From Caldilineaceae bacterium (lineage in GTDB: Bacteria > Chloroflexota > Anaerolineae > Caldilineales > Caldilineaceae), in the NCBI GenBank assembly GCA_022842065.1, contig JALHQH010000049.1:1-64000 (forward strand): 64,000 nt of DNA, written 5' to 3'. Of this stretch, positions 1-64,000 are shown piece after piece; positions within the stretch are counted from its first letter, which is position 1; each line of letters begins with the position of its first letter. A program made the position numbers and the translations under genes. The notes below the pieces were generated by a model, which saw only the letters and a program-made list of their open reading frames with translations, made no database searches and was not told the DNA's origin.

Positions 1-102
1 GCCGCCATTCAAGCCTGTCTCGACCAGTCCCAGACGACTTACAAACAACCCTTACAAACCTTATTCGCTCTCAACTTTCAGACCTTCAAAAATGTTACTT
101 AA
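1..102 (+). CDS. 3' end of an unidentified protein-coding gene (partial)
   Basis: Frame 1 is open from the window edge to a TAA at 100-102, encoding 33 residues that end in ...FQTFKNVT. A strong hairpin follows 28 bp later, as expected for the end of a transcription unit. The piece is too short to assign a family, and it may be only a chance open frame. It converges on the lipoprotein gene that runs in from the right. Confidence 0.35.
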   Translation, partial: AAIQACLDQSQTTYKQPLQTLFALNFQTFKNVT

Positions 103-129
103 TTACGCTCGCCAGTATACGATCTTTGT

Positions 130-166
130 AAAAGGGCTTACACGGCGCTGCCGTGTAAGCCCTTTT
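130..166. terminator. Bidirectional intrinsic terminator
   Basis: A 16-bp perfect stem (AAAAGGGCTTACACGG at 130-145 and its complement at 151-166) closes a 5-nt loop. The stem base is A-rich on one side and T-rich on the other, so it can terminate both the + strand gene ending at 102 and the - strand lipoprotein gene ending at 201. Confidence 0.8.
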
Positions 167-200
167 AATCATAAAACGAACCAAAATCGCGAAACTGCGC

Positions 201-2657
201 TCAACAGCCTGGCGTCATGCGGTATAGACCACCACTCCCCGTCCCAATCCAGAGGGCGCCATCGGGGGCCGTCGCCGTTGCCAGTAACGGCCAGACCAAC
301 ATCACCCGCTCAGCAATCATTTCACCGCTGGCGCTACGCCCCAGTCGATAGAGCCCAGGATTGCGCCCATACTGACCAAAGAAGATCGTCCCATAAGCCC
401 AGGTGAGGCTGGTCGGCGCTGAGGTGTTGAAGAGATCAACCACTGGCCCTGTATACCAACTTTGCGGGCTGGTCAGCGCCAAGGGAAAACCGTAATAGGG
501 GGTGGCATCTTCTGGCGTACCGGGCGGTGTGGCCCCTGGATCAAAGGCGTTGACCTCATCGCCGGCGCTAACATTTTCCGGCACATTGGTCGCGCCATTA
601 TCCGTAAACCAGATGCGCCCACTCGGATCAACCGCAACGCCGTAGGGATTACGCAACCCACGTGCGGCCGTTTCAAAAACGTTGATCGAAAACTCATTGA
701 TCAGCCGATCCAAGGGGGCGCGCAACAGACGGGCCGCAAAACGGTTGCCACCGGAGACGACATCTTGTGCGCCGGCTTCACCAATGCCTTCGATGGGGCC
801 GTCGGAATAACCATCGCGCACCCCACCGGCGGAGACATAGACATACCCACCAGAGATGACAATCCCATTGTTGGCGTGGAAAAGTTGACTGTTGACGGCA
901 AAACCGCCGGCCAGTGGGCGATAGCTACCGCCATCCGGCAACCAGCCCACTTCCCCGGCACGGCTGACAAAGATGGCGCCATTGGCATAGGCCAAGCCGG
1001 TGATCCGCGTTGACTCGACGAGAATCTCTTGGGGCGTATAACGCGAATTGGGGTCATAGATCGCAATCGAGCGGCTGGGGTGAAAGGCATCATAAAGGAT
1101 GTTGGTGTCAGGCTGCCCATCAATGCGTGTGTCAAGCGCCATAAAGAGCCGTCCGTCCGGCGCAAAGGCCAGGGCGGTAATGCCCCGCTCATTCTGCGCC
1201 AAATGTTGATCGACACAAAAACCGCCGCGCGCGGTCAGCCAGCCATCACCGTCGGTGGGCGCGGCTAAACCGAGGGCCGCAGCTTGTAAACCAATCGGGG
1301 AGGCGGCGGTGCGTGGGGCGGCCGCCACAACCGGGGCCACCACTTCGATATCAGGCGCAACCGCAAGCGGTTCGGACACAGAGGCCACGGCGGCAGCATC
1401 AGGCGCATTTGCCGGCACAGCCGCTGCGGTGTCGGTCGCGGGCAAGATTGCTAAGGCCCGCAGCAGGGTTTGCAACTGGGCCGCACGCGGTTCGACCCCA
1501 CAGCTAATGGGCAGGATCAGGTCCGCGCTGACAACCTGTTGTGGGTTGGCCGGCGGGGCAGCACAACTATCAGGGACGGGATCGATACTCTCTTCGGCAA
1601 CCGTCAACCAGACGGGGGCGCTCGCTTCCACCGGCTCCGCATCGGGACGATCAACACGATTTGGGGCACCGGGAGCCGTGGTGCGATCAGACGCAGCACC
1701 GGCAAGATTGGTGGCAGACGGGCGCTGGGGCAATGCACCAGCATCAATCCAACGGCGCACCGCCGCTTTTTCCGAAAGGGTCAGTTGGCCAATCAAGGGC
1801 ATCTGGCCACTGCTGATCATCTGCCAGAGCACCGAGTTCTCCGCATCACCCGGCACTACGACCGGGCCGCGCAGGCTACCGCGTAACAAGCCTTCATACG
1901 AGGTCACCTGCAGGTTGAGTTGTTGCACAACCCCACTGTGACAGGCAATACAAGTCCGGACAAAGAGCGGCTGGATATCTTCTGCATAGCCAGGGGCATC
2001 AGCCGGCAGTGACGTGCTGTCCGCAACCGGCACAGGGCTTGTCGTCGGAAACGTGATCGGCAAGGTGGCCGCAGCAGTTACCGTGTCGCTGGCACGGGTC
2101 GTCGTGCTGACATTGGTGGCGGCCGCACTGCTTATAATCGCGTTACTCGCGCTGCTTGTCACCCCCAGCGTTGAGGTGAGCACAGCCAGCGTTCCGGTCA
2201 AGGTGGTGGTCAGCTTAGCCGTGGCAGCGGGAGTTTGGATTGTCGCCAGCGTTGCTGTAAGCGGCTGGACAGCAACTTGTAGATCGCTAGTGGTTGTCAC
2301 AATCCCGGTTACCTGCACTAGCGTACCACGGGGAATCCGACCAGCACGGCAGGCATTTAAGGCCGGTGCCATCCGCACATTGGTATTCTGCAAGGTAACG
2401 GCATAGACCGTTTGTCCCAGGGCCAGACATTGTTGTAGTTGCGCCAGATCGGTAAAGGGCTCGATCGTCAGTTGCACATCACCACGTAGATTTGGATCGC
2501 GGAAGGGAATCGCAGGGCCAGCCGTTGCCAGCGGTTGGGGCAAGGTCAAGGCTGGCGGCAAAGCGGGCGGGGGCGGCGGCGGTGGGGTGACAGTACAGGA
2601 GAGCAAAAGCAATACGACAAGCGCTAAATAGGAGCGCTTCCAGGATAGACAAACCAT
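201..2657 (-). CDS. Lipoprotein with cytochrome c (CxxCH) and beta-propeller dehydrogenase-like domain
   Basis: The start at 2657 gives a lipoprotein signal (KRSYLALVVLLLLSC) whose lipobox cysteine is followed by a run of prolines. The in-frame ATG further up at 2741 lies inside an inverted repeat and is less likely. The roughly 818-residue product has a secreted N-terminal domain, then a long Ala/Thr/Ser linker. A c-type heme site (CIACH, near residue 235) sits in a planctomycete-type cytochrome segment with the ending AAVRRWIDAGAL. After another Ala-rich linker comes a C-terminal propeller with motifs such as ALAFAPDGRLF and NPYGVAVDPSGRIWFTDNG, as in glucose/sorbosone dehydrogenases and NHL proteins. 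It is probably an extracytoplasmic electron-transfer or sugar-oxidising lipoprotein. The substrate is unknown and PQQ binding is not shown. A GGTGA ribosome-binding site lies 7 nt before the start. Confidence 0.8.
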   Translation of the reverse strand: MVCLSWKRSYLALVVLLLLSCTVTPPPPPPPALPPALTLPQPLATAGPAIPFRDPNLRGDVQLTIEPFTDLAQLQQCLALGQTVYAVTLQNTNVRMAPALNACRAGRIPRGTLVQVTGIVTTTSDLQVAVQPLTATLATIQTPAATAKLTTTLTGTLAVLTSTLGVTSSASNAIISSAAATNVSTTTRASDTVTAAATLPITFPTTSPVPVADSTSLPADAPGYAEDIQPLFVRTCIACHSGVVQQLNLQVTSYEGLLRGSLRGPVVVPGDAENSVLWQMISSGQMPLIGQLTLSEKAAVRRWIDAGALPQRPSATNLAGAASDRTTAPGAPNRVDRPDAEPVEASAPVWLTVAEESIDPVPDSCAAPPANPQQVVSADLILPISCGVEPRAAQLQTLLRALAILPATDTAAAVPANAPDAAAVASVSEPLAVAPDIEVVAPVVAAAPRTAASPIGLQAAALGLAAPTDGDGWLTARGGFCVDQHLAQNERGITALAFAPDGRLFMALDTRIDGQPDTNILYDAFHPSRSIAIYDPNSRYTPQEILVESTRITGLAYANGAIFVSRAGEVGWLPDGGSYRPLAGGFAVNSQLFHANNGIVISGGYVYVSAGGVRDGYSDGPIEGIGEAGAQDVVSGGNRFAARLLRAPLDRLINEFSINVFETAARGLRNPYGVAVDPSGRIWFTDNGATNVPENVSAGDEVNAFDPGATPPGTPEDATPYYGFPLALTSPQSWYTGPVVDLFNTSAPTSLTWAYGTIFFGQYGRNPGLYRLGRSASGEMIAERVMLVWPLLATATAPDGALWIGTGSGGLYRMTPGC

Positions 2658-2688
2658 TATTTCACCACGAATCACATTCACATGAGCA

Positions 2689-2740
2689 TGATCACACGTT
2701 GTGTCGGCTATGCTTTGCCGAGCAGGCAAACGTGTGATCA
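2689..2740 (-). terminator. Inverted repeat between ribF and the lipoprotein gene
   Basis: Perfect 12-bp arms (TGATCACACGTT at 2689-2700, AACGTGTGATCA at 2729-2740) flank a 28-nt loop that itself contains a short GCC/GGC pairing. It lies just after ribF. It probably ends or stabilises the ribF transcript; there is no T-tract. Confidence 0.5.
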
Positions 2741-2752
2741 CGCCCCACCAGA

Positions 2753-3751
2753 TTAAACGGCGGGGGAAAGGGCAAACAAATCGCGCGCTTGGGCAATATC
2801 CGCGTGGATTTGTGCCACCAGGGCATCAAGGCCACTAAAGCGCTGCTCCGGGCGCAGATGCGCAACAAAAGCAAGCTGGAACGGTTGCCCATAGAGATCG
2901 CCACTATGCCCAACCGGCGGGAAATCGAGCAGATGGGTTTCAAGTCGCCGGTGCACGCCATCAACCGTTGGCCGCACCCCAAGATTGGTAACGCTGGGAA
3001 AACTTTGTGCCACCCCATCGATCAGCACTGTACTACGTGTTGCATAGACCCCATTGGCCGGCAGTAACTTGTTCACTGGGACCTGTACATTGGCCGTCGG
3101 AATTCCGATCTGTCGGCCACGCTGATCACCAGTGACCACTTCACCATCCGCGGTGTACGCGCGGCCCAATAGATTCGCGGCCAATGCCACGTTACCTTCC
3201 TGCAAGGCCAGCCGAATCTCACTACTGCGCACGCTGAGACCCTGCCAGTCAATCGGCTCAATCACATGCAGCGTATAATCTAACTCAGCCCCCAATGTGC
3301 GTAACAGCGCTAGATTGCCCTCACGACCACGCCCTAACGCAAAATCAGGCCCCACGACCAGACCAGCCAGGTTGAGATGCGTCTTGAGCAACTGCAGAAA
3401 TGCGCGTGCATCCAATGCGGCCAGCGCATGGGAAAAGGGCTGAATTACGCCGAAGTCAAGCCCTTCAGTGGCGGCCAGGGCAAGCCGCTCCGCCGGGGTG
3501 GTCAATAAGAAATGGGGCACTTGGGGGCGGAGAACGGCAAGCGGATGGGGATCGAAGGTGACGATCCCCGTTTGCGGGCGCTCGCCCAGGCGACCATTCG
3601 TGACGGCGGCATCAGCCAATGTTTGGAGTTGGTGCAACAAGGCCCGATGACCACGATGGAGGCCATCAAAATTGCCAATCGTAATATAGGATGGTCCAGC
3701 CAGCTTTACCGCCGCCAGATTGGCAAACGTCACCATAAAGTCTTCAGCCAT
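2753..3751 (-). CDS. ribF: Bifunctional riboflavin kinase / FAD synthetase
   Basis: Converts riboflavin to FMN and FMN to FAD in the cytosol. The N-terminal nucleotidyltransferase domain shows YITIGNFDGLHRGH (residues 21-34), the nucleotide-binding motif of bacterial FAD synthetases. The C-terminal riboflavin kinase domain shows GRQIGIPTANV near residue 210. At 332 aa the length is slightly above the common 310. The start follows an AAGGAA site only a few bases upstream, in the 6-bp gap after truB, so the two genes are almost certainly cotranscribed. An internal Met at residue 6 is an alternative start. truB-ribF is a common arrangement at the end of nusA-infB operons. Confidence 0.95.
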   Translation of the reverse strand: MAEDFMVTFANLAAVKLAGPSYITIGNFDGLHRGHRALLHQLQTLADAAVTNGRLGERPQTGIVTFDPHPLAVLRPQVPHFLLTTPAERLALAATEGLDFGVIQPFSHALAALDARAFLQLLKTHLNLAGLVVGPDFALGRGREGNLALLRTLGAELDYTLHVIEPIDWQGLSVRSSEIRLALQEGNVALAANLLGRAYTADGEVVTGDQRGRQIGIPTANVQVPVNKLLPANGVYATRSTVLIDGVAQSFPSVTNLGVRPTVDGVHRRLETHLLDFPPVGHSGDLYGQPFQLAFVAHLRPEQRFSGLDALVAQIHADIAQARDLFALSPAV

Positions 3752-3757
3752 ATTTCC

Positions 3758-4774
3758 TTATTCGCCGGAGGCAAACCATTTTTCAGCTTTCCAGAGCGCA
3801 TCCCCTTGAGGCTGATCGTTGTACGGTGCATCAAGGGCGCGCAAAATCCCTAAACAGTGGCCGTCACCATCGCGGGCGGTAACGAGCGATTGCTCACCCA
3901 CCGCCGGCAACCACACCTTCTGCCCCTGGCCTAAGCGTAGGGCTGCGGCCGGATCTAAGACGAGGTCGGGCAAGGTAAGACCATAACCCACCGGCAACAG
4001 ATAGTCGGTTATGGTTCCGGCTTGTGCTGCCGCCTCAAGGGCGCTCAGTTCATGCGCGACTGCCAATGTAAAGGTCCCAGCCACTTCACGCCGAAGCAGC
4101 GATAGATGGCCATAGGTACCAAGGGCCTGCCCCAAGTCGTGGGCAAGACTGCGAATATAGGTGCCGGCAGAACAATGTACCCGCAAAATAATGCGATCCG
4201 GCTCCCTAAAATCGACCAGATCTAGCGCGTAGATGGTCACCGGTCGTGCCGTTACTTCTACCACTTCGCCGCGCCGCGCTTTATAATGTAGACTTTCCCC
4301 ATCCTGCTTGAGCGCGGAATAGATCGGCGGCTGTTGCATGATCGCCCCACGGAAACCCGCTAAGCTTTCTTCGATTGCCGCCACGGTTAGCAACGGGACC
4401 GTAGCTTCGGCCACAACCTCACCCATCTTATCATAAGTCGCCGTAGCGCGCCCAAGTGTCACCTCGGCATAATACACTTTATCGTGACCCTGATAATATT
4501 CGACCAGACGCGTCGCCTGGCCCAAACAGAGGACAAGCAGCCCACTGGCCATAGGATCGAGGGTACCGGTATGACCAATCCGCCGTTGACCACTCCAGCG
4601 GCGCACAATTTGGACAATATCGTGGCTGGTATAAAGACGGGGTGGGGACGCCAGGATTGGGGCGACTTGGCTGTCAACAGCGGCCATCGGAGCAGCAAGG
4701 GTAGCGGTGACCTGGGGTAGCCCCGGTTTGTCGACAATCAACAGGCCATGTAGATGACTTTCACGACGAGGCAC
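3758..4774 (-). CDS. truB: tRNA pseudouridine(55) synthase TruB, with an insert in motif I
   Basis: Makes pseudouridine 55 in the T-loop of tRNAs. The catalytic Asp lies in GHTGTLDPMASGLL (D73), and the later YYAEVTLGRAT and PPIYSALKQ blocks are standard for the family. The oddity is near the N-terminus. Family members usually read DKPxGxTSHDVV without a break, but here DKPG (residues 15-18) and TSHDIV (49-54) are separated by about 30 residues rich in Ala, Val and Thr. The start is a GTG with an AGGAG 12 nt upstream. Genes on either side are nrnA and ribF. Confidence 0.95.
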   Translation of the reverse strand: MPRRESHLHGLLIVDKPGLPQVTATLAAPMAAVDSQVAPILASPPRLYTSHDIVQIVRRWSGQRRIGHTGTLDPMASGLLVLCLGQATRLVEYYQGHDKVYYAEVTLGRATATYDKMGEVVAEATVPLLTVAAIEESLAGFRGAIMQQPPIYSALKQDGESLHYKARRGEVVEVTARPVTIYALDLVDFREPDRIILRVHCSAGTYIRSLAHDLGQALGTYGHLSLLRREVAGTFTLAVAHELSALEAAAQAGTITDYLLPVGYGLTLPDLVLDPAAALRLGQGQKVWLPAVGEQSLVTARDGDGHCLGILRALDAPYNDQPQGDALWKAEKWFASGE

Positions 4775-4794
4775 GCGGTGTTGGTACTCCTGGT

Positions 4795-4841
4795 TAATAA
4801 TTAAGGGAGAACAATTAACTGATAATGATTAATACAGCGGA
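4795..4841. repeat. AATTAAT/AATTAACTG low-complexity repeat at the 3' end of nrnA
   Basis: The stretch contains TTAATAATTAA, CAATTAACTGATAA and TGATTAAT, which can pair with one another as short hairpins. Similar AT-rich TTAAT/ATTAA patterns occur at 37958-37985 (between ftsA and ftsQ) and 40473-40516 (after murB). They lie next to the 3' ends of - strand genes. Confidence 0.4.
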
Positions 4842-5837
4842 CTAGCCGACAGCTTTCGCAGCCAACTGGGTGCGATGGGCGTCCTTTAACGCACCAACCA
4901 CCTGCTTGGTGACCTCGGCCAACTTACCGGGCAGGGTGCAACCGCTGGCTGGCGGGTGACCACCGCCCCCTAGCTGAAAGGCCAGCGAACCAACATCAAA
5001 GCCCGGCTTGGCGCGGAAGCTACATTCTACCGCTGTCTGACCCTTTTCGTCCACTTTTTCAGTAAAGGTTGCACTAATATCGGCCTCAACGGCAGTGATC
5101 AACATGCTACTCAGCTGGCCATCATCTTTGTTGATCCCCGCTTGCTGCATCTGCTCACGCGTAATCGCCGTCCAAATGATCCCTTCATCCAGTTGCACTG
5201 TCGAGAGCACCAGCCCCCACAGGCGAAAGATACTGAAATCGCGCCGGTTTAATGTATGGGCAACAATTTGGGGTAGATTGGCCCCGCCCTGCATCAGGCG
5301 CATGGCCGCTTCCATGACCAGCGGGGTTGTGTTGCTGGTGCGAAAACAGAGTGTATCGGTCACCAGGCCAGTCAGCAGACATTCAGCCAGCGCGCCTTCT
5401 AGCCCTAATCCCAGCGCATCAGCCAGGTAGACGAGCATCTGGCAGGTGGCGGCACAGGAGGGATCGACCCAGTTAATCTGCCCAAAATTGGTGTTGGTAA
5501 TGTGATGGTCGATGACCAGCAATGGGATCTGGCTATGATTAGCTTCGCGATAGATATCACCAAGCCGATCGATACTGGAGGCATCCAATGAGATGATCAG
5601 GTCATAGTCATTGCGTACCGCGCCAACATAGGTAATCTCTTCGATCCCAGGCAGATAGCGAAACATAGCCGGGGTCCGATCATGCATGGCCAACTGGGGA
5701 GTTTTGCCCAGTCCCTTCAAGATCCAGCCCATCCCAAGCAGGCTCCCATAGGCATCACCATCAGGATTGACATGGCTGACACAGAGGATACGCTGGTGTT
5801 GGCGCAGGGCTTGAAGGAGCGCCAGATCAATTGCCAT
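4842..5837 (-). CDS. nrnA: DHH-family phosphoesterase, NrnA-like oligoribonuclease / pAp phosphatase
   Basis: Predicted to degrade short oligoribonucleotides and/or 3'-phosphoadenosine 5'-phosphate in the cytosol. The DHH metal-binding motifs are intact: SHVNPDGDAYGS at 21-32, an acidic SLDASSIDRLG block near 83-93, and VIDHH at 108-112. The DHHA1 signature GGGGHPPASG near residue 295 is also present. Length 331 aa is typical. It lies between rbfA and truB, a widely conserved position in nusA-infB operons, which strengthens the NrnA assignment over RecJ-like or other DHH proteins. An AGGAAAT site lies about 10 nt before the ATG. Confidence 0.9.
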   Translation of the reverse strand: MAIDLALLQALRQHQRILCVSHVNPDGDAYGSLLGMGWILKGLGKTPQLAMHDRTPAMFRYLPGIEEITYVGAVRNDYDLIISLDASSIDRLGDIYREANHSQIPLLVIDHHITNTNFGQINWVDPSCAATCQMLVYLADALGLGLEGALAECLLTGLVTDTLCFRTSNTTPLVMEAAMRLMQGGANLPQIVAHTLNRRDFSIFRLWGLVLSTVQLDEGIIWTAITREQMQQAGINKDDGQLSSMLITAVEADISATFTEKVDEKGQTAVECSFRAKPGFDVGSLAFQLGGGGHPPASGCTLPGKLAEVTKQVVGALKDAHRTQLAAKAVG

Positions 5838-5877
5838 AGTGGTAAATTTCCTAACCTAAGGGTATAGACAACAAACA

Positions 5878-5914
5878 AACCAGTCGTCTACTTTGATCGA
5901 GCAGACGACTGGTT
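5878..5914. terminator. Hairpin just after rbfA
   Basis: 12-bp arms (AACCAGTCGTCT at 5878-5889, AGACGACTGGTT at 5903-5914) close a 13-nt loop. It sits between rbfA (stop at 5928) and nrnA (start 5837) and lacks a clear T-tract. It is more likely an mRNA-stabilising hairpin inside the operon than a full stop. Confidence 0.55.
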
Positions 5915-5927
5915 CAGGTGGAGTTGC

Positions 5928-6326
5928 TCAGTCAGAGGATGAAGCTGTTTGTTGAGCAGCAATTTCAGCCGGCGTTTGCTCACGCTCATGTGCAATCTGC
6001 CGGAGCAATTCGTCAACACGCGCCGCTTTTTCCGGGGTGTCATCGTAGTAGAAGTTCAGCTCGGGCACCATCCGTAGACCACAACGCACAGCCAATTGGC
6101 CGCGCAAGTAGGGCGTCGCCCGGGCTAACCCTTTGAGCACCTCTCGCCGCGTCGTCTCTTCATCTTGATGGTTGACAAAGACTTTAGCGTTGCGCAGGTC
6201 ACGGCTAACTTGCACACTGATCACCGAAACCAGACTCAATTTGGGATCATCAAGCTCATTGGCGACCATAATGCTGAGTTCTTCAAAGAGCAACTCAGTC
6301 ACACGTTCTTGGCGAATTGTAGACAT
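5928..6326 (-). CDS. rbfA: 30S ribosome-binding factor A
   Basis: A small KH-like 30S maturation and cold-adaptation factor that binds 16S rRNA helix 1. The 132-aa product has the expected [14 protein letters not shown] start, the [15 protein letters not shown] strand and the [22 protein letters not shown] ending region, with a short disordered C-terminus rich in Gln and Ser. An AGGAG site lies 8 nt before the ATG. It follows infB, the conserved order in bacteria. Confidence 0.95.
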
Positions 6327-6412
6327 AAGATTTACTCCTGTTCTGCCTAGTCAGCCATGCCATTGATACAACGACGCATCAACAGTTGAACAGAATTTGA
6401 TGAGGAAGTGAT

Positions 6413-6456
6413 AGTTAGTTGGTTGTCGGCGAACAAACAAACTAACTAACCACCCT
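6413..6456. repeat. TTAGTTGG-type hairpin repeat at the 3' end of infB
   Basis: TTAGTTAGTTGGTTGT-like sequence on the left pairs imperfectly with ACAAACAAACTAACTAACC on the right. It lies directly after the infB stop at 6464. The same TTAGTT/AACTAA family is found over the ddl stop codon at 39184-39250. Confidence 0.5.
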
Positions 6457-6463
6457 ACAAAAA

Positions 6464-8614
6464 CTATCGCACTCGCTGCTTCTCGTAGATCTCGATGATG
6501 TCCCCTTCTTGGAGTTCCTCATCGTGAGCGGATAGTTTAATCCCACATTCAAAGCCAGTGCGCACTTCGCTGACATCTTCCGTAAAGCGACGCAGGGTAT
6601 CCATGCGCATGCCTTCAAAGAGCATTTGGCCATTGCGCAGCACACGGGTCAGCGCATTACGTTTGACAATGCCATCGGTTACAGTACAGCCGGCAATCAT
6701 GCCACGGCGCAACTTAAAGAGTTGCAACACTTGGACGTGGCCAATGGTCTTGTCTTCATAGACGGGATCCAACATGCCCTTGAGCGCATCGCTCACATCT
6801 TCAATCATCTTGTAGATGATATCATAGTGGCGAATCTCAATGCCCGACTGTTCAGCCCGTGATTGAGCGGCGCGATCGACATTCACACTAAAACCGACGA
6901 TGATCGCGTCGCTGGCTTCTGCCAACATCACATCAGATTCTGAAATGTCACCGATGGTGGCTTGCAAAATCTTGATGTTGACTTCCTCATCACCCAACTC
7001 GTTCAAACTGTTGAGTACTGGTTCCAATGTCCCCTGCATATCCGCACGGACGATCAGATTGAGGACCTTGGTCTCTTTGCCTTCTAAGCGGGCAAAGAGA
7101 TCTTCCAATGACATCTGCGGGCGCACAGGCGACCGGGAAGCGGCAACCGCAACCGCGGCCCGCTCCTCAGCAATGCGCCGGGCTTCGCGCTCATTCTTCA
7201 TCACTTCAAAATGTACACCGGCACCGGGCACTTCTTGGATGCCGAGGACAACGACTGGGGTGCTGGGACCGGCCTGTTTGAGCGCCTTGCCATCTGAATC
7301 AAACATTGCTTTGATCCGGCCCCAGGTGTTGCCGACAATGATCGTATCGCCATGGTTCAGCGTACCATTCTGGACCAGCAAGGTTGCCGTGACACCGCGG
7401 AATTTATCCAACTCGGATTCGACCACGGTACCGACACAGCGCCCCTTGGTATTCGCCCGATATTCTTCCACCTCGGCGACGACCAGGATGTTATCCAAGA
7501 GCGCATCAATGCCCTGCCCATTGAGTGCGCTCAGCGGCACGATAATGGTTTCGCCACCCCACTCTTCCGGCTGCAACCCTTGCTGAGAGAGCTCTTCCAT
7601 CACCCGCTGCGGGTTGGCATTGGCCTTGTCGATCTTGTTCATCGCCACAATGATGTTGACGCCAGCCGCCTGCGCATGACTGATCGCTTCCTTCGTTTGC
7701 GGCATCACCCCATCATCAGCCGCAACGACGAGCACCACAATATCAGTTACCTGCGCGCCACGAGCACGCATAGAGGTAAAAGCTTCGTGGCCTGGGGTAT
7801 CCAGGAAGGTGATCTTACGATCGCCCACTGTTACCTGGTAAGCACCGGTGTGTTGCGTAATGCCACCGGCCTCGCCACTGGCGACATCGGTATGCCGAAT
7901 GCGATCAAGCAGCGTTGTTTTGCCATGATCGACGTGACCAAGCACAGCCACCACTGGTGGGCGAATGGTCAGATCTTCGTCTTTGCTCTCTTGCACTACA
8001 CGCTGGATATGTGAACGTTTGCTGCGCGCCAATGGTTCTGGTTCGACAACAGGCACTTCTTCTTCGGCCGGCTTTTCCTGCTCCGACCAGGTCACGCGCA
8101 CACTCAGCTCTTCGCCCAGAATGACCGCCGTATCGTGATCAAGATTATGGGTGATGGGGGCCATAATGCCATATTGCATCAAGACCTTGATCAGGTCAAT
8201 TGGGCTACGTTCCATCAAATGGGCGAGATCACGCACCGTAATAAATTCACCCACCTCAATCGATGTGGGCAATTCTTTTTTTACTAGTTGTGCACTCTTG
8301 GGTGCATTCTGTGGCCGGTTACCTTGTTGCTGGCCACCGCCACCACCGGAGCGACCACCGCCACCACCACCGCCTGGTCGGCCACCGCCGCCACCACCAC
8401 CGGGGCGGCCACCGCCACCGCCACCACCACCGGGGCGACCACCGCCGCCACCACCCGGCTTCCCATTATTCCGGCCATTGGTCGGGCCATTTTGCGGACG
8501 CGATTGGTTATTGTTGCGTTGTTCGGGCCTACCACCACCACCACCCTGTTTTGGGGCACCTTGTTTTGGTCTGGACTGCTGGTTACTGGCTGGCGATTTA
8601 CTTTGTGTTGCCAT
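6464..8614 (-). CDS. infB: Translation initiation factor IF-2
   Basis: The GTPase that delivers fMet-tRNA to the 30S subunit and promotes subunit joining. The first ~100 residues are a disordered linker rich in Gln, Asn, Pro and glycine runs broken by RP and RS. Then come an IF2_N module ([17 protein letters not shown]), the GTPase domain with GHVDHGKT near residue 225, DTPGHEAF and MNKID, and the C-terminal domains II-IV ending ...[11 protein letters not shown]. At 716 aa it is shorter than E. coli IF-2 because the N-terminal region is reduced. AGGGGGA lies 9-10 nt before the ATG and fixes the start. Its separation from rnpM by ~900 bp is unusual. Confidence 0.97.
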
Positions 8615-8697
8615 ATTTGCCGATCCCCCTATTTTCTACAATTGCTCATCAGCCGTAAATAAAGAGCCCGATGACAAATGTAATGCACAGCACGATT

Positions 8698-8808
8698 CAC
8701 AAAGGCGCAAATCAACAGCTATCTGCACTTTGTACAGATGGAATTTGCGCTTATACACTGGAATGCGTACAGACAAATCGAGCAGATCGCGCACAAAGGC
8801 GCAGATCA
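8698..8808. repeat. Direct repeat and hairpin upstream of infB
   Basis: CACAAAGGCGCA followed by A/G and ATCA occurs at 8698-8714 and again at 8792-8808. The first copy is also the left half of a hairpin closed by ATTTGCGC at 8743-8750. On the - strand this is 90-190 nt upstream of the infB start, so it would lie in a 5' leader or promoter. Confidence 0.45.
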
Positions 8809-9370
8809 GCAACGACTCGTCAATTAGGGCGTAGGTAAGCCAAGAGAAGGTTGCGCCAGCAGTTGAGGAAAACGAGGATAAGTGACGAAGCAGGAACAGG
8901 AGAAGAAAAACTCGAAATGGGAATTGCTACCTCAATCGAGCATCATTCGTCACCGTTCATGGTGGCCTCCATGCCCTGCCTTCGCACTATCACTCGGCCT
9001 TTCCAACAACTGTGTAAGCCAACCTTGCCTCTGTTGGCGCAGCGATTATGCGTCGCCATGACCGTATTCTACTGCCAGTGTTTGCCGAATCATGTGCATC
9101 ATCCAATTGTTATTCGATCTATTCGTTGCTCTATTCATACTTAGCGCGCTTAAACTTTAGTTCAATACGCATTTTAGAGCAAGCGCTGTTTAGCTACTTT
9201 TACTGACAAACAAACGCTACTACTATAAGCTGTATAATTTAAAAACGTAAGATCTGATCGGAATTACTTAAATCTTAGGCATTAAATGACCACAGTTTTT
9301 TATTACTAATATAGTTATACTACTTATCTTTTCAGATATCAACATTTAAAACTTACATTTCACCATTTAT

Positions 9371-9409
9371 CGTTGGCAGTCCGGGTGATACCGACGGGTA
9401 GTGCCAACG
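9371..9409 (-). terminator. Stem-loop downstream of rnpM
   Basis: 8-bp arms CGTTGGCA/TGCCAACG enclose a 23-nt loop. It lies about 100 nt past the rnpM stop. There is no T-tract, so termination is only a suggestion. Confidence 0.35.
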
Positions 9410-9508
9410 TAGCACTTATACTTGACGCTGCGATCATGTCATATTTTTGCTTGTTACCTGATAGCAACCACTCGTATCATTACAGCCGCAGCTGATACGA
9501 ATCCCCAG

Positions 9509-9856
9509 CTAAACCACTGCCACGGTCTCAGCTTCGACTTTGTTATTAACCGAGTCGTCAACTGGGTCATCAGCCGGCAGCGTTGCGACAAAAGCAACAA
9601 GAGCGGCCCGATTTGCAGCGTTGAGCCCCATACGCAGCGCCTGACCAATCCGGTTGCCTTGCAAAACGACTTCCCAACAGGCACGGCTAGCATGGATATA
9701 AGCACCACGCCCGGCCCGCTTACCAGTGGGATCCACTTCAATCCCCTGCGCAGTACGCACCAGCCGAATTAAGCCACGTTTACCTGCTACTTGACGACAA
9801 CCGATACAGGTGCGTTGCGGCACATGTTTTTTACGGGCAGCTTGTTGTTTTTGCAT
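9509..9856 (-). CDS. rnpM: YlxR/RnpM family RNA-binding protein (DUF448)
   Basis: A small basic protein of the YlxR family. The Bacillus member was recently shown to bind RNase P RNA and is also called RnpM; a role here is inferred only from the family. The 115-aa product has the family core: RTCIGCRQ (residues 15-22), RLVRT, then DPTGKRAGRGAYIH and a cysteine two residues later. The ~25 C-terminal residues are acidic and Val-rich and look lineage-specific. It follows nusA, which is the standard context. Confidence 0.9.
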   Translation of the reverse strand: MQKQQAARKKHVPQRTCIGCRQVAGKRGLIRLVRTAQGIEVDPTGKRAGRGAYIHASRACWEVVLQGNRIGQALRMGLNAANRAALVAFVATLPADDPVDDSVNNKVEAETVAVV

Positions 9857-9887
9857 AACAACACCACACCTACTTAATCATTAACAC

Positions 9888-9919
9888 TTACAGAGTGCCA
9901 CCCAGCAGGCACTCTGTAA
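9888..9919 (-). terminator. Hairpin between nusA and rnpM
   Basis: Perfect 12-bp arms (TTACAGAGTGCC at 9888-9899, GGCACTCTGTAA at 9908-9919) close an 8-nt loop in the 76-bp gap between the two genes. The T-tract is weak, so it may be an attenuator or processing site rather than a full terminator. Confidence 0.55.
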
Positions 9920-9932
9920 ATTCTATCACTCG

Positions 9933-11756
9933 TTAAAAGTAACCGCCAAAATCATCTTCATCACCAGGATTGGGACGGCGCTTCTTTTTCTTGGCACGTT
10001 TTTCAGGCAGCTTAGCGGGTACACTCTTTTTCGTTTTGGTCTTCTTGACCGCCGCACCTTCGCTGTCCCAGTCTTCGTCTTCCTCATCAATGCCAACTAA
10101 GAGTTCAGCAGGCACCTCAAAGTCTTCATCCACGAAGCTCTCTTTTTTGCGCTGCGCCATGCGCGCTCGCAACATGTCAGCGGTAATCACCTGCGGCAAT
10201 TCGTCTGGGCGAGTCACTTCGTCACTCAGGGCAGGCGGTCCAGCCTCAGTCGGCAATTCGACTGGGGGCGCAACCGGCGCGGCCACTTCAATCGGCGCAG
10301 CTTCTTCTTCCTCCTCCTCGGCGGTAAATGTTTCTACCTCGGGGACTTGGCGGAGCTGTTCACCAGCGGCGGCTAGCGCAGCAGACCAGGCATCTTCTAG
10401 CGTTCGGCCACCAGTCGCTTCGCTGGGTAAGTTGCCAACATCCGGCAATTCACTGGGCAATTCGGTTGATGAGGGGCTTGGTTGGCTGAATCGGCTCAAG
10501 GCATCTTCCAGCGTTTGACCAAGCGGCGCTTCGGGTGCGACCAGCCCTTCATTATTCATTGACTGCGCCACTTCCCACAGCCGGTCATGGGCCGTCGTCG
10601 GTTTCGGATCATTGCGCAAAATCCGTTCGGCCATGGTGAGGATATCATCGGATTTGCCCATGACTTCCTGTTTGGCCCGCTCAAAGACCAACTGATCAAT
10701 ACCTTCAGCTTTGGCTTCGGTCTCACTCTTAATATCAATCCGCCAGCCAGTGAGTTTGGCCGCCAAGCGCGCATTCTGGCCTTCTTTGCCAATCGCCAGA
10801 CTTAACTGGCGATCAGGGACCACGACAATGGCCGTCTTGATCGAACTCTTCTCGTCCAGAATAACATTATTGACTTTCGCAGGACTGAGTGAGTTTGAAA
10901 TATAGGTGGCCGGATCAGCATTCCATTCGACCACATCGATCTTTTCACCGGCCAGTTCATTCACAATATTTTGAATGCGCAACCCACGCATGCCCACACA
11001 ACTGCCGACGGGATCAACACCGGGCACTGTTGCCACAACGGCCGATTTGCTGCGGGCACCGGGTTCACGGGCAATCGCTTTGATCTCGACAATGCCATCG
11101 CGCACTTCGGGAATTTCCTGTTCCATCAGCCGGCGCAAAAGATTACGATGGGTACGGCTCAACTTAATCACCGGGCCACGATTGCTCTTGTGTACGTCGA
11201 CTACATAGACCTTGACAAAGTCGCCACGCCGTAATCGTTCACTGGCAATCTGCTCTTCACGCATCATTAGCACTTCGTGTTTTTCATCAAGCAAAACACT
11301 CGCCGCGCCCGACTGGGCGTCAATGCTGCGGACCTGGGCACGCACAATTTCACCCACCTGGTGCGAGAAATTCTCGTAAACATTATCGCGCTCCGCCTCA
11401 CGAATGCGCTGTAAGATTACTTGCTTGGCCGTTTGGGCCGCAATGCGCCCAAAATCATCGGGGCTGGTCTCCACCCGGATCACATCCCCTAGTTTGGCGG
11501 TCGGCTGCACTTTGCGCGCGTCTTTTTCCGTAATCTCAGTGCGCGCATTGAACACATCTTCCACAACTTCGCGCTCAGCAAAGATACGCATATCCCCCGT
11601 TACGCGATCGACCTCGGAAGAGACATTGGCCACCGAACCGTAGTTGCGTTTATAGGCGGAAACCAATGCCGCCTCAATAGCCGAAAAGATCACCTCACGG
11701 TCGAGACCTTTATCGGTAGCAACTTGGTTGATGCCGGCGATCAAAGCTTTTGACAT
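9933..11756 (-). CDS. nusA: Transcription termination/antitermination factor NusA
   Basis: Binds RNA polymerase and nascent RNA and modulates pausing, termination and antitermination. The ATG at 11756 ([11 protein letters not shown]) is preferred over one 39 nt upstream because AAGGAAG lies just before it. The ~607-aa protein has the N-terminal polymerase-binding domain, an S1 domain (near 140-210), and KH1/KH2 with the [14 protein letters not shown] and [18 protein letters not shown] motifs. After residue ~370 there is a long tail of Glu/Ala/Pro-rich sequence ending in Lys/Arg-rich stretches and [10 protein letters not shown]. The tail replaces the acidic-repeat domains of E. coli NusA and looks disordered. 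No rimP is found upstream. Confidence 0.95.
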
Positions 11757-11828
11757 AACTTCCTTTGCACTCCTCTTGATACTTTGTTCTGGCATAGATG
11801 TGGCTGTGCCCGATCCATGCTCAACCGC

Positions 11829-11857
11829 AGTATACCACTTACTGTTGCGCTATTTTA
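11829..11857 (-). promoter_or_regulatory. Candidate nusA promoter
   Basis: On the - strand, TATACT (11834-11829) is 17 nt downstream of a poor -35 (TAAAAT, 11857-11852). A start near 11822 would give a leader of about 65 nt. The -10 is good but the -35 is not, so this is a guess. Confidence 0.3.
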
Positions 11858-11917
11858 AGCTTGATCCCTGCGGCCACGGAGACGCTAATGCGGGGATCAA
11901 TTCCCCATACAACAAGA

Positions 11918-11938
11918 AAAGTGGGGAAACCCCACTTT
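11918..11938 (-). terminator. Terminator-like hairpin upstream of nusA
   Basis: A 9-bp perfect stem AAAGTGGGG/CCCCACTTT has a 3-nt loop. On the - strand it is followed by TTCTTGTTG. It could end transcripts from the oxidoreductase gene, or attenuate nusA if a promoter lies further upstream. Confidence 0.5.
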
Positions 11939-12172
11939 GCCCGGTCATGCTAGCAAGTTCTACGTTCCTTGCGAATCAGCCTGAAGCGCATCCCAATCAA
12001 ACTGCAAGTAAAAACTTTTTGCATTGATAGGTCAAGCACTGCCAACCAACACCGTCAGAAATCGTGCAACCATGATAATATCACAAAGTGAACAATTCTG
12101 CAAGTTACAGAAAGTCTTCAGTTATTCGAAATTGGGTAGCACGGATTACGTGCCGTGGGCACAAAAGAGGTT

Positions 12173-12211
12173 GACAGCGTCGCCGTCGACTGCGGTGACG
12201 ACGACGCTGTC
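12173..12211. repeat. GC-rich inverted repeat
   Basis: GACAGCGTCGCCGTC (12173-12187) pairs with GACGACGACGCTGTC (12197-12211) at 14 of 15 positions with a 9-nt loop. It lies in the gap after the Gfo/Idh gene. It is a likely transcript 3'-end structure. Confidence 0.5.
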
Positions 12212-12315
12212 GATGAGGGGAGCTTGGCGTACGCACAAGCCGCGAACAGCAACTAGCAGCTAAGCAGCAAGAGACATAATCTCGAACGCAGGCGCACACC
12301 TATCCAAGCAATGAC

Positions 12316-12358
12316 CACCCTATGCATCCCTCCTCCGCAGTACTGTTTGCATAGGGTG
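12316..12358. repeat. Inverted repeat, CACCCTATGCA arms
   Basis: Perfect 11-bp arms (12316-12326 and 12348-12358) with a 21-nt loop, about 110 bp after the Gfo/Idh stop. There is no T-tract. Confidence 0.4.
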
Positions 12359-12373
12359 ATCATCTTTATGCGA

Positions 12374-12462
12374 GTAGATCAGTAAATCGGTAGATTAGTA
12401 AATCAGTAGATTAGTAGCCCGGTTCGCATTTCTTGACCGATTTACCCTTCTACTGATTTACC
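12374..12462. repeat. Tandem GTAAATC[AG]/GTAGATT[AC] 8-bp repeat with an inverted copy
   Basis: Five alternating 8-bp units related to GTAAATCG run from 12374 to about 12416. Inverted copies (GACCGATTTACCC, CTACTGATTTACC) lie at 12435-12462, so the whole forms a hairpin ending 5 nt from the Gfo/Idh stop codon. The same unit recurs at 49955-49976 and 51561-51632. Confidence 0.75.
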
Positions 12463-12466
12463 ACGC

Positions 12467-13660
12467 CTAATACTTGCAATCCACCTGACGACGATTCGTG
12501 GCTGATTCGACAATGGCATCGCAGACGACGGCACAGCGGTAGCCATCTTCAAAGTCAGCACCGATAGGGGCAACTGGCTTGTCGTTAACAATGCAGTCAA
12601 GCAGATGGGTGATCTCGTGGACAAAGGTGTGTTCCCAGCCGATCATGTGCCCCTGTGGCCACCAATTTTCCCACCAGGGATGGAACGGCTCGGAGACCAG
12701 CACATTCTTGAAGCCTTGGGTCTCCTTGGGCTCTTCGCCCACCCAATAGACTTCCAACTCATTCATGCGCTCCAGGTTGAAGGAGATCGAGCCTTTTTCA
12801 GCGTTGATCTCAAGGCGGTTGCCATTCTTGCGGCCACCAGCAAAGCGCGTTGCTTCGAGTGTGCCAATCGCACCATTTTGGAATTCAACCGCGGCGACAA
12901 AGGCATCATCGACATCGACGGTGCCCATGGTGCCATCACCCCACGGCCGTTCCTTGATAAAGGTCTTGGTCAGTGCGCTGACACTGCTGATCTCACCGAC
13001 CAGATAGCGACCCAGGTCGATAATGTGTGCGCCGAGATCACCCAATGCGCCGCTGCCAGCCTGGCTCTTCTGCAAGCGCCAGATCATCGGCAGGTTGTAA
13101 TGGGGCATGATCCACTCTTGCAGATATTGGGCGCGAAAGTGATAGATCTGCCCCAGCGCGCCACTATCCACCAGTTTGCGGATCTGGCGGATCGCCGGCA
13201 CAAAACGGTAGTTAAAGGCGACCATGTGTTTGACGCCCGTCTTGGCCACCGCATCCCACATTTCCTTGGATTCTTCAGCGGTACGCCCCAGTGGCTTTTC
13301 GCAAAGGACATGTTTGCCCGCCTGCGCCGCCACGATCGACGGTTCGGCATGGGCATCGTTGGGACCGCCGTTATCGAAAAGCTGGATCGCATCATTCTCT
13401 AGCATCTTGCGCCAGTCGGTGTAATAATTGGCATAACCAAAGCGCTTGGCCGCTTCCTTCACCGCCGCCTCATTGCGCCCAGCAATACCCACCAGTTTCG
13501 GGATGGCAGGGGGCGGATACATCATATGGGGAATTTTGAGCATGGCGTTACTGTGCGCCTTGCCCATAAAGGCATAACCCAACATGCCGACGCCTACCTC
13601 AGGCGCATCGCCCTCAGTCGCCGCGGCGGCCATGGAAGTGAAACCGGAACCTTCAGCCAT
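12467..13660 (-). CDS. Gfo/Idh/MocA family NAD(P)-dependent oxidoreductase
   Basis: The predicted cytosolic oxidoreductase acts on a sugar, inositol or related polyol. After a 20-residue Ala-rich leader comes the Rossmann start VGVGMLGYAFMGKAHSNA. The family's EKPLGRT loop lies near residue 115, with the lysine that usually contacts substrate, followed by the NYRF block. The C-terminal half carries the substrate domain with GDLGAHIIDLGRY, which includes the expected aspartate and histidine. Length 397 aa is normal. AGGAG lies 9 nt before the ATG. The next gene upstream is a sugar isomerase/epimerase, so both probably belong to one catabolic pathway. The substrate cannot be read from sequence. 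Confidence 0.88.
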   Translation of the reverse strand: MAEGSGFTSMAAAATEGDAPEVGVGMLGYAFMGKAHSNAMLKIPHMMYPPPAIPKLVGIAGRNEAAVKEAAKRFGYANYYTDWRKMLENDAIQLFDNGGPNDAHAEPSIVAAQAGKHVLCEKPLGRTAEESKEMWDAVAKTGVKHMVAFNYRFVPAIRQIRKLVDSGALGQIYHFRAQYLQEWIMPHYNLPMIWRLQKSQAGSGALGDLGAHIIDLGRYLVGEISSVSALTKTFIKERPWGDGTMGTVDVDDAFVAAVEFQNGAIGTLEATRFAGGRKNGNRLEINAEKGSISFNLERMNELEVYWVGEEPKETQGFKNVLVSEPFHPWWENWWPQGHMIGWEHTFVHEITHLLDCIVNDKPVAPIGADFEDGYRCAVVCDAIVESATNRRQVDCKY

Positions 13661-13681
13661 TATCTGTTTCTCCTCTGGTTA

Positions 13682-13786
13682 GTGATGCGTGAAACGTAAA
13701 ACGTAAATATTTGAAACGTAAAAAATTTGTCGATGACGCTGCCGTTCTTACGTTTTCACGTTTTACGTTTTCACGTTTTACGTCTT
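13682..13786. repeat. ACGTTTTAC / CACGTTTTACG low-complexity inverted repeat
   Basis: Units of ACGTAAAACGTAAA on the left (13694-13724) and TTACGTTTTCACGTTTTACG in two turns on the right (13748-13783) are complementary, making a long imperfect hairpin in the gap between two - strand genes. The right end covers the stop codon of the sugar isomerase gene at 13785. The left edge also carries GTGATGCGTGA, the complement of the CACGCAT repeat at 19646. Confidence 0.75.
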
Positions 13787-14780
13787 ATTCTGCAAACGCG
13801 GCGTCAAAGGCCACATTCGATGGGTTGAAATCATTCTTGCGGACGACGGCCAGCGCTTCTTGGGCACCAAATTCGCGATCCATGCCGCTGTCTTCCCACT
13901 CAATCGAGAGCGGGCCTTGGTAACCGACACTGTTGAGGGCGCGGATGATTGGGTCCCACTTCACATCGCCGTGGCCAGGGGAGACAAAGTCCCACCCGCG
14001 GCGGTAGTCGCCAAAGTCAAGGTGCGAGGAAAGGATGCTGTTGCGGCCGGTCAGTTGGATGCGTGAATCCTTGATGTGGGCGTGGAAGATGCGGTCGCCA
14101 AATTCGCGGATGAACATGGCCGGGTCAACAAATTGGTGGATCAGGTGGCTGGGGTCAAAGTTGGCACCAAAGGCCGGGTGACCGTTGACCGCATCAATCG
14201 CGCGTTGGAAGGTGATAATGTCGTAGGCGATCTCGGTTGGGTGTACTTCCAGACCAAACTTGATGCCGTCGGCTTGGTAGGAATCGAGGATCGGCGTCCA
14301 GCGTTGGGCGAAATCTGCATAGCCCTTGTCAATATCGGCCTGGTTGGTCGGCGGGAAGAAGTAGAGCTTAGCCCACACGCTGCTGCCGGTGAAGCCGTTA
14401 ACGACATTGACGCCAAAGAGCTTGGCTGCCTTACCGGTGTCGATCATCTCCTGGGCGCAGCGTTGACGTACCCCTTCCGGGTCGCCGTCACCATAGAGGC
14501 GGGGCGAGAGAATGCGGCTGTGGCGCTCGTCAATCGGGTCACAGACACACTGGCCGACGAGGTGATTGCTGATCGCCCAGCAGCCGAGGCCATGCGCTTC
14601 CAGCAGATCGCGCTTGGCGCGCACATAGCCATCGTCGGAGAGCGCCTGCGCCACATCAAAGTGGTCGCCCCAACAGGCGAGTTCGAGGCCGTCAAAGCCC
14701 CAGGCGCTGACTTTTTCGGCGAGGGTAGTCAGGGGCAGGTCGGCCCACTGGCCGGTAAAGAGGGTTACGGGTCTTGGCAT
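13785..14780 (-). CDS. Sugar phosphate isomerase/epimerase (xylose isomerase-like TIM barrel)
   Basis: Belongs to the AP endonuclease 2/xylose isomerase-like TIM-barrel superfamily that isomerises or epimerises sugars, inososes or keto-acids. The start at 14780 ([10 protein letters not shown]) is chosen because AAGGAGT lies 8 nt upstream; an earlier ATG at 14801 overlaps that site. Motifs include [15 protein letters not shown] near residue 28, [11 protein letters not shown] with a metal-type Glu and His, FDPSHLIHQ, and HAHIKDS plus [10 protein letters not shown] towards the end. These fit the metal-binding set of the fold. It is directly upstream of a Gfo/Idh oxidoreductase, a very common pairing for sugar or inositol catabolism. 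The exact substrate is unknown. Confidence 0.85.
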
Positions 14781-14828
14781 TATGGTGACTCCTTTTTGCA
14801 TTATTTTTTATGAGGGGGAGTAAGTATG

Positions 14829-15152
14829 CTACTCTTTGTTGCCGAGATAGGTTATTGTATGGATTGAAGGGAATAAATGCCAATAATAGATTGTGACCGG
14901 TGCGCCAAATTGGTGCAGTTTCTCTAGATCGTGCCAATCGAACTGAATTTCGCCTGTGTCAAATGCGTGGGCAATCCAAAGCGGATCATACACAGACCGA
15001 TCGCTAGCAAAATGGACGTATCCCCTCCGGTCAAAATACTGATAGCTGTACACAAAGGCGGTATCGTTTCCATCTCCTTCTGTAACAGAAGCGACAATTT
15101 CGCCTACAGTTTTGATACCGTATCTAGTAAGCAAGTATGTTATACATGCCAT
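14829..15152 (-). CDS. Hypothetical small protein
   Basis: A 107-aa protein I do not recognise. It has no membrane segment or signal and is rich in aromatic residues (YSYQYFDRRGY, WIAHAFDTGEIQFDWHDLE, IYYWHLF). A TGAGGAT site lies about 10 nt before the ATG, and base composition in the frame looks coding. It lies between the sugar isomerase and the DUF2442/DUF4160 pair and is somewhat more AT-rich than its neighbours, as are many accessory genes. Confidence 0.5.
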   Translation of the reverse strand: MACITYLLTRYGIKTVGEIVASVTEGDGNDTAFVYSYQYFDRRGYVHFASDRSVYDPLWIAHAFDTGEIQFDWHDLEKLHQFGAPVTIYYWHLFPSIHTITYLGNKE

Positions 15153-15376
15153 TCAAGATATCCTCACCACATGTTCGCGCAACCAATCCAACCATGTATA
15201 CTCCGCCGCAGCACATAGTAACATTTTTACTCGTGTATAAAATGTTACTTTATGGCGCAGCTCAGTATAGCTCGTTCAATTGCACCAGCAGCTAATTGTA
15301 AGATGATTCGCTCTTGTTCATCAATATCAGCAATAATTTTGTAACCGTAATATCAACCTTATTCTTACCCATAATT

Positions 15377-15865
15377 CTAGACCATGGCCAACGCAGGTGT
15401 TTCGCTTGCCTTGCGCGAAAGCAACCAACGCTGCAATGATCGTTCACTTTCAATACTTTTGCCACCCTGAAACAACCGACGCAACTCAATATCCTCATCC
15501 AGTGCCGGCCAGTGAATCACATCATGATTCCCAGACAATTCGTAGGTATTACGTTCTACCGCCGTGCCATGCATCAAACGCGGAAACCAGACCAACGGGC
15601 AGGCCAGTAAGCGACCATCAGTCAGGTAGACGTTAAGCACGCTGTCGGTGACATGAAGGTGATCAATTTGTGGCGGCTTCCGTAGAATAAGGATTTCGGC
15701 ATCTTCGGGTAATGAAGTTTGGGCGGCAAGCTGGCCAACCAGGTGCAGCGGGAGTTCAATCTGATTGCCATCGGCCAGTATTACAACAAGCTGTTCATCT
15801 CGAACAGTAACCTTTATTGGTTCATTCCCTAGGTATAATTTAGCTAAAGTACTCATTCCACTCAT
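15377..15865 (-). CDS. DUF2442 domain protein (partner of DUF4160)
   Basis: A 162-aa protein with a C-terminal DUF2442 domain: HVTDSVLNVYLTDGRLLACPLVWFP, followed by HDVIHWPALDEDIELRRLF. The N-terminal half has a related strand pattern (VTVRDEQLVVILADGNQIELPL) and may be a second, degenerate copy. The start overlaps the DUF4160 gene by 26 bp (17 bp if the Met at 15856 is used), so the two are translationally coupled. DUF4160-DUF2442 pairs recur in bacterial genomes and are suspected toxin-antitoxin modules, but this is not demonstrated here. Confidence 0.8.
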   Translation of the reverse strand: MSGMSTLAKLYLGNEPIKVTVRDEQLVVILADGNQIELPLHLVGQLAAQTSLPEDAEILILRKPPQIDHLHVTDSVLNVYLTDGRLLACPLVWFPRLMHGTAVERNTYELSGNHDVIHWPALDEDIELRRLFQGGKSIESERSLQRWLLSRKASETPALAMV

Positions 15866-16079
15866 CTAAAAACACCTGCTTATCTTCTTCAACTAAACGC
15901 GCAATTGCGGTCAACTCATGCGGACGAAAGCGACCAGCAGATGCTAAACGCACAACAGGATCAAGCCAAAACTTTGCTTCTAGACGACCCCGTTTTACAT
16001 GAATATGCGGCGGTTCTTGCGCTTCGCCACGACTGTAAAACCGAAATTCATAGGGGCCGATCCGCTTAATTAGTGGCAT
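15840..16079 (-). CDS. DUF4160 domain protein
   Basis: A compact 79-aa protein with the DUF4160 pattern: FRFYSRGEAQEPPHIHVKRG near residues 12-31, the AKFWLDPVVRLASAG block, then ELTAIARLVEEDKQVFLDEWNEYF. It overlaps the downstream DUF2442 gene. The PHIHV motif is the family hallmark. It may be the toxin-like half of a two-gene module; function is not established. Confidence 0.85.
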   Translation of the reverse strand: MPLIKRIGPYEFRFYSRGEAQEPPHIHVKRGRLEAKFWLDPVVRLASAGRFRPHELTAIARLVEEDKQVFLDEWNEYFS

Positions 16080-16119
16080 ATCTGGTGATAGCGAGGTAGT
16101 GACAATCTTTTAATCAAGA

Positions 16120-16920
16120 TCAACTTTCCTCAGGCTCAATCCCCAATGCCCGCAACTGTGCAGCAAGTCGATCCGCCCGTTGGCGCTCCCGCAGGGCTAC
16201 TTCCTGGCCCGTCAAGAGCAAATTCCTGCTTTGATCACACCAGCGCAACCAAGTAGCCGACCAATCTTCGAAAGGCCCTTTCCAAAGCATTAAACCAAGT
16301 TCAACACCGGGTAGCCAGAAGCGATCTGCTCCTTGTTTTGCCATCTCGTGATAGGTTGTATGGCGCAATTCATAAACGCGCAACGTTTTCTCACCCAGGT
16401 GCTGTTCTGGATCAAGAATCACATAGTAGGCAACCCCAATTTGGGCATAACGTTGCAACTTTGTGACATCTTCACCACCGATTTTATTCGAAACGATCTC
16501 GATGACGACTTCGGGCGGCTTGGCATATTCCCAGATCATATAGGTGCGATGACGCTTTTCCCAGATATCATCGGGTAACGTTACATCCAGGCTCAGCATC
16601 ACATCAGGCACGAGTGGTTGGCTATGGACCGAGCTATAGAGGCCGACATTCGCAAATGCCACAAATGGTCGCCCTTCGCCTGGTCCTTGCCATGAGGTGT
16701 AAAGGGCTTCGGTTAACAGACGTTGCTGCTTTTCGGAGTAAATATTATCCACGGGGGTATCATCTTCCGTGACAAGGTGATGAATGGGTGGGAGATCAGC
16801 CGGCGATATGGCGAGATTGAGCAAATTGCCGGCAAGATCACGATTGGCTGCGAGTACCCCTAGCATTGATTCTACCTCCGCTGGGGTAAACCCATTAACC
16901 ACCGGTGTTTCAAAAGCCAT
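16120..16920 (-). CDS. Uma2 family protein (DUF820, restriction endonuclease-like fold)
   Basis: The product shows the PD-(D/E)XK-type core of Uma2 proteins: PDVMLSLDV, then KPPEVVIEIVSNKIGGED, then YAQIGVAYYVILDP. The IEIVSNK segment holds the predicted catalytic Glu and Lys. The start at 16920 (MAFETPVV) is favoured by AGAGG 8 nt upstream; ATGs at 16926 and 16938 are in frame. Length ~266 aa. A paralog lies at 18182-19069, and the two share the EDD.PVD and SEKQQRLL segments. Uma2 proteins are abundant in Cyanobacteria and Chloroflexota; their cellular role is unknown. Confidence 0.88.
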   Translation of the reverse strand: MAFETPVVNGFTPAEVESMLGVLAANRDLAGNLLNLAISPADLPPIHHLVTEDDTPVDNIYSEKQQRLLTEALYTSWQGPGEGRPFVAFANVGLYSSVHSQPLVPDVMLSLDVTLPDDIWEKRHRTYMIWEYAKPPEVVIEIVSNKIGGEDVTKLQRYAQIGVAYYVILDPEQHLGEKTLRVYELRHTTYHEMAKQGADRFWLPGVELGLMLWKGPFEDWSATWLRWCDQSRNLLLTGQEVALRERQRADRLAAQLRALGIEPEES

Positions 16921-16963
16921 CAGCATACCTCTGTTCATATCCTAGGCCATGACCAAGTATCCA

Positions 16964-17197
16964 TTACCCAGCGATAGCCAACACTTGTGCCATTTTTGCT
17001 TGCACCGATTCGAGCACCATATCACGCAAGAAAGAGCTGGCATTCAGAATTTCGACACCAATTAACTCATTTTGCTCATTCAATTCAGCCGTTATATTTG
17101 GCGCAAGCTCTAGACTGTTGCTTTCGTCTTCATCGGTAATGACCAAATGTAAAATATCTTCTTTTTCAAAATAAACAATGCGTGGTTTATTCCCCAT
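16964..17197 (-). CDS. DUF2283 family small protein
   Basis: A 77-aa protein starting MGNKPRIVYFEKEDILHLVI, with the acidic DEDESNSLELAPNITAELNE stretch and the LIGVEILNASSFL ending typical of DUF2283. The start at 17197 lies 4 bp after the stop of the upstream Gfo/Idh gene; the frame is also open further upstream but that part overlaps the oxidoreductase. Function unknown. Confidence 0.75.
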   Translation of the reverse strand: MGNKPRIVYFEKEDILHLVITDEDESNSLELAPNITAELNEQNELIGVEILNASSFLRDMVLESVQAKMAQVLAIAG

Positions 17198-17201
17198 CAA
17201 T

Positions 17202-18185
17202 TTACCCCGCCCGCACAACCTGCCCCGTTTCAAACGATTGTACCACATCAAAGACGATTCCCAATGACCTGATATTGTCCTGGCAGGTGGTTACTGCCTG
17301 CTGGCCCTGCATGACCGCCGCGTAAAATTCGTGGAGCAGATAGGCCTGATCAGTCCGTTCCATCGCCACAGTTTCCACCAGCACAGCCTCTGCGCCGGTC
17401 AACTGGGTGTAGACCTGGCTGTTGACCATTGCCACGACGCCTTTGCTACACTCGAAGCGCCAGTTGGCATTCCAGTCGGTCTCGCGGCCCTGCGAACACC
17501 ATGAGCCATCATAGGAAACCGTGACGCCATTGGCAAAATCGAGGGTGACGGAGGCGGAAGCATCGCCCTTAAACCAGCTCCAACTGGGGTTCCAACTGCG
17601 GCCAAAAAGGGCGATCGGGTCGCTGCCCAGCAGGAAACGCATGAGGTCAAAGTGGTGGATGCTCATGTCGATGATCAGCGGGTAGGCCATCTCTTCACGG
17701 AAGCCGCCAAAATGGGGGCCTTTGAAGAACTCCACATGGGCCGCGCCGATTTCGCCGGCCACCCCAGAATCAAGCGCCTGCTTCAGCGTTTGCAACGGTG
17801 GTTTGTAACGGTAGTTCTGCGTCACCATGTGCAGGACACCGGTGCGGTTGGCCGCGTCAACAATTTCCTGCGCGCTCTGCCGTGTATCGGCCAGCGGCTT
17901 TTCGGAGAGAACAGGCACCCCCCGTTCCAAGGCTTCAATCGAGATCATCTTGTGAAATTGCGGCGGCGTCACGTTGATAATCCCATCAGCTTGGACGGCG
18001 TCAAGGGCCGCCCCCAGCGACTTGTAAATGCGGCTGCCATCCAGCCCATATTGGGCCACTTGTTCCGCGGCGACTTTGTCGCTCACTTCCACAAAACCGG
18101 CATATTCTACTTCGGGCGAAGCCTGCACGGCGCGCAACCAGGCATTGCCCATGCCACCGATCCCGACTTGAATAACTTTCATCAT
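17202..18185 (-). CDS. Gfo/Idh/MocA family oxidoreductase (second copy)
   Basis: NAD(P)-dependent oxidoreductase. The Rossmann motif VIQVGIGGMGNAWLRAV lies at the N-terminus, SEKPLADT near residue 94 and QNYRYKPP near 122. The substrate domain has IIDMSIHHFDLMRFLLG with the family's Asp and His. It is only distantly similar to the copy at 12467-13660. The start overlaps the stop of the upstream Uma2 gene by 4 bp, so the two are translationally coupled even though they have no obvious functional link. 327 aa is normal. The substrate is unknown. Confidence 0.88.
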   Translation of the reverse strand: MMKVIQVGIGGMGNAWLRAVQASPEVEYAGFVEVSDKVAAEQVAQYGLDGSRIYKSLGAALDAVQADGIINVTPPQFHKMISIEALERGVPVLSEKPLADTRQSAQEIVDAANRTGVLHMVTQNYRYKPPLQTLKQALDSGVAGEIGAAHVEFFKGPHFGGFREEMAYPLIIDMSIHHFDLMRFLLGSDPIALFGRSWNPSWSWFKGDASASVTLDFANGVTVSYDGSWCSQGRETDWNANWRFECSKGVVAMVNSQVYTQLTGAEAVLVETVAMERTDQAYLLHEFYAAVMQGQQAVTTCQDNIRSLGIVFDVVQSFETGQVVRAG

Positions 18186-19069
18186 CTATTTTCCTCTGTG
18201 TCGGCAGGTAGTTGTGGATCAACACCGAGCGCCCGCAATTGGGCAACCAGGAGTGCAACTTGCTGTTGCGCTTGCCGGCTACTCTGTTCAGCCGCTTGCG
18301 CACGTTGGCGTTCTACTTCAGCCTGTTGCTGCGCTTGTTCAGCCTGTTGCTGCGCCTGTTCAGCGCGTTCATCACCGGTGGACAAGATCGTGCCGGCTTC
18401 GTCACACCAACGGAGCCAGGTATCTTCGGCATCCTCAAACTTTCCCTGCCAAAAAGTTAACCCCAAACCAATATCAGCCATCCACTGACCGGCCATCAAC
18501 ACGTAACCGTTGGTGCGCCATTCATAGATGCGTAGCTGTTGTTGACTCAAGCGCTGCGCCGGATCATAGATGACATAATACTTAATGCCAATCCGCGCAT
18601 ATTTCTCTTTTTTGAGATCGTCTTCTTTCCCAATTTTGTTAGAAACGATCTCAATCACCAGATCAGGCGGTTTGCCATACTCCCACATCAGATAGGTGCG
18701 GTTGGCCTTTTTCTGCCAGATATCTTTTGGCAGCTTGACATCCAGACTGACCATCACATCCGGCACGAGCGGCTGTTCGTAGACGGAATAGTAAAGACCG
18801 ACATTGGCAAAAACGGCAAAGGGACGCCCTGCACCAGGGCCGGACCAGCCGAAGAGAATATGCGCCAGTAACCGCTGTTGTTTTTCCGAGCCGATGCTAT
18901 CCACGGGTTCGTCATCCTCGATGATCAGATGGTCAATATTGGGCCAGAGTTCGGGCGGTAACGGGCCAAACTCTTCACCCGGTTGATGAGACGCCAAGCC
19001 ATTCAGTGGCACCGGGGTCGTCGCTATATCCTGCGTTTCTGTCATCATGGCCGTTTGTGCTACACTCAT
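18182..19069 (-). CDS. Uma2 family protein with C-terminal Gln/Ala coiled coil
   Basis: Second Uma2 copy. The nuclease-like core is clear: PDVMVSLDVKLPKDIW, KPPDLVIEIVSNKIGKEDD, and YARIGIKYYVIYDP. After the core a repeated EQAQQQA heptad-like segment forms a probable coiled coil of about 50 residues, ending VAQLRALGVDPQL. The start at 19069 (MSVAQTAM) follows AAGGAG by 5 nt. An in-frame GTG five codons earlier overlaps the ribosome-binding site. It overlaps the next gene by 4 bp. Confidence 0.88.
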   Translation of the reverse strand: MSVAQTAMMTETQDIATTPVPLNGLASHQPGEEFGPLPPELWPNIDHLIIEDDEPVDSIGSEKQQRLLAHILFGWSGPGAGRPFAVFANVGLYYSVYEQPLVPDVMVSLDVKLPKDIWQKKANRTYLMWEYGKPPDLVIEIVSNKIGKEDDLKKEKYARIGIKYYVIYDPAQRLSQQQLRIYEWRTNGYVLMAGQWMADIGLGLTFWQGKFEDAEDTWLRWCDEAGTILSTGDERAEQAQQQAEQAQQQAEVERQRAQAAEQSSRQAQQQVALLVAQLRALGVDPQLPADTEENR

Positions 19070-19380
19070 ATCGTCTCCTTCCACAGTTCAAACCAGATCG
19101 GACCGTCCACAAGCTGACCAACCGATCCACCACGGCGTTCAACCAGTATACCATAAAACCATCGCGAATACGGCTGATACTGTTGAATGTAAGGCACAAA
19201 ATTGGTTAGCAACATACGGGTCCTGTACACCGGCAATGACCATCCCCTGCCCAAAATTACATTGTGCCGAGAAGCAGAAAATGAAAAAGATATGTAAAGT
19301 ACAGTTGAGATAGTTGCTGAGGCCCATTTAGTCTATCCCATGATTTTCCCTCTGTCAAACAATGCAATATCATACAGGCT

Positions 19381-20214
19381 ATGCAGCGACCGACGACTGA
19401 GCAGCCCAATCTAACGAGCGCCATGACGACGCCCTTTGACCGCTTTGCCCGCTTTTATGATGGCGATTACCGTCACTATGACGACGATCTAGCCGCGCTT
19501 CTCGATCTAGCCGCCGAGTGTGGCGATCCGATCCTCGAACTGGGTTGTGGCACCGGGCGCGCTTTGCTGCCTTTGGTCAAGGCTGGACACACAGTCACCG
19601 GCGTGGATATTAGCCCCGCCCTGCTTGATCTTGCCCGCCAGAAATCACGCATCACGCATCACGCATCACGCATCACCCTCGTTGAAGCTGACCTGCGCAC
19701 CTTTGACCTGCCGCAAAAAGCGTTTGCCTTTGCCTTCTGTACCAGCAACACGTTGATGCACCTGACCACACAGGCCGATCAACTGGCCGTCTTGCGCAAC
19801 GCGTATCGCCATTTGGCGCCCCATGGCTTACTTTTCATCGACCTATTTAACCCTGATCTGCCCCGTTTACTTGCCGTCAACGGGCTGCAAGAGTTGGCCG
19901 ATCAGTGGGAAGATGAGACAACCGGCGCGCAACTCATCAAGTGGAGTGTGCGCACCGTCAACTGGGCTGACCAGATCCAGGAGACACTCTTTATTTATGA
20001 AGAAATCTTCCCCGATGGCAGGGTTCACCGCACCCCCTGCCCCTTTACCTTGCGTTTTCTCTGGCGCAGCGAAGCCGAATTATTGTTGGAAAAAGCCGGT
20101 TTTAGGGTGGCGGAAATCTGGGGCGACTTTGATGGCAATCCGTATGACATGTACAGTGAGCATCTCATTTTACTTGCGCGCAAATATACTGGACATGATT
20201 TCGTTGAACGCTAG
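19381..20214 (+). CDS. Class I SAM-dependent methyltransferase
   Basis: A Rossmann-type methyltransferase with motif I ILELGCGTGRALLPL, the acidic GVDIS at the end of strand 2, and the FCTSNTLMHL motif. The target is not known. Just after strand 2 (around residue 85) the protein contains SRITHHASRIT, which is the translation of a run of CACGCAT repeats (19646-19676). This looks like a repeat insertion into a surface loop. The start is uncertain: the ATG at 19381 has a poor ribosome-binding site, and the Met at 19423 (MTTPFDRFARFYD) better matches the usual family start. Confidence 0.85.
   Translation: MQRPTTEQPNLTSAMTTPFDRFARFYDGDYRHYDDDLAALLDLAAECGDPILELGCGTGRALLPLVKAGHTVTGVDISPALLDLARQKSRITHHASRITLVEADLRTFDLPQKAFAFAFCTSNTLMHLTTQADQLAVLRNAYRHLAPHGLLFIDLFNPDLPRLLAVNGLQELADQWEDETTGAQLIKWSVRTVNWADQIQETLFIYEEIFPDGRVHRTPCPFTLRFLWRSEAELLLEKAGFRVAEIWGDFDGNPYDMYSEHLILLARKYTGHDFVER
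19646..19676 (+). repeat. CACGCAT heptanucleotide tandem repeat inside a coding region
   Basis: Four exact copies of CACGCAT plus CAC lie in frame in the methyltransferase gene. Seven is not a multiple of three, so gain or loss of one unit would shift the frame. A single complement of this unit occurs at 13682-13692. Confidence 0.85.
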
Positions 20215-20240
20215 ATTTTTACAGAAATGGAGAACACACA

Positions 20241-20510
20241 ATGATAAGTACGACACCTGCCTATATTTCCACGGTTAGAGATGATCATACAATTACTTTA
20301 CCTACCGATGTACCAATTGGGACAAGAGTAGCAATCATCATTATGGGGCCAGATGAAATAAAGATTACCGAAAAAGCCCGTCATGCGCGTTTTCAAAAAG
20401 TACTAGATGCGATTAAGGCAGCAGTGGATAGCGGTTTTACCTCGCCCACAATCAGTGACGAAGAAATTGATGCGCGCATTGAGCGTGCCCGCCACGCCTA
20501 TCAATCATAG
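20241..20510 (+). CDS. Antitoxin-like protein of a PIN toxin-antitoxin pair
   Basis: An 89-aa protein just upstream of a PIN-domain gene. The N-terminal half reads as a short beta-rich segment (ISTVRDDHTITLPTDVPIGTRVAIIIM). The acidic helix ISDEEIDARIERARHAYQS at the C-terminus is typical of antitoxins that occupy a toxin active site. A TGGAG site lies upstream of the ATG. The gap to the toxin gene is 3 bp. The family is not named with certainty; the assignment rests mainly on position and architecture. Confidence 0.75.
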   Translation: MISTTPAYISTVRDDHTITLPTDVPIGTRVAIIIMGPDEIKITEKARHARFQKVLDAIKAAVDSGFTSPTISDEEIDARIERARHAYQS

Positions 20511-20513
20511 CCG

Positions 20514-20933
20514 ATGAGAATTGTCGTCGATACTAATCAACTAGTCCGTGCCCTAATGCGTCCGCCGGAATTAGGAACCTTTATGATGGCGTGGCAAGCG
20601 CGACGCTTTATTGTTGTCTGTTCAGCTCAATTATTTGATGAATATGAACGGGTCTTGGCTTATCCGGAAGTTGCTGAACTTGTCTATCCAGAGTTGCGCC
20701 GCATTTTCTTTTCGCAGCTTGTAGAAGAGTTGGAACTGGTGGAGTTAAACGATATTCCCAACATTTGTCGTGATCCAGAAGATGATAAGGTAATTGCGAC
20801 TGCTGTCATTGGCATGGTTGACTATCTGGTAACTGATGACGACGATATTCGGACAAAGATCATTACATCTATGCTATTGGATGAGGGCATTATATTAACA
20901 ACCATCGATGAGTTACTCATCTTACTCGGATAG
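20514..20933 (+). CDS. PIN-domain toxin, putative TA toxin component (COG1569-like)
   Basis: A predicted Mg2+-dependent ribonuclease. The PIN acidic set is present: D6 in RIVVDTNQLV, E43 in LFDEYERVL, D91 and nearby residues in CRDPEDDKVIATA, and YLVTDDDD near residue 104. Length 139 aa matches TA-type PIN proteins. It follows its antitoxin by 3 bp and precedes guaA by 9 bp, so readthrough into guaA is likely unless guaA has its own promoter. Confidence 0.85.
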   Translation: MRIVVDTNQLVRALMRPPELGTFMMAWQARRFIVVCSAQLFDEYERVLAYPEVAELVYPELRRIFFSQLVEELELVELNDIPNICRDPEDDKVIATAVIGMVDYLVTDDDDIRTKIITSMLLDEGIILTTIDELLILLG

Positions 20934-20942
20934 AAAGCAACC

Positions 20943-22523
20943 ATGAATCACCAAACCATCGCCGTCCTGGATTACGGCAGCCAATACGCCCAACTGATCT
21001 GTCGCCGTGTGCGCGAAACGCAAGTCTATGCCGAACTGATTCCCTGGGATCGGGCAGACGAGTTGCTGCCTAAATTGCAACCGGCGGGGATTATCCTTTC
21101 CGGCGGTCCAAACAGTGTCTATGAGCAGGGCGCACCGACTTTGCCGGCAAGTGTGCTGGCGAGTGGCGTGCCGGTGCTCGGCATCTGTTATGGCTTACAG
21201 TTGCTGGCGTATACACTCCAGGGCGTTGTCTCGCTTGCCCGTGAACGCGAATATGGCCCAGCCCAAGTGCAGGTCACGGCGAGCAATGACAACGACCACG
21301 GTTCACTCTTTGCCGGCATGTCGACCACGCTCCAGGTCTGGATGAGCCACGGTGACCGCGTGGAGCAAATCCCCGCCGGCTTTACCCCGATTGCCACCAG
21401 TGACAATTCGCCTTACGCCGCGATTGTGAACCAGGCCAAACAGATCTATGCAATCCAGTTCCACCCAGAAGTGGTCCACACGCCACAGGGGATTGTGCTG
21501 CTGGAAAACTTTGCCAAACGCATCTGCGGCTGTCGCGGCGACTGGACAGCCGGCAACTTTATCGACGAAATGGTCGAGCGCATCCGCACGCAAGTTGGAC
21601 CGGATGGCCATGTGATCTGCGGACTGAGCGGCGGCGTAGACAGTGCCGTCGCGGCGACGCTGGTCCACAAGGCGATTGGCGACCGGCTCGCCTGTGTCTT
21701 TGTCGATCACGGCCTGTTGCGCAAAGGCGAAGCAGTACAGGTGGTCGAGACCTTTGACAAACACCAGGGTATGCATCTCGTCGCCGTCGATGCCAAAGAA
21801 GAATTCTTGAGTGACCTCGCCGGCATCACCGACCCCGAGCAAAAACGCAAGCTGATCGGCACCCGGTTTGTGCGCACCTTTGAGGCGGAAGCGGCGCGAT
21901 TGGCGGCGGCATGGGGCGTTGATTCACCCGCCTTCCTCGCCCAAGGCACCCTCTACCCCGATGTGATCGAGTCCGCCGGCAGCGATGAAACGCGCCATGC
22001 GCGCACGATCAAGACCCATCACAATGTTGGCGGCCTGCCCAAAGATATGACCTTTCGGCTGATCGAGCCACTGCGCATGCTCTTTAAAGACGAAGTGCGC
22101 CGTGTGGGTGAGGCGTTGGGGTTGCCTGAAGAGATCGTCTGGCGCCATCCTTTCCCCGGCCCTGGCCTCGCCATCCGTATTATTGGGGATATCACTTGGG
22201 AACGGCTGGAAATTTTGCGGGCGGCCGATGCGATCTTCCTCGACGAGTTGCGCAAGGCTAATCTCTATCGCGCCACCAGCCAGGTCTTTGCCGTGCTACT
22301 CCCTGTGCGCAGCGTCGGCGTCATGGGTGACGGGCGTACCTATGGCAACGCGCTTGCCCTGCGTGCCGTCACCACCGACGATTTTATGACCGCCGACTGG
22401 GCGCGGCTGCCCTATGAATTGCTGGCGCGCGTCAGCAATCGCATCGTCAACGAGGTAGACGGCATCAACCGCGTAGTGTATGATATTAGCAGCAAACCGC
22501 CGGCCACGATTGAGTGGGAGTAG
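20943..22523 (+). CDS. guaA: GMP synthase (glutamine-hydrolysing)
   Basis: Converts XMP to GMP using glutamine and ATP. The N-terminal class I glutamine amidotransferase domain has the catalytic Cys in GICYGLQLL and the His/Glu pair in QFHPEVVHT. The ATP pyrophosphatase domain has the P-loop [12 protein letters not shown], and the C-terminal dimerisation domain ends with the usual KPPATIEWE. 526 aa is typical. It sits between two toxin-antitoxin pairs on the same strand, with only a 9-bp gap on the 5' side. Confidence 0.97.
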
Positions 22524-22566
22524 GGCGAGTGGGAGTAGGATTTCAGATCAATAACGAGGTGTGACG

Positions 22567-22860
22567 ATGGCTGTTACTTTAGAAAAAGAAAAAGTAATCT
22601 CGCAAATCTGGCAACTAGTTCAGGAATTAACGCCTTCAGAAAAGCTGTCGATATCAGAAAAGTTAACCGCGGATGTACGCAAACAACTGCTAGCGACTGA
22701 GCAAGGCTTTGCCCACTTTGTCACCTATGGCGAAACGCCCTCACAACAGGTCGATGAATCTGATGAATGGAGCGAACAAGATTTAGCCGAACTACGCGAG
22801 GCAAGTAGCCGTTACATGGTTACGAGCCAAGTAGCAGGAGAAGAGGTAGATCGTGATTGA
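22567..22860 (+). CDS. Antitoxin-like protein of a MazF/PemK pair
   Basis: A 97-aa protein, mostly helical and acidic towards the C-terminus (DESDEWSEQDLAELREAS). The N-terminal part (QIWQLVQELTPSEKLSISEKL) resembles bacterial antitoxin helices. GAGG lies 7 nt before the ATG at 22567; an in-frame GTG two codons earlier overlaps it. It overlaps the MazF-like gene by 8 bp. No named family is recognised. Confidence 0.7.
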   Translation: MAVTLEKEKVISQIWQLVQELTPSEKLSISEKLTADVRKQLLATEQGFAHFVTYGETPSQQVDESDEWSEQDLAELREASSRYMVTSQVAGEEVDRD

Positions 22861-23182
22861 GCCAGGGAAGATAGTTTTAGCCGATTTTGCAGGAGCAACC
22901 GGTGTAAAAAGACGGCCAGCTTTGGTTGTTTCTACCACACGCTATCACCAAACACGGCCAGATGTAATCATTGGTGTGTTAACCACCCAAATTGCATCTG
23001 CCAAAGCGCCCAGCGACTATATCTTACAAGAGTGGTCACAAGCAGGTCTCCATAAACCGACTGCTTTTCGCACATTTTTGAATACAGCTCCCATCACAGC
23101 AGTTGCGGAAATCGGACACGTAACCGAACTAGACTGGGGCGGAATTCAGGCTTGTCTGCGGTTGGCAATCGCTATTTCTTAA
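22853..23182 (+). CDS. MazF/PemK family endoribonuclease toxin
   Basis: A 109-aa protein with the MazF/PemK pattern: a GKIVLADFAGATGVKRRPALVVS start (beta1-beta2 with the conserved Arg and Pro) and a VIIGVLTTQI strand. The typical KPTAFRTFLNTAPIT segment precedes a final helix. It is a predicted mRNA interferase. The start is a GTG that overlaps the upstream antitoxin frame, the usual coupling for such pairs. Confidence 0.85.
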   Translation: MIEPGKIVLADFAGATGVKRRPALVVSTTRYHQTRPDVIIGVLTTQIASAKAPSDYILQEWSQAGLHKPTAFRTFLNTAPITAVAEIGHVTELDWGGIQACLRLAIAIS

Positions 23183-23190
23183 AATAAATT

Positions 23191-24798
23191 ATGCGGCGCT
23201 TCACCACCTACGTCATTCTCTTCCTCGCCATCTTAGCCCTTTTCCCGCTCTATTCGCGCTTTAAAGTGATGGCCGCGCCGATTCCGCCGGGGGTCTATTT
23301 GGGCGGACTGGAATTGAGCGCGCTCAAAGATGGGGCAGAGGTGCGCAAACATCTGGAGCCGATCTACCACGAGCCGATTGGCGTCTACTTTGGCGCAAAG
23401 CGACTCGCTTTACCACCGGCAGAAGTTGATTTTTACGTCGATGCCGAACAGATGGTACGCGAGGCCACCCAATATTTAGAAGGCACCACCTTCCTCGATA
23501 TCGCCGTGCGCGAGGCATTAGGCTTTCAACAGCAGCGCCGCGACATCCCCGTGCGCTTCACCTTGAATGCGGACAAAGTCCGCGCCTGGCTGGAAGCTGT
23601 CGCCGCTGAACAGAACACCCCCCCCTCTGCCCCACGCGGCGTCGCCCCGCGGCCAGTCTGGAGCGACGGTATGGCCACCGCCGTGGGGGCACCGGCCGAT
23701 TATGTGGGCAGCTATGAGCAGGATTGGCAATGGCAACCGGGCCAACCGGGCTATACGCTGGATGTTGACGCCAGTATCACAAAGGTGATCGCCGCGCTCA
23801 CCAGCTACCAAGAGCGCGCTGCCCAGTTGGTGCTGGTAGAACAAGCCGCCATTCCCCCCAACCAGGCTGATCTGGCCGCGGTCCTCAATGACTATACCGC
23901 CGATTTCCCCGGCTTTGCCGCCATCTACTTGCATGACCTGACCACTGATGAAGAGGCGATGGTTGACGCCGATGTCGCCTTTTCGGGGATGTCCACCATG
24001 AAACTCGTGATTGCCGCCGCGGTGATGGAGAAGCTCGACGGCGGGGTCAAAGCCGATGATGAGACGAGTGGCACGGTGGGCTTATGGCTCGACTATGCGC
24101 TGGGCGAAAGCAATAACCATGCCGCCAATCAACTGCTGGCCTGGCTGGGTGACGGTGATTCGGGTGCCGGCGCGCGCCGGCTCACCGACTTTGCGCGTCG
24201 CTTGGGGCTGGAGAGCACCTATATGCAGTCGGCCTATGATGTACAGGTATCGCTCCCCGAGATCCCCACACCGGGCAACCAGCGCGAGGATTGGGATACC
24301 AACCCAGACAGCAACCTACAATCCACCCCACGCGAGATGGGGCAGATCCTCTCAGCGATCTATCAATGTACCCAGGGCGAAGGGCTGCTCATCGAGCACT
24401 ACGCGGCGACCATTACCCCCGACGAATGTGAGACGATCCTCTTTTACATGACCCACGATGAATTTCAGGAATTGATCTGGGGCGGACTACCCAGCAAAAA
24501 CGAGCGCTGGATTGTTCACAAACATGGCTTTGCCTTCGAGTCGCACAGCGATGTGGCGTTGATCTGGGGACCAACCGGCCCCTATGTGTTAAGCATCTTC
24601 TTTTATCGTTCTGGCTGGATGGATTGGGCAACGAGCAACAGCACCATGCAAGGGATCAGCCGTGGCGTCTGGCGCTTCTATGAATTTCAGCAGACATTGG
24701 CAAAGGAAGAGCCGCCCCCCATGCCCCTGCTCAAGCCGCCGCCGGGCTATCGAAAGATCAAAGAGTATATACCGGTGGTGAGTTCGGGGGGTGCGTAG
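23191..24798 (+). CDS. Class A beta-lactamase-fold serine hydrolase with VanW/YoaR-type N-terminal domain
   Basis: A 535-aa extracytoplasmic protein anchored by one N-terminal helix (TTYVILFLAILALFPLYS). Residues ~30-190 resemble the peptidoglycan-binding-4 module found in VanW/YoaR proteins (GVYLGGLELSALKDGAEV). The hydrolase domain has the serine tetrad STMK near residue 267, the SNN motif in LGESNNHAANQL, and a KHG near residue 442 in the place of KTG. It is likely a cell-wall-related hydrolase or an inactive or altered beta-lactamase relative rather than a resistance enzyme. It starts 8 bp after the MazF-like gene. Confidence 0.8.
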   Translation: MRRFTTYVILFLAILALFPLYSRFKVMAAPIPPGVYLGGLELSALKDGAEVRKHLEPIYHEPIGVYFGAKRLALPPAEVDFYVDAEQMVREATQYLEGTTFLDIAVREALGFQQQRRDIPVRFTLNADKVRAWLEAVAAEQNTPPSAPRGVAPRPVWSDGMATAVGAPADYVGSYEQDWQWQPGQPGYTLDVDASITKVIAALTSYQERAAQLVLVEQAAIPPNQADLAAVLNDYTADFPGFAAIYLHDLTTDEEAMVDADVAFSGMSTMKLVIAAAVMEKLDGGVKADDETSGTVGLWLDYALGESNNHAANQLLAWLGDGDSGAGARRLTDFARRLGLESTYMQSAYDVQVSLPEIPTPGNQREDWDTNPDSNLQSTPREMGQILSAIYQCTQGEGLLIEHYAATITPDECETILFYMTHDEFQELIWGGLPSKNERWIVHKHGFAFESHSDVALIWGPTGPYVLSIFFYRSGWMDWATSNSTMQGISRGVWRFYEFQQTLAKEEPPPMPLLKPPPGYRKIKEYIPVVSSGGA

Positions 24799-24802
24799 AT
24801 CC

Positions 24803-24829
24803 CAGCAGGTGGTTGAAACACACCTGCTG
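24803..24829 (+). terminator. Hairpin after the serine hydrolase gene
   Basis: Perfect 9-bp arms CAGCAGGTG/CACCTGCTG with a 9-nt loop begin 5 nt after the stop. There is no strong T-tract. Confidence 0.5.
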
Positions 24830-24918
24830 TTAGGCGAAACCGCGCCCAATGGGCTCCCGAAACGGGTTAGGTGGTAATGTGTTAACCGTATAAATCCGCC
24901 TAACCATCGCTGTAATTC

Positions 24919-24947
24919 TTGACAAAGAGCAGCAAGTGGGTTATAGT
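24919..24947 (+). promoter_or_regulatory. Promoter of tRNA-Val
   Basis: TTGACA (24919-24924), a 17-bp spacer, and TATAGT (24942-24947) give a near-consensus sigma-70 type promoter. The predicted start is near 24954, 12 nt before the tRNA. Confidence 0.85.
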
Positions 24948-24965
24948 TTCCCATCTGTAATTCAT

Positions 24966-25040
24966 GGGCGAATAGTTCAGTTGGTTAGAATGCCTCGTTT
25001 ACACCGAGGAGGTCGGGGGTTCGAGTCCCTCTTCGCCCAC
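24966..25040 (+). tRNA. tRNA-Val (anticodon UAC)
   Basis: A cloverleaf can be drawn. The acceptor stem is GGGCGAA/TTCGCCC with discriminator A. The D-arm is GTTC/GAAT and the anticodon stem CCTCG/CGAGG has the loop TTTACAC, giving anticodon TAC. The T-arm contains GGTTCGAGT. CCA is not encoded. The gene is isolated, with its own promoter and a hairpin downstream. Confidence 0.95.
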
Positions 25041-25094
25041 TCCAAGCTCGGCAAGCATTATAATGTATGCCTGGATAATTTTTACCGTAACGTG

Positions 25095-25119
25095 AAAGGC
25101 TGGCCATTGGTCAGCCTTT
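25095..25119 (+). terminator. Intrinsic terminator after tRNA-Val
   Basis: AAAGGCTG (25095-25102) pairs with CAGCCTTT (25112-25119), and the run of T continues to 25120. It lies 55 nt after the tRNA and 24 bp before the next ATG. Confidence 0.75.
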
Positions 25120-25143
25120 TCTATTGTTAGGACCTTTTCACCT

Positions 25144-27198
25144 ATGACCTTTCCTGTTCACCCCAAACGGTTTACGACGCGACCGACACGCCTCTTACTC
25201 TGTCTCTTTGGCCTCTTGCTTTGCTGTGCTACCGGTTGCCAAACTGAGATGAATCAACTAATTGAGCGTGTCCCCATTACCCCACCACCATTGCCAACCC
25301 GTTTGCCGCAAAGTAAAGCACCGGTTGCCCAAGAGACCCCGATCCCGGCCACAGCCTTGCAGGGTCTTTCGACCCTTGAACAGTTGCAACTGGTGGTCGT
25401 GCCGACACGCGACCTACGCGATCTAACCTTACGTTTTAACCCCGATATTAATGAGATCCCGCTGGTTGTCAACACGAATACCCCCGACTACCAGGTAGGC
25501 GAGCTGCTCGATTTTTGGGTACACAACCTGGACAGCAACAGCAACAGCCAGATCCAAGCCGAATTGGTTTACAAGACCGATGTTGTTTATGTCTGGGTGG
25601 AAGCAGGCGAGGCGCATGATCTGGCGGCAATTCGTGATTCCATCGACCATTTCAGCGCGGTGAGTTATCCGGCAGAGGTTGATTTCTTCGGCAGTGAGTG
25701 GTTCCCTGGGGTAGACAACGACCCACGCATCCACATTTTACACGCCACCACCGTGGGCACGGGCGTGGCTGGCTACTACAGCAGTGCAGACCAGTACAGC
25801 CGGCTGGCCAATCCCTACTCCAACGAAAAAGAGATGTTCTACGTCAACTTGCGCTGGCTTAACAGTTCGAGTGATTATGGCTATTACGAAACGGTCTTGG
25901 CCCACGAATTCCAACATATGATCCACTGGGCAAATGACCGCAACGAAGAGACTTGGGTCAACGAAGGGCTGAGCGAATATGCCCAAGAGGTGGCTGGCTA
26001 TGGCACCGACACGGTCTTCGCCAACGCCTTTGCCCGCCAGCCGGATACCCAACTCAACACGTGGCGTGTTGACACGGGTAGTAATGCCGAACATTATGGC
26101 AGTGCCTATCTTTTTATCAACTATCTCAGCCAACGTTTTGGCCAGGCAACCACCCGTGCACTGGTCGCAGAACAAGCAAATGGCATCCAGGGCATCACCA
26201 ATGCGTTACAAGCCAGCGGCCACAGTGAAGAGTTCGCAACCGTCTTTGCCGACTGGACAATTGCCAACTATGTGGATGATCCAACCGCCTTGGAGATGAC
26301 GGGGGTCTACGGCTATTCAGATCTCGATCTGCCCACGCCGCCGGTGGAAGAGGGACTCCTGACCTTCGCCCCCGATCGCGCCGCCAACAATTATGCGGCG
26401 ACGGTCTACAATTACGCCACGGACTACATCGCCTTGCCCAGCACAACAGCGCTGAGATTGACTTTCCAAGGCCAAGCAACAACGCGGCTCGCCGCCACAA
26501 CGCCCAACAGTGGCACCCACGCTTGGTGGAGCAATCGTGGCGATGATTCGAATAGTCGGCTCACACGCCAGTTCGATCTCAGTCCCGTCGCCGCCGGTAC
26601 CCTCATCTCTATGACTGTGGCGATGTGGTGGGAGATTGAGCCAGACTATGATTACGGCTATGTGCTCGCCAGCCGCGATGGCCAAAATTGGCAGATGCTA
26701 ACGGGCAAACGAATGACCGCTGAAAATCCCAGTGGCAATAATTTGGGGATCGGCTATAGTGGCAACAGCACAAACGCCGCTGGCGAGTCGGCTTGGGTAG
26801 TCGAAGCATTTGATCTTTCCCCCTATGCCGGCGAAACGATCTGGCTGCGTTTTGAATATGTCACCGACGATGCCGCCAATGGCAGCGGCTGGTTAGTTGA
26901 TGATCTACAGATTGAGGCCATTGGCTACACGACCGATTTTGAAAGCGATCTAGCCGGGTGGGAGAGCGAAGGCTGGCTGCTCACCGATAATCTGCTCACC
27001 CAGCGCTGGCTGTTACAGCGTATGGTGTTAGATGATGAGCAGTTGGTCAGTGTCGAACCGCTTCCGGTTGATGAGCAGGGCATGGCAACCTTTACCACGA
27101 CTGCCCTGGCTGCGAATGAGAAAGCGATTCTAGTCGTCAGTGCCCTGGCCCCGGTCACCACCGAAGCAGCGAATTATGAGATTGCAGTTACACCTTAA
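25144..27198 (+). CDS. Secreted lipoprotein zincin metallopeptidase (immune inhibitor A-like)
   Basis: A 684-aa exported lipoprotein: a hydrophobic stretch (RLLLCLFGLLLCCATGC) ends in a lipobox cysteine, followed by a Pro/Thr-rich linker. The metal site HEFQHMIHW near residue 252 has the third ligand candidate Glu in WVNEGLSEYAQE. This HExxH...E arrangement places it among zincin proteases. The second half holds one or two lectin-like/MAM-like beta-sandwich domains with the repeated GWLVDDLQIEA and LSPYAGETIWLRFEYVTDD patterns seen in M6 peptidases. It is probably a cell-surface protease for scavenging. It has no obvious operon partners. Confidence 0.82.
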   Translation: MTFPVHPKRFTTRPTRLLLCLFGLLLCCATGCQTEMNQLIERVPITPPPLPTRLPQSKAPVAQETPIPATALQGLSTLEQLQLVVVPTRDLRDLTLRFNPDINEIPLVVNTNTPDYQVGELLDFWVHNLDSNSNSQIQAELVYKTDVVYVWVEAGEAHDLAAIRDSIDHFSAVSYPAEVDFFGSEWFPGVDNDPRIHILHATTVGTGVAGYYSSADQYSRLANPYSNEKEMFYVNLRWLNSSSDYGYYETVLAHEFQHMIHWANDRNEETWVNEGLSEYAQEVAGYGTDTVFANAFARQPDTQLNTWRVDTGSNAEHYGSAYLFINYLSQRFGQATTRALVAEQANGIQGITNALQASGHSEEFATVFADWTIANYVDDPTALEMTGVYGYSDLDLPTPPVEEGLLTFAPDRAANNYAATVYNYATDYIALPSTTALRLTFQGQATTRLAATTPNSGTHAWWSNRGDDSNSRLTRQFDLSPVAAGTLISMTVAMWWEIEPDYDYGYVLASRDGQNWQMLTGKRMTAENPSGNNLGIGYSGNSTNAAGESAWVVEAFDLSPYAGETIWLRFEYVTDDAANGSGWLVDDLQIEAIGYTTDFESDLAGWESEGWLLTDNLLTQRWLLQRMVLDDEQLVSVEPLPVDEQGMATFTTTALAANEKAILVVSALAPVTTEAANYEIAVTP

Positions 27199-27199
27199 A

Positions 27200-27288
27200 T
27201 AAAACCCAGAAAGTCTTTGGAAATCGTTACCGCTCTGAGGGGATTGCCAAATCCCCTAATTATTTTCCAAAAACTTTGTAGGTTTTAC
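27200..27288 (+). terminator. Nested hairpin after the metallopeptidase
   Basis: Outer arms TAAAACC...GGTTTTA and TTTGGAAA...TTTTCCAAA surround a compact inner hairpin AGGGGATT/AATCCCCT. The whole spans the gap to the next gene and probably ends the transcript. Confidence 0.6.
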
Positions 27289-27375
27289 TTAACACGTGAG
27301 CTATCAATAGGATAAGCTAATCATCATCGGTCGTCCCTTAGCGGTCGCCCAGTGTCGTTGTCGAAAGAGCAGCCA

Positions 27376-29325
27376 ATGAACAACTTGAGCCCGAATCTGG
27401 TCCGTGAGAGTGCCCGCACCTTTACCCGCCTACGCCCCTGGCTGGAACATGAATTTGCCGCGCATTTGGCCACTGCCCCCTGGCAGCAATTCATGCAGCG
27501 GCTGGAAACGCACTTCCCGACCCTTTTTGCCAAGCTCTTGAGCCTCTATGGCAATCGCTATGATTTCTTCTATCATCTGACCCAAATCGTCGCCCTTGCT
27601 GCCCGCAGTTGGCTCGAACGACCAGCGGATCTCCAGACACTTGATGTCCAACGCGAAGCCAACCCCACCTGGTATCAGTCGCAGCAGATGTTGGGCGGGA
27701 TCTGTTATGTGGATCTCTTTTCCGGTGATCTGCAAGGCCTGCGCACCAAGATTCCCTATTTTCAAGAGTTGGGGCTCACCTATCTACACCTGATGCCGCT
27801 TTTCCAGGCCCCAGAAGGCAACAGTGACGGCGGTTACGCAGTCAGTGATTACCGCCAAGTCAACCCGACCCTAGGGCAAATGGCCGATCTGCGAGAACTG
27901 GCCACCGAGCTACGCCATGCGGGGATCAGCCTGGTCCTCGACTTTGTCTTCAACCACACCTCAGACGAACATCGCTGGGCGAAAGCCGCATTGGCCGGTG
28001 ATCCCGACTATGCTGACTATTACTTCCTCTTCCCCGACCGCACCCTGCCCGACGCCTACGACCGCACCCTGCGCGAGATCTTTCCCGACCAACACCCCGG
28101 CAGCTTCACCTATCGCCCCGAGGTAGACAAATGGGTCTGGACCACCTTTAATGCCTTTCAGTGGGATCTCAATTACGCCAATCCGGTCGTCTTCTATGAG
28201 ATGGCCGGCGAGATGCTCTTCCTTGCTAACCTGGGCTGTGAAGTCTTACGCCTGGATGCGCTCGCCTTTATCTGGAAGCAGATGGGCACCACCTGCGAAA
28301 GTCTGCCGGAGGCACACGAATTAGTCCAAGCCTTCAATGCCCTCTTGCGCATTGCTGCGCCGACCCTGCTCTTTAAGTCCGAAGCAATTGTCCACCCCGA
28401 TGAGGTCGCCCGCTATATCAGCCCCGCCGAGTGTCAACTTTCCTATAACCCCCTGCTGATGGCGCTGCTCTGGAATTCGCTGGCAACGCGCGAGGTGCGC
28501 TTGTTGCGCCACGCAATCAGCTACCGCTTCCCAATTACGGAGGGCTGTGCGTGGGTCAACTACATCCGCTGCCACGATGACATCGGCTGGACCTTTGATG
28601 ATGCGGATGCCGCGGCTTTGGGCATCAACGGCTATGACCATCGTCGCTTCCTCAATGCCTTTTACACGGGGCGCTTTGCGGGCAGTTTTGCGCGTGGCCT
28701 GCCCTTTCAGGAAAACCCGAAAACCGGTGATGCCCGTATCTCCGGTTCGCTCGCCTCGTTGGCCGGTTTGGAACAGGCCCTTCAACTCGACGACCAAGCC
28801 GAGATCGAGTTGGCAATCCGCCGCATTCTCCTGCTTCACGCTGTGATCCTCAGCATTGGCGGTGTTCCGCTCATTTACTTGGGGGATGAAGTCGGCTGGC
28901 TCAATGATTACAGCTATCGCACCGAGCCGCAGAAACTCGATGACAGCCGCTGGGTCCACCGCCCACTGATCGACTGGACAAAAGTTGCGCAGCGCACCGA
29001 CGGTGATACAGTCGAAGGGGAGATCTATGGACGTTTGCAACATCTGATCCGCCAGCGCAAAAGCTGTGCAGCCTTCGCCGGCAACCGCATGGAAGTGATC
29101 AACGTTGGGTCCGACCAGGTCTTTGGTTATGTGCGGATGCAGGGGGAGACGCGTGTAGTCGTGCTAATCAACTTCACCGAGCGTGCTCAACCCATCCCGG
29201 CCAACGAAGTGCGGCTTTACGGATTGGGTTATCAATTTACGGAGCTGATCAGCGGTCAACGGCTCACGCTCGGCACGGAAGCGATTCAGTTGGAACCCTA
29301 TCAGGTGCTATGGCTACAACAGTAA
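27376..29325 (+). CDS. Amylosucrase (GH13 subfamily 4)
   Basis: Predicted to make alpha-1,4-glucan and fructose from sucrose (EC 2.4.1.4). The ~649-aa size and the extra helical N-terminal domain match amylosucrases. The GH13 motifs are intact: LDFVFNHTS (region I), [12 protein letters not shown] with the nucleophile Asp (region II), [11 protein letters not shown] with the acid/base Glu (region III), and [14 protein letters not shown] (region IV). The last is characteristic of this subfamily. The ATG at 27376 is preferred over a GTG at 27352, but the ribosome-binding site is weak for both. No sucrose transporter is next to it. Confidence 0.9.
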
Positions 29326-29527
29326 CTTGCGCCTTGAGCAGAGGCAAACCTTGTACAGCGTAGAGCATCTGTCAAAGCTTTATCAGGGAACCTGGACAAA
29401 AGTTTATTTTTTTACAGAGAATGGGCGAAGTTGCGATAAAGCTGTAGCGAAGCCGGCACAAACATTCTTGATGGTTGTTTAGGTAGGCAAGTTTGTGTGA
29501 CATATGTTGATCAACAAAACTTGCATC

Positions 29528-29556
29528 TTGACAAGGTTACAATTCTCCGCTATACT
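29528..29556 (+). promoter_or_regulatory. Strong promoter upstream of csp / candidate small RNA
   Basis: TTGACA (29528-29533), a 17-bp spacer, TATACT (29551-29556). The predicted start is near 29563, about 335 nt before the csp start codon. Confidence 0.8.
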
Positions 29557-29562
29557 GTAAGC

Positions 29563-29637
29563 AGTACAAGATGTTGTAGTTCTGAACAAGTTGCCAGGGA
29601 GCGTTGTCCAGATTTACAGTTTGGGCGGCGCTTTTTT
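29563..29637 (+). ncRNA. Candidate small RNA or attenuated csp leader (~75 nt)
   Basis: It starts at the predicted +1 of the promoter and ends in an intrinsic terminator. The stem AGCGTTGTCCA (29600-29610) pairs with TTGGGCGGCGCT-type sequence (29622-29632) over 11 bp counting G.U pairs, and six T follow at 29632-29637. It is either an independent small RNA or an attenuator that lets only some transcripts reach csp. No known RNA family is recognised. Confidence 0.5.
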
Positions 29638-29737
29638 GTGTTTATTGTTGGAAATTGCGACGTTTTGTCATACCACTTGCGGTAGTAAAAGCCATAAATG
29701 CACGTTATCGATAAAAGTAGCCGACTGTGTGATGTTT

Positions 29738-29788
29738 TGAAAACAGTAATAGGCAGTTCTCTGTCGCAGAGAGCAACCACTGTTTTCA
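29738..29788 (+). promoter_or_regulatory. Structured element in the csp leader
   Basis: TGAAAACAGT (29738-29747) pairs with ACTGTTTTCA (29779-29788). Inside lies a second small stem TCTCTG/CAGAGA (29758-29772). It sits 110-160 nt before the csp start and may be a temperature-responsive leader or an attenuator. Confidence 0.4.
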
Positions 29789-29897
29789 GACCAAGCACAT
29801 TTTTTGGCGTGAGAATTGATTACTCATTCGTGGATTTTGCCGAGCCAAAGGGTATAAGTTTGATCAGTAGTAGGTGAAACAAAAGGAGTTTCCAACA

Positions 29898-30110
29898 ATG
29901 AGTGAGCAACGTGTAGTCGGAACCGTCAAATGGTTCAATGATCAAAAAGGCTTTGGCTTCCTTGCACAAGAAGGTGGCAAAGATGTCTTCGTCCATCATT
30001 CCGCAATTGTCGCTGAAGGCTATCGTAGCCTGGCCGAAGGGGAACGCGTCGAGTTCTCCATTCAGCAGGGACCAAAGGGTCCAGCCGCTGCGAACGTCCG
30101 CAAGATCTAA
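29898..30110 (+). CDS. Cold shock protein (CspA family)
   Basis: A 70-aa OB-fold RNA/DNA chaperone. RNP1 is seen as KGFGFL and RNP2 as VFVHHS; the start [15 protein letters not shown] is canonical. GGAG lies 11 nt before the ATG; an ATG 24 nt upstream in the same frame is less likely because it precedes that site. A long leader upstream is a usual feature of cold-shock genes. A terminator follows 17 nt after the stop. Confidence 0.95.
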
Positions 30111-30126
30111 TTCCCAGATCGCTAAC

Positions 30127-30160
30127 AAAAAGGGACTGGCTTATGCCGGTCCCTTTTTTT
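30127..30160 (+). terminator. Intrinsic terminator of csp
   Basis: GGGACTGGC pairs with GCCGGTCCC around a TTAT loop. Flanking A and T runs end in seven T (30154-30160). Confidence 0.9.
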
Positions 30161-30180
30161 ATTGGGGTTTATCATCTATT

Positions 30181-30240
30181 TATGCAATAGTTGCTCGTAG
30201 CGGCACGATATATCGTGCCGCTACGAGCAGCTATTGCATA
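30181..30240. repeat. 60-bp near-perfect palindrome without a loop
   Basis: The two 30-bp halves (30181-30210 and 30211-30240) are complementary at 29 of 30 positions, with the centre at ATA|TAT. It lies between the csp terminator and the convergent nrdJ terminators. Confidence 0.9.
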
Positions 30241-30383
30241 AATCCTGATAGCGCTTTGTCAAGGGGCTGTAGAAGCTCTGTCAGTCAGGCTGGACAAATC
30301 CTTGCGTTTTTCAGCATACGTTGGCAAAGGTGATTTATTCCTCAAGCAAACCTTCTTCAAAGCGTGCTAAATAGAGAAAAACT

Positions 30384-30447
30384 AAAAAAGGGTGAACAAA
30401 AAGCGGGTTGACTTGTATGTCAACCCGCTTTTTGTTCACCCTTTTTT
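30384..30447. terminator. 29-bp perfect stem, bidirectional terminator
   Basis: AAAAAAGGGTGAAC... (30384-30412) is fully complementary to 30419-30447 with a 6-nt loop. There are A and T tracts at both ends. It lies between csp and nrdJ, which converge. Confidence 0.9.
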
Positions 30448-30449
30448 TT

Positions 30450-30495
30450 GGGAGACGTGTACTGCGCATCCTCAGATGCGCAGTACACGTCTCCC
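30450..30495. terminator. 21-bp perfect hairpin downstream of nrdJ
   Basis: GGGAGACGTGTACTGCGCATC (30450-30470) and its full complement (30475-30495) close a 4-nt CTCA loop. It starts 17 bp after the nrdJ stop, directly adjacent to the 29-bp hairpin. Confidence 0.85.
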
Positions 30496-30512
30496 GATGG
30501 ATAGTTAAAGAG

Positions 30513-32209
30513 CTAACACTCGCTATAGCCACAAACATGACATTTGCGGCAACCCTCAACGTTAAGGAAACTCGCCTCGCCACAGTCGGGGCAGATATCG
30601 CCAATCGGGCGTTGGGCAATCGGCAGGGCCAACTGTTCGGCATGGAGTTCTTCGCGGCTGGGCGGCAACTCGCTCAGATGCTCGGCCAAGACCTGGGCCA
30701 CGCCATCCGGCAGGCTGCGGACGCGATTGGCCCCAAAGCCCAATGGGCGGCCACCACCAATGCCCGCCATCTCATCCATCACCCAGCGCAGGCGCTCAGA
30801 GGGCGGCAAACTGGCCGGCATCCGTAGCACCAGGCTAATCAACCGCCCCATCGCTTCGCTGACGGCAGAGACTTCACTGCCGGCCTTACCCACATTGAGA
30901 AAGACCTCGAAGGGTTCGCTGCGCTCGTCACTGTTGACGGTAATATAGGCAGAGCCAAGCGGTGTCTCTTTGCGATAAGTGCTGCCCATGAGCCGCTTGG
31001 GCCGCGGGCGTTTGGTCACCACCGGTTTGACATCATCGACGACAATTTGGCCATTCACCGGTGCGGTATGACCATTCACATGGCCATTGGTATGGCCATT
31101 TTGATAGCCATTACTGCCATTGAGCAGACCCTCACTCTGGGCCGCGGGCGCTTCGCCTTCGCTCTTTTTATCTTTTGTGGCCTTCGTCTCCAATACCACT
31201 TGCTGCCGGCTGCCAGTGACATAGACGGTCAACCCCTTGCACCCCAGCTCCCACGCCAGGCGGTAGGCCTTGGCGACCTCTTCTTCCGTGGCCCCTTCCG
31301 GAAAATTACAGGTCTTCGAAATGCTGTTATCAACGAAAGCCTGAATCGCCGCTTGCATGCGCACATGCTCTTCCGCCGTAATATCATTGCTCACGACAAA
31401 GGTATTACGCAAGTGCGCCGGGGCATCGGCAAAATCTTGAATTGAGCCATAAGCGGCGGCATGTTGCTTGAGCGCAGCCTTGGCCCCGCTACTCAGGTCC
31501 AGGCGATCGAGCACGGCATCAAAGAGCGGGCTGGTATAGTTCAACTCGACATCTTTGTCGCCATCCTTGAAATGGCGCACATAGCCCAAGGCAAAGACCG
31601 GTTCACAGCCATAACCTTCACAACCACAGACAGTGGCGATGGTGCCAGTCGGCGCAACGGTCGTCTGGGCCGCGTTGCGAATACCGTGGCGACGGATGCC
31701 CTCTACAATCGCGTCCCAATCCAGCTTGGGGCGGGCCCAATCTTGGATAAAGGGGACGACGGAATGGGGCGGCAGCCACTTCATGCCCCCCGGCTGCTGA
31801 TCATCATAGATACTGCCGGCAAAGGCCAGGAACGGGGCGCGTTCCTCGGCCAGTTCAATGCTCTTGGCCATGCAGTGATAGCGCACAAACTCCATAATCT
31901 GCCCGGCAAACTCCTGGCCTTCCAGGCTGCCATAACGAATGCCCAGCTTGTACATCATGTCACCCAACCCCATGATGCCCAGGCCAATGCGGCGGGCACG
32001 ATGGGCGGCTGCGGCCACGGCCGGCACCACCGGCACATAGGCATTGGCCGAGACCACATTATCCAGGAAGTGGGTGCTCTCATAGACCGAGCGCCGCAGC
32101 AATTCCCAGTCCACGACCGCATCGCCTTCTTCATCAATCGTGACATGCTCATTCAAGTTGATCGAACCAAGACAACAATTTTCGTACGGGCCAAGCCACT
32201 GTTCCCCAC
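30513..32209 (-). CDS. nrdJ: B12-dependent (class II) ribonucleotide reductase, 3' exon
   Basis: C-terminal ~565 residues of NrdJ. The exon begins at 32209 with the last two bases of the codon for Cys319, then [18 protein letters not shown]. Glu321 completes the N-x-C-x-E catalytic motif of ribonucleotide reductases. It continues through the barrel ([34 protein letters not shown]) and an Asn/Gly/His-rich linker. The C-terminal part ends with two CxxC motifs ([19 protein letters not shown]), the usual zinc/thiol tail of class II enzymes. Read without splicing, an ATG at 32243 opens the same frame inside the intron, so an unspliced reading would look like a separate gene. Together with the 5' exon it makes an 883-aa protein. 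Confidence 0.93.
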
Positions 32210-32479
32210 CCTTATGTTCACTTCGATGAAGTAATACCACCAAAGCTACAACTCAGCTCACGCCGAGGTTCGGACTATCGCACCACCCCATTATGTTTAG
32301 ATTGGGGTGTCCTTTCACTTAGTCTCTCACGCTACCCAGTGTCATTAACGATGCTCAGTTTATGTACACCTGCTTGCGCCCTGTTGCCCTGCCGCGGTGG
32401 CTAGAATCGCGATGAGGGTTCCAAGTCAATCAGAAAGGATTTTCCATTCGGGATTTCGCCCGATGGCCGCATGGACTTT
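32210..32479 (-). ncRNA. Group I self-splicing intron in nrdJ
   Basis: 270 nt, no ORF. Several group I features can be read on the - strand. The 5' exon ends in U (32480) and the intron ends in G (32210). P1: exon CCGU pairs with GCGG at 32470-32467 with a U.G pair at the splice site. P10: CCAT at 32474-32471 pairs with exon-2 GTGG. The P7 halves GAGACTA (within 32328-32320) and TAGTCC (32277-32272) flank P8 (CACCCC/GGGGTG). P9 is the hairpin CTCGGC-GTGA-GCTGAG with a GNRA loop. Splicing restores TGT (Cys319). The intron begins with TAA in frame, so unspliced mRNA would give only 318 residues. Confidence 0.93.
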
Positions 32480-33434
<955 letters not shown>

Positions 33435-33567
33435 GGTGTCCTCTCCTTTAGCGCTGTCACCAAAGCTGTTTTCGGGCTTTTATCATAAGTTGACAAACCC
33501 CAAAAACCCAGGTAATATTACTTACAGCCTACTGCTAAAGGAAAGTACACCTTTAGTAATAAAGAAA

Positions 33568-33600
33568 TGCAGGGCTAGATGGACCAGATCTAGCCCTGCA
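33568..33600. terminator. Hairpin between the YjzC-like gene and nrdJ
   Basis: 13-bp perfect arms (TGCAGGGCTAGAT at 33568-33580, ATCTAGCCCTGCA at 33588-33600) with a 7-nt loop. It lies upstream of nrdJ, downstream of the YjzC-like gene. It may end the preceding transcript or sit in the nrdJ leader. Confidence 0.6.
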
Positions 33601-33656
33601 ACACTGCATGTGGCATTAAGTTTAGTTTCGACGCTTAAGTCTTAATGCCTCGGGCG

Positions 33657-33688
33657 AATAGGTTCATGAGCATGCTCATGAACCTATT
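33657..33688. repeat. 32-bp perfect palindrome covering the YjzC-like stop codon
   Basis: AATAGGTTCATGAGCA (33657-33672) is followed directly by its complement (33673-33688), with a T run to 33692 on the + strand. The stop codon at 33684-33686 lies inside it. Confidence 0.8.
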
Positions 33689-33872
33689 TTTTATGCTTCG
33701 TTGGATCAACGAGCACATATCCCTGTCCTGGTTTTGACGTAGGTGGTAGCGGTTTACCCTGCACAGATGTCACTTCTGCACCAAGCATTCCACCACGTGG
33801 TCCTACCACAGCATATTGTCCTGATGTTGGTGTTGTCACACCAGGCTTCAAAACTACCTTCAGCTTTGACAT
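33684..33872 (-). CDS. Small YjzC-like protein
   Basis: A 62-aa protein starting MSKLKVVLKPGV, with the core SGQYAVVGPRGG and EVTSVQGKPLPPTSKPGQGYVLVDPTKHKK. This resembles the short YjzC family of Firmicutes and other bacteria, whose function is unknown. AAGGAGG lies 8 nt before the ATG, one of the best ribosome-binding sites in the window, so the frame is surely expressed. A 15-bp hairpin sits directly upstream of it. Confidence 0.7.
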   Translation of the reverse strand: MSKLKVVLKPGVTTPTSGQYAVVGPRGGMLGAEVTSVQGKPLPPTSKPGQGYVLVDPTKHKK

Positions 33873-33918
33873 GTTTTTTACCTCCTTTCTACAAATTAGA
33901 TGGCACCATCGCCACCCA

Positions 33919-33971
33919 TTATTGCCTACAATTAAAGAAAGCTTTATTTCCGCTTGAATTGTAGGCAATAA
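33919..33971 (-). terminator. 15-bp hairpin upstream of the YjzC-like gene
   Basis: TTATTGCCTACAATT (33919-33933) pairs perfectly with 33957-33971; an outer CCATCGC/GCGATGG can extend it. It lies in the nrdR to YjzC-like gap, ~30 nt before the Shine-Dalgarno of the latter. Confidence 0.65.
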
Positions 33972-34095
33972 TCGACTGCGATGGAAGCATAGCGCCTTCA
34001 CCTACTGAATAAATTTCAATTAAAGACTGTGCCAATAACGTAGACGGGTGTGTCTGAAAAAAGACGCGCTGGGTAGGGATCGGAGAGGTTTTTGG

Positions 34096-34542
34096 TTAAC
34101 TTCGCCCCATCAGTCGATCAATCTCAATCTGCAACTCATTCAAATCGTTCATATCCAAATAAACGCTGGCAAAACGGATATAAGCGACCTGGTCAAGGGG
34201 GGCCAGATGATCCAATACCATGTTGCCGATCACACTGCTGTGTACTTCGTTTTTGCCGATGGTATGGAGCGATTCGACAATCTGATCAACAATGTGCTCC
34301 AAGGTGTCGCTACTAATGGGCCGCTTGGTCGCAGCCGTCTGAATGCCCGAAAGCAATTTCTGCCGATCAAAGGGCTCGCGCCGATTATCACTTTTGATCA
34401 CCAGCAGATTCGCGGCAACATGTTCATAGGTCGTAAAGCGTTGACCACATTCTTCGCACTGTCGCCGCCGCCGGATTGCATCGCCGGTATCACGCGTGTC
34501 AACGACCTTGTGTTGATCATGGTTACAATGTGGACATCGCAT
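34096..34542 (-). CDS. nrdR: Transcriptional repressor NrdR
   Basis: An ATP/dATP-responsive zinc-ribbon repressor of ribonucleotide reductase genes. The 148-aa protein starts [33 protein letters not shown], giving the four Cys of the zinc ribbon. The ATP-cone domain follows with [17 protein letters not shown]. It lies between ftsZ and nrdJ on one strand, an informative context because its usual target is the nrd gene next to it. It is separated from ftsZ by terminators, so it has its own promoter. Confidence 0.97.
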
Positions 34543-34969
34543 GGCAGCCTGCTTGCAACTCGATGATGATTAGTTCAAATAATGTTATCTGGTTAGAGGT
34601 TGGCCATCGCACTCGTTACGGTCTGCCCAACGCCTAGTAGCGATTGTAGTAGTTATTTACTATACAACGGACTACATAATTTACTGTACATCCAATTACA
34701 ACTGCCCGTAGCATTTACAATTTACGGCTACGCTGCGGCCACCGTATGGCACTATATGTTGTATAAAATAACCAGAAGCATACTACATATTGATTCTTGT
34801 CTGAAGTATAGCATACTTCAAGCAGGGCTGCAAGTACGAAACGTGTGTTCTACCACTCTAAATATTCTAACAAAGTTAGCAATTACCAGAAAGCGTAAAA
34901 TTTTAAGTTAATTTATCTGTAAGCAAGTGTAGCTGATCGAATATTGACAGTAACCGCACGCGCTGCCAC
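34543..34969. other. Upstream region of nrdR, AT-rich, no gene seen
   Basis: About 430 bp without a convincing frame. It contains an exact palindrome TGAAGTAT-AGC-ATACTTCA (34802-34820) and several TACTAC/GTAGTA-like words. A promoter for nrdR must lie here; I could not choose one with confidence. Confidence 0.5.
34802..34820. promoter_or_regulatory. Operator-like palindrome upstream of nrdR
   Basis: 8-bp arms with a 3-bp centre: TGAAGTAT AGC ATACTTCA. It is ~260 bp upstream of nrdR. It could be a dyad operator for an unknown regulator; it does not match the NrdR box as I know it. Confidence 0.3.
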
Positions 34970-35011
34970 AAAAAAGCTCCTAGAATCGCTAGTGATTCTA
35001 GGAGCTTTTTT
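34970..35011. terminator. Bidirectional intrinsic terminator downstream of ftsZ
   Basis: Perfect 18-bp arms AAAAAAGCTCCTAGAATC (34970-34987) and its complement (34994-35011), 6-nt loop, A and T runs at both ends. It closes the mraZ-ftsZ division cluster. Confidence 0.92.
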
Positions 35012-35035
35012 GTTATACTCAGTAAACCGCAACGT

Positions 35036-35089
35036 GTAGTTCGCATCCCCTGCTGCAAACGGGTGTCTGCATCAGGGGATGCAGACTAC
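35036..35089. repeat. Hairpin downstream of ftsZ
   Basis: GTAGT..GCATCCCCTG (35036-35052) pairs with CAGGGGATGC..ACTAC (35073-35089), 2-nt mismatch, 20-nt loop. It precedes the stronger terminator at 34970 in the direction of ftsZ transcription. Confidence 0.6.
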
Positions 35090-35144
35090 ACTGCGGTCTA
35101 CTGATACTGCACTTCTCATGTAGTGCAAAGGCTAGAGCACAGAT

Positions 35145-36287
<1,143 letters not shown>

Positions 36288-36412
36288 GTGTGATCTCCTC
36301 TGACTAAATTAGAACTTTCTGCGTACTGCAAGATCTCTGTTACTTGGGTTGGGGTTGGGTGATATTACAAATTACGACAATGTTGTCTGCGAATAATGAT
36401 AGCAAGCATTTG

Positions 36413-36466
36413 GGCTACTCGTTTTACCAACCGTGGTGATGCTCACCGTGGGCAAAACGAGTAGCC
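36413..36466. repeat. Inverted repeat between ftsA and ftsZ
   Basis: GGCTACTCGTTTT (36413-36425) pairs perfectly with AAAACGAGTAGCC (36454-36466), and a second stem inside (CGTGGTGA/TCACCGTG) makes a cruciform-like structure. It lies in the 385-bp gap before ftsZ and may hold a 5' leader or a terminator/promoter boundary. Confidence 0.6.
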
Positions 36467-36672
36467 TGAACAGATCCGAATGCGCTAGGCAGTAGCGTGA
36501 AGGCAGTGAGCATAGGGTTATTTGCTCGTGCGCTATCCCGACTGCTTGATTCCTGAGTATTAGTATTGATTCCGATTTAGCTTTGTAACTTGACCGGATG
36601 ACCATACGTTTATTCATCTTGTCATCTTGTCATCCGGTCACCTTTGAGAAAGTTAAATCGGAATAATGTCTA

Positions 36673-37929
36673 TTAATCCGGCAATAAATTTTTCAGCCAG
36701 CGTACAGTTGTATCGAGCCATTCGCGCTGCCCGCTGGTTTCTAGATCATAGCGGCGTCGCCACAGCCGTTCTTCGCCTTGCAACCCCCACAGCAAGAGGC
36801 CGATGCTAGTGGCATAGCTGGGTGATAACATTTTGCGGCTGAGACCAGTAATGGGCAGATGGGCGGCGGGCGCACCAATGCGCACAGGCATCTGGAAGAT
36901 CTCGCGGCCCAGGTCAGCCAGCCCTGGGAGTTGGCTGGCCCCCCCGGTAAGAACAATCCCGGCCGGCAATTTGCTATAATAGCCGCTGCTTTCCAACTTG
37001 CTTTGAATGATTTCAAACATTTCAATGGCGCGCGATTCGAGCACTTCGCAAATAAAGCGGCGACTGAAGCTGCGTTCGGCTTTCTCACCGAAGACGGTTG
37101 CCCAAACATTTTCGTCGTCGGCCACCCGTTCGGGCAGGACATTGCCATAACGGATCTTTAGTTCCTCGGCGGTTTCATAGGGGGTATGCAGCCCCACGGC
37201 AATATCATTGGTAAGATGGTTGCCCCCTAAGTCTAGAATCTGCGTATGGCAGAGCCCATCTTCAATAAAGATCGCCACATCGGTGGTGCCGCCACCAATG
37301 TCGATGACAGCAACGCCCATTTGGCGCTCCTCGGCCCGCAGCACGGCACGGTCACTGGCCAGCGGTTCGAGCACCAATTCATCGACATCGATCCCATGCG
37401 CCATCACACATTGCACCAGGTTGTTCACTGCCGTGCTGCTACCAGTCACAATATGGGCGTCAACTTCCAGGCGATAGGCATTCATCCCTAATGGCTGCTG
37501 CACGTTGTTTTGGCCGTCAACCGTCCAGTGGCGCGCAATCGCGTGAATCACCTCTTGATTCTGGGGCAAGGCCACGGCCCGCGCCCCTTCCAGTGCGCGC
37601 TGCATATCACCATTGGTTACCCCACTGCGACGGTCAATGGGCGAGACGCCTTTGCTGTTCATGGTGTTGATATGGCTGCCGGCAATGCCCACATAGGCGC
37701 TGATCACCTGCTGGCCCATCTCGCGCTCACACTTTTCAATGGCTTCGGCGATGGAGGCCGCCGCTTCATGAACGTTGACTACCACGCCACGGCGAATCCC
37801 CCGGCTGGGCGTTTGGCCTTCGCCAACCACGCGCAGGGCCAGGTTGCCCAGGCTGTCGTGGGTGACCTCGGCGGTCAATGCGCAGATTTTGGTGGTGCCG
37901 ATATCAATGGCAGAGATAACTTCTTGCAC
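36673..37929 (-). CDS. ftsA: Cell division protein FtsA
   Basis: An actin-like ATPase that tethers FtsZ to the membrane. Phosphate-1 motif [15 protein letters not shown] at 7-21, the SHS2 insert ([14 protein letters not shown]), and phosphate-2 [14 protein letters not shown]. The adenosine motif appears as [14 protein letters not shown]. The C-terminus ends in [14 protein letters not shown], an amphipathic helix that can bind membrane. 418 aa is normal. The Asn/Thr/Asp set of the active site appears intact. Confidence 0.96.
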
Positions 37930-38053
37930 GGATGGCCTCTTACTGATTCCGAATCATTAATGACGAATCATCAATTATTAATTGCTGCTTGTTTTCCATT
38001 AATGATGGAGACGTTTATACCCTAGTAATAGCAACGGTAATGTTGACATTTAT

Positions 38054-39034
38054 TTATTTGACGAGCGTCTTCTCAAAGCGTATATCAATAATACTTGCGG
38101 CACGTTCTTCCGCACGCAGCAGTTGTTGGATGGCTAGTAAATTGTTGTACTTCGTTTGCATGCGCTGGCCGTCTCCCCAGTAGACCCAGGTGCTGCTCCC
38201 CGGCAGATGAAAATTTAGCCCATACCCCTGGTTATAGGTAAGGTTCCCAATATCAGGCAGCAGTTGCAGCAGCGCTTGGGCACTATGCAACACTTCATGA
38301 TTCATCTGTAAGGCGGCCGTTGCCGCAAAGCTGCGCGCATCACGCTGGGGGTCGATAATCCGCGGAAGTGCCGCATGACGCTCATCAATGGCCGGCAAGG
38401 CGGTGCCATCAGCCAGCAACCAGAAGTTACCCTGTTGGGTAATCCACTGCGCCACCGGCACTTCTTCGGTGACGGTAATCCGCAGCTGATTGGGCAGCCG
38501 AACCTGCACCTGCGCATCGGCCACTGTGGGCAAAGCAACCAGTTGCGCCCGAATGGCTGAAGGCGAAAGCCAGAAGGTATTCCAACCCTCGACTTCGATC
38601 TCGGCATACAATTGATCAGCGTCCAGATAAGTCAGGTTTTGAAAGGTCACCATTTCCCGATAGACAAACCAACGGGCATCGGTATGGACCCAGCTAATAA
38701 ACGCCACAGCCAGCGTCAGCAAGAGCAGGCTGATGACTTTGCTGGCATGCCACTTACGCAACCCGACCGGTATGCGCCAGGTAACCCCCTGCAGCTTGGG
38801 CAAATGCACATTCGCCAGCAGCGACTCGAAACGGCGCATCTGTTTGGCCGTTTGCCGGCGACGCCGGGCCTGTTGGTGTGCCCGCCGCTGTGTCGTCACC
38901 ACCGACGGTGCCGTCGGTAACACGTAGGAAGTTGACGGGGTCCGCGGTTTAGATGCACGCGCCTTAGTCGCTTGGGCTTTGGTTGTTGGTTTTCTCGTCA
39001 TTGCTCTTACTGGCGAGGCAGCCACATGCGCCAT
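38054..39034 (-). CDS. ftsQ: Cell division protein FtsQ/DivIB
   Basis: A single-pass membrane protein of the FtsQBL subcomplex. The basic, Thr/Ala-rich cytoplasmic segment of ~100 residues is followed by one membrane helix (VISLLLLTLAVAFISWV). Then come the POTRA domain (TFQNLTYLDADQLYAEIEVEGWN) and the FtsQ domain (PTVADAQVQVRLPNQLRITVTEEVPVAQW). AAGGAG lies 5 nt before the ATG. 326 aa with a longer than usual N-terminal extension. The rightward end of the cluster contains only partial FtsL/B equivalents. Confidence 0.92.
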   Translation of the reverse strand: MAHVAASPVRAMTRKPTTKAQATKARASKPRTPSTSYVLPTAPSVVTTQRRAHQQARRRRQTAKQMRRFESLLANVHLPKLQGVTWRIPVGLRKWHASKVISLLLLTLAVAFISWVHTDARWFVYREMVTFQNLTYLDADQLYAEIEVEGWNTFWLSPSAIRAQLVALPTVADAQVQVRLPNQLRITVTEEVPVAQWITQQGNFWLLADGTALPAIDERHAALPRIIDPQRDARSFAATAALQMNHEVLHSAQALLQLLPDIGNLTYNQGYGLNFHLPGSSTWVYWGDGQRMQTKYNNLLAIQQLLRAEERAASIIDIRFEKTLVK

Positions 39035-39066
39035 GCCAACTCCTTGAATATCGTAAAATGAGTTAG

Positions 39067-39183
39067 TACGACAACGTTAAATTGGCCGTTGTTCCGCTCT
39101 GTGCCTAGCTGGTCCGTGACCAGCGGTATTGACCACAGCCGCTGGTCACGGACCAGCTAGGCACATAATTTAACGTTGTCGTA
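39067..39183. repeat. Nested palindrome between ddl and ftsQ
   Basis: The inner hairpin has 26-bp perfect arms (GTGCCTAGCTGGTCC... at 39101-39126, complement at 39139-39164) and a 12-nt loop. It is nested in outer perfect 17-bp arms TACGACAACGTTAAATT (39067-39083) and complement (39167-39183). The left spacer between arms is 17 nt and the right spacer 2 nt. Confidence 0.85.
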
Positions 39184-39250
39184 TTAGTTAGTTAGTTGGT
39201 TTGTCAGATGCTCACAAACCAACCAACTAACCAACTAACCAACCAACTAA
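39184..39250. repeat. TTAGTTGG/CCAACTAA repeat over the ddl stop codon
   Basis: TTAGTTAGTTAGTTGGTTTGT at 39184-39204 is followed by CAAACCAACCAACTAACC and further CCAACTAA units. The ddl stop (39247-39249) is inside the last unit. The arms form a hairpin with a 9-nt loop. Confidence 0.75.
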
Positions 39251-40443
39251 TCAACCACCCGCGTCGTACAATTCTCTTGCTGTTCGGCATACCGTTCTAG
39301 GGCCAGCGTCAAGAGACGGTCGACTAGTTCGGGATAAGGAATGCCACTGGCTTCCCACAGTTTGGGATACATGCTACTACGGGTAAAACCAGGCATTGTA
39401 TTGATCTCATTCAGATAGAGCGTCTTGGTCACATTGTCGAGCAAAAAGTCGACGCGGGCTAGACCAGAACAGTCTGTCACCCGAAAGGCCGCTAAAGCCA
39501 TCGCTTGCACTTGGGCCAACAACGCATCATCAATGGCAGCAGGAATCAACAACTGACTGCTATCATCGAGATACTTTGCTTCATAGTCATAAAACTCATG
39601 ACCAGGAATGACCTCGCCGGCAATGCTGGCCAACGGTTCATCATTGCCCAGTACACTCACTTCAATTTCGCGCGCATTGGGGACAGCAGCTTCAATCACC
39701 ACCTTGCGATCATAGCGACAAGCAATTTCGATGGCATCACTCAGTTCGGCGCGGTTGCGTGCTTTGCTCACCCCTACGCTGCTGCCCAGATTGGCCGGCT
39801 TGACAAAGAGGGGGTAGGCGAGATCCGCCTCCACCGCGGTGATGATTGCCGCGTGCTTTGTCCGCCACGCTTTGCGGGCCACCACCTGGTATTGCACCTG
39901 GTGCAGGCCCGCTTGGGCGAAAAGTTGCTTGGCGACGGCCTTATCCATCGCCACAGCACTGGCTAAAACGCCACAGCCCACATACGGTAGATTCGCCATC
40001 TCCAGCATACCCTGGATCGTGCCATCTTCCCCATAAGTGCCATGTAACACCGGGAAGATAACCTCGATCTGGGGCAGCGGGGCATCGGCGTGGGCCTGTG
40101 GCAACAGCGACCAGGAGTTATACGCGCTTGCAGCATCCTGCTCGATCGCCTGAAGTTCAGGCTGTTCAAGCAGGGCTGCGTACGCCCCGTTGCGCTGTTG
40201 CCGGTCGGCCACCGTGGGAGTGTGGTCAGGTAATTGGATTGGTAAAGGGGCTTCGCCACGTAACTGGCCCAGTGGATTCCCCGTGGTCAGCCAACGTCCT
40301 TGCGGCGTAATCCCCAGCGGGACGACCGTGTGGCCCGCTTTTTCTAGAGCATCCATGACATTGCGCGCACTGGCCAGCGACACTTCATGCTCACCACTAC
40401 GCCCGCCAAAGACTACCCCGACCCGCAAAGAACGTCGCCCCAT
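39247..40443 (-). CDS. ddl: D-alanine--D-alanine ligase
   Basis: Makes the D-Ala-D-Ala dipeptide used by Mur[20 protein letters not shown] near residues 8-26 is the N-terminal signature. The ATP-grasp domain has [14 protein letters not shown] and the final [18 protein letters not shown]. 398 aa falls in the longer-type Ddl class (A/B type). Its stop codon is embedded in a TTAGTT-type repeat. Confidence 0.96.
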
Positions 40444-40472
40444 TTCAAAACTCCCTCAGTCCTCAAATTCCA

Positions 40473-40516
40473 TTAACTATTGTCAATTGATGATTGTCAA
40501 TTAATAATGGTTAATG
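40473..40516. repeat. TTGTCAATTG/ATTAAT low-complexity repeat after murB
   Basis: TTGTCAATTGATGATTGTCAATTAA contains a 9-bp direct repeat of TTGTCAATT with surrounding ATTAAT words. It lies 3-46 bp past the murB stop. Related AT-rich words occur at 37958-37985 and 4795-4841. Confidence 0.5.
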
Positions 40517-40518
40517 AT

Positions 40519-41520
40519 TCATACCCATTCCCCCACCAGTTGCACCTCTTGCTCCAGCATAATGCCAAAGCGGGCGGCAACTGTGGTCTGAATTTCGGCA
40601 ATTAAACCCATCACATCAGCAGCGGTCGCGTGACCGACCCCGCCCTGGTTGACGATGAAGTTAGCATGCAGCTCACTTACCGTCGCCCCACCGACTTGGC
40701 GACCTTTTAGGCCGGCAGCTTCGATCAGCCGGCCGGCATGATTACCAGGCGGGTTGACGAAAGTGCTACCCAGGCTTGGCTCGACTGGTTGCGTCCGCCG
40801 CCGATGTTGTAAAAATTGCTCGGCGCGGGCACGCACGGTAGCGGCATCGGCAGGTGTCAGCCGGAAATCGGCATTGAGAACCACCGGCTTGAAGTCGGCC
40901 ACCAATGGCAGTAACCGCTTCAGTGCACTATCACGATAAGCATAGGCAAAGTCAGCAACCTGATACTCCTGTACATCGCCATTGCCATCGATCAATAACA
41001 CAGAATCAAGGTTATCCTTCACCTCGCCGCCATGGGCGCCAGCATTACCAACCACGGCACCACCAACGGTGCCGGGCACACTCACCGCCCATTCCAGCCC
41101 CGTCAACCCAGCCCGCACACTGGTGCGGGCGGCCCCGGCCATGGCGGCCCCGCTCTCCGCCATCAAGTAGGGACGGTCATCGCGGGGCACCTGGCAACAG
41201 GGAGCAGCGTCGATCCGGACCTGGCGACACCGATTCTCAATGACCAACCCCCGAATGCCACGGTCGCTGATCAAAATGTTGCTGCCCCCCCCCAATAGAA
41301 AGTAGGGCAGAGAGAGCGCACGGGCCCAACGCACCAACTTGAGCAACTGGTCGGTGGTAGTGACCGTGGCAAAATAATCCGCCGTGCCCCCGACCTTCAT
41401 CGTGGTCAACGGGGCCAACAGCACATCACGCCGGATCTGTATCCCCAGGTTGGTTGGTGTCGTCGTATCGAGTGCGGCAGACGACAGCAGTTGGTCATGC
41501 GTGCGCGATGGGCTTGTCAT
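40519..41520 (-). CDS. murB: UDP-N-acetylenolpyruvoylglucosamine reductase MurB
   Basis: An FAD enzyme that reduces the enolpyruvyl group to form UDP-MurNAc. Features: FAD-binding [48 protein letters not shown] and the final [19 protein letters not shown]. The [11 protein letters not shown] motif holds the Ser that protonates the substrate. 333 aa. The start is 3 bp after the murC stop, so the two are coupled. Confidence 0.96.
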
Positions 41521-41523
41521 GGG

Positions 41524-42990
41524 CTATGCGCCCCGCAACTGTTGCAATAGTTCACGCCCGACGCGATTACTATCACCAGCGCCCATGGTCACCACCAGAT
41601 CACCAGGTGCCACTTGGGTAGCCAAATAGTCAATCACCGCATCCAGGGTCCCAATATGCTGGATCTGTTGGTGTGGACTGGCAGCCACCACGTGGCCGGC
41701 ATTGATCGAACCATCATCAGCTTCGCGAGCCGCATAAATATCAGTGATAATCACCTGATCGGCGTCGCCAAAACTGTCGGCCAGCCCTTGCAGCAGGCTA
41801 CGCGTCCGGCTATAAGTATGCGGTTGGACGACAGCCCAGATCCGGTGGCCGGGATAGCGGCTACGCGCCGCCGCTAAGGTGGCACGCACCTTGGTCGGGT
41901 TATGAGCGTAATCATCAATGACAAGCACGCCTTGCGCTTCGCCCAGGATTTCAAAACGACGTTGCGCCCCGGTAAAGCTGCCCAAACTGGCGACGGCACC
42001 GTCCAAGGGGGCGTCACACCAGCAGGCAATGGCCAACGCCGCCAGAGCATTACGCAAGTTATGTAGCCCCGGCACCTGTAAACAGAGTTGCCCTTTGGGG
42101 GCAACCCACCAATGCAGGTCGGCACAGAGTCCCCCGGCGGCAGTCACCGCGGGATTGAGCGCCGTAATATCAGCCGCTGGGGTCAGGCCATAGGTGATCC
42201 AGCGCCGATCCGCCAGGGGGCGCTCCAGCCGCAATTGCTCGGCCCCCGCATCATCCGCACACGAAACAATGAGACCGGTGGCGTCAACCTTTTCGACAAA
42301 GTCGGCAAAGGCTTGTTGAAAACTCGCTGGCGTCGGGTAACAATCGGGATGGTCCCACTCGACATTGGTAATGATCGCGGCCGTGGGGTTCAGCCCCAGG
42401 AACATGTGATCATATTCATCGGCTTCCAACACAAAATAGGGCGAACTACCCGCCGCCGCATTACCATAACCGGATAATTCTGCACCGATAATATAGCCGG
42501 TGTCAATCCCAGCATCCTTTAATACCCGAACAACCATCGACGTGGTCGTGCTCTTGCCATGGGAGCCGGCGACGGCAATCAATTTACGGTTGGCCAACAG
42601 GGCGGGCAGAAAGTCGCCCCGTTTCACAATGGGAATGCCGGCGGCTTGATAGGCCTGCAACTCAGGGTTGCCCTCGTTCACAGCGCTGCTGATCAAAACA
42701 AGATCAGGCCGGGTCGCGGCGAGCAGCGTCAGATTTTCACTATCTTGCTGCCCTAGTATCGTGGCCCCGCGCTCGGCTAAACGATTTGTCTGGGCATTTA
42801 GTTGGCGATCGCTGCCACTCACGCGGAAGCCCATCTCCAGCAACACATTGGCAATGGCACTTAGGCCGGCACCACCAATCCCCATCAAGTGCAGACATAA
42901 GGTGGGATCTTTGGCTGCCAGGCGGCTTTGCCAACTTGGCAGCGCTTGCGATGTACTCAGTTCTGCATTTGCCATAACACGTTTATCCAC
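41524..42990 (-). CDS. murC: UDP-N-acetylmuramate--L-alanine ligase MurC
   Basis: First amino acid ligase of peptidoglycan precursor assembly. The N-terminal Rossmann domain has LMGIGGAGLSAIANVL, and the ATP site is AVAGSHGKSTTTSMVV. The central EADEYDHMFLGLNPTAAIITNVEWDHPDCY block is typical. 488 aa. It is the first of the murC-murB-ddl-ftsQ set. Two unknown membrane genes lie between it and murG. Confidence 0.97.
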   Translation of the reverse strand: MDKRVMANAELSTSQALPSWQSRLAAKDPTLCLHLMGIGGAGLSAIANVLLEMGFRVSGSDRQLNAQTNRLAERGATILGQQDSENLTLLAATRPDLVLISSAVNEGNPELQAYQAAGIPIVKRGDFLPALLANRKLIAVAGSHGKSTTTSMVVRVLKDAGIDTGYIIGAELSGYGNAAAGSSPYFVLEADEYDHMFLGLNPTAAIITNVEWDHPDCYPTPASFQQAFADFVEKVDATGLIVSCADDAGAEQLRLERPLADRRWITYGLTPAADITALNPAVTAAGGLCADLHWWVAPKGQLCLQVPGLHNLRNALAALAIACWCDAPLDGAVASLGSFTGAQRRFEILGEAQGVLVIDDYAHNPTKVRATLAAARSRYPGHRIWAVVQPHTYSRTRSLLQGLADSFGDADQVIITDIYAAREADDGSINAGHVVAASPHQQIQHIGTLDAVIDYLATQVAPGDLVVTMGAGDSNRVGRELLQQLRGA

Positions 42991-43033
42991 ACCTTTTTAT
43001 CGACACCTTATATATATAGGGGAATAGAATGAT

Positions 43034-43103
43034 TCAGGTGCGTCGCACTGTCCAGCGAAAACTGGATCGTACGCTTGTCGTTTGGACAGTGCGACGCACC
43101 TGA
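43034..43103. repeat. 21-bp perfect inverted repeat upstream of murC
   Basis: TCAGGTGCGTCGCACTG... (43034-43054) is fully complementary to 43083-43103 with a 28-nt loop. It lies between murC and the second unknown membrane gene. Confidence 0.8.
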
Positions 43104-43138
43104 GCACACTATCCCTGAAGCGTTACGGGGCATTTTGT

Positions 43139-43681
43139 TTAGCCACGCACACGCAGGATTAGCAAAACCGCAACCGGAATCATCCAATAGACCGGCGATT
43201 CAAACAGATTCTGGGGCAGAAATTGTACAAGTGCCTGCCCCCGCGCCGTCAACGGCAACTGAATCAAGCCCAGCGCTTGCACTGGGTAGAGAAAACGATC
43301 CTGATAATACCAGAGCGTGCCAGCCACCAGATAGCCGTTGAGCAAACCCACCGCCACCGTCAACAAGGGGCCTTGGGGGGGCGGTGCCGGTCGCCCAGGA
43401 AATTCCAGCGTGATCCCCGCATAACCGGCAAAGACAGCGCTGATAAAGAGCACTTGAAAGAGCAGACTCAGCGCCAGATTGGTCGCCTGCACATCGCCGC
43501 CAAACAAATTGGCACCGACCCCATTAAAAAGGCTAATGACACGCCCTTCTAGAAAACTCAAAACAAAGATAGTTGCCAGGATAATCATCGTGCTGCCCAG
43601 CTCTTTCGAGTAGCCGCGGGCAAAGGCGATGATGGCAATAAAGACGGCAACAATCCCATAGATGACTTCAACCGGTCCCAT
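43139..43681 (-). CDS. Membrane protein in dcw cluster, unknown, weakly CvpA-like (second of two)
   Basis: A 180-aa protein with four or five hydrophobic segments. The start EVIYGIVAVFIAIIAFARGYSKELG resembles the first segment of CvpA-type membrane proteins, where a hydrophobic helix ends in RG(Y/F)..E. A Pro-rich loop (EFPGRPAPPPQGPL) separates the halves. It ends just after its last hydrophobic helix (MIPVAVLLILRVRG). I do not recognise a function. It lies between murG and murC, 24 bp after its neighbour of similar kind. Confidence 0.75.
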   Translation of the reverse strand: MGPVEVIYGIVAVFIAIIAFARGYSKELGSTMIILATIFVLSFLEGRVISLFNGVGANLFGGDVQATNLALSLLFQVLFISAVFAGYAGITLEFPGRPAPPPQGPLLTVAVGLLNGYLVAGTLWYYQDRFLYPVQALGLIQLPLTARGQALVQFLPQNLFESPVYWMIPVAVLLILRVRG

Positions 43682-43705
43682 ATGTGTACGCCCACAAGTG
43701 TATGT

Positions 43706-44380
43706 CTATGTCGTCCGCTTGGGTTTGCTGCTGCGCAACGAAAGGGCAGCCAGTAATAAAAAGAGTGTCAACAGAATCAACAGGACAAACGAGCGTTGCG
43801 ACGGGTCGATCAAATTCCACAGGCCAGTAAAACTATCACCCAGCAGGTTAAAGCCGCCACCCAAAACGCTAAAGAGATCAGTGACATTGGCTGGTTCCAC
43901 GGCCCCGGTCACTTCATTGACGGTTGGCCGAATCAAGCCAACCAGCCGGGGCAACAGCACGGCGGCAAAGAGCAGGCCATTCAGCAACCCAAAGAGCAAG
44001 GCCCAGCCATCGGCTTTACTCTTTTTGCCCAAGGCCTTTGGGCTGCTAATCACATAGGCTAGAAAGAGCAAGGCCGCCCAGACCAGGAAGAGAAAGGTTT
44101 GGCGATTGGCCGCCGTCACCCACGGCGGGGCGTCCCCCAAGGCCCCAAAGGCGGCATCTGGATTAGCCCCCAGCCCGCCCGCCTGTACAAAGGCGAGAAA
44201 CTTGCTGCCTAGGTTGACAATACGCACCAGAATATCGCCCGCTTCTTGCAGCAAAAACCAGCTACCCAACGCAATGGCAAAGACAATCCCTTCACTCTGA
44301 CTACCCCGGCGGTAGCCGATCCAAGCAAAGAAGGCGAGATATAAAATAAAGGCAATAAGTACTTCAAGCTGACCGGTCAT
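43706..44380 (-). CDS. Membrane protein in dcw cluster, unknown, weakly CvpA-like (first of two)
   Basis: A 224-aa protein with about five hydrophobic segments. The N-terminus (LEVLIAFILYLAFFAWIGYRRGSQSEGIVFAIALGSWFLL) follows the same helix-RRG-E-helix pattern as the next gene. The C-terminus has a helix (SFVLLILLTLFLLLAALSL) with a basic tail. The two genes may have arisen by duplication or may form a heteromeric complex. The gap to murG is 18 bp. The position suggests a role in cell-wall synthesis or division, but this is only inference. Confidence 0.75.
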   Translation of the reverse strand: MTGQLEVLIAFILYLAFFAWIGYRRGSQSEGIVFAIALGSWFLLQEAGDILVRIVNLGSKFLAFVQAGGLGANPDAAFGALGDAPPWVTAANRQTFLFLVWAALLFLAYVISSPKALGKKSKADGWALLFGLLNGLLFAAVLLPRLVGLIRPTVNEVTGAVEPANVTDLFSVLGGGFNLLGDSFTGLWNLIDPSQRSFVLLILLTLFLLLAALSLRSSKPKRTT

Positions 44381-44398
44381 AGGCCCTGTCCGGCTACC

Positions 44399-45703
44399 TT
44401 ACACACTTGCGCGGCTGAGTTCATATAGGGTGGTGGCAATTTGGGCCGCAGCCTCGGGTTGGGCCAATTGCGCAAGGCGTGCTTCCATCTGTTGCCGCTG
44501 CGCCCCATCCTGTAACAGTTCGAGTAAAAGACTTTTCAACTCCTGGCGCAACAGTTGATCCATCACCAACAGGGCACCACCATGCGCCACCAGATATTCG
44601 GCATTTTGCAGTTGATTGACCCCTGGATGGGGGACCAGTAACGCCGGCAGCCGGGCAACGGGAAATTCCCCAAGTGTGCTGGCCCCCGCCCGAGCAAGTG
44701 TGACATCCGCAGCGGCCAACGCCAGGGCCATCTCTTCATGCAAATAGGCGACGGGGTGATAGCGTTGCCATAAGTCTTGGTCGATCGCGGCGTCCTGCAA
44801 CTGCGCGGCCACCTGGGCTTGCCACATCGGCCAATCGCGGTTGCCGACCACATGTAAAATGTGCGCATGTGGCAACAGATCCGCCAGGATCGCCCACAAT
44901 GCTTCGTTAATATTACGTGACCCCTGACTGCCCCCCCAGACCAATAACAAGGGCAGTTGCGCCGGCACCCCCAGCGGCAAGTGTAAGGCCTGCGCCAGCC
45001 GGCAGCGATTGGCGGCCCGATGGGCAGCATGATCCGCAGCAGCTAACCGGCCACCACCGACCGCAGCGACCAACTCAGCACGGACGGGGTAGCCGGTCAC
45101 CACCCCTTTGCCCGCCGGATAAGTGCCGCCAAAATAGGCTGTTACCTCAGGGTAGCTCACCGCCACCCGTTGGGCTAACCGACTGAGCAGACGAATCGCC
45201 CAGCCAGGTACCATATCGGGCAAGTAGATCAACACCGGCACCCCACGCAGGCGACAGGCGGCAACAACGGGGGCACAGACATAACCACCAGTCGCCAAAC
45301 AAACATCAGGCTGAAAGTCACGCACGACCGCCAGGCTTTCTCGAAAACCGCTGAGCATTTTGCCGGCATTGCGCAGCAGCGTCAAAGGATCTTTACCCCG
45401 CAATTGGCCGGTCGGAATCCCCTGGTAGGCAATCCCGGCCCGTTCGACCAGCCCTTGTTCCATGCCGTTAATGGCACCTACCCAGAGCAAGCTAGTTGCG
45501 GATGCGCCGCCGGGTTGTGCGCTGGTTGCTGCTTGCGCTGCTACTCGCGGCACTGCTACTGCGGTTGGCCCGTTGACCGCTGCTGGTTCGGGCACTGCTA
45601 CCGGCTGCGGTACTGCGGTTGTTTCGGTCGGCAACTGGTCGAGCACGGCGAGTGCCGGGTAGACGTGCCCCCCGGTCCCGCCACCCGAGATCAAGACGCG
45701 CAT
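44399..45703 (-). CDS. murG: UDP-GlcNAc: lipid I glycosyltransferase MurG, with an N-terminal domain insert
   Basis: Transfers GlcNAc to lipid I to make lipid II at the inner face of the membrane. The start at 45703 (MRVLISGGGTGGHVYPAL) has GGAG close upstream; the donor-site motifs WGGSQGSRNINEAL and ARAGASTLGE are present. Between LAVLDQL (residues 18-24) and LLWVGAINGMEQGL (72-85) there are ~48 residues rich in Ala, Val, Pro and Thr. Relatives have only about 10 residues there. This insert lies within the 212-bp overlap with ftsW. A second family C-terminal domain follows normally. ~434 aa. Confidence 0.95.
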   Translation of the reverse strand: MRVLISGGGTGGHVYPALAVLDQLPTETTAVPQPVAVPEPAAVNGPTAVAVPRVAAQAATSAQPGGASATSLLWVGAINGMEQGLVERAGIAYQGIPTGQLRGKDPLTLLRNAGKMLSGFRESLAVVRDFQPDVCLATGGYVCAPVVAACRLRGVPVLIYLPDMVPGWAIRLLSRLAQRVAVSYPEVTAYFGGTYPAGKGVVTGYPVRAELVAAVGGGRLAAADHAAHRAANRCRLAQALHLPLGVPAQLPLLLVWGGSQGSRNINEALWAILADLLPHAHILHVVGNRDWPMWQAQVAAQLQDAAIDQDLWQRYHPVAYLHEEMALALAAADVTLARAGASTLGEFPVARLPALLVPHPGVNQLQNAEYLVAHGGALLVMDQLLRQELKSLLLELLQDGAQRQQMEARLAQLAQPEAAAQIATTLYELSRASV

Positions 45704-46850
45704 AGGCTCCACTTCCCACTGCCGCCGGGGCGCTCGCGCTCCCGGCATAGCGGCTGATATTGAGTAAGATGCCGGTGGCAGCCAGCGCGGTTACCAGCGA
45801 ACTGCCACCATAACTGATAAAAGGCAGGGTCACCCCGGTTGGGGGTGCCGCAGCGACAATGACGGCCATATTGAGCAAGGCCTGGAGGGTCAGCGACGCC
45901 GTAATGCCGGTGGCGAGTAACATGCCAAAGGTATCCGGCGCCCGCAGCGCAGTTCGCAGCCCATAATAGGCCAACAGGGCAAAGAGCAAAACCACCACCA
46001 GGGCTCCCAGAATCCCTAACTCTTCGCCAATCACAGCAAAGATATTATCACTCCAACTGAGCGGCAAGTAACCAGGTAACTTGGATTGACCATTGCCCAG
46101 CCCTTTGCCGAGAATGCCCCCATCGACCAGCGCTGTAATCGCCCGTTGCACCTGATATTCATTGCTCTGCATAGGATCCCAGAGTGACGCCAGGTAATTT
46201 TCGACCCGGTTATGGGCATAAGAGCTGTAGCGGATCACTAACCAAAAGGTGGCCGCAGCGCCGGCAGCCACCACCAGCAACTGTTTCATTTCTGCCCCGG
46301 CAATAAAGAACATGATCGAAGCCGTCGCCACAATCAAAATCGCCGTACTGATATTCGGTTGTGCCACAATCAAAACCGCAATCGCGCCCATCAGCACACT
46401 AAAAGGCAGCAGCCCCACGCGTACGTCACGGATACGCTCGCCTTTACTAGCCAGCCAGGCACTTACATACATCACAATCACAATCTTAGCCGGCTCGCTG
46501 GGCTGCACACTGCCGCCAAAAAAGGTACGCATGGCCCCCCAGTTTTCACTACCCAAAACGACCACCAACATCAGGGCGAAGAGGGCCAGCGCCATCAACA
46601 CAATGCTCCAACGTTCCCAGGTCTTATAGGGAATACGCGCGGCGGTCACCATCACCACCAGGCCCAGCACCCCCCAGACCACCTGGCGCAAGATAAAGTA
46701 GAAGGGGTCGGCATAGCCGTCAAGCCCTTGTGGGTAGCTAGCACTAAAGATCATCACCATGCCAAAACCAAAGAGCACCATGATGACCGAGAGTAGTCCC
46801 CAATCATACGATCTTGCTGTGGTGGATGGTTCGCTTGAGATCACACTCAT
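45492..46850 (-). CDS. ftsW: Peptidoglycan polymerase FtsW (SEDS), with a long C-terminal tail overlapping murG
   Basis: A SEDS-family glycosyltransferase that builds septal peptidoglycan with FtsI. About ten membrane helices are seen; PPTGVTLPFISYGGSSLV is the SEDS signature, and DMIGEELG-like sequence (FAVIGEELGILGAL) lies in an extracellular loop. The core ends near residue 367 (LLNISRYAGS). After that come ~85 extra residues, rich in Ser, Arg and Ala, ending TTRRRIRN. That tail overlaps the first 212 bp of murG in another frame. It is probably cytoplasmic. The ribosome-binding site is weak. Confidence 0.94.
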   Translation of the reverse strand: MSVISSEPSTTARSYDWGLLSVIMVLFGFGMVMIFSASYPQGLDGYADPFYFILRQVVWGVLGLVVMVTAARIPYKTWERWSIVLMALALFALMLVVVLGSENWGAMRTFFGGSVQPSEPAKIVIVMYVSAWLASKGERIRDVRVGLLPFSVLMGAIAVLIVAQPNISTAILIVATASIMFFIAGAEMKQLLVVAAGAAATFWLVIRYSSYAHNRVENYLASLWDPMQSNEYQVQRAITALVDGGILGKGLGNGQSKLPGYLPLSWSDNIFAVIGEELGILGALVVVLLFALLAYYGLRTALRAPDTFGMLLATGITASLTLQALLNMAVIVAAAPPTGVTLPFISYGGSSLVTALAATGILLNISRYAGSASAPAAVGSGAYARLDLGWRDRGARLPGTRRARPVADRNNRSTAAGSSARTSSGQRANRSSSAASSSASSNQRTTRRRIRN

Positions 46851-47037
46851 AAGGCTCTGATTAGCGTCCTAAATTTCACAAATTTCGCATTGATTGCCGC
46901 TGGATTTAGCCTACCACGAGCAGCAAGATAAACTGTAAGATTGCAGGTATCTCTAGTGAATCAGCAAATAACAAGCTAGAGACCAAGCCGGTTACAGCGG
47001 TAATTTAGCCAAATAAATGACCTGATTCCACGCCAAT

Positions 47038-48642
47038 TTAGCGACCAGGCAGCGCCGCATGAGCTGGTGTGGTCCAACGGGCCACCAATGTACGGAAATG
47101 TTCACCGCGAGCCTCGAAGTCCCGATAGGCATCGTAGCTCGTGCCGCCGGGCGAGAGTAACACCACGCCGGGCAAGGCGGTCGGTTGGCCAGCAGTGTCT
47201 GAAACCCGTGCTGCCAGGGCGACCGCTTCATCCAGCCGTTGCACCACGGCACAATTGGGTGCTTTACTCTTATTATAATGGGCGCGTTCCTGAACCTTCT
47301 CCACAATCATGGCGCCGGCATGACCAAAACCAATCAGATAGTTAACTCTGGCGATTACTTCATCGGCAAAGTGTTCCCAGGGCAGATTTTTGTCCTTGCC
47401 ACCGGCCACCAGAATGAGCGTCTGTTGCTCTGGCGCAAAACAGCGCAGGGCCGCCACAGCCCGCTCGGGTGAGGTCGCAATGCTATCATTAATCCAGGTG
47501 ACACCGCCCTGGACCAGCACCGTCTCCAAACGGTGTGGCACGCCTTGAAAGCGCCGCGCCACCTCGCCCATCCCCGCAATGGTCGCCCCAACCGCGCCAC
47601 TGATGGCGGCGGCCGCCAGCAAGTTGCTGACATTGTGCTCGCCACGCAGTTGTAACTCTGCACGGCGGCAGATCGGTTGGCCCGCATAAATTAACAGATC
47701 TTCGGCCACCCAAGCACCACTGCCCAACAGTTGCTGCCGACTAAATGGGACAAGTTGCACGCCCTTGGCGGTCAGCGCGGTCTTAACATTGGCCAGTAAT
47801 GGCTCTAGCCGCCAGTCGCTTGGCAAAGGGATTGAGTGTGGTTGCCCTTCATCACTGGCCAGCCGTTGCGTGACACTATCATCAAGGCTCAGCACCACCT
47901 GCCCAGGCATCGCCCGCGTGCCAGTGCCTACCGACTGCAACAGATTAAACTTCGCCGCCGCGTAGGCCGCCATATGGGGATGGCGGTCCAGATGGTTAGG
48001 CGTCACATTCAGAATGGCCGCCACATCCGGCCCAATCCCTTCCAGGGTGCCGCTGGTGAGCAACGGATCAAAGAGCTCTAACTGAAAGCTACTGAGCTCT
48101 AACACAATCACATCGCCGGGGACAATTTGATCAAGGCGGTCAATCAAAGGGGTACCGATGTTGCCACCAACATGCACCGTTTTACCACTGGCCGCCAACA
48201 TTTGTCCCACCAAGGTGGTGGTCGTGGTTTTGCCACTGCTCCCGGTAATGGCAACCACCGGCCCCAAACCGCACGCCGCGGCCAGTTGCATCGTCAACAG
48301 ACTATCGTTGCTCAGCCCAATCCCACGCGCAATTGCCGCCTGCACAATTTCCAGTTGCGGCGGAACACCACCACTCAGACAGAGCAGATCACAGCCGTCT
48401 AACAGGGTGAGTGGATGGCCCCCCAGCACCAATTCAACGGGCAGATCACCCAATTGGGCCAACTCGGTGGCCAACTTTTCGGCATCGGCGGCGTCGCTGA
48501 TGACCGTTTGCGCACCGGCACGGGCAAAAAAACGGGCAAGCGCCAACCCCTGGCGTGCTAGCCCTAAAATCACGATGCGCTTGTCGGCAAAACGCTGCCG
48601 AGCAATGGTTTCTGCTGTGACGTCAACTGTGCTCGTCGCCAT
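47038..48642 (-). CDS. murD: UDP-N-acetylmuramoylalanine--D-glutamate ligase MurD
   Basis: Adds D-Glu to UDP-MurNAc-L-Ala. The N-terminal domain starts [22 protein letters not shown] and the ATP loop is [36 protein letters not shown] is the usual C-terminal signature. The Met at 48642 (MATSTVDV) is preferred to one five codons earlier (MRRRPM). At ~534 aa it is longer than the E. coli enzyme (438) because of extra segments after the central domain. Confidence 0.95.
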
Positions 48643-48676
48643 GGGGCGCCGTCTCATTTCTGTCTTATCGATGGAT

Positions 48677-48719
48677 CCTCACCGTATGCTGCCCGTATGA
48701 CGGGCAGCATACGGTGAGG
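48677..48719. terminator. Hairpin between mraY and murD
   Basis: 19-bp perfect arms CCTCACCGTATGCTGCCCG (48677-48695) and complement (48701-48719), 5-nt loop. It lies 9 bp after the mraY stop. No T-tract, so it may stabilise mRNA rather than end it. Confidence 0.75.
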
Positions 48720-48727
48720 GTAAGTTT

Positions 48728-49906
48728 CTAGATCAAGGCCAAGGCTACACCCAACATCCCGCTGAGAACGCTAATCAGCCAGAAGCGTTCCTTTACTTGC
48801 ATTTCACTCCACCCCAGCAATTCAAAGTGATAATGGAGCGGTGCCATCTTAAAGACCCGCTTACCTTCACCAGTGCGAATCCGCGTCCATTTGAAATAGT
48901 AGCGTTGGATGATGACACTGCCGGCTTCGGCCACAAAGATCGACCCAATCACCGGCAGCAACAACCACTGCCCGGTCATAATTCCCACCAGGCCGAGCGT
49001 AGCGCCTAGCGCCAGGCTACCCGTGTCGCCCATAAACATCTGCGCTGGGTGGGCGTTATACCAGAGAAAGGCCATTAACGCACCAACCATGGTAAAACAA
49101 AAGGCCATGAGATAGGTCTGATTTTGCAGATAGGCGATCACCCCATAGCTGGCAAAAGCGATGCTGCTAATGCTGCCGGCCAAGCTATCCAACCCGTCAG
49201 TAAAATTTACTGCATTGCTGGCACCCACAATAATAAAGATGACAATCGGAATCATCACCGGGCCAATTCGATAGAAACCATTGTCTGGTCCCTGCAAACC
49301 AGGAATGCCGATATAATCCCAATGGGGCGGGCCGTAATAGAGGACCAGGGCAATAATGGTAGCGAACGCCACCTGAAAGGTACTCTTCATGCGCTCGCTC
49401 ATGCCTTCCCCGCGGCCACGCATGCCCTTAATCCCCTGCCAATCATCAATCCCGCCTAGTAGGGCATGGGAGGCAACACAGAAGAAGAGAATTAAGGTGC
49501 TCTGCCCAATCGCATTAAGACCAACCAGATTGGCGATATTGAGCACCCCGGTGATCAAGAGCACCGGCACGACAATTAAGATCCCCCCCATTGTGGGGGT
49601 CCCTGTTTTCACCTGGCGGCTGCCTGGCTCCTCGACCCGGATCTGCTTGCCAATGCCCCAACGTTTGAGTAATGCAATCAAAGGCTTCCCCCAAAAGACG
49701 GCGATAAAGAAGCTGACTGTGCCCAAAGTTAGCGCATACGCCATGGATGACCCCATAAAATCTTCAAGCAGCTTGGATGAAACGAGACAAACGATCAACA
49801 AGGCGAGCAGACGAATGGCATGGGGTAGAAAACGCTGGGGGGCATTTTGCCCATCGGTGGCATTCCGGCTGCGCCGGGCGGCCAGTGTCAGTAGGGGAAG
49901 TCTCAT
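48728..49906 (-). CDS. mraY: Phospho-N-acetylmuramoyl-pentapeptide transferase MraY
   Basis: Integral membrane enzyme that makes lipid I from UDP-MurNAc-pentapeptide and undecaprenyl phosphate. About ten helices. The catalytic motifs are present: [45 protein letters not shown], and [18 protein letters not shown]. The C-terminal [23 protein letters not shown] block is diagnostic. 392 aa is somewhat longer than the usual 360, with a ~40-residue N-terminal extension. Confidence 0.97.
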
Positions 49907-49954
49907 GGTCTATGGCCTTTCTCTAGAAGTGCGAAGCTGGTATTGGGTAGACAA

Positions 49955-49976
49955 GTAAATCAGTAAATCGGTAAAG
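49955..49976. repeat. GTAAATC[AG] tandem repeat upstream of mraY and after murF
   Basis: GTAAATCAGTAAATCGGTAAA: two full 8-bp units plus a partial, same unit as at 12374 and 51561. It lies between murF (stop 50010) and mraY (start 49906), within the dcw cluster. Confidence 0.65.
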
Positions 49977-50009
49977 ATGGGTAGTGGCCGGCATTACCGG
50001 CGTTAGGGC

Positions 50010-51530
50010 TTACGACGTTTGGATAATTTCAGCGACGATCGTATCCATGCCAACCGCGCGGCTGCCTTTGACCAGGACGAGATCATCCTGCCGCACATGC
50101 GTTTTGATGAGGGCAATGGCCGCTTCGTGATCAGGCAACAAATGGGCCTGCGCGGTGGGCAGCCCTACGCTGACCGCCTCTTCACCAATCTCACGGCCAA
50201 GTTCGCCGACAGTAATCAACAGATCGACAACATCAGCCGCGCGACGGCCAACCAGTTTGTGCCCTTCATCAGTATATTGTCCCAATTCCAACATATCACC
50301 CAGGACAGCCACTCGGCGGCCCTGCCGCTGTGGCTCTAGATCCGCCAACAGATTAAGCGCTGCAATGGTACTAGCGGGGCTGGCATTATAGGTGTCATCG
50401 ACAACGGTGCAGCCATTGATCCCAGGGACCACCACCAACCGCACCTGGCCCGGCATACTCTGCATACCCCGGACGATCTCTTCCCAACTTAGCCCTTCGA
50501 CCAATCCCAGCGCCGCTGCACGCAGGGCCGTATGGACGCTATGACGCCCCAACAAAGGCACCCGCATGTGGAGCGACTCCACCTTGCCGCTCTCTGGTTG
50601 GCGGTAGTGGAAGCGGAAGCGAATCCCTTCCAGCCCGGCGCTGGTGATCTCATCTGCCCACAGATCGGCTTCCGGGGTCAGCCCATAACGAAAGATCCGA
50701 GCCTTGGTGAGGTCTGCCATGGCGCGCACCCGTTCATCATCCCAGTTGAGAATGGCAACACCGCCGTCCGCAGCGCTAGGCAGGGCTTCGACCAATTCGG
50801 CCTTGGCCTGAGCAATCCGTTCCAATGTGCCCAGCCGCTCGAGATGACTTGGCCCAACGTTAGTAATAATTCCGACATGGGGTCGCGCCAGAGTACAGAG
50901 GGTGCGAATCTCACCAAGATCGTACATCCCCATTTCCAGCACGGCCCGTTCATGTTGCCAACCAAGGCCGAGCAAAGTGAAGGGTAACCCTTGTTCGCTG
51001 TTGAGGCTGCCGCGGTTATGTAATGTGTTGTAATGCTGTTGCAACACGACGGCGACCAGCTCTTTGGTGCTGGTTTTGCCCACGCTGCCCGTAATGGCGA
51101 CCACCCGCAAATCGGGGCGGCAACAATGTAAGCGCTGAAAGGCACCAATTTTTTGTAGCGCCGTGGTCGAACTATCGACGATGTAGGCCAACGCCGTTTG
51201 GGGTTGATAGCGATCCGAAAGTTTGGCGGTTGTCTCCCAGCGCCCGGTGGTACAGTCAATTACTTCCGCACCGTGGGCCTGCGCTTGGGCGCGCCCCTGT
51301 TCTTCACAGATAATTGCCTGTGCACCCCGTTGTAAAGCGTCGCCAATAAAAAAGTGGCCGTCGGTATGGCGGCCGGCAAAGGCGACAAAGAGATCACCCG
51401 CCGATGTATCGCGATTGTCGAGCAAAGCATGGCGAATTGGCGTCGCCGGCAAGACCAGCGGTGGAATCTGCCCAGTCAATGCCTGCCAGAGTGTATGTTG
51501 GGTAATCTGTGTTGCGATAACAGGACGCAT
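50010..51530 (-). CDS. murF: UDP-MurNAc-tripeptide--D-alanyl-D-alanine ligase MurF
   Basis: Adds D-Ala-D-Ala to the tripeptide precursor. The P-loop [15 protein letters not shown] and the central [18 protein letters not shown] block are present, and [20 protein letters not shown] is the MurF signature. 506 aa. In standard dcw clusters murE lies just upstream; here murF follows ftsI directly. This sequence is MurF rather than MurE because the DDTYNA signature is clear and no MurE-type DNPR-like site is seen. Confidence 0.95.
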
Positions 51531-51560
51531 GGTACTCCAAAGGATCGGACAGTAGTAGAA

Positions 51561-51632
51561 CAGTAAATCGGTAAATCGGTAAATCGGTAAATCGGTAGAA
51601 TGTTACTGATTTACCGATTTACCGATTTACCG
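51561..51632. repeat. GTAAATCG tandem repeat in inverted arms, over the ftsI stop codon
   Basis: The left arm has four GTAAATCG units (51563-51594); the right arm has three GATTTACC units (51608-51631), complementary to the left, with a short central AGAATGTTACT. The ftsI stop (51627-51629) is inside the right arm. It lies between ftsI and murF. Confidence 0.85.
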
Positions 51633-53501
51633 GACAACAGCCACCTGATCGCGAATCTCATCCGGTGGGATGTTCAGATGTTCAAAGAGCCGCCGTGAAA
51701 CCTGGGCAAAGACAGGGGCGGCGGTATAGGCGGCCCATTGGCTGATGGCAAAATCTGGCTCATCAAGCTTGACCAGCACCACAAATTTGGGATCATTTGC
51801 CGGGGCAAAGCCAACAAAGCTCACAATTGTGGCATCTTCCCGGTAACCTTCTGGACTAGGAATCTGGGCCGTACCACTTTTGCCGGCCACGGTCCAACCA
51901 GGGACAAGCGCAGCCTTGTTGCCAGTGTTTACGGTGTAGATCATCATTTCGGTCAAGTCGGCGGCGGATTGTGGGCTCATCACCGTGCGCACCACGGTCG
52001 GCTTGGTATAGAGCACGTTACCATCCTCGATACGCGCCTGCACCAGGTAAGGCCGCATGAGCGTCCCCCCATTGGCAATGGCACAGACCGCATTCGCCAT
52101 CTGTAAGGGTGTGACAGCCAAGCCTTGGCCAAAACTATTCGTGCCCAGATCCGATTGACTCCACAACTCATTGCCCGGTGTCTTCAGTAGACCGGCCACC
52201 TCATCGGCGAGATCGACTTCGGTGCGGGTACCAAAGCCAAAGCGACGCACATACCGATAGAAGTCATCACTGCCCATGCGATCGGCCACCTGCGCGGTGA
52301 CGACGTTGAGAGACTTGGCCAGGGCATCTTCCACCGTAACTTGACCATTGGCCGTGCGACTGCTGTTATAGATAGTGCGCTGACCGACAACAATATAACC
52401 GTCGTCGGTGAAGACCGTGGTCGGCGTGATGACGCCCGTGTCAAGGCCACCGGCCATGGTAATCAGCTTAAACACAGAGCCTGGCTCAAAGAGCGCGCTC
52501 ACCGAGGGATTGGGATAACGCGCAACATCAACATTGCCACTCTGGCGCTGGTTTGGATCATAGTCAGGCCAATTCGCCAGCCCGAGAATGGCACCGGTCT
52601 GCGGCTCCATTACAATGATCGAACCGGTTTTAGCGCGATATTTGGCAATCGCCTCGCGCAATTCTTCCTCAATAATCCATTGAATCGACCGATCGAAGGT
52701 CAGCACCAGATCGCGGCCCGCAACCGAAGGCAGATAGCGACGGGTCTTGGTGGGTAGTGATTCGAAGGGTTTGATATCCCGTTCTAAGAGCCCAACACTG
52801 CTATTTAGAAAATTGTCATAATACTCTTCGACCCCATAGACGCCATAGGAGTCGGCGTGTGTAAAGCCCACCAAGTGGCTGGCCAGTGAATTTTGGGGAT
52901 AGAAACGATCAGGCACCGGTCGCACATTCAGATAGCGCAAAGGGGTGGCCGGATTCGCGGCTGTTTCTTGGGCGAGAAAGTCGAGCAACTGGTTACCCAA
53001 GGCTAGGTCCAGCCGTTTCACCAATTCAATATAGGCAAAACTTTTGTATTCAACGAGCATGGTCTGGCTTTCCGCCACTGGCAGGCCAATGACCCGCGCC
53101 AGCGTCTGCGCCACCGACAGCCGCTCCGCATCAGTTTTGAGATCTTTGGGCGAGGCCACCACCTGATAGAAGAAACGATCAGCGGCTAAGAGTTCACCAT
53201 CGCGATCCACAATCGTGCCGCGCGCCGGCTGTAGCAGTTGTGCGCTAGCGGTCAGTGGACTTTCGGCCTGTTGCACCACCTGATAAATAACCAGGCGGAG
53301 CAACACGACGGCCATCAACACGATCAAACCAAGGGCCAGCAAGCCAAACCGCCAGACACGCCGCGCCTGCTGTTCCACCCCTGGCGCAGCCGTTGCCGGC
53401 TCCCCCATTGGCGGCAAGGTCGAAGGACGCGGCATCACCAACGTAGAGTTTGGTGTCGCATTTTGCGGCATGGTGGGTAATCGTTGCTCTGTCATTCTCA
53501 T
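51627..53501 (-). CDS. ftsI: Penicillin-binding protein FtsI/PBP2-type transpeptidase
   Basis: A septal peptidoglycan transpeptidase. One N-terminal membrane helix (FGLLALGLIVLMAVVLLRLVIYQ) is followed by the PBP dimerisation domain. The transpeptidase has SVFK near residue 340 (LFEPGSVFKLITMAG), an SLN motif (AKSLNVVTAQ), and KSGTA near residue 540. No PASTA domains. 624 aa. The start overlaps the stop of the ftsL-like gene (TAATG), so they are coupled. It precedes murF. Confidence 0.95.
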   Translation of the reverse strand: MRMTEQRLPTMPQNATPNSTLVMPRPSTLPPMGEPATAAPGVEQQARRVWRFGLLALGLIVLMAVVLLRLVIYQVVQQAESPLTASAQLLQPARGTIVDRDGELLAADRFFYQVVASPKDLKTDAERLSVAQTLARVIGLPVAESQTMLVEYKSFAYIELVKRLDLALGNQLLDFLAQETAANPATPLRYLNVRPVPDRFYPQNSLASHLVGFTHADSYGVYGVEEYYDNFLNSSVGLLERDIKPFESLPTKTRRYLPSVAGRDLVLTFDRSIQWIIEEELREAIAKYRAKTGSIIVMEPQTGAILGLANWPDYDPNQRQSGNVDVARYPNPSVSALFEPGSVFKLITMAGGLDTGVITPTTVFTDDGYIVVGQRTIYNSSRTANGQVTVEDALAKSLNVVTAQVADRMGSDDFYRYVRRFGFGTRTEVDLADEVAGLLKTPGNELWSQSDLGTNSFGQGLAVTPLQMANAVCAIANGGTLMRPYLVQARIEDGNVLYTKPTVVRTVMSPQSAADLTEMMIYTVNTGNKAALVPGWTVAGKSGTAQIPSPEGYREDATIVSFVGFAPANDPKFVVLVKLDEPDFAISQWAAYTAAPVFAQVSRRLFEHLNIPPDEIRDQVAVVR

Positions 53502-54058
53502 TAATCACGATCAGGGTTGACGGCAGTTTGGGCATCAAGGTTAGGTGATGCAGCCGATAGCGCATTGGCAGACAGGTCGGCAGCTAATGGGATAGCCATG
53601 AGCGGTTGAATTACATAGCGCCGCTCAAAAACCGGTTCATAGCCGGCGGCGAGTGCCCGCTCCTGCATGCGGGATAGGGTGGTTTCCTGGCTAATCGCCC
53701 AGATTAAGGTTGTCGATTCACGGCGAATGGTCCGGTACTCGACATCCAACTGTTGCAGTTCAATCCGGCTTTCCAAGATGTTGATGGCCAGCAAAAGATG
53801 AAGGACCAGACCACCACAGATGACTGTTATCGCCAGCAAAAAGAGTACAAAAGCACGTGCGGTATCCGGCAGGCGCAAGGTGCGGGCAAGCAGTTGCCAG
53901 CTGCCATAGTTCGACGGTTCCACGGCGGCAAGTGTGCCAGTGGCCCGTTGCCCTGCTGGGCCACGCAGCGAGCGGGCGAGGCCTGCAGGTACAGCGCTCG
54001 AAATGGAAGTCGAAAGAGAGGAAGAGATCGTCTGATTGCGTAACATAGATTGAGTCAT
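53501..54058 (-). CDS. ftsL: FtsL-like cell division membrane protein
   Basis: Located between rsmH and ftsI, the usual site of ftsL. The protein has a disordered Ser/Ala-rich N-terminal part and one membrane helix (AFVLFLLAITVICGGLVLHLLLAI). Next is a leucine-rich coiled-coil-like segment (ILESRIELQQLDVEYRTIRRES), then MQERALAAGYEPVFERRYV and a ~50-residue tail. This is the FtsL/DivIC layout. The start is uncertain: Met at 54058 or 54046; the frame remains open to 54166. Identification rests on position plus architecture, as sequence identity in this family is low. Confidence 0.7.
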   Translation of the reverse strand: MTQSMLRNQTISSSLSTSISSAVPAGLARSLRGPAGQRATGTLAAVEPSNYGSWQLLARTLRLPDTARAFVLFLLAITVICGGLVLHLLLAINILESRIELQQLDVEYRTIRRESTTLIWAISQETTLSRMQERALAAGYEPVFERRYVIQPLMAIPLAADLSANALSAASPNLDAQTAVNPDRD

Positions 54059-54204
54059 CCACTTGGGTAATTGATCCGACTGTATTGGCGCAACGTCATA
54101 GTAACCGTGGGGGATGGGCTGCGACGAAATCAGTAAAAAGGGCATACAAATTGCAATTGTATTCAAAACGCCGAGCGAGTTAGCGTTTTCAAAGCAACCG
54201 CACT

Positions 54205-55167
54205 TTAGCGTTTTTGTGCAATGCGTAATTTGGCCGAGCGACTACGGGGGTTGGTGGCGCTTTCCGTTTCTGACGCAACAATTGGTTTGCGCGTGATCAG
54301 CTCCAATTGAGCCGTACGTTCATAGCCCCCTTGGGGCAACAACTTATTGGGCACAAAAGTACGTGCCTCTTGCTGCATCCACTGTTTGACAATACGATCT
54401 TCCAAACTATGGAAGCTAATCACCGCTAATCGTCCACCAGGTTTAAGCAATTGCAATGCTTGTGGCAACACCCGCTCTAATTGCGTCAGCTCCTCATTCA
54501 CAGCAATCCGCAGCGCTTGAAAGGTGCGGGTGGCCGGGTGAATACGGCTGCCCTTACGACCGCCTACGGCTTGTTCAATCGCCGCCGCCAGCGCGCCGGT
54601 GGTGACAAACGGTCGGCGTTGGACCAAGTATCGCGCAATTTTTCGACTTAACCGTTCTTCCCCGTAGCGATAAATCAAGTCGGCCACTTCCTGTTCTGGC
54701 CACTGATTGACGATATCAGCGGCACTCAAGCCTTGCGTTGGGTCAAAACGCATATCCAGGGGACCATCTTGCCCAAAAGAAAAACCGCGTTCGGGTGTTT
54801 CCAGTTGAAAGCTGCTTAAACCAAGGTCAAGTAAAATCGCATCAACAGCCGCAAAGCCATGTTGTGTGGCAAGAGTCGCCAGGTTACCAAAATTGCCTTG
54901 GACCAGGCTCAATCGTGCGGTTGCAATGGCCGCTGCTAATGTAAGCGTTACACGCCGAATTGCCGCCGGGTCGGCATCAAGCCCTAACACTCGACCAGTG
55001 GGGGCGGTATGGGCAAGCAATGCGGCTGTATGGCCGCCCCCGCCCAATGTCCCATCGATCACCAGTAGCCCTGGGCTAAGCGCCAATCCGGCGAGCACTT
55101 CGTCGAGCAACACAGGGATATGGCCAGCCTGTTCTGGATCGGCGGCGATGTTGTCAAAATGATCCAT
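54205..55167 (-). CDS. rsmH: 16S rRNA (cytosine(1402)-N(4))-methyltransferase RsmH (MraW)
   Basis: Methylates C1402 of 16S r[16 protein letters not shown] near residue 16, the SAM motif [14 protein letters not shown] near 39-52, [11 protein letters not shown], and [15 protein letters not shown] are all diagnostic. The C-terminal [24 protein letters not shown] segment and [11 protein letters not shown] tail are normal. 320 aa. It follows mraZ, but the two are separated by an unusual 530-bp AT-rich spacer. Confidence 0.97.
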
Positions 55168-55696
55168 GGTTTTAGCTGCCAGATCTCAAATAAACAGACG
55201 CTTTTTTCGTACTTTTTGCCTAAGAATTAAGAGCTTTTTTATAACATTGTCTTTTATTTTCAAATCAAGTACAAGAAAGTTTATGTAGCTTTTTGGAAGC
55301 TATTTAAATGCTTTCTATAAGCTCAATAATAACTTAAATAATTGTAAATACAAATAAAAAAGACGCTATTGAAACAGATTAAACTTGCTTTTTCTTACAT
55401 TTTTTACTGCTAATTACTCGAGTAAACATCTATTTTCACAATGGTTTTAGACGCTATAACGAGCGGTTTTGAGCGAAAAATATAAGCAATATTGCTTATA
55501 TTTTCACGCTTTTGCGTTACTAAATCTATGCTTTTAAGTCAAAATTAAAGCAACTTTCTAAATAGAAAGAGTAACTATCTATAGCTTTTTACAGCGCTAT
55601 CTAGAAGATACTAAGCAGTAAACTAACTGCTGAATTAACGAATTAATATAGATTTTTTCTGACTTAGAAACAACTAATAATTGCCTATCTACCGAC
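55168..55696. other. AT-rich spacer between mraZ and rsmH, no gene seen
   Basis: 529 bp with markedly higher AT than the rest and many short words of the type AGCTTTTT, ACGCTATT and ACGCTTTT. No ORF of note in either direction, no perfect long hairpin. mraZ and rsmH are normally nearly adjacent. It may be a replaced or decayed segment, an origin-like or nucleoid-protein binding region, or an internal promoter. Confidence 0.5.
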
Positions 55697-56131
55697 TTAG
55701 ATATTGAGCGCAGCAAAGAAATCTTGGTCAAACTCACCGCTATCTAATGGCTGTAAAACCTTTTCGTCCCAAAGGGTTGGACGCCACAATTCGACAAAGG
55801 TATTAACACCGGCGACGATGATGTCGGCTTCGATCTGGGCAAACTCCCGTAGCCGTTGACTCAACAAGATCCGACCTTGTCGATCAGGGGTGAGATCCTC
55901 AGCCGCGCTAAAGAAGGCACGGCGCAACTGCGCAGAACGGGGGTCCGCCAAGGGTAGGGCGCTAACCTTGGCGGCAATCTTTTCCCATTCGGGCATGGGA
56001 AAGACCAACAAACAGCGATCCATCGGGCTGCGCGTCACAACCAGGCCGCCATCCAACTGCTCCCGAAACTTAGCCGGGATCGTCAGGCGTCCTTTACTAT
56101 CTAGTGTGTGCGCAAATTCGCCTAAAAACAT
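55697..56131 (-). CDS. mraZ: Transcriptional regulator / division cluster protein MraZ
   Basis: An AbrB-fold DNA-binding protein that regulates the dcw operon and heads it. The start at 56131 (MFLGEFAHTLDSKGRLTIPAKFR) is the canonical N-terminus; an upstream in-frame TG start at 56170 would add 13 residues with no similarity. The DSKGRLTIP and DRQGRILLSQRLREFA blocks are the two AbrB-like repeats. 144 aa. The promoter 370 bp upstream contains four matching operator repeats, implying autoregulation. Confidence 0.95.
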   Translation of the reverse strand: MFLGEFAHTLDSKGRLTIPAKFREQLDGGLVVTRSPMDRCLLVFPMPEWEKIAAKVSALPLADPRSAQLRRAFFSAAEDLTPDRQGRILLSQRLREFAQIEADIIVAGVNTFVELWRPTLWDEKVLQPLDSGEFDQDFFAALNI

Positions 56132-56469
56132 GGCTACTGTTGACTCAGTGTTGCGGTTGATTACTTGCACATGAACACAAGCAATTGTTTAAACTTTTGT
56201 TGCAATTTACTACTTTAGCCGCTAGTTAGTCGTTAGCGACTGAGCAAGGCATCGAGTGACAGCTAAAGAACAAGCGCATTTATATTCGCTTGCCCTTTCG
56301 CGCAATAACTATCAGTTGGGTGCGATGATTAGCTGGAATGGGTAGCGCAAGAAGCGATCATGCCGTCAATAGATGCTCGTGATTGAGTGCTGATGATGGC
56401 AAAGCTAACTATCCCAAACGAACAATTTCAAACGCTGCCCCTGTAGAGTACGCAGCTTTTTACCTTTTT

Positions 56470-56509
56470 GTTCCACTTTGCCCCACTCTACACCACTTCG
56501 CGCCACATT
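56470..56509 (-). promoter_or_regulatory. MraZ box: four 10-bp operator repeats
   Basis: On the - strand four consecutive 10-mers read AATGTGGCGC (56509-56500), GAAGTGGTGT (56499-56490), AGAGTGGGGC (56489-56480), AAAGTGGAAC (56479-56470). Each carries GTGG in the same phase. This fits published MraZ sites, in which (A/G)AGTG(G/T) repeats occur with 10-bp spacing. The first unit overlaps the -10 box, so binding would block transcription. Confidence 0.85.
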
Positions 56510-56535
56510 ATAACGAAATTTCCTTCCAATGTCTA
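56507..56535 (-). promoter_or_regulatory. Promoter of the mraZ-ftsZ division cluster
   Basis: On the - strand TAGACA (56535-56530), 17-bp spacer, TATAAT (56512-56507). The -10 is perfect and overlaps the MraZ box. The predicted start is near 56500, giving a leader of ~370 nt before the mraZ ATG. Confidence 0.82.
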
Positions 56536-56672
56536 GTCCCAACTTGTAAATGTTTGGGATATTTGGGATACGACATTACAATTTTGCTTACAAAAATCTT
56601 TTATACTGAGCAAAGAGGCGCAGCCTAAGCCTTACGACTGCGGACAATCTTGTTGTTTTCATGATTTACTAT

Positions 56673-56701
56673 TTGACAAACTAAGCTTTATGTAGTATTC
56701 T
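56673..56701 (+). promoter_or_regulatory. Promoter upstream of rpoB
   Basis: TTGACA (56673-56678), 17-bp spacer, TATTCT (56696-56701). The predicted start is ~56708, about 565 nt before the rpoB start. It is divergent from the mraZ promoter and ~140 bp away. Confidence 0.7.
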
Positions 56702-56934
56702 TTTCAAGTTCAGCTATTTGGCTTTCTCTGTTGCGATTAATGTAGGGTTAATGCTCATTTAATGCACCCCCATTAGTATTATGGTAGTTCTGTTAATAAT
56801 ATTAATGTTTCGCTTGCGCATTCATTCATTGACACAGCGATGCTAGACCTAGAGTGACGATAAGCCAAGGTATTAGGGCAGTCATTGGCAGCAGTATTAA
56901 TTGGTACATTGTGACAAAAATTGGGATAAGGGGT

Positions 56935-57000
56935 AAATCAGGTTGCGTACGGGACGGGGTTGGAAAACAGCGAGTCCGGAACGCCGGCCTGATTTTTTTT
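56935..57000 (+). terminator. Attenuator-like hairpin in the rpoB leader
   Basis: AAATCAGG (56935-56942) pairs with CCTGATTT (56988-56995), followed by a run of eight T (56993-57000). The ~45-nt inside can form smaller stems (CCGG pairs). It is 270 bp before rpoB and downstream of the promoter, so it can act as a regulated terminator rather than an end of a gene. Confidence 0.65.
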
Positions 57001-57271
57001 AAGGCAACAATTCAAACAAATCTTACTATTTAGAGAAAAACTTTCAATTGACCGGCTGCCATCGTGCGATAGCCAATTGATGCATTTCAGGAAGACACCA
57101 AATGGTGGGGGGCGAAAAGAGCAAGGTAGCTCTGGCAAAGCTCGCCATATGGGTGTCTTGTTGTCGTTTTTTCGGTGGTTATACTCGCAGTTGTCATCAA
57201 CTAATTCTCTGTGTACAGCACCACGGCTGATTGATGACAGCGCCAAGTATATGATGAGGAGTGAATGCTAG

Positions 57272-60200
57272 ATGATTTCAACCACGAATAGTGCAATGAG
57301 TACAAAGCGAGGCACTCGAACTACGCGTAAATCCTATGCGCGTACGCCCACCATCCTTGAACTGCCGCGCCTCACCGAGGTGCAATTACGCAGTTTTGAC
57401 TGGTTTAAGGAGGAAGGGCTGCGCGAACTGTTCGATGAAATCTCACCAATTGTGAGCTTCAACAAAAATTTGGAGTTGCATTTTGGCGACTTCTATTTTG
57501 GGGAGCCCAAATACCCAGAGGATGAATGCCGCGAACGCGACATCACATTTTCTGCTCCCCTTTGGGTGAAGATCAAGCTGGTCAATCGCGATACCGGCGA
57601 AATTAGTGAGCAGGAAGTCTTTATGGGTGACTTCCCGCTCATGACCGAGTCTGCTACCTTTGTGATCAATGGCAGTGAACGTGTGGTTGTGAGCCAGTTG
57701 ATTCGTTCGCCAGGCGTCTATTTTACGGTTGAGGAAGATCGCAGCACCGGTCGTGAGTTGGCTGGTGGTAAATTGATCCCCAGCCGCGGGGCTTGGTTGG
57801 AATTTGAAACCAGCCGTCGCGATGTCGTCAGTGTCAAGGTCGACCGCAAACGCAAGTTGCCAGTCACCATTCTATTACGCGCCATCGGCTATGGCACAGA
57901 TGAATCGATCCGCGCCCTGTTTGCTGATGTGGATACCGATGTGGATCACCCGTACATCGAGGCAACGCTAGAGCGTGATACGACGAGCAACCCGACCGAC
58001 CATAACGAGAAGGGAGTCGATGATGCACTCCTTGAGTTTTACAAGAAGTTGCGCCCAGGTGATCCGCCGACCTTGGACAATGCCAAGAGCTTTGTCCAGA
58101 ATCTCTTTTTCGTCTCACGCCGCTACGACATGGGACGCGTGGGGCGCTACAAAGTCAATCGGCGGCTAAGTATTACCACGCCGATTGAAAATCGTGTCCT
58201 CACGAATGAGGATCTGGTCGCCGTCATTCGCCGCATCATCCAGATCAACAATGGCGAAGGGCGCCCCGATGATATCGATCATCTGGGCAACCGCCGCATC
58301 AAAACCGTCGGCGAGTTGATTCAAAACCAGCTGCGTATTGGGCTGTTACGCATGGAACGGGTTGTGCGCGAGCGGATGTCGATCCGCGACCCCGACCAGA
58401 TCACGCCGTTGAGTCTGATTAACATTCGACCCGTTGTTGCCGCCACCCGTGAGTTTTTTGGTGGCAGCCAGCTCAGCCAGTTCATGGACCAAACCAATCC
58501 GCTGGCCGAGCTGACCCACAAGCGCCGTTTAAGTGCATTGGGGCCTGGTGGTCTCCGCCGTGAACGTGCCGGCTTTGATGTTCGTGATGTTCACTTTAGT
58601 CACTATGGACGCATTTGCCCGATTGAAACCCCCGAAGGGCCGAACATCGGCTTGATCGGGTCCATGGCGAGCTTTGCCCGCGTCAATGAATTTGGCTTTA
58701 TTGAGACGCCCTATCGCCGGGTCTATAGCGAAATGGATCCCAGAGTTGAGGGATTGGTCGGCCACATGCTCAATGCTGATGTGGTTGATCCAAAGAGCGA
58801 AGAAGTCATCGCAACGCGCAATACGGTCGTTGACCAAGCCCTGGCAGACCAGATTAGCAAGTTGGGGCTAAAGACCGTCCGTGTCAAAGCGTTCGCTGGG
58901 CGTGATGTGATCTACCTGACCGCCGATGAGGACGAAGCAGCCTCCATTGCCCAGGCATCATCACAGCTGAATGTGATTGGTGAATTCCAGAATCCACGCC
59001 CATCAGCGCGGCATGCCGAAGAATTTCTCTTTGAGCAAGCCGACCGCATTCGTTATATGGATGTGTCACCCAAGCAGATCGTCGGGGTCTCGGCGGCCTT
59101 GATTCCTTTCTTGGAACATGATGATGCCAACCGCGCGCTCATGGGCTCCAACATGCAACGCCAGGCCGTCCCGCTGGTCAAGCCGGATGCTCCTGTTGTC
59201 GGCACTGGCATGGAATACCAGGCTGCGATCGATTCGGGCCAGGTGGTGGTGGCAAAAAATGCCGGCGAAGTAGTCAGCGTCACCAGCAATGAAGTGATCG
59301 TCCAGGAAGCGGATGGTTCACGGCGGGTCTACCACTTGCGCAAATATAATCGCAGCAATCAGAGCACCTGTATTGACCAGCGCCCCAGTGTCTTCAAGGG
59401 CGATTATGTCGAAAAGGGTGGTGTATTAGGTGATAGTTCCAGCACCCAGGGTGGTGAATTAGCCCTGGGACAGAATGTCACCGTTGCCTATATGAGCTGG
59501 GAAGGTGGCAACTTTGAAGATGCCATTCTGGTCAGCGAACGGCTGGTCCAAGACGATAAATATACGTCGATCCATATTGAGAAGTATGAGACGGATGCCC
59601 GCGAGACAAAACTAGGGCCAGAAGAGATCACACGCGATATTCCCAACGTCGGTGAAGATGCGCTGAAGGATTTGGACGAAGATGGCATTATCCGCATTGG
59701 TGCCGAAGTGGTGCCTGGGGATATCCTGGTTGGCAAGATTACCCCCAAGGGTGAGACCGAACTGACACCCGAAGAGAAGCTATTGCGTGCCATCTTTGGC
59801 GAGAAGGCGCGCGAGGTCAAAGATAGCTCACTGCGCCTACCCCATGGCGAACGTGGTAAAGTGGTCGATGTCAAGGTCTTTGACCGTGACGAACACCGCG
59901 ACATGGCGGCCGGGGTCGAAAAAATTGTCACCGTCAGCATTGCCCAGCGCCGCCGGCTGACCGAAGGCGACAAAATGGCCGGTCGCCACGGCAATAAGGG
60001 TGTTATTTCCAAAGTCGTGCCGGTGGAAGATATGCCCTTCATGGAAGATGGCACGCCGGTTGACATTATCTTGAACCCCCTCGGTGTGCCAGGGCGTATG
60101 AACATCGGCCAGATTTTAGAAGCACACTTGGGTTGGGCCGCGATTCAGTTAGGTTTTATGGCCGAAACGCCCGTCTTTGACGGAGCCAAAGAACACGAAA

Positions 60201-61153
60201 TTGAAGCTGAGTTGGCGCGAGCCTGGTTGATCGACCGGGCCTGGATTGAGGCCACCCGCAAAGCGTGGGAGATGATGAATTCGGCCGGTGTTGATGCACA
60301 GGAACTAGTCGATGACGATGATGCCCGGCGCGTCTATCTGCTGGAATGGTTAGAGCCGGCGGGCTTTGATCCAGAGAAAATTTATGAAGATGAGACCTAC
60401 GCCCGCCACTCTTGCCTGCAACAGTGGCTACGCGAAAGAGGCTACAATCCGGTCGAGATGATGCCGGCGAACTACGCCACGCACCGGGCAACCAGCGAAG
60501 CCAATACAATGGTCCGTGAAGTTGCGCTGCGCGAATGGTTGCGCTATCACGGCAACGAGAACACCAGCCAGTTAACCGGTGACGCATTGGACGAAGCCGC
60601 GCAGGCCTTTAGCGATGAGAGCGGCTGGCCAACACCCACCACGGGGAAACAACGACTTTACGACGGCAAAACTGGCGAAGCCTATGACTCAGCCGTCACG
60701 ATCGGGGTCGTGCAAATGCTCAAGTTGCATCACCTGGTCGAAGACAAGGTCCATGCCCGGAGCACTGGTCCCTACAGCTTGGTTACGCAGCAACCGTTGG
60801 GTGGTAAGGCGCAGTTCGGTGGGCAACGCTTTGGGGAAATGGAAGTGTGGGCGTTGGAAGCTTATGGCGCCGCCCACATCCTGCAAGAAATGCTCACGGT
60901 CAAATCCGACGATGTCAGTGGCCGTGTCAAAACCTATGAGGCGATTGTCAAGGGTGAGGAGATCCAGAGCCCTGGTGTGCCGGAAAGCTTCCGCGTGTTG
61001 GTCAAAGAGCTACAGAGCTTGGCCCTGGCGGTTGAAGTAATCAACGAGAAGAACGAAGTGATCCAGTTTGGCAAAGACGACACTGAAGATCGTCTACCCA
61101 AGCTTGGTTTCAGCCTAAACATTCCTAGCCCAATGGGTCGCAGTTCAGAATAG
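57272..61153 (+). CDS. rpoB: RNA polymerase beta subunit, with a long C-terminal region insert
   Basis: Catalytic beta subunit of RNA polymerase. The ATG at 57272 has GGAG 10-14 nt upstream and directly follows a TAG. Conserved blocks are present throughout: [56 protein letters not shown] and [18 protein letters not shown]. Between TPVFDGA (~965) and [13 protein letters not shown] (~1130) there are ~165 residues, where many bacteria have 20-40. Within this segment the pattern L-x-x-W-L-x-x-x-G occurs three times. 1293 aa. No ribosomal protein genes precede it. Confidence 0.98.
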
Positions 61154-61164
61154 GAATCTGGCCT

Positions 61165-61235
61165 GAAGCAGTAACGCATCAGCACTGAATTCGGCGGAGA
61201 GTTTGCAGCCGATTGCGGTCTGAGCTTACTGCTTC
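61165..61235 (+). repeat. Inverted repeat between rpoB and rpoC
   Basis: GAAGCAGTAA (61165-61174) pairs perfectly with TTACTGCTTC (61226-61235). It lies in the 124-bp gap, 43 bp before the rpoC ATG. It may be an RNA processing site. Confidence 0.55.
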
Positions 61236-61277
61236 ATCCGACTTCCTTTTCAGGTAGACGAGGAGACATACGATACA

Positions 61278-64000
<2,723 letters not shown>

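What the first reader, a model, noticed from the sequence alone, without database searches (positions are those of the whole stretch)
32210..32479. A 270-nt group I intron splits the catalytic radical-cysteine codon of B12-dependent ribonucleotide reductase
The two halves of nrdJ are separated by 270 nt with no ORF. The intron has U at the 5' exon end, G at its 3' end, a P1 pairing (CCGU/GCGG), a P10 pairing (CCAU with exon-2 GUGG), P7 halves GACUA/UAGUC around P8, and a GNRA-capped P9. It interrupts the first/second base of the TGT codon for Cys319 in the NPCGE motif. By the family pattern N-x-C-x-E, that Cys is the thiyl-radical residue. The intron begins with an in-frame stop, so no active enzyme can be made without splicing. 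Group I introns are known in phage and cyanobacterial RNR genes, but insertion within the catalytic Cys codon of a class II gene is striking. It makes splicing a strict switch over dNTP synthesis.
Basis: partly seen in the sequence, partly recalled or inferred. Interest (0 to 1): 0.88.

Follow-up and report, generated by a model that had tools for sequence, protein, structure and literature searches.

The report
Phage-type intron in catalytic cysteine codon
A bacterium's gene for making DNA building blocks is cut, inside the codon of its key catalytic residue, by a short RNA element that looks self-splicing and whose relatives sit at the same spot in phage genes, so this codon looks like a shared landing site for selfish elements.

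Summary
A 270-nt insert (32210-32479, minus strand) splits nrdJ after the first base of the TGT codon for Cys319, which aligns with Cys322 of Thermotoga NrdJ. The joined exons give a full-length B12-dependent ribonucleotide reductase.

Rfam's group I model does not see the insert, but it is a group I intron. A homologue sits at the same place in a related genome. With 33 viral relatives, helices P3, P4, P6, P7 and P8 pair in 95.0% of cells, with 139 compensatory cells (0 of 500 shuffles as high).

The main new result is its kin. The intron belongs to a phage-dominated clade. In Roseobacter phage CRP-118, and at 24 distinct viral reductase exon ends with homology on both sides, such an intron begins at this same codon; some encode GIY-YIG endonucleases. 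Five of 80 related nrdJ genes carry inteins at the adjoining Pro|Cys boundary. The codon thus looks like a shared address for mobile elements; the Chloroflexota copy lacks an endonuclease gene.

Splicing was not tested. The 'strict switch' idea has no evidence. Group I introns in reductase genes are known, including a cyanobacterial one whose site I could not check.

The parts
32480..33434 (-). nrdJ exon 1 (318 codons plus first base T of the Cys319 codon); RNR all-alpha domain and first part of the barrel domain
   Evidence: PF00317 and PF02867 1-211
32210..32479 (-). group I intron, 270 nt, no endonuclease gene; TAA formed by exon T plus first two intron bases; last base G
30513..32209 (-). 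nrdJ exon 2 (starts GT of the TGT codon, then GEQW...); rest of barrel, TSCPD domain
   Evidence: PF02867 219-523, PF12637
32480..32483 (-). 5' exon side of P1 (CCGU)
32467..32474 (-). internal guide CCAUGCGG: GCGG pairs CCGU (P1, U.G at the splice site), CCAU pairs GUGG of exon 2 (P10)
   Evidence: same guide in G442 and in viral contig L365
32444..32466 (-). P2 hairpin
   Evidence: 2 compensatory pairs between window and G442
32433..32439 (-). P3 5' strand UCCUUUC
   Evidence: 7 of 7 pairs have changes on both sides across 35 sequences
32422..32427 (-). P4 5' strand GACUUG (one A.G mismatch with its partner)
   Evidence: 4 of 5 counted pairs with changes on both sides, 88.0% of cells paired
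32387..32418 (-). P5 hairpin CCCU...AGGG
   Evidence: its pairs do not vary between window and G442 and it was not counted
32378..32383 (-). P4 3' strand CAGGGC
32331..32377 (-). P6 (GC/GC) with P6a
   Evidence: 2 of 2 P6 pairs have changes on both sides; P6a pairs do not vary
32320..32326 (-). P7 5' strand G(A)GACUA, guanosine-binding site by homology
   Evidence: 4 of 6 pairs with changes on both sides, 100% paired (P7 was part of the selection)
32310..32316 (-). P3 3' strand GAAAGGA (P3/P7 pseudoknot)
32284..32309 (-). P8 hairpin CACCCC...GGGGUG
   Evidence: 4 of 4 counted pairs with changes on both sides
32272..32277 (-). P7 3' strand UAGUCC
32252..32267 (-). P9 hairpin CUCGGC[GUGA]GCUGAG with GNRA loop
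   Evidence: 2 compensatory pairs and 1 broken pair against G442, which has GAAA in the loop
32218..32234 (-). further 3' hairpin UUACUUC[AUC]GAAGUGA, absent from G442
34096..34542 (-). nrdR, regulator of RNR genes, upstream of nrdJ
   Evidence: TIGR00244 179.9 bits

Best explanation
The insert is a group I intron that removes itself from the nrdJ transcript by the usual guanosine-initiated two-step reaction (inferred from the conserved core, not tested here). The guide CCAUGCGG holds both exons, cutting after the U of CCGU and joining it to GUGGGG, which restores the TGT codon of the catalytic cysteine. The TAA at the 5' splice site stops ribosomes before they enter the ribozyme (inferred). 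It belongs to a phage-dominated clade of group I introns, a number of which sit at this same codon of phage RNR genes, some with a GIY-YIG endonuclease. The chromosomal copies in Caldilineaceae-like Chloroflexota most likely descend from that mobile pool and have lost, or never had, the endonuclease gene (inferred). In the cell the intron is probably near-neutral so long as splicing is efficient.
For: Exact exon join and domain completion. G442 homologue with the same guide, boundaries and codon phase. 35-sequence alignment: 95.0% of cells paired against 77.1% shuffled, 139 cells changed on both sides against 33.9, 0 of 500 shuffles as high, slid controls 38-46%; P3 and P4 were not in the search model. 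Clade: model R1, built from window and G442, gives 73 matches at E<=0.1 in 80 viral loci (of 120 stretches that matched a P7 pattern), matches CRP-118 and 12 of 12 RNR-site loci that I picked for a test. Same codon: CRP-118; 24 distinct viral exon ends with TAA at the Cys codon and RNR homology on both sides, plus 9 with homology on one side. Intronless CRP-403 is 93.6% identical over the 236-aa query and contiguous. GIY-YIG ORFs in L391 and L412. 24 further nrdJ N-terminal proteins among the 120 listed end exactly at ...NP.
Against: Rfam RF00028 matches none of the 15 loci tried: window, G442's L107, 9 viral loci (one again alone) and 4 RNR-site loci. The fold energy is no better than shuffles (z -0.93). 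No RNA data. The intron tree does not resolve which phage introns are nearest to the Chloroflexota pair, and its bootstrap had not settled, so the phage-to-bacterium direction is inferred. J8/7 (GUGCGA) differs from the textbook forms I recall. Among sampled genomes only G442 shows the intron (1 of 46; in 396 of the class 1 strong and 2 weak matches). Of the 24 other Chloroflexota-like protein ends only G442's was seen as DNA.
Confidence: 0.93

Rival explanations
1. A real group I intron that has been co-opted as a regulatory switch, so that splicing efficiency sets dNTP supply.
For: The only PF02867 (class I/II large subunit) gene found in G442 is the split nrdJ (class III was not searched), so splicing may gate an essential enzyme there. 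PMC11878797 (passages read) raises an 'on-switch' idea for phage introns.
Against: The intron is present, absent, or replaced by inteins in close relatives, as expected of a mobile element rather than a fixed switch. Rfam showed no known regulatory RNA in the region; no other search for a sensor was made.
Confidence: 0.08
2. A bacterial group I intron of the tRNA-intron type (IC3) that reached nrdJ without any link to phages.
For: By recall, P6, J6/6a, J6/7 and P7 resemble the Azoarcus and Anabaena tRNA introns. Other Caldilineales genomes have Rfam-detected group I introns, three of the ten loci with tRNA-Thr genes nearby.
Against: R1 matches none of those 10 loci at E<=1 but matches phage introns strongly, and phage introns share codon, phase and, in L365, the guide.
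Confidence: 0.06
3. A disrupted pseudogene or assembly error rather than a spliced gene.
For: No transcript evidence here; Rfam negative.
Against: Both exons intact; the same structure in another genome and in an isolate phage; strong covariation.
Confidence: 0.01
4. Two separately translated half-proteins, or ribosome bypassing of the insert, make the enzyme without RNA splicing.
For: A TTG-started ORF begins inside the insert and runs into exon 2 (32243-30513).
Against: That ORF reads ...HKGGEQW, without the catalytic cysteine; neither half encodes it before splicing. The insert has a covarying ribozyme core.
Confidence: 0.01

Closest known systems
Intron in the split RNR gene of Roseobacter phage CRP-118 (OR420741.1, gp44/gp45) and viral contig L387, whose core is identical
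   Same: Same intron clade, same codon and phase (CCG T|AA...), class II-type RNR, no endonuclease ORF in this short form
   Different: Different RNR subtype and host; longer P1 (AAAUCCGU/GCGGAUUU), no room for P2. The annotation shown lists two RNR pieces and no intron feature.
Group I intron with an IS element in a cyanobacterial ribonucleotide reductase gene (Meng et al. 2007; paper not held, known here only through text and citations in PMC12702839 and PMC3984707)
   Same: Group I intron in a bacterial RNR gene, B12-type by my reading of the review
   Different: Insertion site and subgroup could not be checked; the present one has no IS element
Group I introns of class I RNR genes in phages and Bacillus (Twort, SPbeta, nrdE; PMC3984707 and PMC3653736, passages read)
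   Same: RNR genes, conserved sites, some with HNH endonucleases
   Different: Class I genes; by recall subgroup IA with P7.1/P7.2, for which there is no room here (3 nt between P7 and P3)
Inteins at the Pro|Cys boundary of nrdJ in related Chloroflexota (L020, L021, L023, L034, L074)
   Same: Same spot, one base upstream; a LAGLIDADG domain in L034
   Different: Protein splicing, not RNA; unrelated element
Rfam RF00028 Intron_gpI
   Same: Group I architecture
   Different: The model matches none of the 15 loci of this clade that were tried

Membership tests
Group I intron | Conserved core with P3/P7 pseudoknot, P4-P6 and P8 | tested here: met
   5 helices, 24 pairs, 21 with changes on both sides, 95.0% of cells paired, 0 of 500 shuffles as high; P5 was not counted
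Group I intron | U at the 5' exon end in a U.G pair of P1; G as last intron base | tested here: met
   also L365 and CRP-118
Group I intron | Guide pairing with both exons (P1 and P10) | tested here: met
   8-bp guide; same in G442
Group I intron | Match to the Rfam group I covariance model | tested here: not met
   the model also misses the 14 other loci of this covarying clade that were tried, so I take it as a limit of the model
Group I intron | GTP-dependent self-splicing in vitro | not testable with these tools
   no wet experiment possible
Subgroup IC3 | Subgroup signature by comparison with reference introns | not tested
   resemblance to Azoarcus and Anabaena introns is from memory only
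Class II RNR (NrdJ) | Spliced protein passes the curated class II model | tested here: met
   TIGR02504 641.1 bits against 399.95; it scores below the cut-off of the narrower PRK08665 model (850.9 against 961)
Class II RNR (NrdJ) | Split codon encodes the active-site Cys | tested here: met
   aligned to residue 322 of 1xjk; radical role recalled
Mobile (homing) intron | Own endonuclease gene | tested here: not met
   no ORF of 80 aa or more contained in the window intron; GIY-YIG present in viral kin L391 and L412
Phage intron clade defined here | Shared core found by a model of window and G442 | tested here: met
   tree

The most novel reading that the evidence does not exclude
A clade of group I introns that Rfam's model does not see treats the first base of the catalytic-cysteine codon of class II RNRs as a common address across phages and Chloroflexota chromosomes. 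Several independent arrivals occurred, and inteins contest the same Pro-Cys spot. In the bacteria, which seem to have a single RNR, the endonuclease-free intron may persist because it occupies the site and so shields an essential gene from phage and intein endonucleases that cut the empty codon.
Probability: 0.3. Interest if true: 0.82.

Novelty: new member of a known kind. Interest (0 to 1): 0.6.

Why it matters
One codon, for the residue that starts ribonucleotide reduction, is hit by RNA introns in phages and in bacterial chromosomes and, one base away, by inteins in the bacteria's relatives. This gives a clean natural system for asking why splicing elements choose active sites, whether an endonuclease-free intron protects its host gene, and how introns pass between phages and bacteria. 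It also shows a practical gap: the Rfam group I model missed every locus of this clade that was tried, and affected genes can be annotated as split, as in CRP-118, or appear as truncated proteins, as with the fragments ending at ...NP here.

Tried and rejected
Rfam at gathering and at E<=10 gave, in the insert's region, only implausible matches (mir-144, CC0196, SNORD113) and was set aside as blind to this clade. Minimum free energy folding did not separate the insert from shuffles. DNA similarity of the intron against phages (2 records), plasmids (4 records), 10 related genomes and 400 of the phylum (3 with a match at E<=0.01) gave only short matches, taken as chance; the one to MW202674.1 proved later to lie in a real clade member. 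Short nrdJ frames in the class sample were looked at in 10 fetched regions: in G728, G561, G462, G006 and G307 the alignment runs past residue 319 to the contig end; G547's contig ends at residue 319 itself, so that case is undecided; G540, G653 and G656 are contiguous or nearly so; only G442 has the intron. The table is capped, and 177 of its 396 genomes gave no match. Weak R1 matches in G453 and G475 were not followed beyond. An intein was rejected for the window because each frame of the insert holds stops. A first count of RNR-site introns failed through a wrong BLAST option and was redone. Two tries at the intron tree stopped on a name error, because CRP-118's core is identical to L387's and had been merged.

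Rows dropped before counts: R1 was run on 80 of the 120 viral stretches. In one search, 110 of 160 places had no RNR homology. In the exon tree (quick method), proteins lacking the NP motif, with under 265 aa before it, or uninterrupted and numbered beyond P0060 were left out; four 'intron' rows (P0035, P0037, P0075, P0113) have long branches, and P0023 sits beside an uninterrupted row. In the intron tree, 20 of 38 viral RNR-site rows gave no core by my pattern (several hold long introns). L198 is labelled 'other' there although one search shows RNR homology in it.

Full report
What is there. The minus strand of the window carries nrdJ in two pieces, 33434-32480 and 32209-30513, separated by 270 nt. 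Joined, they give an 883-aa protein without internal stops. Each half matches complementary parts of the RNR barrel domain (PF02867 positions 1-211 and 219-523). The joined protein passes the class II model TIGR02504 at 641.1 bits (cut-off 399.95); neither half does (292.0 and 321.2). The break falls after the first base of the TGT codon for Cys319. That residue aligns with Cys322 of Thermotoga maritima NrdJ (1xjk), which I recall as the thiyl-radical cysteine. Read from exon 1, the insert starts with TAA. A TTG-started frame that enters exon 2 from inside the insert reads ...HKGGEQW and lacks the cysteine. nrdR lies upstream.

Is it more than chance. Rfam finds no group I intron, even at E<=10 on 291 nt, and the fold energy is ordinary. 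The decisive evidence is comparative. In a related genome, G442, nrdJ is broken at the same base by a 223-nt insert with the same guide and 3' end. Between the two inserts, P2, P3 and P9 each carry two compensatory pairs; overall 98.0% of cells pair (6 of 500 shuffles reach this), against 36-45% when the partner strands are slid. The two pairs that fail lie in P8, where the aligner placed gaps, and at the tip of P9.

The intron's family. A covariance model (R1) of the P6-P9 part of these two sequences found only G442 in the 46 genomes of its order and, beyond G442, two weak matches in 396 genomes of the class. I aligned 33 of these with the window and G442 from P3 to P9. P3, P4, P6, P7 and P8 pair in 95.0% of cells (shuffled mean 77.1), with 139 cells changed on both sides (33.9) and 21 of 24 pairs changed on both sides. 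No shuffle of 500 reached any of the five measures, and sliding partners drops pairing to 38-46%. P7 was part of the selection, but P3 and P4 were in neither the pattern's paired letters nor the model as pairs, so their covariation is independent of how the sequences were found. This is the P3/P7 pseudoknot core of a group I intron. Rfam's RF00028 matched none of the 15 loci of this clade that I gave it: the window, L107 of G442, 9 viral loci (L154 again alone), and CRP-118 with three RNR-site contigs. Of 7 viral loci whose neighbouring ORFs I tested, 5 match phage head or tail proteins, and endonuclease families appear beside three. The named phage MW202674.1 carries the intron within a P22-type coat protein gene. 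The viral label of the contigs is that of the collection; I did not verify it.

The same codon in phages. Roseobacter phage CRP-118 has its RNR annotated as two pieces. Its first piece ends ...GTNP with CCG T|AA, the clade intron follows (36.9 bits), and the frame resumes as GC TCA GAA, giving Cys-Ser-Glu: the same codon and phase as in the window. Its relative CRP-403 is uninterrupted there (93.6% identical over the 236-aa query). Of these, 50 have RNR homology at the site, 39 of them with distinct exon ends. 24 have TAA at the Cys codon with RNR homology on both sides, 9 have TAA with homology on one side, 5 loci keep a TGC/TGT codon and so appear to have the intron slightly downstream, and one entry is a second overlapping match in L365. 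In 17 of the 39 the alignment to an intact RNR ends on the residue just before the cysteine; in several others it stops short or runs over. The scan required the Asn-Pro codons, so it cannot say what share of the clade lives here, and 3' splice sites were read only for CRP-118 and L365. The 12 RNR-site loci that I chose for a test all match R1 at E<=0.01. L365 has the same guide as the Chloroflexota copies (UCCAUGCGG) and also carries LAGLIDADG and Hom_end domains upstream in the same frame. Some RNR-site introns are about 770 nt long and hold a GIY-YIG ORF (L391 and L412; a similar-looking ORF in L417); an ORF in L369 had no Pfam match.

The same spot in bacteria. Of 30 nrdJ loci from the order of G001, one has the intron (L107), seven are interrupted there by inteins (six labelled; L108 is from the genome of L034) and 22 run through that point. 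A protein search with exon 1 lists 120 of 6800 relatives; 25 of them, the window's own included, end exactly at ...NP. On a tree of 72 exon-1 proteins the 26 intron rows need 6 changes of state (shuffled mean 21.4, 0 of 500 as low), mostly in one part of the tree but interleaved with inteins and empty sites (quick method). On the intron tree (52 rows) window and G442 pair together (98/92) inside the phage-dominated set, and the RNR-site label needs 7 changes (shuffled mean 15.0), at least 5 forced by well-supported branches. This suggests several arrivals at the codon, but the nearest phage kin is unresolved.

How it works. Shown: boundaries, codon phase, guide pairing with both exons, covarying core, terminal G, and that the only PF02867 gene found in G442 is this split one (five relatives also have one each; class III not searched). 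Inferred: guanosine-initiated self-splicing; the TAA stopping ribosomes at the splice site (an idea in PMC3984707, passage read); a phage origin of the chromosomal copies; endonuclease loss. A shielding role is a hypothesis. Regulation is unsupported.

Against the known. Group I introns in RNR genes are well known in phages and bacteria (PMC3984707, PMC3653736, passages), and group I introns and inteins prefer conserved sites (PMC2814812, passages). Introns and inteins of the small RNR subunit lie mainly near its metal and radical residues (PMC8772380, passage). A cyanobacterial RNR gene has a group I intron (Meng et al. 2007, known here only through PMC12702839 and PMC3984707); its site could not be checked. 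Ten literature searches showed, in the listings and passages that I saw, no description of an intron in the catalytic-cysteine codon of class II RNR or of this clade; most subscription papers are not in that library. I file it as a new member of a known kind, with an unusual, repeatedly used address.

Noticed in passing
L268 (OR420741.1) 2480-2881: The second RNR piece of phage CRP-118 (gp45) is annotated to start about 230 nt (76 codons) downstream of the exon 2 start inferred here; the stretch CSEIILRPYQFCNLTE... is left out of the annotation.
   Followed up: yes
L269 (MN988507.1) 1070-1770: Rhizobium phage RHph_N3_13 has its RNR split about a dozen residues downstream of the catalytic Cys (QFC|NL) by another group I-like intron with an ORF annotated as 'decoy of host sigma factor'; weak R1 match (18.2 bits).
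   Followed up: partly
L394, L443, L473, L482, L503: Viral RNR genes where the Cys codon is intact and the clade intron appears to lie a few bases downstream, a second nearby insertion point.
   Followed up: no
L021 1386-2712 and L023 2859-4061: A second intein site in nrdJ (GG|C... to HN|T, about residue 210) in two Chloroflexota; the reading frame of the one in L023 is broken by frame changes.
   Followed up: no
L023 4424-4885: A short intein (about 155 aa, apparently without an endonuclease part) at the NP|C site.
   Followed up: no
L094-L103: Ten Rfam group I matches (E<=0.001, two over the cut-off) in 7 of 46 Caldilineales genomes, three of the loci with tRNA-Thr genes; R1 does not match them.
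   Followed up: partly
L168, L217, L164, L152: Viral contigs with three or four clade intron matches each within a few kb.
   Followed up: no
window 33655-33695: An inverted repeat (AATAGGTTCATGAGCATGCTCATGAACCTATTTTTT) upstream of nrdJ, with a similar hairpin upstream of nrdJ in G442 (L107); terminator-like.
   Followed up: no
L265 and L266: Weak R1 matches (28.1, 20.7 and 25.1 bits) in two other genomes of the class, host genes not identified.
   Followed up: no
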